From Anaerolinea sp. (lineage in GTDB: Bacteria; Chloroflexota; Anaerolineae; Anaerolineales; Anaerolineaceae), in NCBI GenBank assembly GCA_020725865.1, contig DYEC01000010.1, forward strand, positions 1 through 64,000: 64,000 bases of DNA, given 5' to 3'. The position numbers and the translations under genes were made by a program. Positions 1 to 64,000 of the stretch are shown one piece after another. Every line of letters begins with the position of its first letter. The first letter of the stretch is position 1. Under the pieces are notes generated by a model, which was not told the DNA's origin, ran no database searches, and saw only the letters and a list, made by a program, of their open reading frames with translations.

Positions 1-74
1 GTGGGAGTTGAACCCACACGCCTTTCGGCACATGGCCCTCAACCATGCCTGTCTGCCAGTTCCAGCACCAGCGC
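1..74 (-). tRNA. tRNA-Leu (anticodon GAG), 3' end cut by window edge
   Basis: On the minus strand the 5' acceptor arm is GCGCTGG (68-74). It is followed by a D arm containing GAACTGGCAGA and an anticodon stem CATGG/CCATG around the loop TTGAGGG. Next come a long class II variable arm (TGCCGAAAGGCG) and a T arm GTGGG-TTCAACT-CCCAC. The anticodon GAG and the long variable arm identify a leucine tRNA. The 3' acceptor strand and discriminator lie outside the window, so the gene is truncated by the window and is not degenerate. Confidence 0.93.
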
Positions 75-84
75 AGATGCCGTT

Positions 85-113
85 ATTATATCTGTACCTG
101 AACACATGGTCAA
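85..113 (-). promoter_or_regulatory. housekeeping promoter of tRNA-Leu
   Basis: On the minus strand TTGACC (108-113) and a perfect TATAAT (85-90) are separated by exactly 17 bp. The predicted start lies about 4 nt before the mature tRNA 5' end. This is one of the best sigma-70 type matches in the window and fits a strongly expressed stable RNA gene. Confidence 0.8.
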
Positions 114-175
114 GTAAAATAGAAGCATGACATAAAATTTTTTTTACCTCTCTTAATCTCGATGGAGGAATTGGC

Positions 176-1186
176 ATGAAAATCGTTCTAGATGCAATGG
201 GCAGCGATAACCGCCCAGCTCCTGAAATCGAGGCAGCGGTCAAAGCTGCCGAGCTTTTTGGTGATGAAATTATCCTGACCGGTCACCAGGACATCCTGAA
301 CCCAAGACTGTCAGAACTTAATAAAGGATTACCCGTCCGCGTGGTCCATGCTCCAGATGCAGTAGATATGTCAGCCCACGCAGTCGAGGGCACAATGAAA
401 AGCCCGCAAAACTCAATGGCTGTGGGTCTCTCCCTCTTGAAAGAAGGAAAGGCAGATGCTTTCGTGACAGCCGGAAATTCCGGTGCAGCAATGTTCAATG
501 CAGTGAGGATTCTTCATAGAACTCAAGGGGTGGTGCGTCCTGTTATGGTTACCACACTTCCCACTCGTAAAGGCAGATGTGTATTTCTGGATACCGGCGC
601 CAACGCCGATTGTCGTCCGGATTTTTTGGTAGAGTTTGCCGTTATGGGGGCTGTTTATGCGGAATCCGTATCTAGTATTCAGAATCCGCGCGTTGGCTTA
701 CTGGCAAATGGAGAAGAACCCGGCAAAGGAAACATGCTTGTCCGAGAAGCATATGAACTTCTGGAAAAAAGCAACTTGAACTTTATCGGCAATGTTGAGC
801 CTAAAGAGTTGTACAGTGGTCACGCCGATGTAGTCGTTGCGGATGGTTTTACAGGGAATATCCTCATTAAGACAAGTGAGGCAGTTGCTAAATTAATCAC
901 CGATATTTTGCGCGAGCAAATTAGCGCCTCCTGGCCGCGCAAAGTAGGCTATTTGCTCATCAAACCTGCCTTCTCATCTTTGAAGAAAATGATGGATCCG
1001 GCAGAAGTTGGCGCAGCAATGCTCATGGGCGTTAATGGTTATGTGTTTATTGGACATGGACGTTCTGATGCACGCGCCCTGGTCAGTGCCATCCGATTGG
1101 CTCGGCAGGCTGTACAATCCAATCTGCTTCAGACGCTTCCAGTCAAAATCCAAGAACGCCTCGCAAGCCTTAATACCACTCCTTAA
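176..1186 (+). CDS. plsX: phosphate acyltransferase PlsX
   Basis: PlsX makes acyl-phosphate from acyl-ACP, the first committed step of phospholipid synthesis through the PlsX/PlsY route. The 336-residue length is normal for the family. The N-terminus starts with the hallmark MKIVLDAMGSDNRPAPEIEA. Internal family motifs include VTAGNSGA and the late VVADGFTGNI and GVNGYVFIGHG segments. A clear GGAGG ribosome binding site (164-168) sits 7 nt before the ATG. The gene is first in a two-gene unit with the NERD-like membrane protein 21 nt downstream. In many bacteria plsX is next to fab genes, which are not seen here. Confidence 0.95.
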   Translation: MKIVLDAMGSDNRPAPEIEAAVKAAELFGDEIILTGHQDILNPRLSELNKGLPVRVVHAPDAVDMSAHAVEGTMKSPQNSMAVGLSLLKEGKADAFVTAGNSGAAMFNAVRILHRTQGVVRPVMVTTLPTRKGRCVFLDTGANADCRPDFLVEFAVMGAVYAESVSSIQNPRVGLLANGEEPGKGNMLVREAYELLEKSNLNFIGNVEPKELYSGHADVVVADGFTGNILIKTSEAVAKLITDILREQISASWPRKVGYLLIKPAFSSLKKMMDPAEVGAAMLMGVNGYVFIGHGRSDARALVSAIRLARQAVQSNLLQTLPVKIQERLASLNTTP

Positions 1187-1207
1187 GTTTTCAGAAAAGA
1201 GATAACA

Positions 1208-1900
1208 ATGAAAATCATTTCGAACGAAAAACTTATTCAGCGCAATCGAAAAATTGGACAAATCACGACATTTGCTAGTCTGGCAATTCTTGCGGCCGGA
1301 CTGGTCGCTTCATTCAGTCAGAATTACTTCAACCTTTCATTTGCCGCTCTACTGCTTGGTTTTGTACTGTCTCAGGTGGGTATTTATTTTGGTTCTCGTT
1401 GGGGGCGTTCGCCTAGGCCGGATGAAAAACTATCACAGGCGCTCAAAGGTCTCGACGATAAATATTTTCTCTACCACTACAAAACAAGCGTGCCACACCT
1501 GCTGGTTGGACCTGCCGGTATCTGGATACTAATGCCATATCCACAGGGTGGCACGATTTACTATGACACAAACAAAGACCGGTGGAAACAAAAGGGTGGT
1601 AGCCTATATTTGAAAATCTTTGCCCAAGAAGGTTTGGGGCGTCCGGACCTTGAAGCTCAGTCTTATGAACTTGAAACACAAAAATATCTGAGAAGGTTTT
1701 TGGGAAATAATATAGAACTCCCCCCCGTCCAGCCTATTCTAGTATTTACGAATGAAAAAACTGTTGTGCAAAGCGAAAATGCCCCCATGCACGCGCTGAA
1801 TGTTACAAAATTGAAAGACTTTATCCGTCATCAAGCAAAAGCAAATCCGGCACCAATGGATAGTATTAAAATCATTCAACAGGCTTTGCCAACCGAATAA
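1208..1900 (+). CDS. membrane protein with a NERD-like domain
   Basis: The protein has 230 residues. It has two predicted membrane segments near the N-terminus (about residues 17-36 and 43-62) and then a soluble domain. The soluble part (about 75-210) contains DEKLSQALKGLDDKYFLYHY and HLLVGPAGIWILMPY. These resemble the core of nuclease-related (NERD) domains, where an ILIGP-GV-VIE pattern precedes the catalytic strand. Here the usual E-x-K is not obvious (ILMPYP), so nuclease activity is doubtful. It lies 21 nt after plsX and shares the terminator at 1942-1970. The function is unknown and the NERD assignment is by eye. Confidence 0.6.
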   Translation: MKIISNEKLIQRNRKIGQITTFASLAILAAGLVASFSQNYFNLSFAALLLGFVLSQVGIYFGSRWGRSPRPDEKLSQALKGLDDKYFLYHYKTSVPHLLVGPAGIWILMPYPQGGTIYYDTNKDRWKQKGGSLYLKIFAQEGLGRPDLEAQSYELETQKYLRRFLGNNIELPPVQPILVFTNEKTVVQSENAPMHALNVTKLKDFIRHQAKANPAPMDSIKIIQQALPTE

Positions 1901-1938
1901 CCAATCCTATCCAAAATTTAAAGAACCTTCCGGTAAAC

Positions 1939-2709
1939 TCACCTCTTCTTGCTACGAGAAGAGGTTTTTTCTACTTCTTTGCGTATACCAGTTTTTACTG
2001 AACCTTGCAGGCTCTTGATTTCATCAGAAGTTAGATAACGCCATTCGCCGGGTTTTAGGTCACCCAAGAGCAAGCTGCCAATTCGTACTCGAATGATCCT
2101 CAGAACCGGTAAACCGATTCTTGCCCCAACCTCTCGAATCTGTCGCTTGCGTCCTTCTCTCAGGATCACCCGCAGCCATGTGTTTTTGCCAGCTACCCCC
2201 TCTACGCTTACCTTTGCGGGTGCGGTTCGATGTCCGTCCTCAAGAACCACTCCACGCCGCCAGACAGCCAACTGCTGTTCATCAGGACGTCCCGAAACCA
2301 AAACTCGATACTCTTTCTCGTGACCATATCGCGGGTGTGTCAGCCGGTTAGCTAGTTCCCCGTCATTTGTTAACAGGATTAGCCCCTCACTGTTAAGATC
2401 GAGCCTACCAACGGAAAACAAATGACCAGGTACAGGCACTAGATCGCGCACTGTCGCCCGCTGGTCATCTGTGCCAACATCCGAAAGCACACCGCGCGGT
2501 TTATGCAAAGCAATATAGATCAGGTCGGCTTGAGCGCTGGAAACCTGTAGTCCATCAACACGGATCACATCTTGTAAGAGGTCTGCCTTCATTCCAAGAA
2601 TAGCAGGGGTGTTATTTACGGTAACGCGCCCTGCAGCAATCAGTTCCTCACAAGCGCGGCGTGAACCAAAACCCAATCTCGCAAGTATCTTCTGTAAACG
2701 TTCCGCCAT
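1939..2709 (-). CDS. rluB: 23S rRNA pseudouridine synthase, RsuA/RluB family
   Basis: This 256-residue protein has an N-terminal S4 RNA-binding domain (about 3-60, RLQKILARLGFGSRRACEEL). A RsuA-family pseudouridine synthase domain follows, with the catalytic motif GRLDLNSEGLILLTNDGE, in which the Asp is the nucleophile. RluB is the usual paralogue next to scpB; RsuA or RluE specificity cannot be excluded. Only 6 nt separate it from the upstream scpB stop, so the two are probably co-transcribed. The C-terminal tail is basic and Ser-rich, and its codons form the plus-strand terminator at 1942-1970. Confidence 0.88.
   Translation of the reverse strand: MAERLQKILARLGFGSRRACEELIAAGRVTVNNTPAILGMKADLLQDVIRVDGLQVSSAQADLIYIALHKPRGVLSDVGTDDQRATVRDLVPVPGHLFSVGRLDLNSEGLILLTNDGELANRLTHPRYGHEKEYRVLVSGRPDEQQLAVWRRGVVLEDGHRTAPAKVSVEGVAGKNTWLRVILREGRKRQIREVGARIGLPVLRIIRVRIGSLLLGDLKPGEWRYLTSDEIKSLQGSVKTGIRKEVEKTSSRSKKR
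1942..1970 (+). terminator. rho-independent terminator of the plsX unit, inside rluB 3' end
   Basis: A perfect 8-bp stem CCTCTTCT/AGAAGAGG with a 7-nt loop is followed by six T residues. It lies 41 nt after the plus-strand stop codon. The same bases encode the Lys/Arg/Ser-rich C-terminus of the convergent pseudouridine synthase gene, so terminator and coding sequence share DNA. Confidence 0.8.
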
Positions 2710-2715
2710 GTTCCA

Positions 2716-3300
2716 TTAATCCTTTAACAACTGATTGTTTTCTTCTTCCAGACCAACCTCTCCGACTTCATAAGGCGGTAACTGGCTCAATGAGGACAGC
2801 CCAAAATACTGAAGAAATTCCGCAGTCGTCCCATAAAGAATGGGGCGTCCCGGACCTTCTGCCCGTCCTACTTCTTGAATCAACCCTTTGCTCAAGAGAC
2901 TGCGCAAAACGCCATCACTATTTACTCCTCGGATGGCATCAATGCCCGGGCGAGTGATTGGTTGTCGGTAAGCAATGATTGCAAGAGTCTCCTGTGCGGC
3001 GCGGCTGAGATGGGTTGTCGCCTCATAACCAAGAAATTTCTCAATAGTAGGTGCATATTCTGGCGCCGTTGTCAACTGAACACGTCCAGCCGACCATTGT
3101 ATCCTTATGCCACCCCGATTAAGATAACGTTTTTCCAATTCACGCAAAGCTTGTTCAATCACCTCAGACGTTTCTTCCAAAACTGCCGCCAACTGGGCTA
3201 TTGATACTGAAGAAGCTGCCACAAACAACAGTGCTTCTATAGAGGATTCCAGGTCGTATTTCTGGTCTGGACTTGAGAAAGATTGTGTTTGATCACTCAT
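2716..3300 (-). CDS. scpB: segregation and condensation protein ScpB
   Basis: ScpB is the kleisin-associated winged-helix subunit of SMC-ScpAB condensin. The open frame extends further upstream, but the ATG at 3300 (MSDQTQSF) gives the usual length of 194 residues and a normal start of the family core (LESSIEALLFVA). Winged-helix motifs include LSRAAQETLAIIAYRQPITR and GRAEGPGRPILYGTT. The start codon overlaps the divergent extended -10 element at 3300-3308. The partner scpA, usually directly upstream, is not in this window; the upstream neighbour is instead a divergent lipoprotein. Confidence 0.92.
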   Translation of the reverse strand: MSDQTQSFSSPDQKYDLESSIEALLFVAASSVSIAQLAAVLEETSEVIEQALRELEKRYLNRGGIRIQWSAGRVQLTTAPEYAPTIEKFLGYEATTHLSRAAQETLAIIAYRQPITRPGIDAIRGVNSDGVLRSLLSKGLIQEVGRAEGPGRPILYGTTAEFLQYFGLSSLSQLPPYEVGEVGLEEENNQLLKD

Positions 3301-3308
3301 GCTATAAT
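3300..3308 (+). promoter_or_regulatory. extended -10 promoter for the lipoprotein operon
   Basis: TGCTATAAT is a perfect -10 hexamer (3303-3308) preceded by a TG at the extended -10 position. No good -35 is visible, as expected for this class. The predicted transcript would start near 3315 with a leader of about 30 nt before the ATG at 3346. It overlaps the start codon of scpB on the other strand. Confidence 0.6.
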
Positions 3309-3345
3309 TGGATTTGCTTTGTTCCGAATAGATTGCGAATATAAA

Positions 3346-3903
3346 ATGAACCAGAAATTCATTAAAAAACTTGTTGTTGTTACAGTAATAGCTAGTACGC
3401 TTGCCTGTCGAATGAATATCGGTGGGCCAACACCCGAAAGAACCATTCCCGTCTCTACTGAGGCGCTTGGTCAACTAGATTCTGCGCTGTCAACTGCCTT
3501 TCAAGCAGATACAAATTCTATCACGATTACCGTGACAGAAGAACAACTTACATCGTTTGCCGCATATAGATTTACTACCAATTCCGATCTGTCCATTCAA
3601 AACCCGCAAATCTTTCTACAAAACGGACAGATTGAATTCTATGGGCAAGTGGAACGGGGAGGAATTCTATTCAATGCTCACATAACCTTGCAAGTCTACC
3701 CGGATGAAAACGGGAGGCTAAATGTTCAAATCACTTCTATTGACCTTGGTCCTATCCCCGTAACTCAAACCTTACAACACCAAATCAATGATATGGTAGA
3801 CCAGGCTTTGTCTAATACAATCGAGAGTAAAACAGCTGGATTCTATATCCAAGGCATCACCATTGCCAATGGCAAAATGGTAATTACTGCCACAAAACAA
3901 TAA
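3346..3903 (+). CDS. probable secreted lipoprotein, DUF2993/LmeA-like fold possible
   Basis: The ATG at 3346 gives a 185-residue protein. It begins with a basic N-terminus, a hydrophobic stretch and Cys near residue 21 (STLAC), an imperfect lipobox. The mature part alternates beta strands: SITITVTEEQLTSF, then NPQIFLQNGQIEFYGQV and a closing AGFYIQGITIANGKMVIT. This layout resembles DUF2993/LmeA-type lipid-binding proteins, but no diagnostic residue proves it. It is the first gene of the plus-strand run to 9766 and lies 17 nt before a second lipoprotein, so the two may act together at the cell surface. Confidence 0.6.
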   Translation: MNQKFIKKLVVVTVIASTLACRMNIGGPTPERTIPVSTEALGQLDSALSTAFQADTNSITITVTEEQLTSFAAYRFTTNSDLSIQNPQIFLQNGQIEFYGQVERGGILFNAHITLQVYPDENGRLNVQITSIDLGPIPVTQTLQHQINDMVDQALSNTIESKTAGFYIQGITIANGKMVITATKQ

Positions 3904-3920
3904 AAACAAACTGAGCCAAA

Positions 3921-5540
3921 ATGTGTAAACTAAATTCCACATTCACCACATGTCGTTTCATAAGTGTCGCATTGATTGCATTAATCAGTGCAATACTTCT
4001 TGTTGCATGTAATACACAACCTGATGATACGACAACCTCGGTGAATGTTACGATTATCGCAGATGGCAGACAGAGTCAGATTACCGTCTTATCTGGTTCC
4101 TCTGTGCAAAACGCTCTGGAGAAAGCCAATATCCAGCTAAACCCGCTGGATAAAGTTGAACCACCTACTTTTACCGCTATTGAAAACTCTATTCAGATCA
4201 AAGTCACACGGGTTACTGAAGAATTTATACTCGAAGAAAAGGTTATTCCTTTTGAACGCCAGACGGTTCGGAATGAGGCCTTACCCGCCGGACAAACCAT
4301 GCTGATTCAACCTGGTGTAAATGGCATTCAGCAAATCACCTATCGAATTGTGCGAGAAAACGGGATTGAAGTATCCCGTTCGGTGTTCAAAGTGAGCACT
4401 TTAACCGAAAGCAATCCGGAAATTGTAATGGTCGGCGTTCAAACGCCGTTCACTGCCATACCTATACCGGGCAAACTGGCATATCTCACCGCAGGAAATG
4501 CCTGGATTATGGAGAACACGACCGGAGAACGACATCCTTTAGTCACCACAGGCGATCTGGACGGGCGTGTATTCAGCCTGTCTGATAAAGGTGAATGGTT
4601 GCTATTTACACGAAAAGCAAAGGAAGATGAAGCAGACAATCTTATTAACACGCTCTGGATGATCAACACGTCCAAACCAGATGCAGACCCCGTGTATTTG
4701 CGCGTGCAAAATATCGTCCATTTTGCCGATTGGGTGCCCGGTTTGGGTTTAACAATCTCCTACTCAACTGTTGAACCCCGGCCTACAGCCCCCGGCTGGC
4801 AGGCAAACAATGATCTGTATATTATGACGATAAATGAAAACGGCGGTATTCTCAAAAAAGAAAAAATCCTTGAGGAAAATTCTGGCGGCATTTATGGGTG
4901 GTGGGGAACGAATTTCTCCTGGTCTCCAAACGGACAACAACTTGCTTACGCACGTCCAGATAGTGTCGGCATTGTTGACACTGAAAAGGGGCTTATGTTA
5001 CCACTCCTGGACATTGTTCCTCTTCAAACCCGCAGTGACTGGGCATGGGTTCCAGGTCTGGGCTGGAACAGTGACAGTAACTTACTCTATACGGTAAATC
5101 ATGTTTCCGCCTCAAACCTTACAAGTGTTGAGGAATCCCCGGATTTTGACTTATGCGTTATCCTGCTCCAGGATCAGCAGGTAATTAATATTGTGCGTCA
5201 GACTGGAATGTTTGCTTATCCTTCTCCTGCAATCACTCGTTTTAACAAATATTTTCCGGTGGCATTTCTGGTAGCAAACTTTCCAGAACAAAGTGAAAAT
5301 AGCCGTTACAGATTGGCTATAATGGATCGGGATGGATCAAACCGAAAAATCATTTTTCCAGAAGAAGGTTCAGCCGGTTTAAATCCACAAAAAGTTGTCT
5401 GGGGCCCTCAACGGAACCCAGAAGAAACCCAATGGATAGCCCTGATGTACTCTGGAAATCTCTGGCTGGTCAACCCATATTCAACTCAGGCACAGCAAAT
5501 TACTGGGGACGGATCAATTATCAGAATAGATTGGAAATAA
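3921..5540 (+). CDS. lipoprotein with DUF348, G5 and C-terminal beta-propeller
   Basis: The signal peptide ends in a good lipobox, LLVAC (Cys about residue 30). Residues about 38-90 match the ubiquitin-like DUF348 repeat ([20 protein letters not shown]). Residues about 92-170 match a G5 domain, a fold that binds N-acetylglucosamine-containing polymers. The remaining part (about 180-539) is a TolB/WD-like propeller with repeated [11 protein letters not shown]-type strands and a final [18 protein letters not shown]348-G5 modules usually sit in front of a peptidoglycan hydrolase; here a propeller takes that place. It probably senses or scaffolds at the envelope. The substrate is unknown. Confidence 0.72.
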
Positions 5541-5553
5541 TTTGGAGATAAAA

Positions 5554-6513
5554 ATGAGAATATTAGTAACCGGAGCGGCGGGATTTCTAGGCTCACACCT
5601 GTGTGAAAGGTTCCTGAATGAAGGACACCAGGTTATTGGTATGGATAACTTCATTACCGGTAGTGTAGAAAACCTTGCTCATCTGGCGGGTAATCCCAAC
5701 TTCCTTTTCATTCGTCATGACGTTGCCAATTTTATCTTTGTTCCCGGGAAAATTGATGCGGTTTTGCATTTTGCCTCTCCTGCCAGCCCCAACCCAAGCT
5801 CACCATTAGGATACACGAACTTGCCCATCCAGACAATGAAAGCTGGCGCCCTGGGGACCCATAACACTCTGGGGGTTGCGCGAGCCCACAAAGCCCGTTA
5901 TCTGCTGGCTTCAACCAGTGAAATTTATGGCGATCCCCTAGAACATCCCCAAAAAGAAACCTATTGGGGTCACTGTGATCCCATTGGAGTTCGCTCTGTA
6001 TATGACGAAGCCAAGCGCTTTGCAGAAGCTCTTACTATGGCTTACCACCGCTACCACGGCATTGACACCCGCATTGCCCGCATTTTTAATACCTATGGGC
6101 CTCGAATGCGCCTTGATGATGGACGAGTTGTTCCCAATTTTATCCAGCAGGCAATCCGGGGCGAACCGCTAACCGTTTATGGAGATGGATCGCAAACCCG
6201 TAGTTTCTGTTATGTGGATGATTTAATCGAGGGAATCTATCGCCTGCTTCTATCTGATGAGCATGGTCCGGTGAATATTGGCAATCCGGCGGAGACCACA
6301 ATTCTTGAATTCGCTTACACAATCAATAAAATCATTGGAAACAAAGCTGGCATTGCTTTCAAACCAGCTTCTCGACTTGGAGACGATCCGCAAAGACGAC
6401 AACCTGACATTACCAGAGCAAAGGAAATTTTAGGATGGGAACCGAAAATCTCACTGGAAGAAGGAATACGGCTTACAGCACCGTACTTCCGAAGAAAAAT
6501 GGGCTTGGAATGA
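5554..6513 (+). CDS. NAD-dependent epimerase, UDP-glucuronate decarboxylase type
   Basis: The protein is an extended short-chain dehydrogenase of 319 residues from the ATG at 5554, which has GGAG 6 nt upstream. It has the Rossmann motif [10 protein letters not shown], then [17 protein letters not shown] and the catalytic pair Y150/K154 (YDEAKR). The segments [16 protein letters not shown] and [16 protein letters not shown] are typical of UXS enzymes, which convert UDP-glucuronate to UDP-xylose. dTDP-glucose dehydratase or GalE-type specificity is less likely. It probably supplies nucleotide sugar for surface glycans. It overlaps the GtrA gene by 4 bp. Confidence 0.82.
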
Positions 6514-6962
6514 TACTGGTAAATTCAAAAGAGCGTACCCGATTCGTCAGATTTGCAATTGTGGGTGCCATCGGTGCGGTAATTGATTTTGGCATCTTTA
6601 ACATCATGCTCGCCTCCACAAGTGTTCCAGCGGTTTGGTGTAGCGCAGTTTCATTTGTGGCGGCTGTTTTGAGTAATTTTTTCTGGAACCGCTACTGGAC
6701 TTACCCGGATTCACGAAGTAAACCCCTGTCACAACAATTGCTTCAATTCTCCCTAGTAAGCATTGCTGGTCTGGGAATCCGGATCGCACTGTTTGCACTT
6801 TTGGAAAAATCGCTCATCAACCTAAGCGCGATGCTGATTCCCGAAACTTTTCTCCAGGCCCAATTTGTCGGACACAATACCACACTTGCGTTTGCCATTC
6901 TTGTTGTTATGTTGTGGAACTTTTTTGCCAATCGCTTTTGGACATATAGTGATGTAGAATAA
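6510..6962 (+). CDS. GtrA-family membrane protein
   Basis: Translation probably starts at the ATG at 6510, which overlaps the epimerase stop codon (ATGA). This gives 150 residues with four predicted membrane helices. The family pattern is clear: [19 protein letters not shown] at the start, [10 protein letters not shown] after helix 2, and [10 protein letters not shown] near the C-terminus. GtrA proteins are thought to move or position polyprenyl-linked sugars across the membrane. The coupling to a nucleotide-sugar enzyme supports a role in cell-surface polysaccharide or protein glycosylation. Confidence 0.85.
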
Positions 6963-6967
6963 ATAAT

Positions 6968-8191
6968 ATGGAGCAGCAAAACTCAACCTCTCTCGACCCC
7001 AATACTATCCCAAAGGATAATCAGGAAACCGAAGCACAATCTTCCATAAGGTCTTTGCGCGAATTGATAGACTTGGTGACAGGGCGTGGATTCAAGCCTG
7101 AACTAGAAGAGGAGTCAGGCTTTGCCGAGATTTTACCTTTCCCATTTCTTGCCCTGGTTGGGCAAATGGAAATGAGACTGGCTCTTTTGCTCTCCTTGAT
7201 TAACCCTGCCGTCAGCGGTGTATTGCTGATTGGTCCTCGAGGGACAGGTAAAACAACCGCCGTGCGGAGCCTGATCAATCTGCTCCCAGATATTGAACGA
7301 AGCACTTGTTTCTATGGTTGTCTTCCTGAGGATGTTGAGATTGGTGGAATTGATACAATTTGTCCTGACTGTGCAAAAAAGTATGCTGAGGGTAAACCAC
7401 TTACTAAAACTGAAAAGGCTCGCATTGTTGAACTACCTCTCAACGCTCGGTTGGAAGACGTTGTCGGTGGATTGGATGAACACGCTGTGGCACATGAGCG
7501 GTTTCGCCTTAAACGCGGTATCCTCTCACTGGCAGATCAAAACATCCTTTATATAGACGAAGTCAACTTGCTAGCGGATGAAATTGTAGATGCAATCTTA
7601 GATGCTGCCGCACAGGGTTCATATACGATTCGTCGCGGTCAATTCTCCGCCACCTACAAAGCAAATTTCACCTTAATTGGTTCAATGAACCCGGAAGAAG
7701 GTAATCTCAGGCCACAAATCCTTGACCGCTTTGGTCTGCGTGTTATAGTACGCGGCTTGAGCAGCGCACAAGAACGACTGGATGCTTACCGACGGGTTGC
7801 CGCATATCGCCGCAGTCCCAGACGCGTTGTGACTCAATTTTATCAAGAGACCGAACTGGCACGTATTGAATTGCAAGAAGCGCGAAACCTACTACCCCGG
7901 GTCATCCTCCCAGATGAAGTGGCGCGCAAGGGCATTCAAATGATCCAGGCATTGCAGATCGATTCACTCCGAGCCGAGATTACTATGTTTGAAGCAGCAC
8001 GTGCTTACGCCGCGGCCGATGGAAGAAGTGTAGTAAGTCAAGAAGACATTCGCATCGTCGCGCCTATGGCACTCAGGCTTCGACGGTCGTCGTTTATGAC
8101 AAAATACTTTGAAGACCGTTCCCGAGAAGAAAAAGAACTGCTGGCAACAATTGAACAAACGATTCCAGAGAGTACTAGCCAAATAGGTTAG
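6968..8191 (+). CDS. magnesium-chelatase subunit I-like AAA+ ATPase
   Basis: This 407-residue protein is close to BchI/ChlI in layout. It has Walker A GPRGTGKTT (89-97), Walker B ILYIDEVNLL, sensor GSMNPEEGNLRPQILDRFGL, and the C-terminal helical domain. An insert at 114-135 carries four cysteines (CFYGC...CPDC), which could bind a metal or be redox-sensitive. BchI normally works with BchD (ATPase-VWA) and BchH; neither is in the window, and no other chlorophyll gene is seen. The next gene is a UroD-family protein. A role as a MoxR-like AAA+ chaperone rather than in chlorophyll synthesis is my inference. Confidence 0.78.
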   Translation: MEQQNSTSLDPNTIPKDNQETEAQSSIRSLRELIDLVTGRGFKPELEEESGFAEILPFPFLALVGQMEMRLALLLSLINPAVSGVLLIGPRGTGKTTAVRSLINLLPDIERSTCFYGCLPEDVEIGGIDTICPDCAKKYAEGKPLTKTEKARIVELPLNARLEDVVGGLDEHAVAHERFRLKRGILSLADQNILYIDEVNLLADEIVDAILDAAAQGSYTIRRGQFSATYKANFTLIGSMNPEEGNLRPQILDRFGLRVIVRGLSSAQERLDAYRRVAAYRRSPRRVVTQFYQETELARIELQEARNLLPRVILPDEVARKGIQMIQALQIDSLRAEITMFEAARAYAAADGRSVVSQEDIRIVAPMALRLRRSSFMTKYFEDRSREEKELLATIEQTIPESTSQIG

Positions 8192-8200
8192 AGGTATAGT

Positions 8201-9187
8201 ATGGCAGAGATTTCACACCATCAACGCCTGGAAACCTGCCTTTCGGGTAATGAAACCGACCGTCCCCCCGTTTCTTTGTGGAGACACTTCCCGGTAGATG
8301 ACCAAACACCCGAAGGACTCGCCGCCGCCGTAGTCAATTTCCAGAAACAGTACGACTTTGATTTTATCAAGGTTACTCCGGCATCTTCTTTCTGTATCAA
8401 AGACTGGGGCGCAACCGACCGCTGGACTGGAAATTTTGAAGGCACCAGAGATTACCAACAACCGGTTATTCTCCATCCAGAAGATTGGGTAAAGCTGCCT
8501 CTGCTTGATCCGAATATGGGGCATCTTGGGCGCCAGCTAACTGCTTTGCGTTATCTCAAAAACGAATTTGGCAACTCTGTTCCCATTCTACAAACCATCT
8601 TTAGCCCTCTTGCTCAGGCGAAAAATCTGGTTGGCAAGGATAATTTGATACTGCATATCAGACAATACCCTGAAGCACTCCGCTCAGGACTAGAGATTAT
8701 CACAGAAAGCACTATCCGTTTCATTGACGAAGCGATGAAGATCGGCATAGATGGCGTGTTTTTTGCCATTCAACACGCACAATACAGTTTGCTTTCCCAA
8801 GATGAATTTTTGACTTTTGAGAAGCCCTATGACATCAAAGTTCTGGAAACGACAAAAAGCCTCTGGTTGAATATGATCCATCTGCATGGCGAGCATGTCA
8901 TGTTTGATCTGGTTGCAGATTTACCTGTCCAAATTATTAATTGGCATGATCGTCACACTCAACCATCTCTTAAAGAGGCTTTGGACAGGTTTCCCGGTGT
9001 GGTCTGCGGCGGTCTTAAGCGGTGGGAGACGATGGTGCTTGGTTCCCCTGAAGATGTTCTAAGGGAAGCAAAAGACGCCATTCAACAGACCAGTGGACGC
9101 CGCTTTATTTTAGGTACAGGGTGTGTCCTGCCGATCATTACACCACACGGTAACATTCTGGCGGCACGGCGCAGCATTGAAATTTGA
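8201..9187 (+). CDS. uroporphyrinogen decarboxylase (URO-D) family protein
   Basis: The fold is recognisable from RLETCLSGNETDRPPVSLWR at the start and PVQIINWHDRH and RFILGTGCVLP in the second half. True HemE begins with an RQAGRY motif; here the corresponding part reads PPVSLWRHFP, so haem synthesis activity is uncertain. Many URO-D relatives are corrinoid-dependent methyltransferases (MtaA/CmuA type), and that is an equally good possibility. It starts 9 nt after the BchI-like gene and 21 nt before rsmD, so it belongs to the same transcription unit. The length of 328 residues is normal for the family. Confidence 0.72.
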   Translation: MAEISHHQRLETCLSGNETDRPPVSLWRHFPVDDQTPEGLAAAVVNFQKQYDFDFIKVTPASSFCIKDWGATDRWTGNFEGTRDYQQPVILHPEDWVKLPLLDPNMGHLGRQLTALRYLKNEFGNSVPILQTIFSPLAQAKNLVGKDNLILHIRQYPEALRSGLEIITESTIRFIDEAMKIGIDGVFFAIQHAQYSLLSQDEFLTFEKPYDIKVLETTKSLWLNMIHLHGEHVMFDLVADLPVQIINWHDRHTQPSLKEALDRFPGVVCGGLKRWETMVLGSPEDVLREAKDAIQQTSGRRFILGTGCVLPIITPHGNILAARRSIEI

Positions 9188-9208
9188 ATTTACTGAGACA
9201 GGTATCCA

Positions 9209-9766
9209 TTGAGTAACCCAAGAATTATTGCGGGCAAAGCACGCGGTCATCGTCTTCAATCTGTGCCGGGCAATACCACACGTCCAATCACCGACCGGGT
9301 AAAAGAAGCCCTGTTTAATATCCTGGGCAGTGACATTCAGGACGCCGACTTGTTGGATTTGTTCGCGGGAACAGGCAGTGTGGGAATTGAAGCGCTTTCA
9401 AGAGGCGCCGCATTTGTAAGGTTCGTTGACAATAACCGTAATGCAATTGCTACCATCAAATTAAATCTCACACACACCCGTTTAGATGAACATGCGGAAG
9501 TGATGTTGATAGATGCCTTTGCCCTGCTGCGCCGCCCTGTCGACCGCCAATTTGACTACATTTATGTAGCCCCGCCGCAATATAAAGGGCTTTGGGAACG
9601 CACGCTCCTAGCTCTAGATACCAATCCAGACTGGCTTGCGCCAGATGGCTGGATTATTGTTCAAATTGATCCAGTTGAATATCAGACAAAAACCTATTTG
9701 AATTTCCAGGAATTTGACCAACGCCGTTATGGGTCAACTTTGTTGGTTTTCTTTGAGCGGCGCTAA
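9209..9766 (+). CDS. rsmD: 16S rRNA (guanine-N2)-methyltransferase RsmD-like
   Basis: The protein has 185 residues and starts at a TTG. RIIAGKARGHRLQSVPG and RPITDRVKEALFNIL are RsmD hallmarks, and LDLFAGTGSVGIEALSRGA is the SAM-binding motif I. The catalytic motif IV, normally (D/N)PP(Y/F), reads VAPPQY (residues 120-125), so the acidic or amide residue is Ala. This raises the question of whether the enzyme still methylates N2 of G966. It is the last gene of the plus-strand run and converges on the NUDIX gene with a 4-nt gap. Confidence 0.82.
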   Translation: MSNPRIIAGKARGHRLQSVPGNTTRPITDRVKEALFNILGSDIQDADLLDLFAGTGSVGIEALSRGAAFVRFVDNNRNAIATIKLNLTHTRLDEHAEVMLIDAFALLRRPVDRQFDYIYVAPPQYKGLWERTLLALDTNPDWLAPDGWIIVQIDPVEYQTKTYLNFQEFDQRRYGSTLLVFFERR

Positions 9767-9770
9767 CAGC

Positions 9771-10271
9771 TCACCCCCATTTGATCTGTAACCGATTTTC
9801 ACCATCATACCAGTAACAAGCCGAAAAAACCGTACCCTTTTCTCTTGCACGGAGCACTTCAGGCAACAAATAAGTTAAATCTTCAACCAATGGTAACTGG
9901 TCAAGTTTTTCAATTGGAATCCATTCCAGTTGCCCCTCAGAAGAAGCAATAATGTTACCACCCTGATAGTTACCGATAAAAACGAAAAGAGCGATGCCGG
10001 GATTATCACCGGTGTCAATCATTACAGTGCCACAAAGTCTCAAGTCCTCAACAGATAATCCGCTTTCTTCTAGCAACTCGCGTCTTGCTGAAGTAAGTAC
10101 ATCTTCCCCCGCCTCAACATGCCCCCCAATACCGTTATATTTACCTGCCCATAAGCGTTTATTGGGCGAGCCTTTGACCAACAACACTTGCCCTGGGCGA
10201 GTAATAAAAATCAACGTACGTGGAATAACCTGATAGCGCCCCGGGATGGCACCTTGATCACTGACTGGCAC
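9771..10271 (-). CDS. NUDIX hydrolase
   Basis: A full Nudix box is present (GGHVEAG-E-DVLTSARRELLEESGL), with the GX5EX7REXXEEXGU spacing. NUDIX enzymes hydrolyse nucleoside diphosphate derivatives, and MutT-like or 8-oxo-dGTPase activity is possible. Two in-frame GTG codons compete as start. The one at 10271 is favoured because GAGG lies 5 nt upstream, whereas at 10277 the GAGG overlaps the codon itself. That gives 166 residues. The C-terminal part (FSACYWYDGENRLQIKW) is not informative about substrate. It is probably a single-gene unit. Confidence 0.82.
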   Translation of the reverse strand: MPVSDQGAIPGRYQVIPRTLIFITRPGQVLLVKGSPNKRLWAGKYNGIGGHVEAGEDVLTSARRELLEESGLSVEDLRLCGTVMIDTGDNPGIALFVFIGNYQGGNIIASSEGQLEWIPIEKLDQLPLVEDLTYLLPEVLRAREKGTVFSACYWYDGENRLQIKWG

Positions 10272-10288
10272 GCACACCTCACTGAGAT

Positions 10289-10337
10289 AAAAAGATGCCC
10301 TGACATGTTGCTCATACAGAGAACCTGTCAGGGCGTC
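10289..10337 (-). terminator. rho-independent terminator after fba
   Basis: On the minus strand an inverted repeat (10294-10305 with 10326-10337, 12 bp with one G-T pair, stem core GCCCTGACA) is followed by five U residues (10289-10293). It lies 13 nt past the aldolase stop codon and ends just before the NUDIX start region. Confidence 0.75.
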
Positions 10338-10349
10338 CGAAAAAGATTT

Positions 10350-11321
<972 letters not shown>

Positions 11322-11334
11322 TCATTCATCGAAA

Positions 11335-12507
11335 TCAACTCAAGAACATTGGAACGCCCATAAAGTCACGTACTTTGGGGCGATAGTTCTCAATATCATA
11401 ATATGCTGCTACGTCTACGCGCTTCTTTCCCGCCAGAACCATAGAAACTGGGACGGTCGTGTATTTTCCACCATGTAAAGCGACCATTTTACCGGTATCC
11501 CCACGATTGATTAGTTGAATTGCCAAATGCCCAAACGACATTGCAACCATCCTGTCCAGAGAGTCCGGGGCGCCAGAGCGCATTAGATAAGCAAGTTGCT
11601 GGTACATGATATCCTGACCAGTGCGCCGTTTCACTTCTTCGGCAACAATTGCGCCAACTCCTCCCAGCTTGCGATGTCCATAAGCATCTGCCTCACCGCT
11701 TTCTACCACGTCCCCGCCTTCCATAATTGCGCCTTCGGAAATGGTCATCATTGCATAATTCGAAGGATTAGCACGCTTATCTTCCATTAGAAAATGACAT
11801 AATTTGTCAATGTTAAAGGGCACTTCTGTAATAATTGCCCGATCAACATAAGACAAATACGCAGCGATCAGGCTCGTCTCTCCGGAATTGCGCCCAAATA
11901 GCTCAATAATGCCAATCCGTTCATGCGAACCAACTGAAGTTCGCATATTGGTAATAAAGTCCACGCTGCGCGTCACCGCGGTAGAAAAACCAATGCAATA
12001 ATCTGTGCCAAATACGTCATTATCCATCGTTTTGGGAATTGCAACAACCGGCACACCTTCTTTGTCAAGACGCACGGTATAACTAAGTGTGTCATCCCCC
12101 CCGATTGTCACCAACACATCAATACCCAGATGTTCCAAAACCTCAAGGACATAATCGGTATAATCCATGGTGCCCTGTTCATCAACAGGTTTGCCATATT
12201 TTGAGTTTTTCAAAAAATCTGGAATTGCACTTGGCTTAACCCGTTGCGGATTCGTGCGCGAGGTATGTAAAAAGGTCCCCCCTGTTCGGTCAATTGTCCG
12301 AACGTCCTCGCGTCCCAAATTGCGGATGTAATAGTCAAACGTCGCCGGTTCATCAAGGTTGTATAACAACAAGCCAGCCCAACCCCGGCGTATTCCCAAC
12401 ACACGATAATCATTTTCAAGTGCGCTGAGTACAACCGCCTTCATACATGGATTTAGTCCCGGAACATCGCCCCCTCCAGTTAAGATACCAATGGTTCGTT
12501 TGCTCAT
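11335..12507 (-). CDS. pfp: 6-phosphofructokinase, pyrophosphate-dependent type by motif
   Basis: The protein has 390 residues and a strong AGGAGG ribosome binding site. It carries [10 protein letters not shown] near the N-terminus, IGGDDT (135-140) and PKTMDND (158-164). In the family, Asp139 (GGDD in place of GGDG) and Lys159 (PKT in place of PGT) are the two residues that distinguish pyrophosphate-using from ATP-using enzymes. This enzyme therefore probably uses PPi and can run reversibly. It lies between a DegS-like kinase and the class II aldolase in what looks like one operon. Confidence 0.88.
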
Positions 12508-12537
12508 AATACCTCCTGAGATTAGTAGAGATTATTG

Positions 12538-13614
12538 TTATGCAGGAATTCTCGGCGATTGCGGTTCTATACAGGGAACACTAAAACTGATTTTACTGCC
12601 CTGTCCTACAGCAGAGTCAATATCAAATGTGCCTCCCAACATCTCAACACGTTCACGAATGAGCTTCAATCCAAGTCCGCTGGTTTTTTGGGCTTCATCA
12701 GGATTGAATCCTTTTCCATTGTCGCTTACGGCAACTTTGAGATAGTTATCATCAATTACTACCTGAATCCCTAGCTGCAAGCGCCCAGGATGATCCTGGT
12801 TGTGACGAGCGGCATTTCCCATGAGTTCTTGAATCGCGCGAAAAACCATGACCTCAAGATATGACTCCAGGCGGCGCTCCTGCCCTTTAATATTTAGATT
12901 AACATCAAAACCTGTTTGTTCTTTAAACCCCTCCACATACTTTCGAATGGTTGGAAACAAACCCAGATCATCCAACATCATCGGGCGCAATTCTGAGATG
13001 AAACTTTTGATACTAACAAAAGTTTTCTTGGCTTCAGCCTGGAGATTACTCAATTCTTCTTTTGCCTTTACCGGATCCATATCCAACAAACGACTGGCAA
13101 TATCCACACGAATCATGAAATTAGATAACGCTTGCGCTGGGCCGTCATGCATCTGAGTAGACAGACGTTGTCGCACAGATTCCTGTGCATTGATGACCAT
13201 TTCCAGCGTTTCCATACCGCCTATACTACCCGGCTTCCCACTTTTAGGCCCTTCGCTGGTGAGCAAACGCTGAATCTTTTCAAGATATTCGATTAGCTTT
13301 TGCATTCCCAGCTCATCGCTTTGTAATTTCTCAATTTGTCCCCGCATTACAAGTAACCGTTGTTGAGCATCCAACGCAGCATTATATGCTTCTCGAATTT
13401 CCGGACGCGGTATTGTATCAAACTGGGAATGAACCTGCTGTAAACGGCTCGTGATCGAGGCATTGCGTTGGGTTAGTTTAGTCAACTCCGCCTGGCTTTG
13501 TTCAAGCATAAGCTTGACTTCCCGCAACGCTTTTCTGGACTGATCCAGTTCCTCTTCTACTTCTCGTCGGAAATCTTCCCACAACTCATCGGCATTTCTG
13601 GTTGACAATATCAT
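12538..13614 (-). CDS. cytosolic DegS-like sensor histidine kinase
   Basis: The first 150 residues form a long coiled coil (DegS-type sensor region), with no membrane segment. A HisKA_3 dimerisation domain follows, with the phospho-acceptor His156 in QMHDGPAQALSNF. The HATPase_c domain has an N box (ELMGNAARHN) and DNGKGF and GLGLKLIRERV boxes. Such kinases pair with NarL/DegU-type regulators, and none is encoded in the window. The gene is 30 nt upstream of the phosphofructokinase gene, so the kinase and two glycolytic enzymes may share a transcript. The promoter region holds a LacI-operator-like palindrome. Confidence 0.85.
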   Translation of the reverse strand: MILSTRNADELWEDFRREVEEELDQSRKALREVKLMLEQSQAELTKLTQRNASITSRLQQVHSQFDTIPRPEIREAYNAALDAQQRLLVMRGQIEKLQSDELGMQKLIEYLEKIQRLLTSEGPKSGKPGSIGGMETLEMVINAQESVRQRLSTQMHDGPAQALSNFMIRVDIASRLLDMDPVKAKEELSNLQAEAKKTFVSIKSFISELRPMMLDDLGLFPTIRKYVEGFKEQTGFDVNLNIKGQERRLESYLEVMVFRAIQELMGNAARHNQDHPGRLQLGIQVVIDDNYLKVAVSDNGKGFNPDEAQKTSGLGLKLIRERVEMLGGTFDIDSAVGQGSKISFSVPCIEPQSPRIPA

Positions 13615-13661
13615 AAACCTATCTCCTGTTTAGACAACCAAATAACAGCCTTAACAATATA

Positions 13662-13670
13662 AGTATAGCA
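13662..13670 (-). promoter_or_regulatory. possible extended -10 promoter of the kinase-pfp-fba unit
   Basis: On the minus strand the sequence TGCTATACT has a TG one base before a TATACT hexamer. It lies about 50 bp before the kinase start codon. No convincing -35 is present. Confidence 0.4.
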
Positions 13671-13697
13671 TAAGATATATAAGGCAACTATATTTGT

Positions 13698-13709
13698 GCA
13701 AACGTTTGC
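13698..13709. promoter_or_regulatory. perfect palindrome resembling a LacI/CcpA-type operator
   Basis: GCAAACGTTTGC is a perfect 12-bp palindrome with a central CG, preceded by T. This is the general form of LacI/GalR-family operators. It lies 30 bp upstream of the extended -10 element in front of the glycolytic unit, in the gap between two genes. No LacI-family regulator is encoded in the window. Confidence 0.4.
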
Positions 13710-13722
13710 TTGCGTCAAACTT

Positions 13723-15228
13723 TTACCATTCGAAAACACACATATTTTCACCACCCGCCTGAATTGAAATGTTACCGCCACTCGAAAAAATTATCCGGCG
13801 ATTCTTAACCAATTCCGGATACCAGTTCGGGAAAGTGATGAGGTACTCAACTTTTTGTTCATCTAGGTATTGAGCCAAACGACTCTCATCCCGGATAAAT
13901 GGAATAACTTCAGGTGAAATTAAGCCGGCTAAGTCAATCAAATCGTGTTCTCCAAAATATCCCAAAGCCCCTATATCATGTGCCGCAATTGTTGAATGGG
14001 GAGGTAATTCTGCTGCAACCCATTTGGCTACGCGCAACATCTCTGTTTCAATGATTGCAACATCAACCGCGTACGCATTTATACCGAAAAAATAAAAGCC
14101 CAGCCACACACCAGCTATCCCAGCCTTCCACGCATTCTCCAAAACAAATTGAATGCGCCCTCTTTTGAGGGCTGATAGCATCTGACAACTTCCCATTAAA
14201 CCCAGAACAAAGTATATCGGCATTGCCGGCATCAGGTAACGACCATGTTGATAAGTTACTGGCAAGCGCAAGGCATATATGAGCGTATAGCCTAACCACC
14301 AAACTGTCCCCGCCAGCCAAAGGAAATCTCTACTCCGAATTCCCTTGACCAAGCCATACAAAAAGCCCGGAATTAACAAAACGCCTGCTCCAATATTTGG
14401 CAGCGCAATCAGGTTGAATAAGCGCAATAGAAGATTGGTCTCCCGCTGGACTGCGTACTCTGCTTGCTTTGCATAAAAAGTATTAGGCCACCACTGTCCA
14501 GTTATCACTTCATTGAAAACCAGATAAGGCATAAATATAATTAAAAACCCCAACAGCAAAAAAATCGCGGTTTTGACAAAAAATCTTAAGCCCACGATTT
14601 TGTCTTGGAAAAAATCATACAACAACGCTAAGCCGGCAGGACCGAGTAAGGTAATTCCATCAGGACGCACCCATACTGAAACACCTATTAGAATTCCGAT
14701 TAAAAACCACCGCTTTTCTTCAAGCGACAAAAACCAAAAGACTATCATGACAAGTAAGGATAGAAGAATCGTTTCCATACCGGACAATGCCGCCCAAACC
14801 ATATGCCATTCTCCTACCAAGAAAAGCCCCATCCAGGGAAAACCGAGGGCAGCTTGATTCTCTCCTCTCCTGAATAATACCTCCCCCATAATCCCTAAAA
14901 CCAGTAACGACAACCCACCTAATAGATAAGTCCATAGATAAGGCTCTCGAAAAACAAGATGAGCAGGTGTCAACAGAATGGACCAAAGTGGCGAAGTCGA
15001 ACCACCGGATGGTTTTCCATGAACAAATGCCCATTCCCCGTGAAGAGCCAGATTTCGCGCATAGGTTTGATGAATCCAGGCATCATCCAGAGGGAAACCA
15101 AACCGGGAATTAATACCTGGACCAGCCATACGATTCCACAACACTGGATTACTGATCGGTATTAAATACCCCGCAATTGCAAAACAGGTAACGACGATCA
15201 ACAAAAATAATTCGCGGTGCCGCATCAT
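13723..15228 (-). CDS. GT-C type integral membrane glycosyltransferase-like protein
   Basis: The protein has 501 residues and about ten predicted membrane helices. The first extracytoplasmic loop contains FPLDDAWIHQTYARNLALHG and a following GGSTSPLWSIL. An acidic pair in this loop is the usual catalytic feature of GT-C enzymes that use polyprenyl-phosphate sugars. The C-terminal 100 residues form an outside domain (IAAHDIGALGYFGEHDLIDL). The start ATG directly follows the TAG stop of the upstream gene with no gap, so the two are translated in series. The acceptor is unknown. Confidence 0.65.
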   Translation of the reverse strand: MMRHRELFLLIVVTCFAIAGYLIPISNPVLWNRMAGPGINSRFGFPLDDAWIHQTYARNLALHGEWAFVHGKPSGGSTSPLWSILLTPAHLVFREPYLWTYLLGGLSLLVLGIMGEVLFRRGENQAALGFPWMGLFLVGEWHMVWAALSGMETILLSLLVMIVFWFLSLEEKRWFLIGILIGVSVWVRPDGITLLGPAGLALLYDFFQDKIVGLRFFVKTAIFLLLGFLIIFMPYLVFNEVITGQWWPNTFYAKQAEYAVQRETNLLLRLFNLIALPNIGAGVLLIPGFLYGLVKGIRSRDFLWLAGTVWWLGYTLIYALRLPVTYQHGRYLMPAMPIYFVLGLMGSCQMLSALKRGRIQFVLENAWKAGIAGVWLGFYFFGINAYAVDVAIIETEMLRVAKWVAAELPPHSTIAAHDIGALGYFGEHDLIDLAGLISPEVIPFIRDESRLAQYLDEQKVEYLITFPNWYPELVKNRRIIFSSGGNISIQAGGENMCVFEW

Positions 15229-16851
15229 CTATTCCCCCTCCAACTCAATACGATAAATTCTCGTATCCTCAACACTAGCAAGATAATCCAACCTCTGCCT
15301 GTCCTTAGGGTATTCATATAAGTGTTGCAATCTCTCCGGGGTATTTTCATCAACAATTATATATTTTGCATGATACCGAATTGCCAATTCCAAAAGTGTA
15401 CCCTCGTCGCCATACGGCAGAGTAATAGCTTGCCGTCCGGTTGCCAGAAAATACCCTGGAGGATTATTAACAATCACCACATCTCCTGACTTTGCCCCCT
15501 GTTTTTGAAGTTCTCTTTCAACCTTAATTGCATGCTCCCAGTTCTCGCGCCATAATGGACGAGAAAAATCCATCCCAACTACTCGCTGAAATAGTAATAG
15601 TGAACTGAAGATGACACTGATAATTATCAGCCCAGTCCCCAACACGCGCCTTGCCTGGTCAGGTTTCCAACCTCGCTTTCGTGATCCGTGCAGAATAGCA
15701 TCCTCAAAGCCTACAGCTGCAGCCATCCACAGGAAAGGTTGCAGCGACGCCCCGGAATGCAAAAAACCACCCCGCTGTCCCGCAAGCGGAAAAACAATTG
15801 TCATCAAAAAAAGTGTCAGTAACCACATCCCTGAGGCGAACTGAGCTACCTTGTGTTTGCGTAATTTCCACACCCCCAGCAAAATCAAAGGCAACAGAAA
15901 GATCTCTCCCTGAACAGCCAAGGTAGTTTTCAGGTTTGTGACTAAAGCCTTCCAGCGAGTTTCAAGATGTTCTGAGGGCAAGACAGAAGACCACTTGGAA
16001 ACATTAAGCACTTTTTGAGCAGGATAAGCAAACATTTGATTATAATCTGTCAGCCACAAAACACGGCTAGCCGCGGGAGAAAATGGCTTTCTATAAAGTT
16101 GGATATTGCGCAAATACCAAGGCATCATTACAATCAGATACCCCGCTGTTACGCAGGCTAGCAAAGCACATGCTACTAGAAAACGTCTTTTCCATCCACT
16201 CCCTATTCTCCGCTCTGTGGGCAGAATAATAAACCAAATGACAAGGAAGACCGCAGCGCCCAACCATAGGATACCATCCGCTCTGGTCAAGTGCATCAAA
16301 CCAGAAATAACTCCTAATCCAAGAAATCGTCCTCCAATTATCATTGAGCGATTACCAGGGCTTGGCACAAACGCCAGAAGCAGGAAAAGTATCCCCAACC
16401 CCATATACAACCCAAAGCTATCCGTATTTGTGATATAAATCAAATAGAAGCCGGAAAATACTGTCCACCAACCTGTCAACATCGCCGTATTCCTATTACG
16501 GGTAAATGCAAAGGTTATCAGCGCAGACCCCGGGGATAACAAAGCCGCAATCAGGATAAAGAAAATTCTGGCACTCAGAAAATCATCAGAACCTGCAAGG
16601 AACATTCCCCCCGCTGCCACAAGAGAAGTCAAGGGCATCCAATAGGTATGAGATGGATGTGGAAGGCCGCTTGGATCGTCCAGATAATTCCACAAAAAGG
16701 ATTCATAAAAACCATTTCCCCGAAAAAGCTGAACGCCACCAGCATAATAGTAATCAGCGTCCATGTACCCTGGAACAGATTGCAAGAAAGCAACTCCAAG
16801 GACAACAAGCAAGCTTATCAGAAATAAAGTCAGATAGTCTTTTTTACACAT
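15229..16851 (-). CDS. GT-C type integral membrane glycosyltransferase-like protein
   Basis: The protein is about 540 residues long with multiple membrane helices. The first loop has GYMDADYYYAGGVQLFRGNG, again with an acidic pair at the expected catalytic position. A C-terminal extracytoplasmic domain contains DVVIVNNPPGYFLATGR and AKYIIVDEN. I place the start at the ATG 16851, one codon after a GTG; no ribosome binding site is convincing. Its stop codon abuts the start of the next gene. It is the upstream member of a two-gene unit in a five-member GT-C island. Confidence 0.63.
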   Translation of the reverse strand: MCKKDYLTLFLISLLVVLGVAFLQSVPGYMDADYYYAGGVQLFRGNGFYESFLWNYLDDPSGLPHPSHTYWMPLTSLVAAGGMFLAGSDDFLSARIFFILIAALLSPGSALITFAFTRNRNTAMLTGWWTVFSGFYLIYITNTDSFGLYMGLGILFLLLAFVPSPGNRSMIIGGRFLGLGVISGLMHLTRADGILWLGAAVFLVIWFIILPTERRIGSGWKRRFLVACALLACVTAGYLIVMMPWYLRNIQLYRKPFSPAASRVLWLTDYNQMFAYPAQKVLNVSKWSSVLPSEHLETRWKALVTNLKTTLAVQGEIFLLPLILLGVWKLRKHKVAQFASGMWLLTLFLMTIVFPLAGQRGGFLHSGASLQPFLWMAAAVGFEDAILHGSRKRGWKPDQARRVLGTGLIIISVIFSSLLLFQRVVGMDFSRPLWRENWEHAIKVERELQKQGAKSGDVVIVNNPPGYFLATGRQAITLPYGDEGTLLELAIRYHAKYIIVDENTPERLQHLYEYPKDRQRLDYLASVEDTRIYRIELEGE

Positions 16852-16998
16852 CACTGAAGCTTCGCTTAACTATCCCCAGCGTTCGAATGCCGCTACCAGC
16901 CTTGCCAGGAATATTGTTTTGCCTGAGAAAGTTCTTGCGTACCAACAGTTATGGACACTTCATTGCTGGTCGTAAAACACTGAAAAACTGCTATCAAC

Positions 16999-18243
16999 TC
17001 AGAATTCTTCCAGTAGATCAAACCAAACCTGTGGAGCGCGAACAGCCCACCAGCGCACCCAATACAATGCTAACAACAAAAATCCGGGGAGGGGCAGAAA
17101 CATCGCCGGACTTTGCTGGGGTTGGTATCCGTACTCTACCGTCGCTAAAAACAAAGACCAAATGCCTAAAAATATCAACAAGATTGTAACAATGGCAAAA
17201 AGACGTCCAGCTCTTTTCCAGCGTTCTTCCCAGACCGCGAAAACTAATACCAACGCGGGCATAAGCACAATAAAATTACCTGGATCAGTTTGTATGCCAA
17301 TCCATTGACTGATGGTAAGCGTCAGACATGCTGTCCATAAAAAGTGGCGAAATTCGGCTCGAAATGCTAACCGCCACTCGAATAGAAGCATCAGGGTCAG
17401 TATACCCGTAATCGCCCAGCCAAGTCTGTTACCAAACAACGGGAACCAGATTCGCAATGCCGCCTGCAAAGTTCCGGGGGGAGTGTATAATGGGTAACGC
17501 AACACCTCACGCAAATTTTGCAATATCCAATCCGGCAATAACAGTGCAGCCCCCAAACTTAACAAGATGATTGTCCCAATCAACCAAAACACCAACCGCC
17601 ATCTTCTTTGCCAAAGTGCATATAGCGAAATAAAAACAATAGGTAAAAGTGCCAGCTGAGGCTTAATCGTTGAAAACGCCAATAATACCCCTGCTAACTC
17701 ATCCGCTCCCTTGCGAATTGCCCAAAAAGCACCTACAATACAAAGAGCAACTAGAGCAACGGCGTTCCCGTTAATTAATGGTCGTAGACCGTGATACCAG
17801 AACAATGAAAAGATAAGGAAAGAAGTTAGCATGGGTAAACTCGGACGCCAGGTCGTTAAATGAATTGATAACAATGATAATAAGATAATTGCCACTTCTA
17901 GCGTGGTCATCCATAATGCCCTTGCTAACGAAAAATCTCCTACAAGTGCATATGGTAAAAACAACACTATTGAGTAAAGAGGATATGCCATCCTCATCTC
18001 ATCTTCTCCAGCCCTGACTGGTCTCCCATAAGCCATTTTTTGGATTTCAAGCGCTGTTTCATCACTGTATGGACTTAACCCCTGAAAGACCAACAAACGT
18101 GTTCCAAGCCAGCGAGGAAGAAAATCATTACCACCAGGATTCTGGCGCACATACTGATAATTCCCCCACGTTAGCAGGGCTAGAATTGCCACTGCGAATG
18201 TAAACATTAATACCCATGCACGACCTTGCCTGCGATGATTCAA
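16999..18243 (-). CDS. GT87-like (DUF2029) membrane mannosyltransferase-type protein
   Basis: This polytopic protein has NDFLPRWLGTRLLVFQGLSP in the first loop and AFSTIKPQLALLPIV in the middle. Both are typical of the GT87/DUF2029 family, which includes polyprenyl-phosphomannose-dependent transferases. I favour the TTG at 18243 as start, because GGAG lies 6 nt upstream and it gives a basic stretch (NHRRQGR) before helix 1. A TTG at 18285 and an ATG at 18207 are alternatives. It is separated by 147 bp of featureless sequence from the GT-C gene downstream. Confidence 0.65.
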   Translation of the reverse strand: MNHRRQGRAWVLMFTFAVAILALLTWGNYQYVRQNPGGNDFLPRWLGTRLLVFQGLSPYSDETALEIQKMAYGRPVRAGEDEMRMAYPLYSIVLFLPYALVGDFSLARALWMTTLEVAIILLSLLSIHLTTWRPSLPMLTSFLIFSLFWYHGLRPLINGNAVALVALCIVGAFWAIRKGADELAGVLLAFSTIKPQLALLPIVFISLYALWQRRWRLVFWLIGTIILLSLGAALLLPDWILQNLREVLRYPLYTPPGTLQAALRIWFPLFGNRLGWAITGILTLMLLFEWRLAFRAEFRHFLWTACLTLTISQWIGIQTDPGNFIVLMPALVLVFAVWEERWKRAGRLFAIVTILLIFLGIWSLFLATVEYGYQPQQSPAMFLPLPGFLLLALYWVRWWAVRAPQVWFDLLEEF

Positions 18244-18302
18244 ATGACGCTCCAGAAAAATCAGGGATGTTGCAGAACAAATCAATTATAATTCAACCAA
18301 CT

Positions 18303-19103
18303 ATGAAAATGACTATTTCGCTTGCTCAAATCAATATTGCCTTGGGTGACACCCGCCAAAACGTTTTGCTGGCAGAACAAATGATTGAACGGGCTGCCGG
18401 AGAACAAAGTAATATGATTTTGTTTCCTGAATTATGGACCAGTGGCTATGATCTGGAAAAACGACAGCTCTATGCTCATGAAAACCAGACCATTAATCAA
18501 ACCCTCAGTCAACTTGCTCGCGACCATAGAATCTGGATAGGTGGCTCCTGGATTACGGAACACAAAGGAAAGTTCTTCAATGCATTCCATTTGTTTGATC
18601 ATAATGGACAGAATGTAGCCAGCTATCGAAAAATTCACCTGTTTCGGCTGATGCACGAGGATCAGTGGCTATCTGCTGGAGACCATTTACAGGTCGTTGA
18701 AACACCTTGGGGAAAACTGGGATTGGCAATCTGTTATGATCTCAGATTCCCGGAGATGTTTCGCTACTATGCGCTTGCAGGAGCAGAAATTATTCTACTT
18801 GTTGCCCAATGGCCTGCGCGCAGAGCAGAGCATTGGAAGACGTTGATTCGGGCGCGCGCAATTGAAAATCAGCTTTACCTTGCTGCGATGAATTGCGTTG
18901 GCATTATTGGCAAGGAAACCTTTGGTGGCGCCAGTGCAATCATAGATCCCTGGGGGCGCGCTGTGATAGAGGGGGAAGACCAGCCCGCTTTGTTCACTGC
19001 TCAAATTGACTTGAATGAAGTTCAACGCGTTCGTCAATGGATGCCAGTTTTTCGGGATCGTAGAAGCGATATTTATGGCAACGAGAAAGAATCTGAATTC
19101 TAA
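18303..19103 (+). CDS. carbon-nitrogen hydrolase (nitrilase superfamily)
   Basis: The catalytic triad is visible: Glu43 (LFPELW), Lys110 (YRKIHLF) and Cys144 (AICYDLRFPE). The 266-residue length matches omega-amidase and other Nit-type amidases; the exact substrate cannot be told. The ATG at 18303 (or a second at 18309) is only about 10 bp after a TATAAT at 18287-18292, so the mRNA may have almost no leader. The stop codon is followed with no gap by the stop of a convergent gene. It is the only clearly soluble enzyme within the GT-C island. Confidence 0.82.
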   Translation: MKMTISLAQINIALGDTRQNVLLAEQMIERAAGEQSNMILFPELWTSGYDLEKRQLYAHENQTINQTLSQLARDHRIWIGGSWITEHKGKFFNAFHLFDHNGQNVASYRKIHLFRLMHEDQWLSAGDHLQVVETPWGKLGLAICYDLRFPEMFRYYALAGAEIILLVAQWPARRAEHWKTLIRARAIENQLYLAAMNCVGIIGKETFGGASAIIDPWGRAVIEGEDQPALFTAQIDLNEVQRVRQWMPVFRDRRSDIYGNEKESEF

Positions 19104-20735
19104 TCAAGGATGTAAATCACCTAAACCAATTTCTCGTGGATGTAACACTTGAGACAAGTTGTAATATACATGATAATCGCCGATATGCTTTTCCTTCCAA
19201 GATATCCCAAGCTCTGTAAACTTCTCAACCAGATAATCGTCTAAAGCTGGATTATTCGTTGTAATATATGCAACACGTTGACTCCTGCTTACCAATTCTG
19301 TGTAAGCATAATATCGGTCATCGCGCGGCGTATACCGCATATCTTGATGATACGGCAAACGCGGGGTAAAAATAATTTCCTCATTGGAAAGAAAAGCCAG
19401 CGGGTATGCAACCCAGTAATTGCTATACCCACGGGTTTCGTTCTGTTGTTTCAGGAAGTTTATTAATTCTGGCATGTAACGATGATCCAGTTGGGTCACT
19501 GCATCAAATTGAGTGGTAATACCTGGCGGGTAACGCACAGCGCATTGTATTGTTCCCCAAAGATTAAAAATCAACACAATACACACAATAACTACTTGAT
19601 AAACCCAACGACATCTTAGCCTGGTGATAACTTCGCCCGCGATTAAAGCCAGGATAACCCAAACAGGGACAAAATATCTTCCTGAAGGATCGACCCCAAA
19701 AGAAGTAAAAACAAAACCTACTGCCAGCGTCAGCACAACACCCGTTAATATTAAGTGTGAGAGGTTTCTTGTGTGACGATTGAAAAGAGAACGCCCCCAA
19801 ATCCACATCACCCCAATCCAGAAAACAAGCACAAACGGTGCAAGTGGAAAAGCCAGCCAGCGCACCTCCCAAGGAGGACGCAAACCCAACGCCACCGTTC
19901 CCCCCAAAACAACCAAACTAAACAGATGCACCCCAAGCCGCTCCAGCCAAGGAGTTTGTTCTACGGCAACAGCCATGCCCAGTAATTCCGCCAGAAGTTG
20001 CCTTAAACCATTCTGCCCCACATAAATCCACCAGGGCAAAGAGCCAATCACAAAGTTAAGAAGAAACATTCCGGCATTCAAAAGGATGGATTGAGTCTTT
20101 AATTGCCCGCGCCGAATATACGCCATCCAGAGAACGCCGCAGCTCGTTGGAATGGTATATACCAATGTCAGACCGTTTGTCCACAATCCCAAACCAATAA
20201 GCATTCCCAACAATGTGACTAACGGTGTACAAGAAGAAGCTCTGTTATCCTGAATGAGTTGGATGATCTTAATACCAGATAACAAGATCAGATTTCCAAT
20301 CAGCAATGCTTCGCCATACCCTCCCAAGCTGGCAGTTGTATATAACGTTACATTAACGGTGGGGATTGCCAGAAGAGCCGCTGTAAACGATTTACCACTT
20401 TTTGAGGGCACAAAAACCCTCTGGGCAATCTGAACCGTGGTTATAATTACGCCAAGATAAAGCAGTATCTGTACAACTCGAACAACCCAAACCTTCATGC
20501 CAAACACAGAAAATCCAATCGCCACCAGCATCGCATCCAGGCTACCCATGTATGCTTGACCATAAAAGAAAACTGGGCGCTCACCTTCAAGAACAATATG
20601 TCTCGCCATTAACGCAACGATTGCCTCATCAGAGTTAAAGGGGATACAGTCGAAAGCCATGAGTAAAAGCTTAAGACTGGCTGCAATCAACAGAAACCAG
20701 AGCATTGGGATCGTATCTATTTTTTTGCTGGTCAA
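19104..20735 (-). CDS. GT-C/ArnT-like integral membrane glycosyltransferase-like protein
   Basis: This protein has 543 residues and about eleven membrane helices. The first loop reads IPFNSDEAIVALMARHI, then FFYGQAYMGSLDA, the layout of GT39/PMT-type enzymes with the acidic DE pair in loop 1. The C-terminal part (about 440-543) is soluble and contains NEEIIFTPRLPYHQDMRYTP. The gene has no gap to the convergent nitrilase gene. It is transcribed away from the GT-C gene at 20814, with a 78-bp divergent spacer in which I see no clear promoter. Confidence 0.65.
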   Translation of the reverse strand: MTSKKIDTIPMLWFLLIAASLKLLLMAFDCIPFNSDEAIVALMARHIVLEGERPVFFYGQAYMGSLDAMLVAIGFSVFGMKVWVVRVVQILLYLGVIITTVQIAQRVFVPSKSGKSFTAALLAIPTVNVTLYTTASLGGYGEALLIGNLILLSGIKIIQLIQDNRASSCTPLVTLLGMLIGLGLWTNGLTLVYTIPTSCGVLWMAYIRRGQLKTQSILLNAGMFLLNFVIGSLPWWIYVGQNGLRQLLAELLGMAVAVEQTPWLERLGVHLFSLVVLGGTVALGLRPPWEVRWLAFPLAPFVLVFWIGVMWIWGRSLFNRHTRNLSHLILTGVVLTLAVGFVFTSFGVDPSGRYFVPVWVILALIAGEVITRLRCRWVYQVVIVCIVLIFNLWGTIQCAVRYPPGITTQFDAVTQLDHRYMPELINFLKQQNETRGYSNYWVAYPLAFLSNEEIIFTPRLPYHQDMRYTPRDDRYYAYTELVSRSQRVAYITTNNPALDDYLVEKFTELGISWKEKHIGDYHVYYNLSQVLHPREIGLGDLHP

Positions 20736-20813
20736 GGAACCACCGAAATGAGATATAGATTATGGATTATTTTATTCCCGGCTCAAAAGGAAAGCAACTT
20801 TTGGAGATGAAAT

Positions 20814-22112
20814 GTGAAGATAATCAGAGCAAATAACTGGCTGTTGTTCACCACAATCTTGTTGCTCTCAATCGGATACCTGGCCCGCGTTCCAGTTGTG
20901 CCGTTTCACCCCGATGAACAAACTCAATTGTTTATGAGTGGTGACCTGGAACGATTTTTTGCAAATCCCACTGACCTGTTCTGGAACCCGGAGCGCGAGC
21001 AAGACGTCCGTCAACAGTACCGGGAATTGGACGCCCCAATCACCCGATTGCTGCTTGGGCTGGGTCGTCAATTAGTTAGATTACCCGCGCCAACGGTTGA
21101 TTGGGATTGGACAAAAGATTGGCAGTACAACGAACGTGCTGGAGCTGTGCCATCCCAACGACTACTGGTAACAGGGCGACTTTCTGTTGCCTTCCTCTTT
21201 CCTATTAGCTTATTGCTCATTTTCCAGATCGGGTATGCTATAGGAGGAAAATCTATCGCATGGCTCACAATGCTGTCATTAGCCAGCAACGCCTTGGTAT
21301 TACTACATACCCGCCGGGCAATGGCTGAAAGCACCTTGCTCTTCACTTCTATTCTCACTCTCTGGACACTACAACGCTTTAGACAAAACACTTACCTGCT
21401 GGCAATACCTGCCGCTTTGGCTTTCAACGCCAAGCAATCTAACGCTCCTCTGGCACTTATCTGCCTAATCGCTATCCTTTTCCCATTGGTTGAAAAAAAA
21501 CCGTTGCTTAGGAAAAGACTTCTCCAGGTCGCACTCTTCCTCGTTATATTCGTTGCCATCACTGTAATTCTCAACCCATTTCTTTGGAGTGACCCCTGGA
21601 AGGCAGCGCAGGCTGCGTGGCTGGCGCGCAAAGATTTAGTGCAACGTCAGGCTGCTGTTCTGGCATTGGGAAATCCTCATCTAGTATGGGAAACTATCCC
21701 AGAGCGAATCCTGGGGTTGTTCATCCACCTATTCTTAAGTCCTCCTGCCATTGGTGATGTTGCAAATTATCTGGAACAGACTCGGATTTCCGAAATAATT
21801 TACTTTTCCAATCCAATGACCTGGATATCGCGTGGCTTAATTGCTGGCACGATAATGGAAATTTTGACCTTCTATGGCTTTATCGTCGCCCCACTGCGGG
21901 CCAGGCTTACCGATCTTTCAGCCCGACGTTATACCCTATTACTTTGGATGGGAACGTTGATACAAATCACGGTTCAGGTTTACCTGATACCATTGCCATT
22001 TCAGCGCTATGTGATGCCATTAGTACCCTTTGCTTGCATCTGGCTGGCTTTCGGTCTCTATAGCCTTGGAAGGCTTGGTCTTGCCCTTCTTAAAAAGGCA
22101 ACTCAGCCATAA
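20814..22112 (+). CDS. GT39-like membrane glycosyltransferase-like protein
   Basis: The start is a GTG with GGAG about 8 nt upstream. The protein has 432 residues and about nine membrane helices. Loop 1 carries VPFHPDEQTQLFMSGDL with the acidic DE pair, and HTRRAMAESTLLFTSILTLW follows in the usual helix. This arrangement fits a dolichyl- or polyprenyl-phosphate-mannose-dependent transferase. Unlike its neighbours it lacks a large soluble C-terminal domain and ends soon after the last helix. The donor and acceptor are unknown. Confidence 0.65.
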   Translation: MKIIRANNWLLFTTILLLSIGYLARVPVVPFHPDEQTQLFMSGDLERFFANPTDLFWNPEREQDVRQQYRELDAPITRLLLGLGRQLVRLPAPTVDWDWTKDWQYNERAGAVPSQRLLVTGRLSVAFLFPISLLLIFQIGYAIGGKSIAWLTMLSLASNALVLLHTRRAMAESTLLFTSILTLWTLQRFRQNTYLLAIPAALAFNAKQSNAPLALICLIAILFPLVEKKPLLRKRLLQVALFLVIFVAITVILNPFLWSDPWKAAQAAWLARKDLVQRQAAVLALGNPHLVWETIPERILGLFIHLFLSPPAIGDVANYLEQTRISEIIYFSNPMTWISRGLIAGTIMEILTFYGFIVAPLRARLTDLSARRYTLLLWMGTLIQITVQVYLIPLPFQRYVMPLVPFACIWLAFGLYSLGRLGLALLKKATQP

Positions 22113-22165
22113 AGGAGTAAAAAAATTCCTGTTGGTTTGAAAGGACTATCGCTTTAGGAAAACCA

Positions 22166-23293
22166 TCAAATAGAACGATGAAATATTCGATGGACCTTAT
22201 AAATCTCTAACCCAAGCGTGGCTATATCTTTTCTTACCATTTCGGCAGTATCTGCCATTTGGGTAGCTTCTGCATGCTCGAAGCCTCCTTCGATGACCGT
22301 CTTTACCATTTCGTCATAAAGAAGCACATTACCACCGCGGCCCTGGTATTCTGGTAAGATACCAACACCATTCAATGAAATCCATTTGGTGCGTCTAAAT
22401 TCAAGCAAAATATCAATAATCGCAAAAGGTGTGATTCTTCCACCGTGACGCTGTAAAGCAGCAGAAACATCAGGAAAACCAAAAATAAAACCAACAATAT
22501 CATCTTTGTACATTACAAGTTTAATATATTTTGGATCAGCAATAACCAGAAGCGTATCCACTAAAGTCTTCACCTCGTTTCGACTAAGTGGATAATATTC
22601 CCAGTTATTCACAAATGTTTTATTATAGGTTTCGCCAATTCGCCAAGCCCACTCTCGCAGTTCTTTCTTGGACGTAAACCCCTTAACTTTGAATGTTCCT
22701 CGCTCCCTAACACGGCGTGCAATTTCAGCCGCCTTATCCGGTAACTTGAACCGTTCTCTAGGAGCATAGCAGGAAACGAAATCGTTTTCCTTCTCGAAGC
22801 CAATTCGCTCCATCAATTCGCCGTAATATGGATAGTTATAATTCATCATCGTCATCATCTGACGATGCTCAAAACCTTTGACCTGGATACCGTAACCATC
22901 AAAAGCACTAAAACCTTTCGGACCCACAATCTCGGTCATTCCCCGCTCGCGTCCCCAAGCGCTCGCTTGATCAAATAACGCCTCAAACACTCCCTGATCT
23001 TCTACAGCATCAAATAAATAAAACTGAATTTTTCTTGTATGATGGTACTCATTAAAAGGCTTATTTTCCATTACAGCTATGCGCCCAACCACGCGATCAT
23101 CACGCATTGCCAGAAAGAAATCAGCATCTGAATGTTCATAAAAAGGATGTTTCTTTCTATTCAGCATTAAAGCAATATCAGACCAAAATGGCGGGACCCA
23201 CTGCGGACATCCTCTATAAAGATCATAATGAAATTGGATGAATCGTTTTACTTCAGATTTTGATTCCGTGTCGATTTTCACCACTTTCAACAT
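22166..23293 (-). CDS. GNAT-superfamily acyltransferase-like protein (YghO type)
   Basis: The protein has 375 residues from the ATG at 23293, which has a GGAGG 7 nt upstream; a longer frame starting 6 codons earlier lacks that support. The N-terminal half has FIQFHYDLYRGCPQWVPPF and FLAMRDDRVVGRIAVMEN, a GNAT-like strand pattern. A second GNAT-like core lies near the C-terminus (SLNGVGILPEYQGRGGNVLLY) and contains the acetyl-CoA loop QGRGGN. It is probably a cytosolic N-acyltransferase of unknown substrate. A TTGACA/TATTAA promoter lies at 23372-23400. Confidence 0.75.
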   Translation of the reverse strand: MLKVVKIDTESKSEVKRFIQFHYDLYRGCPQWVPPFWSDIALMLNRKKHPFYEHSDADFFLAMRDDRVVGRIAVMENKPFNEYHHTRKIQFYLFDAVEDQGVFEALFDQASAWGRERGMTEIVGPKGFSAFDGYGIQVKGFEHRQMMTMMNYNYPYYGELMERIGFEKENDFVSCYAPRERFKLPDKAAEIARRVRERGTFKVKGFTSKKELREWAWRIGETYNKTFVNNWEYYPLSRNEVKTLVDTLLVIADPKYIKLVMYKDDIVGFIFGFPDVSAALQRHGGRITPFAIIDILLEFRRTKWISLNGVGILPEYQGRGGNVLLYDEMVKTVIEGGFEHAEATQMADTAEMVRKDIATLGLEIYKVHRIFHRSI

Positions 23294-23371
23294 AAAGACC
23301 TCCAAAAACAAAAAATGATCGTCTCACCTAAAACAGTATACACCTGAACCAGACATTAGATGCGCCATAAC

Positions 23372-23400
23372 TTAATAATTTTGTATAAACCCCTTGTCAA
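23372..23400 (-). promoter_or_regulatory. promoter of the GNAT-like gene
   Basis: On the minus strand a perfect TTGACA (23395-23400) and TATTAA (23372-23377) are 17 bp apart. The leader to the ATG at 23293 would be about 70 nt. Confidence 0.6.
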
Positions 23401-23472
23401 TAAATTTTATCGGTAATTAATCTATTATAATCAGATATATATTATCCAAGTTTTATTTCTTGTGAGCGTTCA

Positions 23473-25509
23473 ATGGCAAATCGCCTTGCAAATGAAACTT
23501 CCCCCTACCTGCTCCAACATGCAAACAATCCGGTAGATTGGTATCCATGGGGGCAGGAAGCCCTTGAAAAAGCACGTAACGAGGATAAACCAATCTTCCT
23601 CAGCATTGGCTATGCAGCCTGTCACTGGTGTCATGTGATGGAGCACGAGTCTTTCGAGGATCCGGAAATCGCGGCTCTGATGAACGAATATTTCATCAAC
23701 ATTAAAGTTGATCGCGAGGAACGTCCTGACCTGGATACAATATATATGTCAGCGACCGTTTCAATGACCGGCTCAGGGGGCTGGCCCATGTCGGTTTTTT
23801 TGACCCCCGACCTCAAGCCCTTTTTTGCCGGCACTTATTTTCCTCCCACGCCCCGCCATAATTTGCCATCATTTCGAGACGTGCTGATCGCAATTGCAGA
23901 TGCATGGAAAAATAATCGCGAGCAACTCCTTGCCGCCGGTAATGCAATAACTCACTATCTCCAGTCGCAAATAGGACAACGAAAATCTCAAACTGGTTTC
24001 TCTTCTGAATACCTTGAAACAGCAGTTCAGAATTTAACAAGACAATATGACTCGAAGTATGGGGGATGGGGAACAGCCCCCAAGTTCCCTCAACCCTTGG
24101 TTATTGAATTCTTGCTTCGACGTGCCACACGTGGTGATCAGAAAGCATTACAAATGGCTTTGCATGCATTGGACGCAATGGCAAAAGGTGGTATGTATGA
24201 CATTGTAGGTGGCGGATTTGCCAGATATAGCGTAGATTACCGATGGCATGTACCCCACTTTGAAAAAATGTTATATGACAATGCCCAACTCATCCTAGCA
24301 TACTTGCACGCTTACCTTATCAGCGGAAACAACAGATATCGAAAGGTTTGTGAACAGACGCTGGAATTTCTTATCCGAGAGTTAAAGCATCCGGAAGGAG
24401 GGTTTTATAGTAGCTTAGACGCCGATTCAGAAGGCGAAGAAGGGAAATTTTATACCTGGACTACAAATGAATTAAGGGACATCCTCAAGGATAACTTTGA
24501 TTTGTTTAAAGCAGCCCATCAAATTCCTGAAGAAGGCAACTGGGAAGATAGAGTAGTTTTACAACGCGTACTGGAAAACGCTACACTGGCCGAAACGCTT
24601 GGGCTAGATGAAAAGACAGTCCAAACGCGACTGAACGATTGCTATTCCCGATTGTTTGCCCGCCGGAAAGAACGTGTTGCACCAGCTACCGATGATAAAG
24701 TTATAACCTATTGGAATTGCTTGGCCATCATCGCATTTGCCGAAGCTGGACGTTACTTTAAAAGTTCACGATACTTAAACGTGGCAAAGTGCTGTGCTAA
24801 ATTTTTAATAGAGAATTTGCGTGTTGATGGAAAACTGTACCGCTCTTGGCGCAATGGCAAAGCCAAGCATTCTGCTTATCTAGAAGATTACGCCGGTTTC
24901 ATCCTAGCGTTGTTATCACTTTATCAATCTGATCCTAATCCAGAATGGTATTCACTGGCTTTGAGCCTTGCGAAAGAAATGATCACACACTTTACCGACC
25001 CAAATGGTGGTTTCTTTGATACTCAAGATGCCCATGAAATGTTGCTATATCGCCCGAAGAACATGCAGGATAGTCCAACACCTTGCGGAAATTCTCTTGC
25101 AGCAACTGCATTAATCACCTTGGCATTCTACGGAGACCTTCATGATCAGTTGATCATAGTTGAGGATATGATTTCCGCGGTTTTGGAAACAGCAGCGAAC
25201 TACCCAACTGCATTCGCGCAATGGCTTTGCGCAGCAGATTTTGCACTTGGCCCAGTTCAACAGGTTGTTGTACTGGGCGATCAAGAGCATCCTCAAACGC
25301 AAGAAATGTTAGATGAACTATGGAAAAGCTACCGTCCCAGAATAGTCGTGGCAATTTCACCCTACCCGCCAATGGAACTTATCCCTTCATTACTTCAAAA
25401 TAGACTCCTGAAAGACGGTCAACCTACTGCCTACATTTGTAATCATTTTGTATGCCATCAGCCCGTCAATGATCCTTTAGAGATGTCCAGACAGCTAACA
25501 GCACAATAA
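23473..25509 (+). CDS. YyaL-type thioredoxin-domain protein (DUF255)
   Basis: The 678 residues comprise an N-terminal thioredoxin-like DUF255 domain (about 1-165) and a C-terminal (alpha/alpha)6 glycosidase-like barrel (about 190-640). Signatures are [20 protein letters not shown] at the start, the redox motif CHWC, and [11 protein letters not shown]. Further hallmarks are [17 protein letters not shown] and [15 protein letters not shown]. The family is widespread in bacteria and animals (SPATA20) and its reaction is still unknown. It appears to be a single-gene unit, with 107 bp to murA. Confidence 0.92.
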
Positions 25510-25552
25510 CCCATGAGTTGACCATGCCCGGGTAAAATAAATCAAAGCCCCA

Positions 25553-25582
25553 TTTAGAGAATAAAACGCAACGCGGTATACT
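25553..25582 (+). promoter_or_regulatory. possible murA promoter
   Basis: TTTAGA (25553-25558) and TATACT (25577-25582) are 18 bp apart, about 35 bp before the murA GTG. The match is moderate and no other candidate in the gap is better. Confidence 0.35.
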
Positions 25583-25616
25583 TAATAAGATCGACTCAAG
25601 ATACAAGGAGGCTGAC

Positions 25617-26897
25617 GTGGAGAAATTTTTGATTCAAGGCGGCACTCCACTGAGGGGAGAAGTCACCCCTGCTGGTAACAAAAACGCTGCGCTACCCTTG
25701 CTTGCTGCCTGCCTGCTGACAAAAGAAGCGGTTATTTTACGAAATGTTCCAGATATTCTGGATGTTAGGACCATGCGCGCCTTAATAGAAAGCCTAGGAG
25801 TAGAAATTACGACGCTGGATCAACATACATGGAAAGTTCAGGCAAAACAAGTGCGTCCAGCTGATTTAGACCCCGACCTTTGCAAGAAAATCCGCGCCTC
25901 AATTTTGTTAGCTGGTCCGATGACCGCCCGCTCCGGGGAACTTCAACTTCCCCCACCTGGTGGAGATGTTATCGGGCGGCGAAGGGTGGATACACACATA
26001 CTGGCATTGCAAAAATTGGGCGCAAAAGTCAGCTACGATCGAAAATTCCATTTTCAAGCTGACCGGCTTACCGGTGCCGATATTCTATTAGACGAAGCAA
26101 GTGTCACTGCAACCGAGAACGCGATTATGGCTTGTGTAACGGCGCGCGGAAAATCAACTATACGCAACGCCGCTTCTGAACCACATGTTCAGGAATTATG
26201 TTACTTTCTGAACGCACTAGGAGCAAAAATTGAAAATATCGGCTCAAACACATTAAATATCACTGGTGTCGAAGAACTCCATGGTGGTGAATTTACCATC
26301 GGGCCGGACTATCTGGAGGTGGTCAGTTTTATTGGCGCAGCCGCCGTCACGCATGGTAGCATCCGTGTTAGAAAAGCAGGTCACCAATATCTCGATATGA
26401 TTCGTCTGGTATTGGGAAGATTAGGGGTTCACTGGCTTGTCGAGGGTGAAGATATTATCGTTCCCGAAGATCAACGCCTTATAATTGAGCCTGATCTTGG
26501 CGGGGCAATTCCCGAAATTAGCGTTATGCCCTGGCCCGCTTTCCCCACCGATTTAATGAGCATTGCCATTGTCATTGCAACCCAATCACGCGGTACTGTT
26601 CTTTTTCACGACTGGATGTATCCAAGCCGAATGTATTTCACTGACAAACTGGTCGGTATGGGAGCTCAGATTGTATTGTGTGATCCACACCGTTGCATCG
26701 TTCAAGGTCCCACGCAATTGTATGGAGAAAAAATGGAAAGCCCGGATATCCGCGCCGGTATGGCGCTTGTGCTGGCAGCCCTTTCCGCACAGGGTAGCTC
26801 TGTCATCAGAAATATTGGGCAAATTGACAGAGGATATGAAAGAGTGGACGAAAAATTAATCGCACTTGGCGCAAAAATCGAACGCCGCAACGAATAA
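25617..26897 (+). CDS. murA: UDP-N-acetylglucosamine 1-carboxyvinyltransferase MurA
   Basis: MurA transfers enolpyruvate from PEP to UDP-GlcNAc, the first committed step of peptidoglycan synthesis. The 426 residues begin MEKFLIQGGTPLRGEV, with the catalytic Lys22 in GNKNAALPLLA. The PEP-binding loop reads PPPGGDVIGRRRVD, so the usual catalytic Cys (PGGCAIG) is Asp117, codon GAT at 25965-25967. Cys-to-Asp at this site is known from mycobacteria and chlamydiae and makes MurA insensitive to fosfomycin while keeping activity. The gene starts at GTG after an AAGGAGG site and ends in its own terminator. Confidence 0.94.
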   Translation: MEKFLIQGGTPLRGEVTPAGNKNAALPLLAACLLTKEAVILRNVPDILDVRTMRALIESLGVEITTLDQHTWKVQAKQVRPADLDPDLCKKIRASILLAGPMTARSGELQLPPPGGDVIGRRRVDTHILALQKLGAKVSYDRKFHFQADRLTGADILLDEASVTATENAIMACVTARGKSTIRNAASEPHVQELCYFLNALGAKIENIGSNTLNITGVEELHGGEFTIGPDYLEVVSFIGAAAVTHGSIRVRKAGHQYLDMIRLVLGRLGVHWLVEGEDIIVPEDQRLIIEPDLGGAIPEISVMPWPAFPTDLMSIAIVIATQSRGTVLFHDWMYPSRMYFTDKLVGMGAQIVLCDPHRCIVQGPTQLYGEKMESPDIRAGMALVLAALSAQGSSVIRNIGQIDRGYERVDEKLIALGAKIERRNE

Positions 26898-26913
26898 GTT
26901 GCGGCGTTTATTA
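26881..26913 (+). terminator. murA terminator whose loop contains the stop codon
   Basis: An 11-bp perfect stem AACGCCGCAAC/GTTGCGGCGTT (26881-26891 with 26898-26908) encloses the loop GAATAA, in which TAA is the murA stop codon. A T-rich tail (TATTAT) follows. The left arm encodes the last residues of MurA. Confidence 0.72.
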
Positions 26914-26933
26914 TGAAAAGCAATTATTTGAAA

Positions 26934-27284
26934 TTACGACGAAGAGTCGCTGACCACATCAAGAAACTGAGATACAGCCTCTCTCAGCAAGGTCTCAGGA
27001 AGCGCTCCCACCTGGCGGTGCACAATCTTACCGCCCGAAATAAAAAGCATAGTAGGAATACTTTGAATCCCATATTTACTTGCCCATTCCTGGTTTTCAT
27101 CCGTATTGACTTTCGCCACCAAAAGCTTGCCCGCATATTCTTTTGCCAGTTTATCCAAAACCGGTGCGACCATTCGACAAGGCCCACACCATGGCGCCCA
27201 AAAATCAACAATAACCGGAATAGTGGACTGCAAGACCGCTTTCTCAAACGCGGCATCTGTTACGTGAACAGGCTCATCAATCAT
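26934..27284 (-). CDS. trxA: thioredoxin
   Basis: The protein has 116 residues with the active site WCGPC in VIVDFWAPWCGPCRMVAPV, and the cis-Pro motif SIPTMLFISGG. This is a standard cytosolic thioredoxin that reduces protein disulphides together with thioredoxin reductase, which is not in the window. A Ser-rich tail of about six residues follows the fold. It is probably a single-gene unit lying convergent to murA. Confidence 0.95.
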   Translation of the reverse strand: MIDEPVHVTDAAFEKAVLQSTIPVIVDFWAPWCGPCRMVAPVLDKLAKEYAGKLLVAKVNTDENQEWASKYGIQSIPTMLFISGGKIVHRQVGALPETLLREAVSQFLDVVSDSSS

Positions 27285-27361
27285 GGTAAATCCTTTTTAC
27301 AATAGTAATGGTGAATTGCAGATAAAATAATTTTACCAAATATCAGCTCAATTGCGCCTTC

Positions 27362-27395
27362 AAAAAACTGGCTACCTCTTTTCGAGGTAGCCAGT
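27362..27395 (-). terminator. rho-independent terminator after hsp20
   Basis: On the minus strand a perfect 12-bp stem (27384-27395 with 27367-27378, ACTGGCTACCTC) with a 5-nt loop is followed by a run of U residues (27362-27366). It lies directly after the Hsp20 stop codon. Confidence 0.88.
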
Positions 27396-27402
27396 GTGAG
27401 AA

Positions 27403-27843
27403 TTACTTGGCTTTGACCGTGATCGTCTTTGGCTTAACTTCCTCGGCTTTTGGCAGAACCAAGGTCAAAACGCCATTTTCGAATTCGGCTTTTGCCTTAT
27501 CAGCCACAACAGGAACCGGCAAACTTACCGAACGTGAAAAGCTGCCAAAGCTGCGCTCTTTCAGATGATAATTGGCTTCCTTGACCTCGCTATCCTGTTT
27601 CACCTCGCCGCGTAGCGTCAGCACATCACCAGTGATGGAGACCTGCAAATCTTCTGCCTTGACGCCGGGAAGCGTTGCCTTAACCACAACTTCGTTTTCC
27701 GTTTGGTACATATCCATAGCCGGATAGCCAAATTCCCGGATGACACCAAATTGCCGAGCAAATACATCATCGAACAATCGGTCAATTACGTCTCGCATGG
27801 TCAAGAAATCGCGCATGGGTTCCCAACGAATCAGATTGGACAT
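27403..27843 (-). CDS. Hsp20/alpha-crystallin family small heat-shock protein
   Basis: Small heat-shock proteins hold unfolding proteins in an ATP-independent way and form oligomers. This one has 146 residues from the ATG at 27843, chosen because AAGGAGG lies 8 nt upstream. The alpha-crystallin domain spans about 38-140, with ENEVVVKATLPGVKAEDLQV and the terminal FENGVLTLVLPKAEE. The C-terminal PKTITVKAK provides the I-x-I/V-type anchoring motif. The N-terminus (MRDFLTMRDVIDRLFDD) is typical. A promoter-proximal inverted repeat may regulate it. Confidence 0.93.
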   Translation of the reverse strand: MSNLIRWEPMRDFLTMRDVIDRLFDDVFARQFGVIREFGYPAMDMYQTENEVVVKATLPGVKAEDLQVSITGDVLTLRGEVKQDSEVKEANYHLKERSFGSFSRSVSLPVPVVADKAKAEFENGVLTLVLPKAEEVKPKTITVKAK

Positions 27844-27880
27844 ATGCAGCACCTCCTTCCTGAAATCGTTTCTTTATTTC

Positions 27881-27930
27881 TAGCGCAACTATACGCTAAA
27901 ACCATAAGAAAAATGCATGAATTTTGTAAA
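27881..27930 (-). promoter_or_regulatory. candidate hsp20 promoter with inverted repeat at the start site
   Basis: On the minus strand TTTACA (27925-27930) and TATGGT (27901-27906) are 18 bp apart. Directly downstream an inverted repeat TAGCG-N8-CGCTA (27881-27898) would cover the transcription start. It does not match the CIRCE sequence (TTAGCACTC-N9-GAGTGCTAA) beyond the outer bases. An operator is plausible but unproven. Confidence 0.3.
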
Positions 27931-27946
27931 AAATTTGTTTGTATTA

Positions 27947-28687
27947 TTATGAGTCAACAGGATTCTCGACAGGTTTTTTGCGAAAATCCACAAATCGGTA
28001 ACCCACCCCCCGCTCAGTCAATATGTATTTTGGATTCGCAGGATCTTTTTCAAGCTTTTGGCGTAAATAGTTCACGTATAAGCGGACATAATGCGGCTCA
28101 TCACGATACTCATAACCCCAAACTTTTGATAACAACTGATCATAGGTCATGACCCAACCAGCATTTTGCACAAGATGATATAACAGACGGTATTCGGTTG
28201 GACGAAGTTTTACCAATTCGCCCTCTACCCATATTTCGCGACGTCCAAAGTCTATTTTCAGACGATCATCAACGATAATCTCTTCGTGTGAAGAGATACC
28301 CACCGCCTCGGTGCGCCGCAGGACTGCTCTTACCCGACTAACCAACTCGCGCGGGCTGAACGGTTTGGTTACATAATCATCTGCCCCCAATTCAAGTCCA
28401 CGAACTCGGTCATCCTCTTCCCCTTTTGCGGTCAACATAATCACTGGCACCTGACTTATTTCCCGAATCATCCGCAACACTTCAAAACCGTCAATGTCCG
28501 GCAGCATAACATCCAGCAAAACCAGATCCGGCATTGAGTCGCGCAATGCTTGAATTGCCTTCAACCCACGATAAGCTTCAACAACTTGAAAACCATCATG
28601 CTCTAAATTCAAACGGATAAACCGCGCCATTCTTTCTTCATCATCCACGACCAGGATCAATCGGTTTTTAAACGAGTCTTCTGGCAT
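27947..28687 (-). CDS. OmpR/PhoB-family response regulator
   Basis: The receiver domain (8-122) has the acidic pocket VVDDEE, phospho-acceptor Asp59 ([11 protein letters not shown]) and Lys108 ([10 protein letters not shown]). The winged-helix DNA-binding domain (about 145-237) has [20 protein letters not shown] and [13 protein letters not shown]. It is KdpE-like by appearance. No histidine kinase is adjacent; it is the last gene of a Ser/Thr kinase operon, 5 nt after the small protein gene. It may receive phosphate from one of the two orphan histidine kinases elsewhere in the window, or be targeted by the Ser/Thr kinase. Confidence 0.9.
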
Positions 28688-28692
28688 GGCAT

Positions 28693-28932
28693 CTACTCCC
28701 GCACAAACGTGATGATCTCTTCTTCGGCTTCTGAGGGTACCACTTCAATAAAATTGATTCGAATTACCGGCCAGATCACAGTGTTAACATTCGGATCAAG
28801 ATAGATCAGGTCCTTGCCATCCCTCTTTCTTGGATTTTTTACAATGATCAACGAATCTCCTGGCGAAGGTAGCTCATCAATTTCACCTAAAACAGGATCT
28901 TCATTTTGTATATGAATAATAACACTGGGCAT
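28693..28932 (-). CDS. small conserved-looking protein of unknown function
   Basis: This 79-residue acidic protein has a good AAGGAG ribosome binding site before its ATG. It contains [20 protein letters not shown] and then [19 protein letters not shown]. The pattern suggests a small all-beta fold and no membrane segment. It lies between the zinc-ribbon/FHA gene (11 nt) and the response regulator (5 nt) and is clearly part of the operon. I do not recognise a family. A role as an adaptor or phosphorylation target of the kinase is only a guess from position. Confidence 0.72.
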
Positions 28933-28943
28933 GTTTTATCTCC

Positions 28944-29462
28944 TTAATGACCACGGATTAACACTTGAATTTTAAATTTTCCAAGAGCAATTATATCGCC
29001 ATGGTTTAAGGGATATTCCAGGTGAGGAGTTATTTTCTGCCCATTAACTCGCGTGCCGTTAGATGAGCCAAGATCGGTGATCATCAAACGTTTATTAAGA
29101 ATCCGTAAACCAGCGTGTAATCGTGACACCCCCTGACGGTAAGCATCATAATCCGATAAATCAATATCCGGTAAAATGGGTTGTCCCTTGGTTGCACGTC
29201 CAATCGTGAACTCGCTTTTCCCAACCAAATCAAAAACCTGACCGCTCTCCACGAGATAAAGAGAGACCATTGTCTCTTCAGCAGCTTCTGCAACCGCCGG
29301 AGACACAATAGCCGGTGCAGGTTGTGGAGTTTCAAGCCCCCCGCTGGCGCGCCCTATAGAATGAGTGGTTACACTTCCTTGAGCAACCAGTTGGGCACCA
29401 CACTCACTACAAAATAGAGCTCCTTCCATTTCCTGATGATTGCAATTCGGACATTGGATCAT
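28944..29462 (-). CDS. zinc-ribbon and FHA domain protein
   Basis: The N-terminus is a zinc ribbon (MIQCPNCN...FCSECGAQL, two CxxC pairs, residues 4-25). A linker of about 40 residues leads to an FHA domain (about 70-172), with FTIGRA, GVSRLHA and DLGSSNGTRVNGQKI carrying the Arg, Ser and Asn used to bind phosphothreonine. It is therefore likely to read phosphorylation by the kinase encoded in the same operon. No ribosome binding site is obvious; the gene starts 6 nt after the J/VWA gene and is probably translationally coupled. Confidence 0.88.
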   Translation of the reverse strand: MIQCPNCNHQEMEGALFCSECGAQLVAQGSVTTHSIGRASGGLETPQPAPAIVSPAVAEAAEETMVSLYLVESGQVFDLVGKSEFTIGRATKGQPILPDIDLSDYDAYRQGVSRLHAGLRILNKRLMITDLGSSNGTRVNGQKITPHLEYPLNHGDIIALGKFKIQVLIRGH

Positions 29463-29468
29463 GGTAAT

Positions 29469-30929
29469 TTACTTCTCCAAACCAGATGGTAACATCAATG
29501 CACGCGTTCCATACTTGATACGTTTATCACCCTCTTGGGTAAAATGCTTGCTCTGTTTTACGTGCTCGGCTTCAACCAGAACCGTGTGAGCCAATTCCCT
29601 GTTGCCAGTTGAAAGCAAATGGGTAGCCAGATATTGTAAATGCCTGCTCGCTGCAACCGAATTTCCCCTTTCAACTTCCTTGCGAGCGCGTTCTTGTAAA
29701 CGGTACAACGATACTCGAGAAAGCGCCTCGATTATTGCTGCAGGAGGTACTTCAGGCTCCGGATCTGCACGAACTTGCCGATCAAGCTTTAGGGGCACAC
29801 GCACCCTTTCACCATTATCCACAAGTTGCATTTTTATAAAACCTTCTGCTAATTTTACATTCTCCTTCTCAGCTGTAGCAGGAAGCAAAAACTCCATCAG
29901 CAAAACAAGATTCTTCCCCGCGTATAGATTTCCCAGCTGAATCGGGCTGTGTTCGTCAAGCGGGCTGACATCCGGATACATGCGAAAAACATACCGAAGT
30001 GTTACCTCGCTATCAGACTGAAACTCAAAATTTGTGCCTCTAGCGTAAACCGCGCCCAGATGATTGATCTTTTGCTCAAAATAAGCAGAAAGTTCACGTG
30101 GTTTTGTAATAAAGATAACATTCCCCCCTCCGGTAGCAGCTAGCCTATCCAAAAACGCGTCGTTCCATTCGTGGCCAATACCAACCGCGCTAAACGATAT
30201 TCCCTCCTGTTCCGATTGTTTAACCAACTCCAGGCACCGATCTTCATCACCGTATGTGTGTCCATCTGTCAACAAGATGAGGTGGCGTATTTCTCCCTTA
30301 AAAGCTGATAATTGAGCTACTCCTGCCTGCAAACCCTGAAAAATCTCTGTGCCTCCAGAGGGTGACAACAGGCTGATCTTTTGGTCCATACGCGGCAAAT
30401 CCATCGGGTATGGATGAGAAGGAGGAATAATCACTTCGGCACGATCACTAAAAGCAACAACAGAAATCGTATCGCGTTGACTAAGTTTTCGGAGCAAATG
30501 TGCCGTGCTGGATTTGACCATATCCAGGCGCGAGCCTTTCATTGAAGTGGATACATCTAAAACCAGCGCAATATGTACAGGGAGTTTTACCGCCTTCTCT
30601 TCCGAGGCAGTACAAACCAGCTCCAAAAGCACGTATATCAGTTGCTGCTCTGATAAAGCGGGGACAACTGAACGGCTATATCGTGTGTGGATCGTGACTG
30701 CTGGAGGCTCAAATGGACCAAGTTCAGCATCATGGGCAGCCCGGCGTTCCGGGTTAGAAAGCACCTCATAAGCTTCCTGAAGTTCTAGAAACCTCTCGCG
30801 TGAACCAGGATCTTCACTAACATCCGGGTGTGTTTGTCTGGCAAGATCAAAATAAGCTTTCCGAATTTCTTCGGGAAGTGCATCTCGTGGAACGCCCAAA
30901 ACCCGATAATAATCTCTTTTCACAGACAT
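29469..30929 (-). CDS. J-domain/VWA-domain fusion protein
   Basis: Residues 5-70 are a DnaJ J-domain with the HPD motif at 34-36 and [20 protein letters not shown] at its start. From about residue 115 a von Willebrand factor A domain follows, with a complete MIDAS signature DVSTS (D125, S127, S129) and later [12 protein letters not shown]. The C-terminal 130 residues are helical. The fusion would let a metal-dependent VWA adhesion module recruit DnaK. I place it, with the kinase and phosphatase genes upstream, in a group resembling TerY-P triads. The J-domain fusion is unusual. Confidence 0.85.
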
Positions 30930-30945
30930 GAGACCTGATACAGTG

Positions 30946-31842
30946 TCAACTCATATATTGAACCAAAATCACACTGATATTATCCGGGCCCCCGGCAGCG
31001 TTTGCTGCCTGCACCAGTTGATAACACGCATCCGTTGGATTTGATGCAGAACGTATCAAACGGAACATTTCAGTTTCCGGTACAACTCCCCATAGTCCAT
31101 CACTACACAGCAGCATATATCCAGGATGGGGTAACATATGCGTATTAATGTCCGGTTTAAATGGTTCGGTTTGACCAATCGCCCGATATAGCACATTGCG
31201 CTGCGGATGTGCGCCCGCCTCCTCAGCAGTTATTTGCCCAAGTTCAACCAGACGATGCACCAGAGAATGATCTTGCGTTACAACCTGGATACGCCCATCA
31301 GGGTAAATAAAATATGCTCGACTATCTCCAACCTGTGCTATCGTTACTTGCTCTCCAACAACCAATGCAGCAGTTAAAGTCGTTCCGCCTCCGGGTGCTT
31401 TTTTAGAAACGATTGTCTGTGCCTCCATAACAGCTGTTTCCATAATCTCATGAAGGCTTTCCCCCTGGTTTTCTCTCGTTCCCAACACCGTAAAGAACAA
31501 CTTATTTACCAATTCTTCTGCCACCGTACGGACCGCTTTTTCGCTGGCAACTTCGCCATGTTGGTGCCCGCCCATTCCATCTGCAATCATAAAAATTCCA
31601 AAGGATGTCTTGGTGTCATTATCAGAGAGTACACTGGTCATTGCAAACAAAGCATCTTCATTGTGTTCTCTTTGTTTCCCTACGGACTGAGCACAACCAA
31701 CTAGTAATTGAGGAGGTTCATAGTTTATTGATACTCGTGTAACAGAACGAAGCTGTTCCTCAGACAGTGGAGCAGTCTCAATATTTACTGGCACAGTTGG
31801 TTTATTTTTGTCACCAAATAGTTTCTTTAAGAAATCAAACAC
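30946..31842 (-). CDS. PP2C-family Ser/Thr protein phosphatase
   Basis: This metal-dependent phosphatase removes phosphate from Ser/Thr. All PP2C motifs are present: [51 protein letters not shown] and [12 protein letters not shown] choose the GTG at 31842 (298 residues), because GGAGG lies 6 nt upstream; a TTG five codons earlier lacks this. About 45 extra residues precede the fold. It lies 26 nt after the kinase gene, the usual pairing of a Hanks-type kinase and its cognate phosphatase. Confidence 0.93.
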
Positions 31843-31868
31843 AAAAATCCTCCACAAGACCCTTGGTT

Positions 31869-33746
31869 TTACGGTACTAAAGCATACAAAATATGATCCA
31901 GCGAACCAATATAAAGGACATCACGATGTATAACCGGAGTTCCGGTAATTGGTTTTGCAGTTGCAAATTTCCAGCGCAGTCGTCCTGTTCGATATTCCAA
32001 GCAATACAAATTGCCATCTGCAGAACCGCAATACAAGGAATCTTTGTAGATAATTGGAGAACCACTAACCTGATGTTCGGTTCTGAAGCGCCAGATCTCT
32101 TTACCATTTGCCGCATCAACACAATAGATGAAACCATCGGCTGATCCGGCAAACACGTAATTCTCGGCTATACAGGGTGAAGAAATGGACGGTTTTCCCA
32201 TTCTAAACCGCCAGATTGCCCACCCCGATTTCGAATCAACAGCATATAAAGTCGCATCCATCGAAGTAAAATAAACTACCCCCTTAACGGCTAGAGGGGT
32301 TGAAATTACTGATCGTTTTGCGCGGAAACGCCAACGAACCTGCCCTCGGAAATCAATTGCCAGTAATTCTCCACTGTCACTTCCAATATAGATAAGGTCT
32401 CCCAATATACATGCAGAGGAACGAACCGGCTGCCCTGTATCAATTTTCCATGTTGCGCGGTTGGTCGCAAGATTAATCGCATATAAAAACCCGTCATCTG
32501 AACCGATAAAAGCATGACCTTCAGCAATTATTGGTGAGCTACGAATTGGCCCTCCGGTATCATATGACCACATCAAACGGCCAGTTCGGGCGGACACCGC
32601 AAAAAAGCGATTGTCCTCTGATCCAAAATAGACAATACCATCATACACAGCCGGTCGGCTGACAATTCCTCCTTCTGTAGCAAATTTCCATAGAAACTCA
32701 CCGGTAGCCGCATTAAGAGCATACAGATTGTGATCATAAGCGCCAACAAAGACAGCATTACCATCACATACCGGTGTACCACGAATTTCGTCTTCGCATT
32801 TAAACGTCCAGATTGGTTTGATTGTCTGATCTTCAATTAATGGTCCAGACAACAGAGAAACCCTGGACAGAACACCTGTTTTCTTTGCCGCCATCATTAA
32901 CGCTTCTTTCATGGCTTCTGCCGACTGGAATCGATCGGCGGGATTGTACTGAAGTGCTGTATTGACGATTGTTTCCAACTCGATTGAGACAGCCGGATTG
33001 ATTTGGCGTATTGGACGCTCGTGGAAGGTAAACGGAGGCTCAATTCGAGGATCACGTCTCGTCAGTAAGTGATGAAGCGTCGCGCCAAGCGCATAAATAT
33101 CTGCCAGAGGTGTAGCTTCCCCCCGATATTGCTCCGGTGGAGAATATCCTTCGGTTCCAATCATCGTCCCCTTCTGGCCCGCCTTAAACAATTTTGCAAT
33201 CCCAAAATCTACCAGGACGACATGGTTTTGCGAGTTGATCATGATATTTGAGGGTTTTATATCCCGGAAAATCACTGGGTCAGGCTTATGACTATGCAGG
33301 TACTGAAGAACGTCGCAAAGTTCTATTGCCCAGACTATGACCTGCTCTTCCGGAAAAAAACCCTGAGTGCGGTTCATGATCGCCTCTAGATCTTTTCCGT
33401 GGATAAGTTCCTCCACCAAGTAAGAACGCTCGTCATGAGTAAAATAATCGTAAATTTTGGGGATTGAAGGATGAGAGAGCGAAACAAGGATATTTGCTTC
33501 GCGTTCAAAATTCTGAACAATTGTCTGCCGAACGAGCGGATCAGGTGCCTGGTTAATCATTTCCTTAACCGCCACCAACCGCATAGCATTGGGAAAATGT
33601 AAATCCCGAGCGCGGTAAACTGCCCCCATTCCACCCAGACCAATCACCTCCTGAATGGCATACCTTTCCTTCAGGATAGTTCCAGGTGTTAACTGTGTTT
33701 CTGGGCCCTGTCCCTCAAAATTTTGAGTAATATGTTGTGTGTCCAG
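31869..33746 (-). CDS. Ser/Thr kinase with soluble eight-repeat PQQ-type propeller; CTG start proposed
   Basis: The kinase domain (about 29-300) shows VIGLGGMGAVYRARD, VAVKEM, FRDIKPSNIM (F in place of the HRD His), DFGIAK and SPPEQY. From about residue 315 to the end there are eight repeats of about 41 residues, each beginning W-x-F/I/Y and containing VYFGS-type strands (PQQ/BamB-like). No membrane segment separates kinase and propeller. The first possible ordinary start (GTG 33647) would cut off the first kinase strand (ERYAIQEV). The frame stays open 33 codons further to a CTG at 33746 with GGGAGG about 5 nt upstream, so I extend the gene to that codon. Confidence 0.8.
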   Translation of the reverse strand: MDTQHITQNFEGQGPETQLTPGTILKERYAIQEVIGLGGMGAVYRARDLHFPNAMRLVAVKEMINQAPDPLVRQTIVQNFEREANILVSLSHPSIPKIYDYFTHDERSYLVEELIHGKDLEAIMNRTQGFFPEEQVIVWAIELCDVLQYLHSHKPDPVIFRDIKPSNIMINSQNHVVLVDFGIAKLFKAGQKGTMIGTEGYSPPEQYRGEATPLADIYALGATLHHLLTRRDPRIEPPFTFHERPIRQINPAVSIELETIVNTALQYNPADRFQSAEAMKEALMMAAKKTGVLSRVSLLSGPLIEDQTIKPIWTFKCEDEIRGTPVCDGNAVFVGAYDHNLYALNAATGEFLWKFATEGGIVSRPAVYDGIVYFGSEDNRFFAVSARTGRLMWSYDTGGPIRSSPIIAEGHAFIGSDDGFLYAINLATNRATWKIDTGQPVRSSACILGDLIYIGSDSGELLAIDFRGQVRWRFRAKRSVISTPLAVKGVVYFTSMDATLYAVDSKSGWAIWRFRMGKPSISSPCIAENYVFAGSADGFIYCVDAANGKEIWRFRTEHQVSGSPIIYKDSLYCGSADGNLYCLEYRTGRLRWKFATAKPITGTPVIHRDVLYIGSLDHILYALVP

Positions 33747-33823
33747 TTCGCCCTCCCGTTGGATGAGCTCTGACCTATCGAACAGTTTCTAAATCGGTGT
33801 GCTAACCAACGGCTATATTGTCA

Positions 33824-33852
33824 ATTATATGCGGCTTAATCAGTATTTGCAA
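33824..33852 (-). promoter_or_regulatory. promoter of the six-gene kinase operon
   Basis: On the minus strand TTGCAA (33847-33852) and a perfect TATAAT (33824-33829) are 17 bp apart. Transcription would start near 33817, leaving a leader of about 70 nt before the proposed CTG. The rest of the 234-bp gap to purB has no other clear element. Confidence 0.68.
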
Positions 33853-33980
33853 CACAAATAAACCGGGATTCTTCCGTTCATAATGACAAGTAATGTCTAA
33901 TCATAACAAAAATTCTAAAGCAAAAACAGGGATTAGCGGATACAATTGAGATGAAATCCCTTTCTTGAGGCATATGTTTT

Positions 33981-35396
33981 ATGGAGCAGATGGAACAATT
34001 TGAAACCTATCTTTCCCCATTGAGCTGGCGCTATGGGTCAATTGAAATGCGTCAGATTTGGAGCGAGATAAACAAGCGTAAACTTTGGCGACAAATTTGG
34101 GTTTGCCTTGCAAAAGCTCAGCTTACCTTTGGTTTGGTGACTCCCGAACAATTAAGCGATCTTGAAGATCATGTCACTCAAATTGATATGAAGCGCGCAT
34201 TGGAAATTGAAGCAGAAATTCACCATGACCTTATGGCTGAATTAAGAGTTTTTGCTGAACAAAGCCCACTGGGAGGCAATATTCTGCATTTAGGCGCAAC
34301 CTCCATGGACATTGAGGATAACGCGGAAGCCCTTCGTATACGTCAGGCGCTTACTTTGATACTTCAAAAACTTAAACATCTTTTGCTCTCTTTTGTAGAA
34401 AAAATTGATCAGTGGGATGAGACTCCGATCCTCGCTTTTACGCACCTCCAACCGGCTGAACCTTCAACTCTCGGTTATCGCCTTGCTCTCTATGCACAGG
34501 ATTTACTGCAAGATTGGGATACCCTAGCGTCCATTCATTCATCCATTAAGGGCAAAGGGTTCAAAGGAGCTGTTGGAACAGCCGCCTCTTATATTGAGTT
34601 AATAGGCGCCGATCGGTTCGACCAATTTGAGGAGCAACTCAGCCGTTTATTAGGGTTACCATTTTTCCCAGTCTCTGCTCAAATTTACCCTCGCAAACAA
34701 GAATATCGTGTCATAAGCGCGCTGGCTGATCTAGGTGCTTCTCTCTACAAATTTGCTTTTGATGTTCGATTTCTTCAGTCACCGCCTGTTGGAGAATGGT
34801 CGGAACCTTTTGCCGAACGACAGGTTGGATCTTCTGCCATGCCTTTTAAGAGAAATCCAATCCTATCTGAGAGACTGAACTCGCTTGCCCGCTTGCTTGC
34901 TTCCATGCCACAAGTCGCTTGGCAGAATGCAGCACATTCAATGCTAGAACGAACTTTGGACGATAATGCGAATCGAAGGACCCTTTTGCCTGAAGCTTTT
35001 ATTCTCACAGATGAATTGTTAATGCTCAGTCAAAAAATCCTGAGTGGTCTGAAAATCAACTCAAAAGCAATTCAAAAGAATTTAGAACTATATGCGCCTT
35101 TTGCCAGCACAGAGCGCTTGCTGATGAAGTTGGTTCAGGCTAGTGCAAACCGACAACAGATGCATGAAATCATCCGTAGCCACGCAATGAAAGCCTGGCA
35201 AGCCGTCCAGGAAGGTAATGTTAACCCGCTTATTGCCTCCCTTTCCCAAGAGCCGGCTTTTCTGGAATATCTTACCTCTGATGAGATTCTCCGGACGTTA
35301 AACATTGCGAATTACACAGGAATTGCATCGCGACATGCCAGACAGCTCGCGCAACAGATACGGCACAGTCTTGAACAGTGTGGGGAGTTTTTATAA
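33981..35396 (+). CDS. purB: adenylosuccinate lyase
   Basis: PurB acts twice in purine synthesis, splitting SAICAR and adenylosuccinate with release of fumarate. The signature GSSAMPFKRNP is present in the signature loop. HLGATSMDIEDN and FTHLQPAEPSTLGYR supply active-site residues. The length of 471 residues is slightly longer than the usual 430-460. A second in-frame ATG three codons downstream is an alternative start. No other pur gene is adjacent, and the gene converges on the SH3 gene with an 11-nt gap. Confidence 0.92.
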   Translation: MEQMEQFETYLSPLSWRYGSIEMRQIWSEINKRKLWRQIWVCLAKAQLTFGLVTPEQLSDLEDHVTQIDMKRALEIEAEIHHDLMAELRVFAEQSPLGGNILHLGATSMDIEDNAEALRIRQALTLILQKLKHLLLSFVEKIDQWDETPILAFTHLQPAEPSTLGYRLALYAQDLLQDWDTLASIHSSIKGKGFKGAVGTAASYIELIGADRFDQFEEQLSRLLGLPFFPVSAQIYPRKQEYRVISALADLGASLYKFAFDVRFLQSPPVGEWSEPFAERQVGSSAMPFKRNPILSERLNSLARLLASMPQVAWQNAAHSMLERTLDDNANRRTLLPEAFILTDELLMLSQKILSGLKINSKAIQKNLELYAPFASTERLLMKLVQASANRQQMHEIIRSHAMKAWQAVQEGNVNPLIASLSQEPAFLEYLTSDEILRTLNIANYTGIASRHARQLAQQIRHSLEQCGEFL

Positions 35397-35407
35397 AGTA
35401 AGCTAGT

Positions 35408-35872
35408 CTATTCAGCGGGTGAAACCAGTGTGAGGTAATTCGACGCCGCCCAACCACTTCGAGTCTGATCGTAAGGCGCGACCAAATACCACCAGACGTA
35501 ATTATCGGATTCCACCGGTCCATCTCGAACCTCAAAAACCTCGGCTTCCATGCCAACAAATAAGAGAGGGCTACTCAGACCCGCTCCTGCTCTTAAGCGC
35601 AAACCTTTTCCCTCAGTGCCTGTTATCTGAACAAAAGAGCCAACTGAGATCCCATTGTAAGAAAGAGCGGACTGCGTTGCGGTTAGGTCGGGTGTCGGCG
35701 TTAGGAGGACAGGTGTCGGCGTTGGAGCAGATATAATCACCAGGTTCGCTGTTGATTTGACGTCTACCCTATCGCGATAACCCAAAAAAGTCAGCAGACT
35801 GCCCCAACAAAAAAACAGGATGAATGCTACTGCAATGGCTCCAATGATCACCCAACGATTTAAGCAATGCAT
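35408..35872 (-). CDS. membrane-anchored SH3-domain protein
   Basis: The 154-residue protein has one N-terminal membrane helix (about 8-31), a Pro/Thr-rich linker (TPTPVLLTPTPD) and a bacterial SH3 domain (about 75-150), with GKGLRLRAGAGLSSPLL and WYLVAPYDQTRSGWAASNYL. The SH3b fold would be outside the membrane and may bind peptidoglycan or another wall component. It starts 20 nt after the stop of the cation exchanger gene, so they are probably co-transcribed. No catalytic domain is present, so a binding or sensing role is inferred. Confidence 0.78.
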   Translation of the reverse strand: MHCLNRWVIIGAIAVAFILFFCWGSLLTFLGYRDRVDVKSTANLVIISAPTPTPVLLTPTPDLTATQSALSYNGISVGSFVQITGTEGKGLRLRAGAGLSSPLLFVGMEAEVFEVRDGPVESDNYVWWYLVAPYDQTRSGWAASNYLTLVSPAE

Positions 35873-35892
35873 TATGGCTCCCTACTGTCCCT

Positions 35893-36978
35893 TTATCCAG
35901 GTAAAAAGAAGAATGCCAAGCCCAAAATTAAATATACCGCCAATAAAGCTGAACCTTCTAACCAGTTTGATTCGCCATCAGCAGAGACGAGCGCGGCAAT
36001 CAATACACCCGCTCCCAATGCTAGCAGTTCGAATTGATTAAAAATAAGTGTCAAAGGATGCCCCATAACGAGGCTGACAAAAACCAATAAAGGCGCGACA
36101 AATAAGGCTATTTGCAGGCTTGAGGAAAGCGCGATCTCCACACTTAAATCCATCTGATTGCGGTGAGCCATCTGTACTGCAACAAGATGCTCTGCCACAT
36201 TCCCAACAATTGGTATCAAGATAATGCCCAGGAAAAACTCCGAAAGACCAAAATTCGAAATAACGTTCTCAACCGAACCCACCAGTAATTCACTTAACCA
36301 AGCCACACCAGCCGTTGCAAGAGCAAGGATAAGCAAGGATAAACCGAGCGACAAATGCGGTTTGAGGGCATCTTTTTCTTGGGGGTAAGTAAGCGGGCTT
36401 TGAATGCTCTTAAAGCTATAAAGTATTCCTAATAGATACAGAACAATCACAACTCCAGCAACCCCCAGACTGAGTGCCTCAACATCTGGATCACCCTCCT
36501 GACCTATCGAATGGCTAAACAGTGAGGGGATGACCAGTGCCAGCACCGAAAGGGTTAACAAAATCGCGTGATTTCCTGCCTGACGACGATCAAATTCCTG
36601 CTTTCCATTCTTGATCCCGCCCAACAACATAGCAAAGCCCATAACCAGAAGCAGATTACCTAATATGGACCCGGTAATGGAAGCCTTGACAAGTTCCAGC
36701 AACCCGGCTCGAATAGCGGTCAGAGTAATGATTAATTCGGCCGCATTTCCAAGCGTTGCATTTAACAAGCCGCCCAGTTTAGGACCAGTGTAGGATGCCA
36801 GCGATTCGGTTGATTCGCCAATCAGACCGGCAAACGGTATTACACCAATTGCCGAAAGTGCAAAAACCCAGATTGAATTCCAGCCCTGGGTTTTTGCAAG
36901 AATCGCTAATGGAAATGCGATAAGCAAAAAATTAAGTGGTTTCGCTCGTAAATACTGCCAATATTTTCGCATACCCAT
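35893..36978 (-). CDS. calcium/proton exchanger (CaCA family)
   Basis: The protein has about 360 residues and eleven predicted helices. The two alpha repeats with their acidic centres are clear: LNATLGNAAELIITLTAIRA and VGNVAEHLVAVQMA. Together they form the Ca2+ site of CAX-type antiporters. A long mid-protein loop (GIKNGKQEFDRRQAG, SHSIGQEGDPDVEA) separates the halves. I place the start at the ATG 36978; a second ATG at 36972 is possible, and a longer frame from 37029 is not supported. A TATAAT at 36982-36987 very near the start raises the possibility of a short or absent leader. Confidence 0.88.
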   Translation of the reverse strand: MGMRKYWQYLRAKPLNFLLIAFPLAILAKTQGWNSIWVFALSAIGVIPFAGLIGESTESLASYTGPKLGGLLNATLGNAAELIITLTAIRAGLLELVKASITGSILGNLLLVMGFAMLLGGIKNGKQEFDRRQAGNHAILLTLSVLALVIPSLFSHSIGQEGDPDVEALSLGVAGVVIVLYLLGILYSFKSIQSPLTYPQEKDALKPHLSLGLSLLILALATAGVAWLSELLVGSVENVISNFGLSEFFLGIILIPIVGNVAEHLVAVQMAHRNQMDLSVEIALSSSLQIALFVAPLLVFVSLVMGHPLTLIFNQFELLALGAGVLIAALVSADGESNWLEGSALLAVYLILGLAFFFLPG

Positions 36979-37029
36979 GTAATTATATCCTACACTCAAA
37001 AACAAGCTCGTAAAACAGATCTTTGGCAA

Positions 37030-37038
37030 TGTTATAAT
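37030..37038 (+). promoter_or_regulatory. extended -10 promoter of the aminotransferase unit
   Basis: TGTTATAAT has a perfect -10 hexamer (37033-37038) with TG one base upstream. The start would be near 37045, about 40 nt before the ATG at 37084. There is no good -35. Confidence 0.55.
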
Positions 37039-37083
37039 AATTTTGAAACCTCATTCATTTTGACCAATTCCGAAGGACTACTC

Positions 37084-38403
37084 ATGCAACCTCTCAATTT
37101 ACCAGGACCAAATGCAAAGCGAATATTAGAACGCGATCAGGCTGTAATTGCCCCCTGTTACCCCCGAATCTACCCCTTTGTGATGGATCACGGCCGCGGC
37201 ATAGAAGTTTGGGACGTTGACAACAATCGCTTTCTGGATTTTGCGGCTGGTATTGCGGTGGTCTCAACTGGACACAGTCACCCACAAGTTGTCCAGGCAA
37301 TTAAAGATCAAGCTGATAAATTTCTGCACATCTCATCAGACTTCTATCACCCCAAGTGGGTAGAACTTGGAGAAAAACTCAATCAAATTGCACCTTTTGA
37401 TGAAGATGCTGTTTCTTTTATGACAAATTCTGGTACTGAAAGTGTGGAAGCTGCCATAAAATTGGCGCGCTATTACACGGGCAGAACGGCTTTTATTGGC
37501 TTTTTTGGAGGATTTCATGGCCGCACGATGGGTGCGGTCACTTTTACAGCCAGCAAAAACGCCTATCACAGGGGGTTCTTTCCGCTCTTGAATGGTGTTT
37601 ATCATGTTCCTTACCCAGACCCTTATCGTCCTGTCTTGCAAGGTCTTCCAGGAGAGGATTATGGCGAAACAGTAGCCCGTTATATTGAAGAAGAAATTTT
37701 GGGGCGAATATTGCCCCCTGATGAAGTGGCGGGGATTCTAGTTGAGCCAATCCAGGGAGAAGGCGGCTACATTGTACCTGCACCAGGTTTCTTTCCGACA
37801 TTACGCAAATTATGTGACCGGTATGGCATTCTCTTGATTGCAGATGAAGTCCAGTCAGGTGTTGGACGAACGGGTAAATGGTGGGCAATTCAGAATTTCG
37901 GTACAGAGCCAGATATCATTTGCATTGCCAAAGGAATTGCTTCAGGCATGCCAATGGGAGCAATGGTGGCAAGAAAACATATCGCCACCTGGCCTCGCGG
38001 CTCACACGGCAACACCTTTGGAGGCAATCCTCTGGCTTGTGCTGCTGCATTGGCAACGCTCGAGCTGATCGAGAGCGAATACATGGAAAATGCCGCCCGT
38101 ATCGGCTCTTATGCATTGAGCAGATTGGGAAAAATGATGGAAGATCATCCAACGATTGGGGTGGTGCGCGGAATTGGCTTGATGATCGGCATTGAGTTTG
38201 TTGAGAACCGAGAAAGCAAAAAGCCGGCAGAACCGCTGCGCGACCGAATTGTTCAGCTGGCATTTGAAAGAGGATTGCTTACATTAGGCTGTAGCAAATC
38301 CACCATTCGCATTTCCCCTCCCTTGTGCATAACTCGGAAAGAAATGGACGAGGGATTGGATATCCTCGAGGAAGCAATCACTCTTGCTGAGGAAAGTATT
38401 TAA
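37084..38403 (+). CDS. class III pyridoxal-phosphate aminotransferase (GABA/acetylornithine type)
   Basis: The enzyme transfers an omega-amino group, most likely from 4-aminobutyrate or a similar substrate. Motifs are FLDFAAGIAVVSTGHSHPQV, TNSGTESVEAAIKLARYYT, FHGRTMGAV, LIADEVQSGVGRTGK and CIAKGIASGMPMGA, with the PLP lysine in IAKGI. The length of 439 residues from the ATG at 37084 (AAGGA 8 nt upstream) is usual for GabT. The TTG at 37060 is a less likely start. It is 2 nt from the following histidine kinase gene, and co-transcription is likely. Confidence 0.87.
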   Translation: MQPLNLPGPNAKRILERDQAVIAPCYPRIYPFVMDHGRGIEVWDVDNNRFLDFAAGIAVVSTGHSHPQVVQAIKDQADKFLHISSDFYHPKWVELGEKLNQIAPFDEDAVSFMTNSGTESVEAAIKLARYYTGRTAFIGFFGGFHGRTMGAVTFTASKNAYHRGFFPLLNGVYHVPYPDPYRPVLQGLPGEDYGETVARYIEEEILGRILPPDEVAGILVEPIQGEGGYIVPAPGFFPTLRKLCDRYGILLIADEVQSGVGRTGKWWAIQNFGTEPDIICIAKGIASGMPMGAMVARKHIATWPRGSHGNTFGGNPLACAAALATLELIESEYMENAARIGSYALSRLGKMMEDHPTIGVVRGIGLMIGIEFVENRESKKPAEPLRDRIVQLAFERGLLTLGCSKSTIRISPPLCITRKEMDEGLDILEEAITLAEESI

Positions 38404-38405
38404 CC

Positions 38406-39965
38406 ATGCTACCGGATTTCCGCGTTCGTCAGCGTGACTACCTGCTGGAACTGGCACAAGCCCTTACCCAAGAGCTTGACCTGGATAAGGTTTTAAACCG
38501 TGTTCTGGTTATCTCGATTGAAATGCTTGCCGGTCATGCTGGTTTAATTGCCCTGCGAAGCGATCCGGGGGGCTGGCGCGTGCGCGTATCACAGGGTCTG
38601 CCGGCTGGTTTCCTGCGCTTCATTGAACCCTATTTGGCGCAAATCAGTTCTGATGCTGAAGACCCGGAATCTGTTGAGATTCCAGAGATCAACCGTATTT
38701 TGCAAGAACTGACCTACGCTGCCAGCTTCGGCTTGCTAACTGGTGTGGGGCTTCCATTGGTAGCCCGCAATACCGTTGTTGGTGTCATTTATATTTTTCG
38801 CAACTATCCGGGGGTTTTTTCTGCGAATGACCGAGCTTTGTTACGCAGTTTTGCCAATCAGGCGGCAATAGCGGTTCAAAACGCACAACTCTATACGCAG
38901 CTCAGCCGCGAGAAGCAACGCCTGGATGCCTTACTGGATACCGCGGCAGACGGGATTTTGATCCTGACGCCACAAAACAAAATCGAACGTTGTAATGTAT
39001 CTTTTGCCAAGATGATTAATCGTTCTGCCCTGGAAATCCAGGGGAAAAACCACGAAGAGATCATCCAATGGGCAAGCCCACCACAAGGAACCACGCTTGA
39101 ACAGGCAGAGGCAGATGGCTGGCCTTTAACGCCTCATGCGTACCTGTATATTGAGGGTGATTTGAAACGGCCCAATCTGCCCCCATTGCCGGTGGGTATT
39201 ACCTATGCTCCCTTGATTTCTGATGGCGTTCTAGTGAACACAATTGCAACGGTGAGGGACATTACCCGCTTCAGGCAGGCTGAGGAACTCAAAAGCACTT
39301 TTATTTCTGTCATTAGTCATGAGCTTCGCACACCAGTAGCTCTAATCAAGGGATATGTCAGCACCTTGCGCCGTGAAGATGCCAGATGGGAACGCGCTAT
39401 CATTGAAGACAGCCTTGCAGTGATCGAAGAAGAAGCTGACCGTTTAACCCTTTTAATTGAGAACTTATTGGATGCTTCCCGTTTACAAGCAGGGGGACTG
39501 AAACTCAAACGCTCGGATGTTTTGATACCAGAAGTTGCAAAGCGGCTTGCCAAACGGTTGCAAACCCAAACGACCCAGCATCAGATTTTGGTCAGTTTTC
39601 CAGAAGATTTTCCTGTCATTCTGGCAGATGAAAGCAGGTTGGAACAGGTGTTATCAAACCTGATTTCCAACGCCATCAAGTACTCACCCGAAGGGGAGAT
39701 TCGCGTTAGCGGTCAGGTGCGGCAGGAGGTTGTAATCGTTTGTGTAAGTGACCAGGGTCCAGGTATTGCACCCGAAGATATCCCTCATATCTTTGACCGT
39801 TTCTACCGCGCGCCGACTGCCACAACCCGACAAACTAAAGGTGCTGGTTTGGGGTTATACCTTGCGAAAGCCATTGTTGAAGCGCATGGTGGGCAAATAT
39901 GGGTGGACACCGAAACAGGAAAAGGCACGCGAATGTGCTTTTCTTTGCCGCGTCAAATCGAATAA
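38406..39965 (+). CDS. soluble GAF-PAS sensor histidine kinase
   Basis: The protein has 519 residues and no membrane segment. The GAF domain is about 15-165, PAS about 170-290 (LDTAADGILILTPQNKIERC), HisKA about 294-360 with phospho-acceptor His305 (VISHELRTP), and HATPase_c about 400-517. Boxes visible are NLISNAIKYS, DQGPGI, FDRFYRA and GAGLGLYLAKAIVEAHGG. No response regulator is next to it. The GAF domain could sense a small molecule or redox state, and position after an aminotransferase gene hints at a nitrogen-related signal, which is only a guess. Confidence 0.9.
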   Translation: MLPDFRVRQRDYLLELAQALTQELDLDKVLNRVLVISIEMLAGHAGLIALRSDPGGWRVRVSQGLPAGFLRFIEPYLAQISSDAEDPESVEIPEINRILQELTYAASFGLLTGVGLPLVARNTVVGVIYIFRNYPGVFSANDRALLRSFANQAAIAVQNAQLYTQLSREKQRLDALLDTAADGILILTPQNKIERCNVSFAKMINRSALEIQGKNHEEIIQWASPPQGTTLEQAEADGWPLTPHAYLYIEGDLKRPNLPPLPVGITYAPLISDGVLVNTIATVRDITRFRQAEELKSTFISVISHELRTPVALIKGYVSTLRREDARWERAIIEDSLAVIEEEADRLTLLIENLLDASRLQAGGLKLKRSDVLIPEVAKRLAKRLQTQTTQHQILVSFPEDFPVILADESRLEQVLSNLISNAIKYSPEGEIRVSGQVRQEVVIVCVSDQGPGIAPEDIPHIFDRFYRAPTATTRQTKGAGLGLYLAKAIVEAHGGQIWVDTETGKGTRMCFSLPRQIE

Positions 39966-40015
39966 TTCACAAAGTGGTATAATGACCTGACTACTGAATA
40001 AATGAGGTCCAAACT

Positions 40016-41362
40016 ATGCCCCAAACAACTGCATGCCCACGATGCCGTCAGCCCGTATTAGCGGAAATCGAGCAATTATTTGATCTGGCTGTTGATCCCA
40101 AAGCCAAACAACGCTTGTTGAGCGGTGTTGCAAATGTTGTTCAATGTCCTAACTGTGGCTATCAAGGTGCTATCAGCACACCGATAGTTTATCACGACCC
40201 TGAAAAACAGTTGTTGTTAACCTATTTTCCTCCCGAACTGGGCGTGTCCGCCAACGAACAAGAGCGACTGATAGGGCCATTAATTAACCAGGTAATCAAC
40301 CGCTTGCCTCCAGAAAAACGCATGGCATATCTGCTCAATCCTCAGCCAATGTTCACTTTCGATTCGCTAATTCAGCGTATTTTAGAAGCTGACGGTATTA
40401 CGCGGGAAATGCTTCAGGCTCAACAAGATCGTCTTAACCTGCTTCAAAGGTTACTGAGTACCTCTGTTGCAGACACTCGCAAAGAAATTATCCACCAGGA
40501 AGAAAGGTTAATTGACGCGGAGTTTTTCACTCTTCTTGGCAAGTTGGTTGAAATTTCACTAGCGCAAGGCGATCAAAACAGCGCGCGTGCATTGGCAAAC
40601 CTACAAAAAGAACTGATGACAGAAACAGAATTTGGACGACAATTGAGCGTTCAAGTCAAAGAAACTGAGGCGGCCGTTAAATCACTTCAAGAGGCAAGCA
40701 AGAAAGGATTAACCCGAGAAATGCTGCTTGACCTGATGATTGAGGCGCCTACAGAAACACGTCTGACCACACTGGTTAATATGACGCATAACGCTCTGGA
40801 TTACAGTTTCTTCCAGATATTGACCGATCGAATAGAGAAAGCACAAGCTGATCAAAGACAAAAACTGATCGAATTACGCGAAAAACTACTGGTGCAAACG
40901 AGGGAAATTAATCAGGCGATCAAAGCACAGAGAGAAAAGGCGCATCAGGAATTGGAAAAAATACTTGAGGCACCAGACCTCGAAAAAGCCCTTGAGGCAA
41001 AAATCCCAGAAATTGATGAGTACTTCATGCAGGCTTTGGAAAGCGAAATCGAAAATGCTCGTCAGGATGTCAACCTTGAAAAAATGGGCAAACTGCAAAG
41101 GGTCGCAGATGTGCTAAAGAAATACAGCACTCCCCCCCCAGAAGTTGCTCTAATAGAGGAATTAATATCCGTGCAGAATGATCAGGAGCTTGAACAAGTT
41201 CTACAAGAAAACGCAGAGCAAATCACCCCTGAGTTTTTAGCACTGCTGGCTTCTCTTGCCTCTCAAAGTGATCAGAATCAACCCAAAGAGATTCAAGAAA
41301 AATTGCAAGAAATTTACCGTAAAGTGCTGCGCTTTTCAATGCGGCAAAACCTGAGAAAGTAA
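40016..41362 (+). CDS. CpXC-domain protein with long coiled-coil region
   Basis: The N-terminus (about 1-100) has two CPxC pairs, ACPRCRQPVLAEI and QCPNCGYQGAI, about 35 residues apart, and LLTYFPPELGV. This is the CpXC zinc-binding domain. About residues 120-440 are strongly helical and charged, with repeated heptad-like E/Q/K-rich sequence (REINQAIKAQREKAHQELEK), suggesting a dimeric coiled coil. CpXC proteins have no defined function. It has a clear terminator 25 nt downstream and follows the histidine kinase by 50 nt. Confidence 0.8.
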   Translation: MPQTTACPRCRQPVLAEIEQLFDLAVDPKAKQRLLSGVANVVQCPNCGYQGAISTPIVYHDPEKQLLLTYFPPELGVSANEQERLIGPLINQVINRLPPEKRMAYLLNPQPMFTFDSLIQRILEADGITREMLQAQQDRLNLLQRLLSTSVADTRKEIIHQEERLIDAEFFTLLGKLVEISLAQGDQNSARALANLQKELMTETEFGRQLSVQVKETEAAVKSLQEASKKGLTREMLLDLMIEAPTETRLTTLVNMTHNALDYSFFQILTDRIEKAQADQRQKLIELREKLLVQTREINQAIKAQREKAHQELEKILEAPDLEKALEAKIPEIDEYFMQALESEIENARQDVNLEKMGKLQRVADVLKKYSTPPPEVALIEELISVQNDQELEQVLQENAEQITPEFLALLASLASQSDQNQPKEIQEKLQEIYRKVLRFSMRQNLRK

Positions 41363-41386
41363 GACAAGAGATACAAGATTTTGAAG

Positions 41387-41416
41387 AGTGGGCAATCGTT
41401 AGCTGCCCACTTTTTT
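41387..41416 (+). terminator. rho-independent terminator after the CpXC gene
   Basis: A perfect 8-bp stem AGTGGGCA/TGCCCACT with a 9-nt loop is followed by TTTTTT (41411-41416). The T-run ends exactly at the last base of the convergent FHA-regulator gene. Confidence 0.85.
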
Positions 41417-42084
41417 CATTTTATTGGGTTATCCAATCGTAACCCATGCCCTCGAACTGTAATCACATACTCGTGCGTTGGGTCAACCGCTGCCAGTCGT
41501 TCTCGCAATCGGCGCACCAACGCATCTAATGCTTGTTCAGAAACGCCGTCAGCCTCTTCGCTCCAGACCGCCCGCACCAGTTTCTCCCGGTCAATCACCT
41601 GACCAGCAGATTGATATAAAATATGCAAAAGGCGGAACTGCGATGCAGAAAGGGGAGGCACAAGCTCTTTCGCTGCAACCCACACGCGCCGAGACCGTTC
41701 ATCCAAAACTAAACGCCCAACACGACCAGAAAGTGGCAGACGACCATGATCAACCGGCATTGTTGAATCGGAGCTTAAGAAGACAAAATTTTGGATTAAC
41801 GCAATCTGTAATGAATCACCATCTTGCAAATATATCGGGGCGGTTACCAATTGACCGTTGCAATAAGTACCGTTTTTGCTTGCCAAGTCTTCTAAAAGTA
41901 CCCCTTCGCTGGAAGGTGATAAGCGGGCATGAAACCGTGATACCTGACGATGAGGCACAACAATGTCACACTCTGCATCTCTTCCAATGGTTAAGACCCG
42001 TCCGATGAGCCAGCGTTGACCATTTAGCGGACCGGTTTGCCCAATGAGGACAGGTAGATCCGTATTCATATTTTCATACTCCAT
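41416..42084 (-). CDS. FHA-winged-helix transcriptional regulator
   Basis: The ATG at 42084 is chosen because GGAGG lies 6 nt upstream. Residues about 10-105 form an FHA domain (LTIGRDAECDIVV, QVSRFHARL, DLASKNGTYCNGQLV). Residues about 125-220 are an OmpR-type winged helix (LSASQFRLLHILYQSAGQVI and ALDALVRRLRERL). There is no receiver domain. FHA reads phosphothreonine, so the DNA-binding output is probably controlled by Ser/Thr phosphorylation. The divergent neighbour is a membrane-anchored Ser/Thr kinase, the obvious candidate partner. Confidence 0.9.
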   Translation of the reverse strand: MEYENMNTDLPVLIGQTGPLNGQRWLIGRVLTIGRDAECDIVVPHRQVSRFHARLSPSSEGVLLEDLASKNGTYCNGQLVTAPIYLQDGDSLQIALIQNFVFLSSDSTMPVDHGRLPLSGRVGRLVLDERSRRVWVAAKELVPPLSASQFRLLHILYQSAGQVIDREKLVRAVWSEEADGVSEQALDALVRRLRERLAAVDPTHEYVITVRGHGLRLDNPIK

Positions 42085-42164
42085 ACCCACCTCCAGCTTT
42101 TATTTCATCTGCCACTAAAAGGTCAGGTAAATTTATTACTTTGACCCAAATCATTACAGTTATC

Positions 42165-42193
42165 TTACCAAACCAGCCGGGATAAGATATACT
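42165..42193 (+). promoter_or_regulatory. possible promoter of the divergent Ser/Thr kinase
   Basis: TTACCA (42165-42170) and TATACT (42188-42193) are 17 bp apart; an additional TATAAT lies at 42198-42203. The kinase ATG is about 100 bp further on. The 7-bp inverted sequences GTCAGGT and ACCTGAC lie near 42123 and 42224, on either side. Confidence 0.3.
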
Positions 42194-42300
42194 TTATTAT
42201 AATCACATAGAAAAACTTGTTATAGACCTGACAGAAATAACGCCGAAAAACAACTGCGGTCTTGTTGGTCTGATTTTCAAGAAAGTGAGGATTTTGTTCG

Positions 42301-43284
42301 ATGCCGGTTCCCCTTAAGGCTGGGGAGATTCTACGCGGGCGCTACCGCATTAACCGAATCATCGGTCAGGGTGGTATGGGAAGCATTTATCTGGCAGATG
42401 ATCTGCGGCTATCTGGACGACTATGCGCCTTGAAAGAAGTCGAACACGACCGCTCATTATCACCGGAATTGCTACAACAAGCCCGTGAACAGTTTTTTCG
42501 GGAAGCGACCATCCTTGCCAGACTTGACCACCCCAATCTTCCAAAAGTCTCCGACTTTTTCTCAATTGGTAATCGTGATTATTTGGTAATGGATTATGTT
42601 CCGGGTAAAGATTTGCGAACACTGATGATAGAAGCTCGTCAAAAGGGAGAATTTTTATTTGAGGGCGATGTTCTCAACTGGGCAAACCAGCTTGCAGATG
42701 CGTTGGCTTATCTCCACAGCCAAAATCCACCCATCTTGCACCGCGATATTAAACCCAGCAACTTAAAATTAACCCCAAGCGGTTTATTGAAACTTGTAGA
42801 TTTCGGCCTGGTTAAATTGCTGGCACCTGGCGAGGTTACAATCACCGTTCTTCAGGGGCAGGGAACTGCCATTTATACACCACTAGAGCAGTATGGGGGT
42901 GATAGCGGACATACGGATATTCGCAGTGATATTTATGCTTTTGGGGCAACCTTATATCATTTGTTAACCAACACTCCCCCCGCTGATGCTCGAGAACGGT
43001 TTCTGAACCCGGAGAGTTTGATACCACCCCGCCAAATCAACCCTGCAATCAGCAACCGCACTGAGCGCGCGATACTGGAAGCAATGAATTTGCACCCGGA
43101 CCAGCGCCCAGAAAATGTTGAGGCATTTCGACAAATGCTGGTAGGAGACCAACCAACAATTACGCGCCCGATAGCCAGGCCAATTCAACTGCGGGACATT
43201 TTAAAATCTGATCCAGAACGTATCCTGTGGTGGATCTCGATTGGATTAACACTGCTAATGCTTCTGACGATTGTTATACGCTAA
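42301..43284 (+). CDS. membrane-anchored Ser/Thr protein kinase
   Basis: The kinase domain (about 14-280) has the Gly-rich loop [38 protein letters not shown] and [14 protein letters not shown]. One membrane helix near the C-terminus (about 307-325, [17 protein letters not shown]) ends the protein, so there is no extracytoplasmic sensor, which differs from PASTA kinases. The catalytic set appears complete. It is divergent from the FHA-winged-helix regulator, probably its substrate or reader. It starts at ATG with GTGAGG about 8 nt upstream and converges on the GH3 gene. Confidence 0.9.
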
Positions 43285-43295
43285 CCAAGCAAGAT

Positions 43296-46106
43296 TCATC
43301 CTCGTCTCTTCTCCAGAGAACGATAGCATTGCCAGAATCCTACCGCCCCGCCTACGCCCATACCGAAAACAACAACCAAAATGCTAATCCCAAAACTTGT
43401 ATGATATGCATTGGGGGAAAACAGTGCCAGTAGCAGATATCCTGCAAGTCCCCCAATCACAACACATAACCCACATCGTGTCGCCAAACGTAGTGAATAT
43501 TTTCTTTTGGCAAATTGAAAAATGCCAAACGCCCCAAACCAGGCCAGAAAAACTGACAAAAAACCAATTGCTGTTTGGGCCTTCACGAGTGGAACATTTT
43601 CTGGCAATTCTGTTGGCTCTATAACAGGGGTGGCAGTTTTGGGGTTCTCAGGGGTGGCAGTTGGCACAACAGTGGGCGCAATTTCAGTAACCGCGCTAGG
43701 ACCATTAGTCACATCCAACTTTAAGATTTCAGAGGTCAGTGCCGGATCGCTAACTGCACGAATTTCTAACACACCCTGATTTTGAATCCGATAACTTGCG
43801 CGAGCGACACCACCACTTGTTACCGTCTCTATTTGCTGAACGACTTCACTCTCTCCACCCCCCGAAAACAAAAATCGCACAACGGTTCCGTCTGGTACAG
43901 GATTGCGGTTATGATCGTAAATGATGCCAGTACGCAAAGGAAGAACATCGCCAATACTGAATTTTACAGTCTCGGTTGGTTCTGCTGTCACAATCAGCGT
44001 AGCACGCGGTACCGGACTAACCGCATCTGGTAAATCCAGAAATAGGGGGATCACCTGGGAAGGGTCCGGTGACATCGCAGTAATCAAATCATAACCAACG
44101 CCCGGTATGGAAACTGGCGAGGCACCTACCGGCTTCAGTTCTTGAAACAATATCCGCGCTGCCAGATCAATAAATGCTGGAGACTTGCTATAGACACCGT
44201 AGTATGCGGATAATTTGGAAATATCTGTTGCATCCAGATAATATGGCGCATTAAACGCAAACGCAACCACCTTCTTATTGGTAAATAAATCAGGACGATC
44301 AGAAAGAAAACGACGCAAAGCCAAAGACTCCGGACGAGATTGCTGTACATTTAGGAGAGCAAAGACGATCCAGTCAGCAGCACGCAAGTCATCTTCTATA
44401 GGCGGTAAATCCGGCATCCCATTTAACATCCCCCAAAGATCAGCAAACGAATAAGACGAAAGACGATATTGAAGGACCTGCCCGCCAATCTGAGGTCCAT
44501 ACAGCCGAATAACCGCTTTTTGTAACCCGTCTACTGGAAAAGCAAATTGTTCAACACACTGGCTGCACTGTCGCTCTGGCAATACATCGGTCAGAAATAC
44601 AATACGATCGCGACTTGTCGGTGGATTTGACAATGTTGTAGCAAGCTCCGAGAACGAAGGGCTGATCAACGTAACTGCACGTTTGGCAATCTCAAAGGAA
44701 ACCTGTTGGGATTTACCAATTTCATCTAATCCCTCGGCTCCCGGTATGACATTTTCAATCTCAAAATATCCATATAGACGGTACTTCAAAGTGAGTATGC
44801 GCTTTACGGATGTGTCAACTCGTTCCGCAAACTCTGCATCTTCAATATATTTTTGTGTGAATAAATCCAATGTTTTGACAATCGTTGTATAACTATCTGG
44901 ATCACCTGAAGAAATGAAATTGCCCAGATAGAGAATATCATTTCCTGCCAGAAACGCGTTGCGGGCCACTTGTCGAGCATCAAAAGACTGCCCAGTAATA
45001 TCGTAAAAGCGTCGTACTGCCTGGCTGCCCAAATCATCGCTTATGACAATCCCACCCCCTTCTCTCCAGGCTGAAAAAGCCGGTAGACTCATGAGCTGAT
45101 CAAAAGCAGCAGAGTCAAAACTCACCGGACGGGTTGTGGCGCGAATATTTCCTTGAAAACCCTGATAACGGATATGGGAAACCAGCAGACCATCTGTGAC
45201 GCTCTCGCCATTTGGCGCGTTACCGGTCACAGCAAAAAATGGTGCTAGTTCAATTTGTTTCAGTTGTTCCAGCGACTTTCGCACGGTTGCGATTTCCTCA
45301 TCAGGCTGGCGATCCGAGCCCCCTCTTCCGGGGAAATGTTTGGCAATCACCGCCAGTCTCTGTGCACTACCATAGTGCAGTCCACTAATATAAGCCTTTC
45401 CCATTTCACCTACCCAATAAGGATCGCCACCAAATGTACGTGTGCCCAGGTCTTCTCCGCTACCTGCTTGGACCACATCCAAAACATCCAGCGATGGCCC
45501 TAAAAGTAAATTGAAACCCAACCGTTGTAACTCCTGTCCCAGCACAACGCCTGTTGAGCGTGCCAGCTCTGTTTTCCAAGTAGCACCAATTGCCATTTGA
45601 TTTGGTAACGGAGTTAAACCATTCAAAAGTTGATCATAAGGGTATCCATCACCCTCCTGAGAGATACCAATGAACAAAGGCACAAATTGAGGAGTATAGC
45701 TGGTTTTTGTAATTGTATCTGTCTGGCTGATTGTTGAAGCTTCCCAAGCACTTTTTTGGAGCTGTGAGTTTAATGAATAAGTTTCACGGATTGTATTCTC
45801 AGGTCCAACAAAATTATCGTTCGCTGCACGTAGAACCACTCCACCGATATGATGACGGACAATCAAGTCATAAATTTGGCTATCCGGGGTCACCTGACGC
45901 CCCTTAAAGGTTACTAAAAACAACTGCCCCACGCGCTCCCGGGGCGTCATTTTCTTCAACAGAATTTCTGCAAGGCTGGAGGCATCTACATCTTGGTATA
46001 AAGGTTTTGCCCAAGAGGTCAGGTTAACTTGAGCAATCAAGATTATCACAAGGGTAAATACCAACAAAGAGCGGTAAGCCCAGCAAGACATCCTGGAGTG
46101 TTTCAT
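43296..46106 (-). CDS. GH3-family secreted glycosidase-like protein with Ig-like and C-terminal membrane parts
   Basis: The 936 residues comprise a signal/anchor (about 12-34), GH3 N domain (about 45-440), GH3 C domain (about 450-660), an invasin/Ig-like domain (about 700-810), a Pro/Thr linker, and two or three membrane helices at the end. KHFPGRGGSD (256-265) matches the NagZ substrate motif, and Asp357 (VISDDLG) is the nucleophile. The NagZ general acid loop DxH is replaced by PDEE (268-271), so the usual catalytic His is missing. Beta-N-acetylhexosaminidase activity is therefore uncertain. It overlaps the upstream GDPD gene by 4 bp. Confidence 0.82.
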   Translation of the reverse strand: MKHSRMSCWAYRSLLVFTLVIILIAQVNLTSWAKPLYQDVDASSLAEILLKKMTPRERVGQLFLVTFKGRQVTPDSQIYDLIVRHHIGGVVLRAANDNFVGPENTIRETYSLNSQLQKSAWEASTISQTDTITKTSYTPQFVPLFIGISQEGDGYPYDQLLNGLTPLPNQMAIGATWKTELARSTGVVLGQELQRLGFNLLLGPSLDVLDVVQAGSGEDLGTRTFGGDPYWVGEMGKAYISGLHYGSAQRLAVIAKHFPGRGGSDRQPDEEIATVRKSLEQLKQIELAPFFAVTGNAPNGESVTDGLLVSHIRYQGFQGNIRATTRPVSFDSAAFDQLMSLPAFSAWREGGGIVISDDLGSQAVRRFYDITGQSFDARQVARNAFLAGNDILYLGNFISSGDPDSYTTIVKTLDLFTQKYIEDAEFAERVDTSVKRILTLKYRLYGYFEIENVIPGAEGLDEIGKSQQVSFEIAKRAVTLISPSFSELATTLSNPPTSRDRIVFLTDVLPERQCSQCVEQFAFPVDGLQKAVIRLYGPQIGGQVLQYRLSSYSFADLWGMLNGMPDLPPIEDDLRAADWIVFALLNVQQSRPESLALRRFLSDRPDLFTNKKVVAFAFNAPYYLDATDISKLSAYYGVYSKSPAFIDLAARILFQELKPVGASPVSIPGVGYDLITAMSPDPSQVIPLFLDLPDAVSPVPRATLIVTAEPTETVKFSIGDVLPLRTGIIYDHNRNPVPDGTVVRFLFSGGGESEVVQQIETVTSGGVARASYRIQNQGVLEIRAVSDPALTSEILKLDVTNGPSAVTEIAPTVVPTATPENPKTATPVIEPTELPENVPLVKAQTAIGFLSVFLAWFGAFGIFQFAKRKYSLRLATRCGLCVVIGGLAGYLLLALFSPNAYHTSFGISILVVVFGMGVGGAVGFWQCYRSLEKRRG

Positions 46107-46858
46107 ACCACCTCCAGAACCTGCCGAGCAAGGCGGGGATCGTCAGTAAACACTCCATCCACACCAAGTTCAAACAAACGTCTCATCTCGCGTTCTTCAT
46201 TAACTGTCCATACAAAGATCTTTCGCTGCCAGTGATGATGCTTTCTAACAAGGTCCCTGGTTACATCAGTAAAGTAAGGATGTATGGCATGAGGAGCAAC
46301 TCTGCGACGCAACACGGAACGAGCCAGCCACCCTGACCAACCTTCTTCTGCAAGCATTCCGCGCGGCACTTCGGGCAAGAGGTTTCCCGCGCGAATAAGA
46401 TTACCAGCAAAAAACGAGGAAAACAGAACCCTTTCTTCCAGTTGATATTTCCTCACTAGTTCAACCACCCGGACAACAAGCTCATCACCTGGGGACGCAT
46501 AATTTGTGAACTCAACGTTGATAAACAGATCTTTCCCAATTGACTCAAAAACCTCTGCTAGCGTCGGGATGCGTTCACCAGAAAACTGGGCACCAAAATG
46601 CAAGCCCGCATCCAATTTTTTTAACTCTTCCAGTTTCAATTTTCTGACGGTCCCATGGCCATTCGTCGTTCGATCAACAGTCTGATCATGAATAACCACA
46701 ACCTCGCCATCTGCTGAAAGTTTCGCATCAAGCTCGATGGCGTCTGCGCCGTGCTCAACCGCTAGCTTGAAAGCCGCTAACGTGTTTTCGGGAGCATATG
46801 CCGAAGCGCCGCGATGTGCAAAAATGATTGGTCTTGTAAATTGGTAAATAAAATTCAT
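46103..46858 (-). CDS. glycerophosphodiester phosphodiesterase
   Basis: The enzyme splits glycerophosphodiesters into glycerol 3-phosphate and an alcohol. The TIM-barrel has FAHRGASAYAPENTLAAF with the catalytic His and Arg, AIELDAKLSADGEVVVIHD with the metal-binding Glu-x-Asp and second His, and VWTVNEEREMRR late. The 251 residues have no signal peptide, so it should be cytosolic. It overlaps the ATPase gene upstream and the GH3 gene downstream by 4 bp each (ATGA), showing tight translational coupling. Confidence 0.92.
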   Translation of the reverse strand: MNFIYQFTRPIIFAHRGASAYAPENTLAAFKLAVEHGADAIELDAKLSADGEVVVIHDQTVDRTTNGHGTVRKLKLEELKKLDAGLHFGAQFSGERIPTLAEVFESIGKDLFINVEFTNYASPGDELVVRVVELVRKYQLEERVLFSSFFAGNLIRAGNLLPEVPRGMLAEEGWSGWLARSVLRRRVAPHAIHPYFTDVTRDLVRKHHHWQRKIFVWTVNEEREMRRLFELGVDGVFTDDPRLARQVLEVV

Positions 46859-48216
46859 AGCTCTACAAAGAAAGACTCGGCAGCTCTATCAATTAATTCA
46901 CGCGTCATTGCAGGCTCAACAGCCATGTAGCGAGCAATATCCAAAATTTGATCACAAATATCACGCGGATGAGAAGCACGTAATTTCCGGTTACGCTTGA
47001 TGTACCATTCTTGTAGCAAATAAGCCAGCCCCTGATCGCTGTATGTAATGCCTTTTTGTGCCGCAACCCGACGGAAAATCTCGCGATACTCCTCATAATT
47101 AGGGTCACCAATCTCAACTTTATGTCGTAACCGACGCAGAAAAGCTTCGTCCACTAACTCTTTAGGAGGAAGATTGGTCGAGAAAATAACTAAAACATCA
47201 AATGGGACCTCGATTTTTCGCCCAGTGTGGAGTGTGAGATAATCAAAGCGACTCTCAAGCGGCACAATCCAACGATTAAGCAAATCTCGGGGCCGAACCA
47301 GCTGACGACCAAAATCGTCTATCAGCAAAATGCCACCATTGGCTTTCACCTGGAAAGGTGCCTCGTAATACTTATGGACATCATCGAATACCAGATCCAA
47401 CCCTGCCAGTGTCAGTTCGCCCCCAACTACTACAAAAGGCCGGCGAACACGAATCCAGCGAAGATCGCGGCGCGTTCCGCTTCGTAACCCACCTGTGCCC
47501 AACGGACTGACCTCATCCTCCGGGACTGCTTGATGGTTATTCGTATCGTACAGCTTGATCACTTGTCCATCAACATAGATTGAATATGGGATGTAAATCG
47601 TTTGACTTAATACTAAATTACCAATTGCGCGCGCCACGCTTGTCTTGCCATCCCCTGGAGGCCCGTAAAGAAAAATCGAAGTGCTGGAATTAACCGCGGG
47701 TCCTAATTTGTGAAATGTCTTTTCAGAAAGTACCAGTGAAGATAATACCTGCCTCATGATCCTGCTGGTCACCTGCAACCGCCCGCGACTTTGCTTTCTG
47801 CAAGCATCGTTATAAACCGACAGAGGCACAGGAGCCGGTCCGGCATACTGGCTTCTTTCAAGTGCTTCGCGGGCCCGGGCAATTCCCGCTCCCGTGATAG
47901 CGTATTGATAAGCACCTTCACCAATTCCAGCCTGAGAAGAACGCACCTCAATCAACTTTTCGCGCTTGAGAGCATCCAAGACTTGATCAATAACACCAGT
48001 GAAAGGTAGAGCAACTTCTTCGGCAATCTTAAATCCACTCAGATAGCCCTGAAAATACATTACCTTTAGTACAAGATCTTGAAGCCACAAGAAAGATAGA
48101 CCTGTGTCCTCAACCTTGCGAACTGGCGGCGGAAGATAAGCTGATTGGCTACCAGTAATCGGCGCCGAACTATCAGGTGTTGTTGCTGAAACTCCAGTTT
48201 TGGTAGGCATGCTCAT
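46855..48216 (-). CDS. AAA ATPase with N-terminal winged-helix-like region
   Basis: The ATG at 48216 (453 residues) has GGAGGG 7 nt upstream. The first 30 residues are Ser/Pro-rich and disordered. About 40-130 looks like a helix-turn-helix region (GFKIAEEVALPFTGVIDQVL). The AAA core (about 170-370) has Walker A YGPPGDGKTSVAR, Walker B GGILLIDDFGRQL, sensor FSTNLPP and the arginine finger region FLRRLRHKVE. The C-terminus is a helical lid. Proteins of this type are annotated as 'ATPases with chaperone activity', sometimes linked to pilus assembly; no pilus gene is nearby. Confidence 0.78.
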   Translation of the reverse strand: MSMPTKTGVSATTPDSSAPITGSQSAYLPPPVRKVEDTGLSFLWLQDLVLKVMYFQGYLSGFKIAEEVALPFTGVIDQVLDALKREKLIEVRSSQAGIGEGAYQYAITGAGIARAREALERSQYAGPAPVPLSVYNDACRKQSRGRLQVTSRIMRQVLSSLVLSEKTFHKLGPAVNSSTSIFLYGPPGDGKTSVARAIGNLVLSQTIYIPYSIYVDGQVIKLYDTNNHQAVPEDEVSPLGTGGLRSGTRRDLRWIRVRRPFVVVGGELTLAGLDLVFDDVHKYYEAPFQVKANGGILLIDDFGRQLVRPRDLLNRWIVPLESRFDYLTLHTGRKIEVPFDVLVIFSTNLPPKELVDEAFLRRLRHKVEIGDPNYEEYREIFRRVAAQKGITYSDQGLAYLLQEWYIKRNRKLRASHPRDICDQILDIARYMAVEPAMTRELIDRAAESFFVEL

Positions 48217-48265
48217 AAGCAATCCCTCCAATCGAAAGTTCTACAAAACCAGTGTATATCAAAAT

Positions 48266-48274
48266 ATTATAGCA
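48266..48274 (-). promoter_or_regulatory. extended -10 promoter of the ATPase-GDPD-GH3 operon
   Basis: On the minus strand TGCTATAAT is a perfect -10 hexamer (48266-48271) with TG one base upstream. The leader to the ATG at 48216 would be about 43 nt. It is divergent from the efp promoter, whose -35 begins 6 bp away. Confidence 0.55.
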
Positions 48275-48279
48275 TGCTC

Positions 48280-48308
48280 TTGCTTACCCTCATGCCCTGC
48301 GATATAAT
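48280..48308 (+). promoter_or_regulatory. efp promoter
   Basis: TTGCTT (48280-48285) and perfect TATAAT (48303-48308) are 17 bp apart. Transcription would start near 48315, 30 nt before the ATG. Confidence 0.65.
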
Positions 48309-48344
48309 CGACCTGCTAAACTCAATTCCATAAGGTAAAAAACT

Positions 48345-48902
48345 ATGATTGATGTAAATGATCTTCGTAAAGGTGTTACATTCGAGCTGGATGGTAACCT
48401 CTATAAAGTTTTAGACTATGAACACAATAAACCCGGACGTGGAAATGCTACTATTCGCATCAAAGCGCGCAATCTGCGTACCGGTGCTACCATCGAAAAG
48501 ACCTTTATTTCTGGCAACCGGGTGCAGGATGTGCGCCTGGAATATCAGATTGTTCAATATCTTTACCGCGATGGTCCCTTTTTCTATTTTATGAATACCG
48601 AAACCTATGAGCAGCCTGCTGTTGCCGCGGAAGTCATCGGTGATGCAGCAGGTTATTTGAAAGAGGGAATGGAAGTTAAACTTACCTTCTATAATAACGA
48701 GGTGATTGATATTGAATTACCCACATCGGTTGACTTGAAAGTTACACAAGCTGATGTTGCAGTCAAAGGTGATACTGCCACAGGTGTTACCAAGCGAGTC
48801 ACATTGGAAACCGGTGTAGAGGTGGATGTACCCTATTTTGTCAACGAGGGTGATACGATCAGGGTGGATACACGCACTGGCGCGTATGTTACTCGCGTTT
48901 AA
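48345..48902 (+). CDS. efp: translation elongation factor P
   Basis: EF-P relieves ribosome stalling at polyproline stretches. The 185 residues have the three-domain EF-P layout, ending in EGDTIRVDTRTGAYVTRV. The modification loop reads NKPGRGNA, so the tip residue is Arg32 rather than the Lys of the E. coli type (PGKG). Arg at this position is the site of rhamnosylation by EarP in Pseudomonas and Neisseria; other EF-Ps with Arg may be unmodified. No modification gene is in the window. The gene has its own near-consensus promoter. Confidence 0.95.
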   Translation: MIDVNDLRKGVTFELDGNLYKVLDYEHNKPGRGNATIRIKARNLRTGATIEKTFISGNRVQDVRLEYQIVQYLYRDGPFFYFMNTETYEQPAVAAEVIGDAAGYLKEGMEVKLTFYNNEVIDIELPTSVDLKVTQADVAVKGDTATGVTKRVTLETGVEVDVPYFVNEGDTIRVDTRTGAYVTRV

Positions 48903-48921
48903 CAAATCAGCGAAAAACGGT

Positions 48922-48957
48922 TTAGAGTCTGTCTCCAAGTGCAGAGACAGACTCTAA
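48922..48957. repeat. perfect 14-bp inverted repeat after efp
   Basis: TTAGAGTCTGTCTC (48922-48935) and its exact complement (48944-48957) flank an 8-nt loop. No T-run follows on the plus strand; on the minus strand TTTTT occurs 4 nt past the stem. It may be a transcription terminator or an mRNA-stabilising hairpin between efp and the Cys-rich gene, or a stop for minus-strand transcripts running through from 49318. Confidence 0.65.
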
Positions 48958-48978
48958 GTAATTTCAGGAGCAACCTAC

Positions 48979-49317
48979 ATGCGCACCCCTGCCGGATTTG
49001 AATGTCGGTTCTTTTACGGGGATTATTACCGAGGTAGAAAACATGAAGAGTGTCGCTTGATTGGCAATACAAAATCACCGCGTCACTGGACATCCAATCT
49101 TTGTAAAAATTGTCCTGTTCCTCGAATTCTTCAGGCAAATGCCTGCGCGAACATGGTTCTGTCCGCTACAGTTACAGGGCTACCCTTTGGATTGGCACGC
49201 CGCGTGGTAATAAAAGCACACTGCACACTTACCCAAACTGATGTGACACAGCCAGAAATTGGCTGTGGACAATGTCACCCGTTACCAGATATTTTTACAC
49301 CAAACTCACAATGCTAG
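48979..49317 (+). CDS. small cysteine-rich protein of unknown function
   Basis: The 112-residue protein begins MRTPAGFECRFFYGDYYRGR and has nine Cys, including CKNC and CGQC pairs. The spacing suggests a metal-binding fold (zinc or an iron-sulfur cluster), and no membrane segment is present. An AGGAG site lies about 8 nt before the ATG. It has no recognisable family to me. It is downstream of efp past a strong hairpin and is exactly adjacent, stop to stop, to the convergent membrane protein gene. Confidence 0.7.
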   Translation: MRTPAGFECRFFYGDYYRGRKHEECRLIGNTKSPRHWTSNLCKNCPVPRILQANACANMVLSATVTGLPFGLARRVVIKAHCTLTQTDVTQPEIGCGQCHPLPDIFTPNSQC

Positions 49318-50382
49318 TTACCCCCTCTCAACACTAGGTGTGGCCGTTTCTCTGCCGGAAGCCCCGCTCACACTGCTCGTTGAGGTCTCAACCCGAAAAA
49401 CATCTAAAATACGACGCACCAGATCATAAACAAGGTTCTGCCGGAAACCGGCTACCCAAGCCAACAAATATACAACAAGCGCAGAGTTTATGGCAGTTAC
49501 ATCTGAACCACCACCCGCCGTCAGGGTGAAAAAACCTGCCTGAATCACAATAAATATAAAAGCACCCAACGGAACACCTAAAATGGGATTGGTGTAGTAC
49601 CACAAAGCGTGTTGATGGTCAAAATCCTGCCGATCAGCAACATGGCGCCATAACACAAACAATGCACCAACAATCCCCCCCATGGCACCCCAAATCATTG
49701 AATTAATTAACTGAGCAACATTGACAGACATGACCATGTGGCTTATCAAAGATGCGCTTGGAGCTATATTAACAAAATAAAACATTGCCCCAAGAAAAAG
49801 CAACCACAAAACCTCATACGCCAAAATCCAAGGAGCGTATTTCCTGGAAGACTCCCGCATACGAGGCATGAAATCCAGACGATGCTCAACCTCCGCCAGC
49901 AACCTATCGGCTTCTTCAAAGTTTTCCTTACCAGCCAGCAAATAATTACGTGCCTGTTGGATAAGATTAAGGAGGTAAGCAGCCAATTCCACATTATTTA
50001 TTTCCCGGTTAATTCGACTTTGTGCTTCTTCGGTCCTCTGCCAGAACCGATCAATACGGGAGCGCAGAATCAGCCTATCTAGTATTTTTTCGTCCGCAGG
50101 CAATGCTGGTAAAGGTATTGCTCCCCACGGAGCGCCACCCTCCAACTCCTCCTCTAGGATCATTGGTTCATAAGCATGCATTGCTTCATCTCTTGCGACT
50201 TCACCCTCACCTCCTATCACTTCTCTGGCACCTAGAATCTCTCCACCTTCGCTTGCAACTGGCTCGGTTGGCACAACCGGTTGTTCAACCTCATCTGCAA
50301 CGGGTGTTTCTTCAATACTCTGTGCATCAACACCCGAGTCACCGGACTTTTCTTGCTCATCGAATGGTTGATACATTCCCAT
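49318..50382 (-). CDS. polytopic membrane protein with long acidic N-terminus
   Basis: The 354-residue protein starts at an ATG with GGAGG 7 nt upstream. The first 100 residues are rich in Glu, Val and Pro and probably disordered. About 105-185 is a charged helical segment (RFWQRTEEAQSRINREINNV), followed by four predicted membrane helices (about 190-325). A Ser/Thr tail (VETSTSSVSGASGRETATPS) ends the protein. I do not recognise the family. The disordered tails make it a plausible target of the Ser/Thr kinases, but this is only an inference. Confidence 0.7.
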   Translation of the reverse strand: MGMYQPFDEQEKSGDSGVDAQSIEETPVADEVEQPVVPTEPVASEGGEILGAREVIGGEGEVARDEAMHAYEPMILEEELEGGAPWGAIPLPALPADEKILDRLILRSRIDRFWQRTEEAQSRINREINNVELAAYLLNLIQQARNYLLAGKENFEEADRLLAEVEHRLDFMPRMRESSRKYAPWILAYEVLWLLFLGAMFYFVNIAPSASLISHMVMSVNVAQLINSMIWGAMGGIVGALFVLWRHVADRQDFDHQHALWYYTNPILGVPLGAFIFIVIQAGFFTLTAGGGSDVTAINSALVVYLLAWVAGFRQNLVYDLVRRILDVFRVETSTSSVSGASGRETATPSVERG

Positions 50383-50536
50383 AGTAATACCTCCTTACCG
50401 CTTATCAATAACCGAAACCCATCTTAAACCCCCTTCACAGTATAGAGGATACAAAACGATAAGTCAACCATAAGTCTGTTGAGCGGACAATTTTAAATCA
50501 AATAAAAAAATTTACCTGAATACACTCCAAATTTTA

Positions 50537-50566
50537 TAAGAATATTCTTAATTATTTGTCCGGACA
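50537..50566. promoter_or_regulatory. two perfect palindromes upstream of the ftsH promoter
   Basis: TAAGAATATTCTTA (50537-50550, 14 bp) and TGTCCGGACA (50557-50566, 10 bp) are perfect palindromes whose centres are 18 bp apart. The half site CGGACAA recurs at 50484-50490. They lie about 50 to 75 bp upstream of the predicted ftsH start, where activators or upstream repressors commonly bind. The rest of the 280-bp gap is AT-rich without other clear structure. Confidence 0.45.
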
Positions 50567-50598
50567 CTATCCAATATCTGGTAACACTGTATAGAGAT

Positions 50599-50607
50599 TG
50601 GTATAAT
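50599..50607 (+). promoter_or_regulatory. extended -10 promoter of ftsH
   Basis: TGGTATAAT carries a perfect -10 hexamer (50602-50607) with TG one base upstream. Transcription would begin near 50614, giving a leader of about 49 nt that is almost entirely the hairpin at 50620-50647 and the ribosome binding site. Confidence 0.55.
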
Positions 50608-50619
50608 CTCAATTGAAAG

Positions 50620-50647
50620 TTTCGCAAACGTTTTGTTGTTTGCGAAA
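50620..50647 (+). promoter_or_regulatory. 5' leader hairpin of ftsH
   Basis: TTTCGCAAAC and GTTTGCGAAA form a perfect 10-bp stem with an 8-nt loop, extendable by three more pairs past one bulged base. It ends just upstream of the GGAGG site (50653-50657). The position fits translation control or 5' end protection of the ftsH mRNA. Confidence 0.5.
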
Positions 50648-50662
50648 GCTTGGGAGGCTTCT

Positions 50663-52522
50663 GTGAATTCTCGTAATCAGTCTTATTTCGTTTACGTTTT
50701 ACTGTTCATCGCCATTATCGCTATGCTGATTTACAGTTTTGGCGTTCAAGGGACAGGGCAAGAATCGTTAACAATTAATAAAGTAGCAGACGAATTGAAA
50801 GCTGGAAATATCAAGCGCATCGTCGAGGATGAAAACCGCCTGACGATAACTTTTGCTGATGGTTCTCAAGGCAAATCAACCAAAGAATCCAATGCTACCT
50901 TGGTCGAACAATTGCTACAGCTGGGCGTAACCACAGAGCAGCTGTCTTCCAGCAAAGTAGATATAGAGATCAAACCACCCAGCGCCTGGATGAGTGTTTT
51001 GACCGTTCTTGGCTATGTGCTGCCATTCTTGATACTGGCAGGGGCATTCTTTTTTATATTTCGTCAGGCACAGGGCAGTAATAACGCTGCGATGTCGTTT
51101 GGTAAATCCCGCGCCCGTATGTTTACTGGCGATCAGCCGACCGTCACCTTTGAGGATGTGGCAGGAATAGAAGAAGCCAAAGAAGAGCTCAAGGAGGTAG
51201 TTGAGTTTCTGCGAGAACCACAAAAGTTTATTTCGCTGGGGGCACGCATCCCCAAAGGTGTCCTACTGGTTGGACCTCCGGGCACCGGCAAAACTCTATT
51301 GGCCAAAGCAGTTTCTGGAGAAGCGGGTGTTCCTTTCTTCTCGATTTCAGGTTCAGAGTTTGTAGAAATGTTTGTTGGTGTTGGCGCTTCTCGTGTTCGT
51401 GACTTGTTCGATCAAGCCAAACGTCACTCACCCTGTATTGTTTTCGTGGATGAAATTGACGCGGTAGGTCGTCAGCGCGGTGCAGGACTGGGCGGTAGCC
51501 ACGACGAGCGGGAACAGACCTTGAACCAGATGCTGGTTGAGATGGATGGTTTTGATACAGATACCAATATCATCATTATGGCTGCCACCAACCGTCCAGA
51601 TATCCTTGACCCAGCCCTGTTGCGTCCGGGTCGCTTTGATCGCCGTGTTATCCTGGACCGTCCCGATGTGCGAGGACGAGAAGCTATCCTAAAAGTGCAC
51701 GTCAAAGGAAAACCCCTGGCACCCGATGTTGATTTAAATGTGCTCGCTCGCGCTACGCCGGGATTTGTCGGTGCTGATCTAGAAAATCTTGTCAATGAAG
51801 CTGCTATTTTGGCAGCTCGCCGCAATAAACGTGTGATCACCCAAACCGAATTTGAAGAAGCTATTGAGCGCGTAATTGCCGGTCCTGAGCGTAAAAGCCG
51901 TTTAATCAGTGAAGAAGAAAAGCGGATTGTTGCTTACCACGAGGCTGGTCATGCAGTGGTTATGAACACCCTGCCCGAAGCCGATCCTGTTCAAAAGGTT
52001 TCTATAATTGCCCGTGGCATGGCTGGCGGCTATACGTTGGCACTTCCACAAGAAGACCGCATACTTATGTCCCGCAAGAAATTGATGGCTGAGATGATTG
52101 GCTTGTTGGGCGGGCGTGCCGCCGAGGAGCTAGTCTTTGACGATATTACCTCAGGGGCTTCAAATGATATTGAACGGGTAACTCAGTTAGCGCGCGCGAT
52201 GGTTACTCGACTGGGAATGAGTGAACAGCTCGGCCCAATGATTTACGGACAAAAGGAAGAGCTGATTTTCCTCGGCAGGGAAATTGCTGAACAACGTGAT
52301 TACTCCGAGGCAGTCGCCATGCAAATTGATCAGGAAGTGCGTCGTTTGGTTAACGAAGCCTTTCAGAAAGCAAAAGAAATTCTGAATCAGTATCGCGATA
52401 AGCTAGATGCAGTCGCCCAACGGCTTTTGGAAGCAGAGACAATTTCAAGAGAAGAGTTTGAATCCATCTTCCCGCCTCCTGTTCCCAAAAAGAGCGGAAC
52501 CCCTGCGCCAGTTCTGCGCTAA
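50663..52522 (+). CDS. ftsH: ATP-dependent zinc metalloprotease FtsH
   Basis: FtsH degrades membrane and short-lived cytosolic proteins. I take the GTG at 50663 as start (GGAGG 5 nt upstream), giving 619 residues; the reading frame is open further upstream but has no signal there. Two membrane helices (about 7-26 and 110-133) flank an extracytoplasmic domain. The AAA core has [31 protein letters not shown] and the second region of homology [20 protein letters not shown]. The protease active site HEAGHAVV and the third zinc ligand region (ITSGASNDI) are present. Confidence 0.95.
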
Positions 52523-52532
52523 TTCTTACACA

Positions 52533-52582
52533 AAATCATCAGGTGTGGAGCACTTTATTGGCGTTTCCACACCTGATGATTT
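52533..52582 (-). terminator. 17-bp inverted repeat between ftsH and miaA
   Basis: A perfect 17-bp stem (52533-52549 with 52566-52582, core CATCAGGTGTGGA) encloses a 16-nt loop. The right arm encodes the last residues of MiaA. On the minus strand the stem is followed by a U-rich tail (TTTTGTGT); the plus-strand tail is weaker. It probably ends miaA transcription and may also stop ftsH. Confidence 0.55.
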
Positions 52583-53499
52583 CTGACAAGAGCTTCCACT
52601 TGCTCCAGCGTATCATCTTGTATATCAAACCAGTGAATAGAAGGATCGTTGTACTTAAACCAGTTCGCCTGTCGGCGAACAAACTGGCGCGTCGAACGTT
52701 TCATTTCTGAAACCGCTTCTTCAAGCGAGCATTTACCCTGTAAATATTGGATGATCTGGCGGTATCCAATCGCCGAAAACGCTGGCAAATCCGGACTGTA
52801 ACCGCTAGCAAGTAAGGTTTGCACTTCACCAACCAATCCATCAGCAATCATTTGATCAATTCGCTCATCAATGCGGCGATACAACTCTGCGCGGGGACGT
52901 CTTAAACCAACCATCAAAACGCTATAGTTTGACGCCACCCGCTGGCGCTGCTCAGCAAAACGCTTACCAGTGCGAAAAATAACCTCTAAAGCCCGCACAG
53001 TTCTACGTAGATTACGGGGATCAATCTTGCCGGCTGCCTCTGGATCTATGATTGTGAGCCTGCGATGTAACTCAAACGGTCCAATAGACTTCGACCATTT
53101 CTCCAAAACATTACGAAGTCGCAAATCCGGTGGCTGCTTGGGCAGATTCCAGCCTTCAATTATCGCCCTAATATATTGCCCTGTGCCACCGACCAGAAGG
53201 GGAAGTTTCTCTCTGGCATGAATAGCTGCAATCACTTGATATGCCATCCTTTGAAACAGCGCCAAAGACCAGGTTTCATCGGGATCAGCCACATCAATTA
53301 GGTGATGAGGTACTCTGGCTCGATCTTCTGGCGAAGGTTTTGCCGTGCCAATATCCATCCTTCGATAGAAAAGGCGTGAATCCGCCGAGACGATCTCGCC
53401 ATGCAAACGCTCTGCTAAACGGATCGAAAATTCGGTCTTTCCAACCGCTGTTGGACCAACGATAACCAGAAGCGGCAAGGGAACATCAACCAATGGCAT
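52555..53499 (-). CDS. miaA: tRNA dimethylallyltransferase MiaA
   Basis: MiaA puts an isopentenyl group on A37 of tRNAs that read UNN codons. The start at the ATG 53499 gives 314 residues and a P-loop IVGPTAVGKTEFSIRLA close to the N-terminus. Other motifs are EIVSADSRLFYRRMDIGTAK, VGGTGQYIRAIIEGW and RQFVRRQANWFK. It overlaps the end of yraN by 14 bp. Its 3' end forms half of a long hairpin. Confidence 0.93.
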   Translation of the reverse strand: MPLVDVPLPLLVIVGPTAVGKTEFSIRLAERLHGEIVSADSRLFYRRMDIGTAKPSPEDRARVPHHLIDVADPDETWSLALFQRMAYQVIAAIHAREKLPLLVGGTGQYIRAIIEGWNLPKQPPDLRLRNVLEKWSKSIGPFELHRRLTIIDPEAAGKIDPRNLRRTVRALEVIFRTGKRFAEQRQRVASNYSVLMVGLRRPRAELYRRIDERIDQMIADGLVGEVQTLLASGYSPDLPAFSAIGYRQIIQYLQGKCSLEEAVSEMKRSTRQFVRRQANWFKYNDPSIHWFDIQDDTLEQVEALVRNHQVWKRQ

Positions 53500-53866
53500 T
53501 TTTAAACCACTCAACTCTTACCAGTTTACTCCTGGGCGCTCCCTGAATAGCAATAACATCAATACGCCAAGACAGGTCACTCAAGTCAGGATGAGATTGA
53601 AGATAGGATTCAGCTGATTGGACCAAACGAGTTTGTTTCAAAGACGAGACCGCCATCTCAGGAAACCCAAAGCTATCGGTGGTTCTGGTTTTTACTTCTA
53701 CAAAAACCAAAACATCCCCTTGTTTGATCACCAAATCCAGCTCACCATAGGGCGTGTGAACATTTCGGTCAAGCACGATCCACCCGCGCTCCGCAAAATA
53801 TGCTTCAGCATACTGCTCACCCCAGCGTCCGATGTATTGATTATGACCTTTGACGTCCTTCGCCAT
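53486..53866 (-). CDS. YraN family protein (UPF0102)
   Basis: The 126-residue protein has the UPF0102 signature: RWGEQYAEAYFAERGW, YGELDLVIKQGDVLVFVEVKTR and AESYLQSHPDLSDLSWRIDV. The acidic residues and Lys (ELD...VEVK) match the PD-(D/E)xK endonuclease-like core. The family is often linked with DNA processing, and direct evidence of activity is scant. It is the upstream partner of miaA in a two-gene unit, with overlapping ends. Confidence 0.9.
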   Translation of the reverse strand: MAKDVKGHNQYIGRWGEQYAEAYFAERGWIVLDRNVHTPYGELDLVIKQGDVLVFVEVKTRTTDSFGFPEMAVSSLKQTRLVQSAESYLQSHPDLSDLSWRIDVIAIQGAPRSKLVRVEWFKNAIG

Positions 53867-53968
53867 TCTAGTTTTTCACATCTCTCAAGCGCAAACCTTA
53901 GGAAAAGTATATAATAACATAATAAAGGTGTGTCTTGTGTATCCGCCTTATCAACTGATGAGGTCTAG

Positions 53969-54472
53969 ATGGGAAAATATGCGAACTTCTTGCGTGATAC
54001 AGATCTGTTTTACAACCTAACGCCCACCCAGCTCGAATTGATCGAGAACATCTGCGAGGAACACGTTTATCAGGCTGGTGAAACAATATTTGAAGAAAAC
54101 TCTCGCGAAAATGAATTATATATTGTTTACCAGGGTCAAGTGGAAATCTCTATCAGCCCTTCCCTGATTGCACCACGCATGAGCACAGAAGTGCATCCTG
54201 AACCTGTTGCTAAATTGTTGCGTGGACAATCCTTTGGTGAAGTTGCCTTAGTAGATGAAGGTGTCCGAACCGGAACGGCAAAAGCCAGAGAAAAAAACAC
54301 GATCCTCTTACGGATTCCAAGACAAAAATTAATTATGCTCTGTAGCACGTATCCGGAATTGGGTTATCGTGTAATGTACAATCTGGCTACAGACTTGGCT
54401 GGTAAAATCCGTAATGCTGACCTTAAGATACGCGAGGTATTATTGTACCGGAAAGACCAGACTGAGGTATAG
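53969..54472 (+). CDS. cyclic-nucleotide-binding-domain protein
   Basis: The 167 residues form one cNMP-binding domain (about 8-125) and a C-terminal helix. Motifs are LFYNLTPTQLELI and the phosphate-binding cassette GQSFGEVALVDEGVRTGTAKA, with Glu and Arg in place for ribose and phosphate. There is no DNA-binding helix-turn-helix, so it is not a CRP-type regulator; it may be a free-standing cAMP or c-di-AMP/cGMP sensor. It opens a six-gene plus-strand run, 23 nt before cinA. It has a GAGG site before the ATG. Confidence 0.83.
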   Translation: MGKYANFLRDTDLFYNLTPTQLELIENICEEHVYQAGETIFEENSRENELYIVYQGQVEISISPSLIAPRMSTEVHPEPVAKLLRGQSFGEVALVDEGVRTGTAKAREKNTILLRIPRQKLIMLCSTYPELGYRVMYNLATDLAGKIRNADLKIREVLLYRKDQTEV

Positions 54473-54495
54473 TTAGAGTTTATTTATAGGGTATC

Positions 54496-55641
54496 ATGAC
54501 AACAGCTGAAATAATCGCGATCGGAACCGAATTGCTTTTGGGGGAAATTCAAGATACCAACACCTGCTACCTGGCGCGGCACTTAAGAGGTATTGGGATT
54601 GATTTGTATCGCTCTACGATCGTTGGAGATAACCCTAGCCGTATTGCTCAGGCTATTCAGGAATCTTTGGCGCGCGCCGATCTTATCATTACTACGGGCG
54701 GATTGGGTCCAACCATTGATGACCCCACCCGCCAGGCAGTTGCCCAAGCGGCAGGTGTATCCCTTGAGTTCCGCTCCGAGTTATGGGAGCAAATACAAAC
54801 CCGCTTTGCACGCTATGGGCGAAAAGCCACCGAAAATAACCGCCGCCAGGCTTACATCCCACAAGGTGCCATTGCTGTCGAAAATCCCATTGGTACCGCA
54901 CCAGCGTTTATTCTAGAAAAAGACCTGAAAACCATCATCAGCTTGCCGGGTGTACCAAGAGAACTAGAATACCTTTGGGAACAGCAGATTTTGCACTATC
55001 TCAAAAACCGCTATGACCTCCACGGTCTCATCAAAGTGCGCGTTATTCATCTTGCAGGTGTTGGCGAATCACAGGTGGACGAATGGATTGGCGATCTAGA
55101 AGCTCAAGATAACCCTACGATTGGCTTACTAGCACACCCTGGGCAAATTGACATTCGCATTGCAGCAAAAGCAGAGAGCGAAGAGCAAGCTGACAACCTG
55201 ATTGCTCTTGCTGAAGCAGTTGTGCGGGAAAAGTGTGGAGACCATATCTACGGTGCAAACGCGACGACGTTGGAACAGGTAGTCTTGCAAAAACTGACAG
55301 ATCGTCACCAGAGTCTCACAATCATCGAATGCGGGTTGTCAGGTGCTTTATGCACCCGTCTGACCGAAGTTCTTGCAACTGCCCCGGAAATTAAGATATT
55401 CTCACGGCAATGTGAAAATAATCTTGAATACAAGCAAATCATTGAAGCACGCCTGATATTTGAAACCGATATTATTTTCGGCGTATGTCTGCAAACCGAC
55501 AACGAAAAACTGGTGTTACATCTGAATTTGTTTTTGCCTGAAGAAGCCAAAGAGACCTCTCGCTTTTTTGGCGGACACCCCGCAAATGCTGTGCTTTGGT
55601 CGGTCAATATGGCACTGGATTACCTGCGAAGAAACCTTTAA
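54496..55641 (+). CDS. cinA: CinA-like protein with degenerate C-terminal domain
   Basis: Residues about 1-170 match the CinA N-terminal (MoCF/COG1058) domain: AEIIAIGTELLLGEIQDTNT, TTGGLGPTIDDPTRQAVA and SLPGVPRELEYLWEQQ. This part hydrolyses ADP-ribose in other CinAs. The following domain (about 180-245) is intact. The last part (about 265-381) should be the NMN deamidase domain with AESCTGG, but reads IIECGLSGALCTRLTEV, so the catalytic Ser/Thr motif is lost. Pyridine-nucleotide salvage via NMN deamidation is therefore doubtful. It lies between a cNMP-binding protein and the MtaD-CYTH gene. Confidence 0.83.
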   Translation: MTTAEIIAIGTELLLGEIQDTNTCYLARHLRGIGIDLYRSTIVGDNPSRIAQAIQESLARADLIITTGGLGPTIDDPTRQAVAQAAGVSLEFRSELWEQIQTRFARYGRKATENNRRQAYIPQGAIAVENPIGTAPAFILEKDLKTIISLPGVPRELEYLWEQQILHYLKNRYDLHGLIKVRVIHLAGVGESQVDEWIGDLEAQDNPTIGLLAHPGQIDIRIAAKAESEEQADNLIALAEAVVREKCGDHIYGANATTLEQVVLQKLTDRHQSLTIIECGLSGALCTRLTEVLATAPEIKIFSRQCENNLEYKQIIEARLIFETDIIFGVCLQTDNEKLVLHLNLFLPEEAKETSRFFGGHPANAVLWSVNMALDYLRRNL

Positions 55642-55663
55642 CTCCTAAAGGAAAGAGAAAAGA

Positions 55664-57637
55664 ATGCAAACTACCGAAGTGCTTTTTATCAATGCAATTG
55701 TCCTAACCATGGACGATAAGCTGACACAATATAAACCGGGCAGTGTAGCTGTCTCCAATGGAAATATTGTAGCCGTTGGGAAACAGGAAGATATCACATC
55801 ACAATTCGCTGCTGAAAAGATTGTAGATTGCAAAGGCAAATTGCTTATGCCTGGTTTGATTAACGGACATACCCACGCGCCGATGACCCTCCTGCGTGGT
55901 TTAGCAGACGACCTGCGTCTGGATGTATGGTTAATGGGTTACATGATGCCTGTAGAACGAAAATTTGTCTCGCCAGAGTTTGTCCGGCTTGGTACCCAGC
56001 TCGCTTGTGCGGAAATGATCCGTAGCGGCGTGACCACGTTTTGCGACATGTACTACTTTGAAGAGGAAGTGGCTAAAGCAACAGCAGAAGCCGGTATGCG
56101 CGCAGTCTGTGGCGAAACTGTACTAAAGTTTCCTACCCCGGATGCGTCTTATTTTGATGAATCGCTGGCATATACGCAAGATTACATAAAGCGTTGGAAA
56201 GATCACCCCCTTATCGTTCCCACTGTCGCCCCCCACGCACCCTACACCTGTACTGAGGAACTGCTCCAAAGCAGTGCCGCAATGGCTGTTGAACATGATG
56301 TTCCTCTAGTGATTCATCTTTCAGAAACCGCATTGGAAGTCGAAAACATGCGTAATCAGACCGGGATGCCGGTAATACCATATGTGAAGAAACAGAATCT
56401 TTTCAACGCGCGCGTGATTGCTGCCCACTGTGTCCACGTGGACGAGGGCGAAATCCGTACCTTAACTCACCATAATGCCGGGGTGATTCACAACCCATCC
56501 TCAAACCTTAAGCTGGCATCTGGCATTGCCCCTGTAAAACGCATGCTCGAGTTGGGGCTAAGCGTCGGTCTTGGGACAGACGGACCAGCCTCGAATAATG
56601 ACCTGGATATGTTTGAAGAGATGCGGCTGGCAGCATTCATAGCGAAAGGAATCAGCGGCGACCCAACCGCTCTCCCCGCACCGACTGCTGTACTGATGGC
56701 CACCCGCCTGGGCGCAAAAGCCCTTCATCTCGACAGAATAACCGGTTCTATCGAACCGGGCAAACGGGCTGATCTGATCCTGGTACATATTAACCCAATA
56801 CACAATTCCCCTCATTTCACTCGTGATCCTCACAGTATATATGCGCAAATCGTTTATGCCGCAAAGTCAACTGATGTAACTGATGTAATGATCAACGGGC
56901 AGTTTGTCATGCGAGACAAGGAATTATTAACTTTGGATGAAGAAGTCCTGACACGGGAAAGCCAGAGCTACGCGCGCAAGATAGACCTCTTTTTGATTGA
57001 ACGCGAACAATCTGTTCTTGCTAAACTGATTGAAATCGGCGGTGCCACGGAAGAAGAATCTTTCGAGGTGCAGGCTAAAGTGCCTATCAAAGATAATTCA
57101 GCCGTTCTCAGTGCGCTTGACAGACCTGAAATTGAAATCATCTACCAGCGGCACTACAAACAGTATGATACCTACTTTGGCTTCGAGGATCCAAAACAGG
57201 GACATATCCGCTTTAGAGAAGATCATCTGGTTAGTTCGGCGGGGCAGGTGACCAATGTAAGAACCCGCCTGACACACATTGGCGAAACCAGCGAGGACCA
57301 TTTTCCTCAACAAGTGATTTTATCGCGCAGTCGCTTTATTGCACCGGCTGCACAAAGCCTGCGCTTCTACCGGGAATATTTCAAACCTGCCTCAGAACGA
57401 GAAGTTGAAAAGGATCGTTTACGTTTCTTGATCCGATATAAAAATACCGAGTTCTATGTTAACATTGACACAATGCTTAAACCTCCACTTGGTAACTTCT
57501 TAGAAGTCAAAAGCCGTACCTGGAGTCGGAAAGACGCTGAACACAAGGCGCGTCTTATTCCTGAGCTGATTGAATGCCTTGGTGTGTCTTCAGCAGAAAC
57601 AATTTCAAAAGATTATATTGAGTTAATCCATGACTGA
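55664..57637 (+). CDS. fusion: MtaD-type amidohydrolase with C-terminal CYTH-like domain
   Basis: Residues about 1-445 form a metal-dependent amidohydrolase of the MTA/SAH deaminase class: His69 and His71 (GHTHAPMTLLRG), PHAPYTC, HLSETA, AHCVHVDEGE and GTDGPASNNDLDMF. From residue 467 to 657 a CYTH-like fold follows. It begins FEVQAKV, where the ExExK motif reads E468-V-Q-A-K472 with Gln for the second Glu. It contains HIRFRED, RLRFLIRYK and FLEVKSRTWSRKDAEHK. CYTH enzymes act on triphosphates. I know of no established role for the fusion. It overlaps glgA by 8 bp. Confidence 0.8.
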   Translation: MQTTEVLFINAIVLTMDDKLTQYKPGSVAVSNGNIVAVGKQEDITSQFAAEKIVDCKGKLLMPGLINGHTHAPMTLLRGLADDLRLDVWLMGYMMPVERKFVSPEFVRLGTQLACAEMIRSGVTTFCDMYYFEEEVAKATAEAGMRAVCGETVLKFPTPDASYFDESLAYTQDYIKRWKDHPLIVPTVAPHAPYTCTEELLQSSAAMAVEHDVPLVIHLSETALEVENMRNQTGMPVIPYVKKQNLFNARVIAAHCVHVDEGEIRTLTHHNAGVIHNPSSNLKLASGIAPVKRMLELGLSVGLGTDGPASNNDLDMFEEMRLAAFIAKGISGDPTALPAPTAVLMATRLGAKALHLDRITGSIEPGKRADLILVHINPIHNSPHFTRDPHSIYAQIVYAAKSTDVTDVMINGQFVMRDKELLTLDEEVLTRESQSYARKIDLFLIEREQSVLAKLIEIGGATEEESFEVQAKVPIKDNSAVLSALDRPEIEIIYQRHYKQYDTYFGFEDPKQGHIRFREDHLVSSAGQVTNVRTRLTHIGETSEDHFPQQVILSRSRFIAPAAQSLRFYREYFKPASEREVEKDRLRFLIRYKNTEFYVNIDTMLKPPLGNFLEVKSRTWSRKDAEHKARLIPELIECLGVSSAETISKDYIELIHD

Positions 57638-59093
57638 AGAACTGCGTGTTTTATTCCTAATTTCTGAAATTGACCCCTTCATAAAAATCGGGGGGTTGGG
57701 TGATGTAGGCGGTTCTTTACCACGGGCACTAGCTTCTCTCTCCCCAGAAAACACCAATAGACATAGAATAGACATTCGCATATGCGTACCGCTTCATGCA
57801 CCAATTCGCCACAAGCTACCAACCGAAAAAATAGTTGCGGAATTTCCTCTTGAAAACAAGTATGGAAAGGTTTTTGCGACCGCCTTCGAGGCTGAACTAA
57901 ATGGTATTGTGACCTATTTGATTGACGGAGAACCCGTCAGGCAGGCACCAAAAGTTTACAACGAAGACGAGATATTAGACGGAGAAAAGTATGTCTTTTA
58001 CTCTCTGGCATCACTGGAACTGATGCGTTTTTTGAATTGGAAACCTCACATTGTTCACTGTCACGACTGGCACACTGCACCAGCAATTTACCAGCTCTCC
58101 CGCAACCGAGTTAACGATGTCTTTTTCTCAGACACGCGTTCCATCTTAACAATCCATAACCTACCATTCATGGGAAATGGTGCCAGTCAGGCTATGACTG
58201 ATTATGGTCTTCCGCCAACCAGCAGCACCGCCTTGCCAGAGTGGGCACGTCATCTCCCTCTGCCTCTGGGATTGCTGACTGCTGATTGGATTACCACCGT
58301 CTCGCCAACCTACGCAACAGAAATCCTTACACCTGAATTTGGCTGCGGCTTAGAGGAATTCCTTGCCTCAAGACGATTAACAATTTCTGGCATTCTCAAC
58401 GGTTTAGACATTGCCAGCTGGGATCCCCAAAAAGACAAAGCCCTAATTTCACCCTTCAGCGTTGATTCTGTCCACAAACGAACTATAAACAAGCAGGCTC
58501 TTCTGGAAGAATTCTCACTTAAAAACGACCTGGACATTCCGTTGCTTGCCTTTATTGGGCGAATGGATGCTCAAAAAGGAGTGGATATATTGCTGGAAGG
58601 TTTAGAGATGATTGCTGATACGAATTGGCTGGCGATTCTATTAGGAACTGGGAACGCACAGTTGGAACGCGCAACTATCGAAATGCAGCAAAAATATCCC
58701 AACCATGTGCGTGCTGCGATTCGCTTTGATCCCAAGCTGTCCCGAATGCTTTATGGTGGTGCAGACATGCTCCTGATCCCTTCTCGCTACGAACCCTGCG
58801 GTATGGTACAAATGATCGCCATGAGATATGGATGTATTCCGATTGCTCATGCAACCGGCGGATTGAAAGATACCATCCGAAATGACCCGGCTGACCAGAA
58901 AACCGGTTTTTTGTTTCCCAAAAACACGGCCGAAGAATTGACTCAATCTCTAAAGCAGGCTTTCTCTTACTATAGAAATCAAAATCTCTGGCGCACAATT
59001 CAACAAAACGCCATGCGCCAGGATTTCTCTTGGGAACGTTCTGCGAATGAATACGCCAAGCTTTACCTAAGGCTCAAGGAGAACACAGAATGA
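57630..59093 (+). CDS. glgA: glycogen synthase (GT5)
   Basis: GlgA extends alpha-1,4-glucan from ADP-glucose. The ADP-glucose binding motif appears as FIKIGGLGDVGGSLPRAL near residue 18. The C-terminal Rossmann half has FIGRMDAQKGVDILLEGL and PSRYEPCGMVQMIAMRYGCI with the catalytic Glu. HIVHCHDWHTAPAIY is the typical loop. The length of 487 residues is usual. The start overlaps the preceding MtaD-CYTH gene by 8 bp and the end overlaps glgC by 4 bp (ATGA), so these genes form an operon. Confidence 0.93.
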   Translation: MTEELRVLFLISEIDPFIKIGGLGDVGGSLPRALASLSPENTNRHRIDIRICVPLHAPIRHKLPTEKIVAEFPLENKYGKVFATAFEAELNGIVTYLIDGEPVRQAPKVYNEDEILDGEKYVFYSLASLELMRFLNWKPHIVHCHDWHTAPAIYQLSRNRVNDVFFSDTRSILTIHNLPFMGNGASQAMTDYGLPPTSSTALPEWARHLPLPLGLLTADWITTVSPTYATEILTPEFGCGLEEFLASRRLTISGILNGLDIASWDPQKDKALISPFSVDSVHKRTINKQALLEEFSLKNDLDIPLLAFIGRMDAQKGVDILLEGLEMIADTNWLAILLGTGNAQLERATIEMQQKYPNHVRAAIRFDPKLSRMLYGGADMLLIPSRYEPCGMVQMIAMRYGCIPIAHATGGLKDTIRNDPADQKTGFLFPKNTAEELTQSLKQAFSYYRNQNLWRTIQQNAMRQDFSWERSANEYAKLYLRLKENTE

Positions 59094-60346
59094 AAACCCG
59101 TGTGCTGATACTTGCTGGTGGTGAAGGAACAAGATTGGGTGTTTTGACTGCAAAACGCACCAAGCCGGCGGTGCCGTTTGCTGGAAAATATCGTATTATT
59201 GACTTCACGCTCTCAAACTGTGTGAATTCGCAACTTTTTGATGTCATGATCGTCGCACAATACCGCCCGCATTCTTTGATTGAGCATATTGGCGCAGGAG
59301 GTCCTTGGGATTTGAATAGGGACTTCACCGGCGGCATACGAATTTACACGCCTTATAAATCTCCCGGTTCAAGCTGGTTTGTGGGCACAGCAGATGCTGT
59401 ACAGCAAAATTTCTCCTTCATCAAGCGAGGAGACCCAGATTTGATATTGATTCTTTCAGGCGATCACATTTATAGCATGGACTATTCTGGCATGATTCGG
59501 TTTCATATGGAAAAGAATGCCGACTTGACCATGGCAACCATTCAAGTCCCAATTGAAGAAGCTCCCCGATTCGGAATTGTCGGTACTAATCCAGACCAAC
59601 GGGTAATTTCTTTCGTGGAAAAACCAAAGCAACCCCCTTCAACTCTAGCAAACATGGGCGTTTACCTGTTTAATAAATCCTTTCTTGGACGAATTCTCTG
59701 GGAAGACCATTTAAGACAAGATTCATCTCACGATTTTGGGAAAGATATTCTCCCAGCAGTGATCAGTGCCGGCGAGCGCGTATATGCTTACCCCTTTACC
59801 GGTTATTGGGTGGATGTTGGTACTGTGCTTTCCTATTGGAAAGCACATATGGATTTACTCGACCCCAATCCACCTTTCAACCTTCATAATCGCTCCTGGG
59901 TTATTCACACACGTTCTGAGGAGAGACCGCCCGTTAAGATCCACCAAGGAGCTGAGATAGAAAATAGCATGATATGTGATGGTTGTGTGATCGAACGGGG
60001 CGCAAGAGTGATCCGCAGTGTACTTTCACCCGGTGTTCATATTCAACAAAACGCTACTGTATTTGAATCGATAGTATTAACCGATGCGGTCATTGAAGCA
60101 GGCGCCAGGCTTGAACATGCCATCCTTGATAAACGAGCTCGCATTGGTGAACAGGCGATTTTTGGTAAAGCAATTCCAGACCAAACCACAATTACCATGA
60201 TTGGCAAAAATTCAGTTGTAGCCCCCAAAATGGTGGTGGAGGCAGGGGCAATGATTGCCACTGATGTAATCCCACCCGATTATCCAACTCAGGTTGTAAA
60301 ATCCGGCGAATACATTCAAACACGGAGATTGCCTTATGAATTGTAG
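59090..60346 (+). CDS. glgC: glucose-1-phosphate adenylyltransferase
   Basis: GlgC makes ADP-glucose from ATP and glucose 1-phosphate, the committed step of glycogen synthesis. Motifs are LAGGEGTRLGVLTAKRTKPA, VPFAGKYRIIDFTLSNCVNS, FVGTADAVQQN, ILSGDHIYSMDY, and the left-handed beta-helix in the last 120 residues. The usual Pro and Arg/Lys residues for allosteric activation were not checked. The 418-residue length is typical. It overlaps both glgA and malQ, so the order is synthesis of the donor after the transferase. Confidence 0.94.
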   Translation: MKTRVLILAGGEGTRLGVLTAKRTKPAVPFAGKYRIIDFTLSNCVNSQLFDVMIVAQYRPHSLIEHIGAGGPWDLNRDFTGGIRIYTPYKSPGSSWFVGTADAVQQNFSFIKRGDPDLILILSGDHIYSMDYSGMIRFHMEKNADLTMATIQVPIEEAPRFGIVGTNPDQRVISFVEKPKQPPSTLANMGVYLFNKSFLGRILWEDHLRQDSSHDFGKDILPAVISAGERVYAYPFTGYWVDVGTVLSYWKAHMDLLDPNPPFNLHNRSWVIHTRSEERPPVKIHQGAEIENSMICDGCVIERGARVIRSVLSPGVHIQQNATVFESIVLTDAVIEAGARLEHAILDKRARIGEQAIFGKAIPDQTTITMIGKNSVVAPKMVVEAGAMIATDVIPPDYPTQVVKSGEYIQTRRLPYEL

Positions 60347-61877
60347 GCGCTCGTCTGGCATCATTTTACATCCTACCAGCCTGCCCGGACCAGACGGCAT
60401 TGGCGACCTTGGTCCAGAAGCCTATCGGTGGGTAACCTTTCTAAAAGAAGCGGGGTGCAGTTTGTGGCAAATCCTTCCGCTCGGCCCAACAGGGTATGGC
60501 GACTCACCTTATCAGTGCTTTTCTGCGTTTGCTGGTAACCCATACCTGATCAGTCCAATCGCATTGGTAGAAGACGGCATTCTCGATCATAAAGATTTGT
60601 TAGATAGACCAGTATTTTCAGAGACCTGCGTAGATTATGGGCGTGTGATACCCTGGAAGTTATCCTTGTTGACAAAGGCTTTTCTGCATTTCCAAAAACA
60701 CGCCCCATCAGAGCTTATCCAGGAGTTCGATGACTTCCAAACTCATTTTAAACATTGGCTGGATGACTTTGCTCTATTTATGGCAATCAAAGAAACCCAA
60801 GGGGGAACTGCTTGGTGCGATTGGCCCGAGCCATTGCGAAAACACGAGCCCAATGCCTTGCGAGCCTTTAGAGAACAATATGGGGAGATCGTTTTGCGCC
60901 ATGCTTTCTGGCAATTTCTCTTTTTCCGGCAATGGAAAGCATTGCGATTATTCGCAAATCAAAACGGGATTCAAATTATTGGAGACATTCCCATTTTTGT
61001 CGCCTATGATAGCTCCGATGTCTGGTCTAACCGAGCTCTTTTCTACCTAGATGAAGATGGTTTGCCAACAGTTGTTGCTGGCGTCCCACCGGATTATTTC
61101 TCGCCCACTGGGCAACTCTGGGGTAATCCATTATACCGCTGGCAGGTACACCAAAAGACGAATTACGCCTGGTGGCTAAGCCGTTTTCAAGCTACTTTAC
61201 AAATGGTGGATATTATTCGTCTCGATCACTTCAGAGGTTTCGCCGGTTATTGGGAAATACCGGCTGGCAACCCCACGGCTGAAAAAGGACGTTGGGTGCG
61301 TGGACCCGGACATAAATTCTTCGAAACTTTGCGAAATGCACTAGGAAATCTGCCGATTATTGCGGAAGACCTTGGTGTCATTACACCGGATGTTGTTAAA
61401 TTGAGAGAGGATTTTGAGCTTCCAGGAATGAAAGTATTTCAATTTGCTTTTTCCACTGGTCCGGATGACCCGTTTCTCCCTCATAACTACCCGGTCAATT
61501 GCGTGGTATATACTGGCACACACGATAATGACACCGCGCGCGGTTGGTATGAGTCTGCACCAGAGAAAGAGCGGGACTTTTGCCGTCGTTATCTGGCACG
61601 TTCAGGGGAGGATATATCCTGGGACATGATCCGTACTGTATGGGGTTCGGTTGCCAGGTTTGCAATCGCACCATTACAGGATTTTCTTGGCTTGGGTAGC
61701 GAAGGCAGAATGAATTTCCCCAGTAAATCCGGTGGCAACTGGAGCTGGCGTGCATCAGCTGATTCTTTCGACTCGTCACTGGCTATGCGAATCTATGAGT
61801 TGAATTACTTATACAGTCGTTTGCCAGAAAGCGAAAGTCAAAAAGTTACTCCCACTATCGAATATGAAAATCCCTGA
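60336..61877 (+). CDS. malQ: 4-alpha-glucanotransferase (amylomaltase)
   Basis: MalQ rearranges alpha-1,4-glucan chains. GH77 signatures are SSGIILHPTSLPGP and LPLGPTGYGDSPYQCFSAFA near the N-terminus. The catalytic Asp lies in DIIRLDHFRGFAGYWE, the acid/base Glu in IAEDLGVIT, and the transition-state Asp in GTHDNDTARGWY. The length of 513 residues is normal. It overlaps glgC by 11 bp and closes the operon. No glycogen phosphorylase, branching or debranching enzyme is within the window. Confidence 0.94.
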   Translation: MNCRRSSGIILHPTSLPGPDGIGDLGPEAYRWVTFLKEAGCSLWQILPLGPTGYGDSPYQCFSAFAGNPYLISPIALVEDGILDHKDLLDRPVFSETCVDYGRVIPWKLSLLTKAFLHFQKHAPSELIQEFDDFQTHFKHWLDDFALFMAIKETQGGTAWCDWPEPLRKHEPNALRAFREQYGEIVLRHAFWQFLFFRQWKALRLFANQNGIQIIGDIPIFVAYDSSDVWSNRALFYLDEDGLPTVVAGVPPDYFSPTGQLWGNPLYRWQVHQKTNYAWWLSRFQATLQMVDIIRLDHFRGFAGYWEIPAGNPTAEKGRWVRGPGHKFFETLRNALGNLPIIAEDLGVITPDVVKLREDFELPGMKVFQFAFSTGPDDPFLPHNYPVNCVVYTGTHDNDTARGWYESAPEKERDFCRRYLARSGEDISWDMIRTVWGSVARFAIAPLQDFLGLGSEGRMNFPSKSGGNWSWRASADSFDSSLAMRIYELNYLYSRLPESESQKVTPTIEYENP

Positions 61878-61887
61878 GTGATAATCC

Positions 61888-62856
61888 TCAACCCTGTTGT
61901 AAGTTATGCTTCCTTATCTCTGTGCGGGTCACCAGATAGATACCAACCAGAATAAGACCGCCTCCAAAAACTTCCATAAGTGTTGGTATCTCTTGCAGAA
62001 AAATAGTTGCCAACAACGACGAACCTATCGGTTCGCCTAAGAGTGTCACAGCTACAAATGCTGCAGGCAGATAGCGTAATGCCCAGTTAAAGGATGAATG
62101 GCCGATGAGCTGCGGCACAACTGCCAACATAAGCATACAGATATAGGTCAAGGCTGAATACCCGATTGGACTTTGCCGAGTTATTACGACCGCTATCCAC
62201 AAGAAAGCTGCCGCTGTTCCGTAAACTACGAAGGTATAACTCAGCAAGGAAAGGGATGAGCGCACCCTTCGTCCAAGCAGCAAATATCCTGCTGCACACC
62301 ATGCTCCAACCAACGCCAGGAGATTTCCCCACAACGCTTCCCCGCGGATTGTATCCTGCAGTGACAAACAGTTGAACCCAGGCACAGGTCCTGGTAATTT
62401 GATAAGCTGGCAAGACTCGCTTGCCCCCACAACAGCGCTACCAGCTAATGCAATAATCAAACCAATTATCACTCCAAAAGATGTACGTTCTTTCAACACT
62501 AAAGGAGAAGCCAAAGCCACCCATAGCGGCGTTGTAGTCACCAGAACGACCGAACTGGCAATGCTGGTGTATTGCAGTGAGCTGATCCAGGAAGCAAAAT
62601 GCAAAGCGAGAAAAAAACCTGCCAGCAATAACAACAAATACTCCCTTCTGGAAAAGTGCCTTATCTCATTACGTGCCTGAAGCCACGCCATCGGCAGCAA
62701 AATAGCCGCGGCAATGCCCAGCCGGTACGCGGCAATTACGAGCGAAGGAGCTTCTCTCTGGGCGAGTCGAATAAAAATAGAAGCAGTTGAAACAGCCACC
62801 ACCCCGGCAAAGACAACAAAATAAGGTGAAAACTTAGGCTTTGTAGAATGTTCCAT
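61888..62856 (-). CDS. EamA/DMT-family transporter
   Basis: The protein has 322 residues with ten membrane helices in two EamA repeats. The second helix region of repeat 1 has FFLALHFASWISSLQYTSIA, and repeat 2 has LRYLPAAFVAVTLLGEPIGS. The pattern LKERTSFGVIIG and FLQEIPTLMEVFGGGLILVG are typical of DMT exporters for metabolites such as amino acids. The substrate cannot be deduced. There is no ribosome binding site, and the ATG overlaps none of the neighbours. Confidence 0.87.
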   Translation of the reverse strand: MEHSTKPKFSPYFVVFAGVVAVSTASIFIRLAQREAPSLVIAAYRLGIAAAILLPMAWLQARNEIRHFSRREYLLLLLAGFFLALHFASWISSLQYTSIASSVVLVTTTPLWVALASPLVLKERTSFGVIIGLIIALAGSAVVGASESCQLIKLPGPVPGFNCLSLQDTIRGEALWGNLLALVGAWCAAGYLLLGRRVRSSLSLLSYTFVVYGTAAAFLWIAVVITRQSPIGYSALTYICMLMLAVVPQLIGHSSFNWALRYLPAAFVAVTLLGEPIGSSLLATIFLQEIPTLMEVFGGGLILVGIYLVTRTEIRKHNLQQG

Positions 62857-62865
62857 GGGATTTGC

Positions 62866-62894
62866 TTGACAGAAAAGTGGTTAATATATACAAT
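62866..62894 (+). promoter_or_regulatory. sodA promoter
   Basis: Perfect TTGACA (62866-62871) and TACAAT (62889-62894) are 17 bp apart, with transcription near 62901. The start site coincides with an AT-rich imperfect palindrome AATATTTGTACAATATT (62901-62917), which could bind a redox or metal regulator. Confidence 0.72.
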
Positions 62895-62913
62895 TTAGAT
62901 AATATTTGTACAA
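62885..62913 (-). promoter_or_regulatory. possible promoter of the EamA transporter gene
   Basis: On the minus strand TTGTAC (62908-62913) and TATATA (62885-62890) are 17 bp apart. It faces and overlaps the sodA promoter, so both genes may be regulated at the same site. Confidence 0.4.
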
Positions 62914-62969
62914 TATTTGTTCACTCTTGAAAATTTTGACATTCAATTGTAAACTAAAGGAGGCAAATT

Positions 62970-63578
62970 ATGGCATTCACATTACCACCGCTGCCCTATG
63001 CATATGATGCGTTGGAAGCAGCTATTGATGCAAGAACAGTAGAAATCCATTATACCAAGCACCACCAAACGTACCTTAACAATCTCAACAGCGCTTTGGA
63101 AAAATTTCCGCAGTTCTTTGAGAAGTCAATTGAGGATATCTTAAGAGATCTCAATCAAATACCCGAAGAGATTCGCACTGCGGTTCGCAATAATGGCGGC
63201 GGTTACTACAACCACATTATTTACTGGTCAATCATGCAACCCGCCCCAGCCGGCGAGCCGCAGGGAAAACTGGCAGAAGCGATTGAAAAAAGCTTCGGAA
63301 ATTTTGCCAATTTCAAGGCCGAACTAGAAAAAGCTGGTATGGCACGCTTTGGTAGCGGTTGGGCATGGTTAAGCAAAAAAACTGATGGCAGTCTAGTTAT
63401 TCATTCCACCCCTAACCAAGATACACCGCTGGCAGAAGGTCTGTACCCTGTTCTGGGTGTAGATGTTTGGGAACATGCTTATTACTTGCGGTATCAAAAT
63501 CGCCGCGCAGAATATCTGACCAATTGGTGGAACGTAGTCAACTGGAAGGAGGTTGAGCGGCGGTTTGTAGAATCATAA
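62970..63578 (+). CDS. sodA: superoxide dismutase, Mn-type by motif
   Basis: The enzyme removes superoxide. The metal ligands are His27 (EIHYTKHH), His82 (YYNHIIYW), Asp165 and His169 (DVWEHAYY). GGGYYNH and the C-terminal domain PNQDTPL carry the Gly and Gln found in Mn enzymes; Fe enzymes have the Gln in the N-terminal domain. An AAAGGAGG site lies before the ATG. The length of 202 residues is usual. The presence of this enzyme in a lineage rich in anaerobes suggests exposure to oxygen. A ferredoxin gene follows after 24 nt. Confidence 0.93.
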   Translation: MAFTLPPLPYAYDALEAAIDARTVEIHYTKHHQTYLNNLNSALEKFPQFFEKSIEDILRDLNQIPEEIRTAVRNNGGGYYNHIIYWSIMQPAPAGEPQGKLAEAIEKSFGNFANFKAELEKAGMARFGSGWAWLSKKTDGSLVIHSTPNQDTPLAEGLYPVLGVDVWEHAYYLRYQNRRAEYLTNWWNVVNWKEVERRFVES

Positions 63579-63602
63579 TCCACTTATACTTAGGAGGAAG
63601 AT

Positions 63603-64000
63603 ATGACCCACGTTATCACCAGTCTATGTTTACGCGATGGCGGTTGCATGACGGTCTGCCCGGTCGAGTGTATTGTGCCGGGAAAACCAATAGACAAGTA
63701 TCCGTGGTACTACATTGATCCTGATACCTGTATTGACTGCGGTGCATGTGTAGCAGAATGCCCATTTGAAGCCATCTTCCCTGAAGATGAGGTACCCAGC
63801 GCATACAAAGCAAAGGGCGGTGAGCGCCTTTCAATGCCAGTTGGTACCCCTGGCTTTACGGAGATTTACGATGGGAAAAACCATAACGGCGAACCCGTTC
63901 ACCTGGAAGCCACACGCACTCTGCAGGCTGGTGAAGTGGTCGATCTGACCCCTGATATCGCCGCAAATGCCGCATTTTTCAAGGATGGTCCAGGCTATGA
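63603..64000 (+). CDS. ferredoxin (4Fe-4S type), partial at window end
   Basis: The ATG at 63603 follows an AGGAGG site by about 7 nt. The visible 132 residues begin MTHVITSLCLRDGGCMTVCP. Cysteines occur as C...CMTVCPVEC and CIDCGACVAECPFEAI, enough for one or two clusters. The rest (about 70-132) is not a simple ferredoxin extension and includes FTEIYDGKNHNGEPVHL. The frame remains open at the window edge. It may be an electron carrier expressed with the superoxide dismutase gene 24 nt upstream. Confidence 0.85.
   Translation, partial: MTHVITSLCLRDGGCMTVCPVECIVPGKPIDKYPWYYIDPDTCIDCGACVAECPFEAIFPEDEVPSAYKAKGGERLSMPVGTPGFTEIYDGKNHNGEPVHLEATRTLQAGEVVDLTPDIAANAAFFKDGPGY

Follow-up and report, generated by a model that had tools for sequence, protein, structure and literature searches.

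A gene of Anaerolinea sp. encodes a protein in which a predicted deaminase of adenine nucleosides is joined to a CYTH/triphosphate-tunnel (TTM) domain, and two residues of this tunnel that appear to fall on ligands of the second metal site are replaced in every readable member of the family. The gene lies in a stretch of 64,000 nucleotides (hereafter, the window), and its features are collected in Table 1. The parts of the protein are known; the combination of a deaminase with a tunnel and the paired replacement at metal site 2 are new. As a tentative reading, held with somewhat less than even confidence, we propose a two-domain enzyme in which an adenine-nucleoside deaminase would be regulated by a tunnel without site 2 that grips a nucleotide or polyphosphate and does not hydrolyse it efficiently.

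Table 1. Features of the fusion gene and its neighbours, in window positions
Feature	Position	Strand	Remarks
Small cNMP-binding-domain protein, 167 aa	53969..54472	+	Head of the same gene string
CinA-like gene (MoCF and CinA_KH domains)	54496..55641	+	22 bp upstream of the fusion; wider-spread neighbour
Whole fusion gene	55664..57637	+	657 aa plus stop, ATG start, no internal stop; full-length relatives in 57/61 near genomes
Amidohydrolase domain, residues 1-440	55664..56983	+	Adenosine/MTA-deaminase-like by profiles and by VIA Z 57-58 to 4dzh, 4dyk, 4f0r and 4gbd
HxH, H69 and H71	55868..55876	+	Presumed metal ligands (family knowledge); invariant 39/39
H218 and E221	56315..56326	+	Presumed metal ligand and acid/base (family knowledge); invariant 39/39
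H255	56426..56428	+	Presumed catalytic His (family knowledge); invariant 39/39
D306	56579..56581	+	Presumed metal ligand (family knowledge); invariant 39/39
Two linker helices, residues 426-459	56939..57040	+	Secondary structure of the AlphaFold2 model
CYTH/TTM tunnel domain, residues 462-657	57047..57634	+	Eight strands and a C-terminal helix in the predicted model
ExQxK (E468, Q470, K472), altered ExExK	57065..57079	+	102/102 distinct domains; aligns with MEIEAK of canonical CYTH
RxR (R516, R518)	57209..57217	+	Basic tunnel residues; 102/102
KxRxR (K583, R585, R587)	57410..57424	+	Basic tunnel residues; 101/101 readable
NxD (N600, D602)	57461..57469	+	101/101 readable
Strand-8 ExK (E614, K616)	57503..57511	+	In the profile register, Glu retained at site 1 and Lys in place of the site-2 Glu; 101/101 readable
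glgA	57630..59093	+	Overlaps the fusion by 8 bp; adjacency conserved only in Anaerolineaceae

The genome that holds the window (G000) comprises 3.12 Mb in 26 contigs and is 99% complete and 4% contaminated. Searched with the fusion protein, it gives 15 matches, including the fusion itself. The AlphaFold2 model of the full-length protein has a mean pLDDT of 90.7 and a pTM of 0.85, with the amidohydrolase part followed by the tunnel. The same two-domain gene recurs in Anaerolineae and Chloroflexia, for instance in Roseiflexus, and the fusion therefore goes beyond chance.

The N-terminal half is matched by Amidohydro_1 in Pfam (1e-71). In NCBIfam, its best match is PRK09045 (TRZ/ATZ hydrolase) with 464 bits, under the 540-bit cut-off, and none among the 25 listed of the 71 matching families reaches its cut-off. 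In the structure comparison, residues 1-440 of the model superpose on 4dzh, 4dyk, 4f0r and 4gbd over about 435 residues at 1.3-1.6 A (VIA Z 57-58). All four are bacterial adenosine/MTA deaminases; TM0936 (1p1m) scores a VIA Z of 51.5. The amidohydrolase fold carries the HxH, His, Glu, His and Asp set, and all six positions (H69, H71, H218, E221, H255 and D306) are invariant in the 39 fusions aligned after L049 (frame break) and L069 (cut) had been dropped from 40 loci (alignment A1), which bears out the deaminase-like character that the original prediction had assigned to this half. From knowledge of the family, we take H69, H71, H218 and D306 to be metal ligands, E221 to be the acid/base and H255 the catalytic His. 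The N-terminal half is best explained as a metal-dependent deaminase of adenine nucleosides, as predicted from sequence and model. It shares its fold (VIA Z 51-58) and its metal and catalytic residues with the MTA/SAH/adenosine deaminases 4f0r, 4dyk, 4dzh and TM0936. However, the solved members of that group are single-domain proteins, whereas the fusion protein carries an appended tunnel domain, and the fused deaminases form a clade of their own apart from the unfused ones. DadD of M. jannaschii belongs to the same deaminase group by name only, as given in the available excerpts of its paper (PMC10978960).

Structure searches with the full-length model returned VIA and Foldseek lists filled by amidohydrolases, which were uninformative on the tunnel, and the C-terminal domain was therefore folded alone. 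The alignment of 28 sequences used for this model (A2) consisted of the window and 27 of the 40 loci, with near-copies thinned. A tunnel fold is predicted for the last 190 residues (pLDDT 86.5, pTM 0.82), the stretch on whose structure the original prediction had staked its CYTH assignment, and CYTH proteins are the best PDB matches of the domain model. Foldseek retrieved class IV adenylyl cyclase, SaTTM, AtTTM1, PH1819 and other CYTH proteins at 9e-9 to 1e-6, with the class IV adenylyl cyclase 2fjt as the top match. VIA Z values to CYTH/TTM structures range from 11 to 18, including 17.9 for PH1819 (2een), 16.3 for SaTTM (7ns9), 16.2 for class IV cyclase (3n0z) and 13.1 for YgiF (5a60). Mediator subunit structures were also among the VIA matches, up to Z 13.4.

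Sequence searches recovered this kinship unevenly. The window's own C-terminal half has no match in Pfam, and in NCBIfam it has a weak match to cyaB (25 bits; cut-off 57.95). When the window and 27 relatives were scanned at E up to 1, PF01928 CYTH was found in 13 of the 28 domains (best 7.8e-8) and cyaB in 15. A search of PDB sequences with the C-terminal domain returned no CYTH protein and one chance match, AP-2. The suggestion that a CYTH profile and its partner might be traced in other genomes holds for the fusion, which recurs. In whole-genome scans, the Pfam CYTH cut-off is passed by 16 of the 62 fusion genes and not by the window protein. The CYTH kinship of the domain is thus visible by fold and in relatives, not by PDB sequence search, and we are confident, on the strength of the predicted model, that the C-terminal half adopts the CYTH/TTM tunnel fold.

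The motifs of this domain were counted over 120 domain-bearing frames, one per locus, of which 102 are distinct; some loci represent the same contig in two collections. For the later motifs 101 domains are readable, as L069 ends at a contig end. The Gln that the original prediction had noticed as the second acid of ExExK is present in all 102 domains. When the domain profile is aligned with YgiF and with canonical CYTH proteins from this phylum, FEVQAK is matched to MEIEAK, and LEVK to the final two Glu of CELELE. In alignments to two CyaB-like proteins (L121 and L129), FLEVK pairs with FMELE. These two strand-8 pairings equate E614 with the first Glu of the strand-8 ExE and K616 with the second. 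According to excerpts of PMC4641920, metal 1 of YgiF is bound by E160, and metal 2, which activates the attacking water, by E4, E6 and E162. The profile register, which rests on weak sequence profiles (global hhalign with E 2e-6 and a probability of 78%; hmmsearch with 11-12 bits), places Q470 at YgiF E6, K616 at E162 and E614 at E160. This register suggests that the equivalents of E4 and E160 are kept, that E6 is replaced by Gln and E162 by Lys, and that site 2, with two of its three ligands replaced, is predicted to be lost. The coupled exchange of Glu for Lys on strand 8, which the original prediction had missed, would turn a single odd residue into the loss of a whole metal site.

Compared with CYTH/TTM proteins (PF01928; SaTTM, PH1819, YgiF and AtTTM3), the fusion domain has the same eight-stranded tunnel, the first Glu and the Lys of ExExK, the RxR and KxRxR motifs and the site-1 Glu on strand 8. 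It differs in having ExQxK and a strand-8 ExK in place of ExExK and ExE. In excerpts of the SaTTM paper, HFxxxxExExK marks cyclases, WxRxR marks ThTPase and the strand-8 ExE marks triphosphatases; ThTPase uses the second strand-8 Glu for metal 2, and class IV cyclases have Ala at this position (PMC8233210). The triphosphatase hallmarks were not found in the fusion domains (ExExK in 0 of 102, strand-8 ExE in 0 of the 101 readable), and neither H462 nor F463 of the cyclase HF motif occurs in any of the 102. At the site of the ThTPase motif the window reads HIRFR, with Trp in 4 and Arg in 66 of the 102 domains. WxRxR is thus not found in the window and is rare in the family, and the second strand-8 Glu of ThTPase is replaced by Lys in 101 of 101. 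As a family, the fusion domain follows none of the three known functional-class motifs, yet its own pattern is fixed over the phylum. A selected function is argued by this replacement, which is fixed and non-decaying over a phylum.

Two sets of variants were observed alongside these counts. In L031, L002, L077 and L051, the Trp before RxR, the published ThTPase signature, occurs on the altered ExQxK/ExK background. Additionally, L121 (1489-2025) and L129 (1489-2001) encode CYTH-family proteins in which NxExK replaces ExExK, with the Pfam CYTH match checked for L121. Of the free-standing proteins among the CYTH loci found, these two come closest to the fusion domain by profile.

The domain is present in 62 of the 301 genomes drawn from Chloroflexota, with one true copy each; a second match in G293, at 20 bits and with stops inside, is chance-like. 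The near genomes without a full-length relative are G001, G017, G023 and G034. In a scan with exact peptide patterns from one protein, the named relatives of the domain belong to Anaerolineaceae and other Chloroflexota. In 117 of the 120 cases the frame spans at least 600 aa; of the other three, two run into contig ends and one has a frame break. No free-standing C-terminal domain was found in the genomes searched; in contrast to other CYTH/TTM domains, this type was found there only fused to the deaminase. A tree built from 39 fused and 20 unfused deaminases places all the fused proteins on one side of a single branch with support 100/99, the unfused rows being a hand-picked top set of relatives, several with long branches. 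The fusion is old and forms one clade, within which the domains fall to about 41% identity to that of the window. L047, on a contig titled Calditrichia, groups with the window protein and L031 in the tree (93/96), and a mis-binned contig is probably likelier there than transfer. In L049 (4689-6654), from a MAG, the fusion gene is broken into two frames close to where the two domains meet, which may be an assembly error.

In the window, the fusion gene is part of a tight same-strand string encoding the cNMP-binding protein, the CinA-like protein, the fusion, GlgA, GlgC and MalQ. The original prediction was correct on the 8-bp overlap with glgA, which starts at 57630 where the fusion ends at 57637. 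The link to glycogen synthesis that it drew is supported in the window's family, with glgA adjoining the fusion in 24 of 25 loci, and is not borne out outside it, with none in the 5 loci of other families of the order (1.5-kb flanks). In two synteny sets, the count was 9 of 40 loci in the first and 0 of 20 in the second, which comes mostly from more distant genomes; several of these 60 loci end early at contig ends. A glycogen partner as the general function was rejected, as the adjacency of glgA is local to Anaerolineaceae. CinA stands beside the fusion in 22 of the 60 loci. A coaE-like (dephospho-CoA kinase) gene does so in 12, a Chloroflexia group whose cluster was typed from the representative L148, and it lies on the same strand and within 21 bases of the fusion in the 10 loci measured. 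The loci with this neighbour are L062, L063, L064, L066, L067, L132, L138, L141, L142, L143, L145 and L148. No universal neighbour was found across the loci compared; what lies beside the fusion varies with the lineage and points to no particular ligand.

Other observations concern the surrounding genes. The cNMP-binding protein, which has little beyond that domain, was found beside CinA in 7 of the 25 loci of the family, examined with short flanks, and it heads a string that includes a protein with a cyclase-superfamily fold. The last ~125 residues of the CinA-like protein are without any Pfam match at E 0.01. CinA proteins usually carry an amidase domain in this part. Furthermore, a 354-aa protein encoded at 49318-50382 on the minus strand has an acidic N-terminal and a hydrophobic C-terminal part and no Pfam match at E 0.01.

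Other salvage genes were used to narrow down the nucleoside. AhcY (SAH hydrolase) is encoded in all 62 fusion genomes, MTAP is above cut-off in 57 and canonical adenosine deaminase (ADA) is present in 53, while an MTA/SAH nucleosidase is above cut-off in only 4. The nucleosidase count alone would favour a role in MTA removal, but the MTAP count speaks against it. The MtaD-type label of the original prediction therefore keeps its deaminase family fold and is weakened in its MTA substrate by the AhcY, MTAP and ADA counts. In AhcY, HxTxE is the SAH-preferring and HxExK the SIH-preferring motif (excerpts of PMC10978960). Of 39 genomes searched, 30 could be read for this motif, and HxTxE was found in 23/23 fusion genomes (of the 62) and 7/7 non-fusion genomes. 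SAM recycling by DadD-SIHH (SAH deamination, then SIH hydrolase) finds no support in these AhcY proteins, which have HxTxE and not HxExK. Since other genes mostly take care of MTA, SAH and adenosine, 5'-deoxyadenosine is left as a candidate. By elimination only, our best guess for the physiological substrate is 5'-deoxyadenosine formed by radical-SAM enzymes, with the caveat that redundant routes are common.

In the regulated deaminase that we tentatively favour, the tunnel would hold metal-bound ATP, inorganic triphosphate or short polyphosphate through the basic residues K472, R516, R518, K583, R585 and R587 and through E614 at site 1. Without site 2, it would activate the attacking water poorly, and hydrolysis would not be efficient. 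The linker helices (residues 426-459) may then relay to the deaminase whether the tunnel is occupied or empty, signalling the energy or phosphate state, and the deaminase would remove an adenine nucleoside, with 5'-deoxyadenosine as the guessed one. Vtc4p, described with site 1 only in excerpts of PMC4641920, counts against this reading: it is a polyphosphate polymerase, and a lost motif need not mean lost catalysis. In a wider form, the tunnel would be a sensor or a VTC-like phosphotransfer site for ATP or polyphosphate that directly gates or feeds the nucleoside deaminase, a proposal that we regard as possible and would not yet lean on.

It is unlikely, if still a serious contender, that the tunnel has remained a hydrolase of triphosphate, pyrophosphate or nucleotide, working with one metal or with the help of Lys, and that the protein has two housekeeping activities, one removing an adenine nucleoside and the other a phosphate chain. 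SAM- and cobalamin-linked reactions give both triphosphate and adenine nucleosides, which would suit such an enzyme. All the basic residues are retained, together with E468, D602 and E614. Motif loss is also not proof of lost catalysis, as AtTTM1 and AtTTM2 use pyrophosphate without the signature motifs (excerpts of PMC8233210). However, two of the three site-2 ligands are missing in every readable member, and activity is impaired by Asp or Ala at E2 and E4 of AtTTM3 and by Ala at E6 of YgiF (excerpts of PMC4641920). A CYTH match outside the fusion occurs in 56 of the 62 fusion genomes, where another protein can thus supply the ordinary triphosphatase activity. This redundancy argument fails in the window genome, one of the six without such a match, where no other Pfam CYTH match was found at E 0.001; this point counts for the hydrolase.

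It is distinctly unlikely that the tunnel is an inactive structural remnant whose sole role is to stabilise the deaminase or make it dimerise. The predicted loss of site 2 would fit such a remnant, and the structural role of Mediator subunits with the TTM fold suggests that the fold can serve structure alone. Against this, the charged tunnel residues, of little use to a scaffold, are invariant in 102 domains down to about 41% identity.

A VTC-like phosphotransferase, in which site 1 would hold ATP and the Lys at the site-2 Glu would steer a phosphate acceptor, appears quite improbable. The likeness to VTC (PF09359, Vtc4p), which has the TTM fold by the literature, lies in the metal site: VTC domains, too, show ExK towards the end of the fold (15 of 15 proteins read from 16 loci, the broken match L196 being dropped), and site 1 without site 2, as described for Vtc4p, is predicted for the fusion domain. 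In excerpts of PMC4641920, basic residues of Vtc4p replace the acidic patch, including the position of AtTTM3 E171. The profile alignment of canonical CYTH to VTC sets the VTC Glu two residues later, at the last Glu of ELELE, and the VTC register therefore rests on that paper. The fusion domain has no profile similarity to the VTC set (hhalign probability 2% over 12 columns), whereas canonical CYTH aligns with 95% over 183 columns. Moreover, its N-terminal motif is ExQxK, compared with mostly RxD/ExK in VTC, and neither a membrane part nor an acceptor partner was seen. Membership in VTC was rejected for lack of profile kinship to PF09359, despite the ExK in both, whose VTC register is uncertain by two residues; the parallel concerns the site and does not extend to the family.

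That the tunnel is a class IV adenylyl cyclase acting together with the upstream cNMP-binding protein is very improbable: CyaB (TIGR00318) and 2fjt provide the best weak profile match and the best Foldseek match, the cNMP-binding protein heads the gene string and the second strand-8 Glu is missing from class IV cyclases as well (excerpts of PMC8233210), but the cyclase-only HF motif (HFxxxxExExK) is absent from 102 domains, ExExK contains Gln, strand 8 has Lys where the cyclases of that source have Ala, and the cNMP-binding protein accompanies CinA in so few of the family loci, as seen on short flanks.

The joining of CYTH to a nucleotide or phosphate enzyme has parallels in AtTTM1 (7z67) and in CYTH fusions with HD, exopolyphosphatase, nucleotidyl kinase and CHAD domains (excerpts of PMC8233210). 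The available part of that source names no deaminase or amidohydrolase among the fusion partners, and it describes the physiological role of CYTH proteins as largely open. Among the open-access papers searched, we found none joining a CYTH domain with an amidohydrolase, a deaminase fusion or a pseudoenzyme; domain databases may already list the fusion architecture, since part of the fusion genes pass the Pfam CYTH cut-off. The fusion domain represents a natural experiment on the function of a TTM tunnel from which metal site 2 is predicted to be lost. Because the tethered deaminase is easy to assay, its control by a ligand of the tunnel is directly testable. If the tunnel is a sensor, the CYTH fold would gain a regulatory role, and nucleoside salvage would be linked to the phosphate or energy state. 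If the sensor or phosphotransfer reading is true, the family would form a new functional class of CYTH proteins, which in Chloroflexota would tie the clearance of by-products of SAM and radical-SAM reactions to phosphate or energy status.
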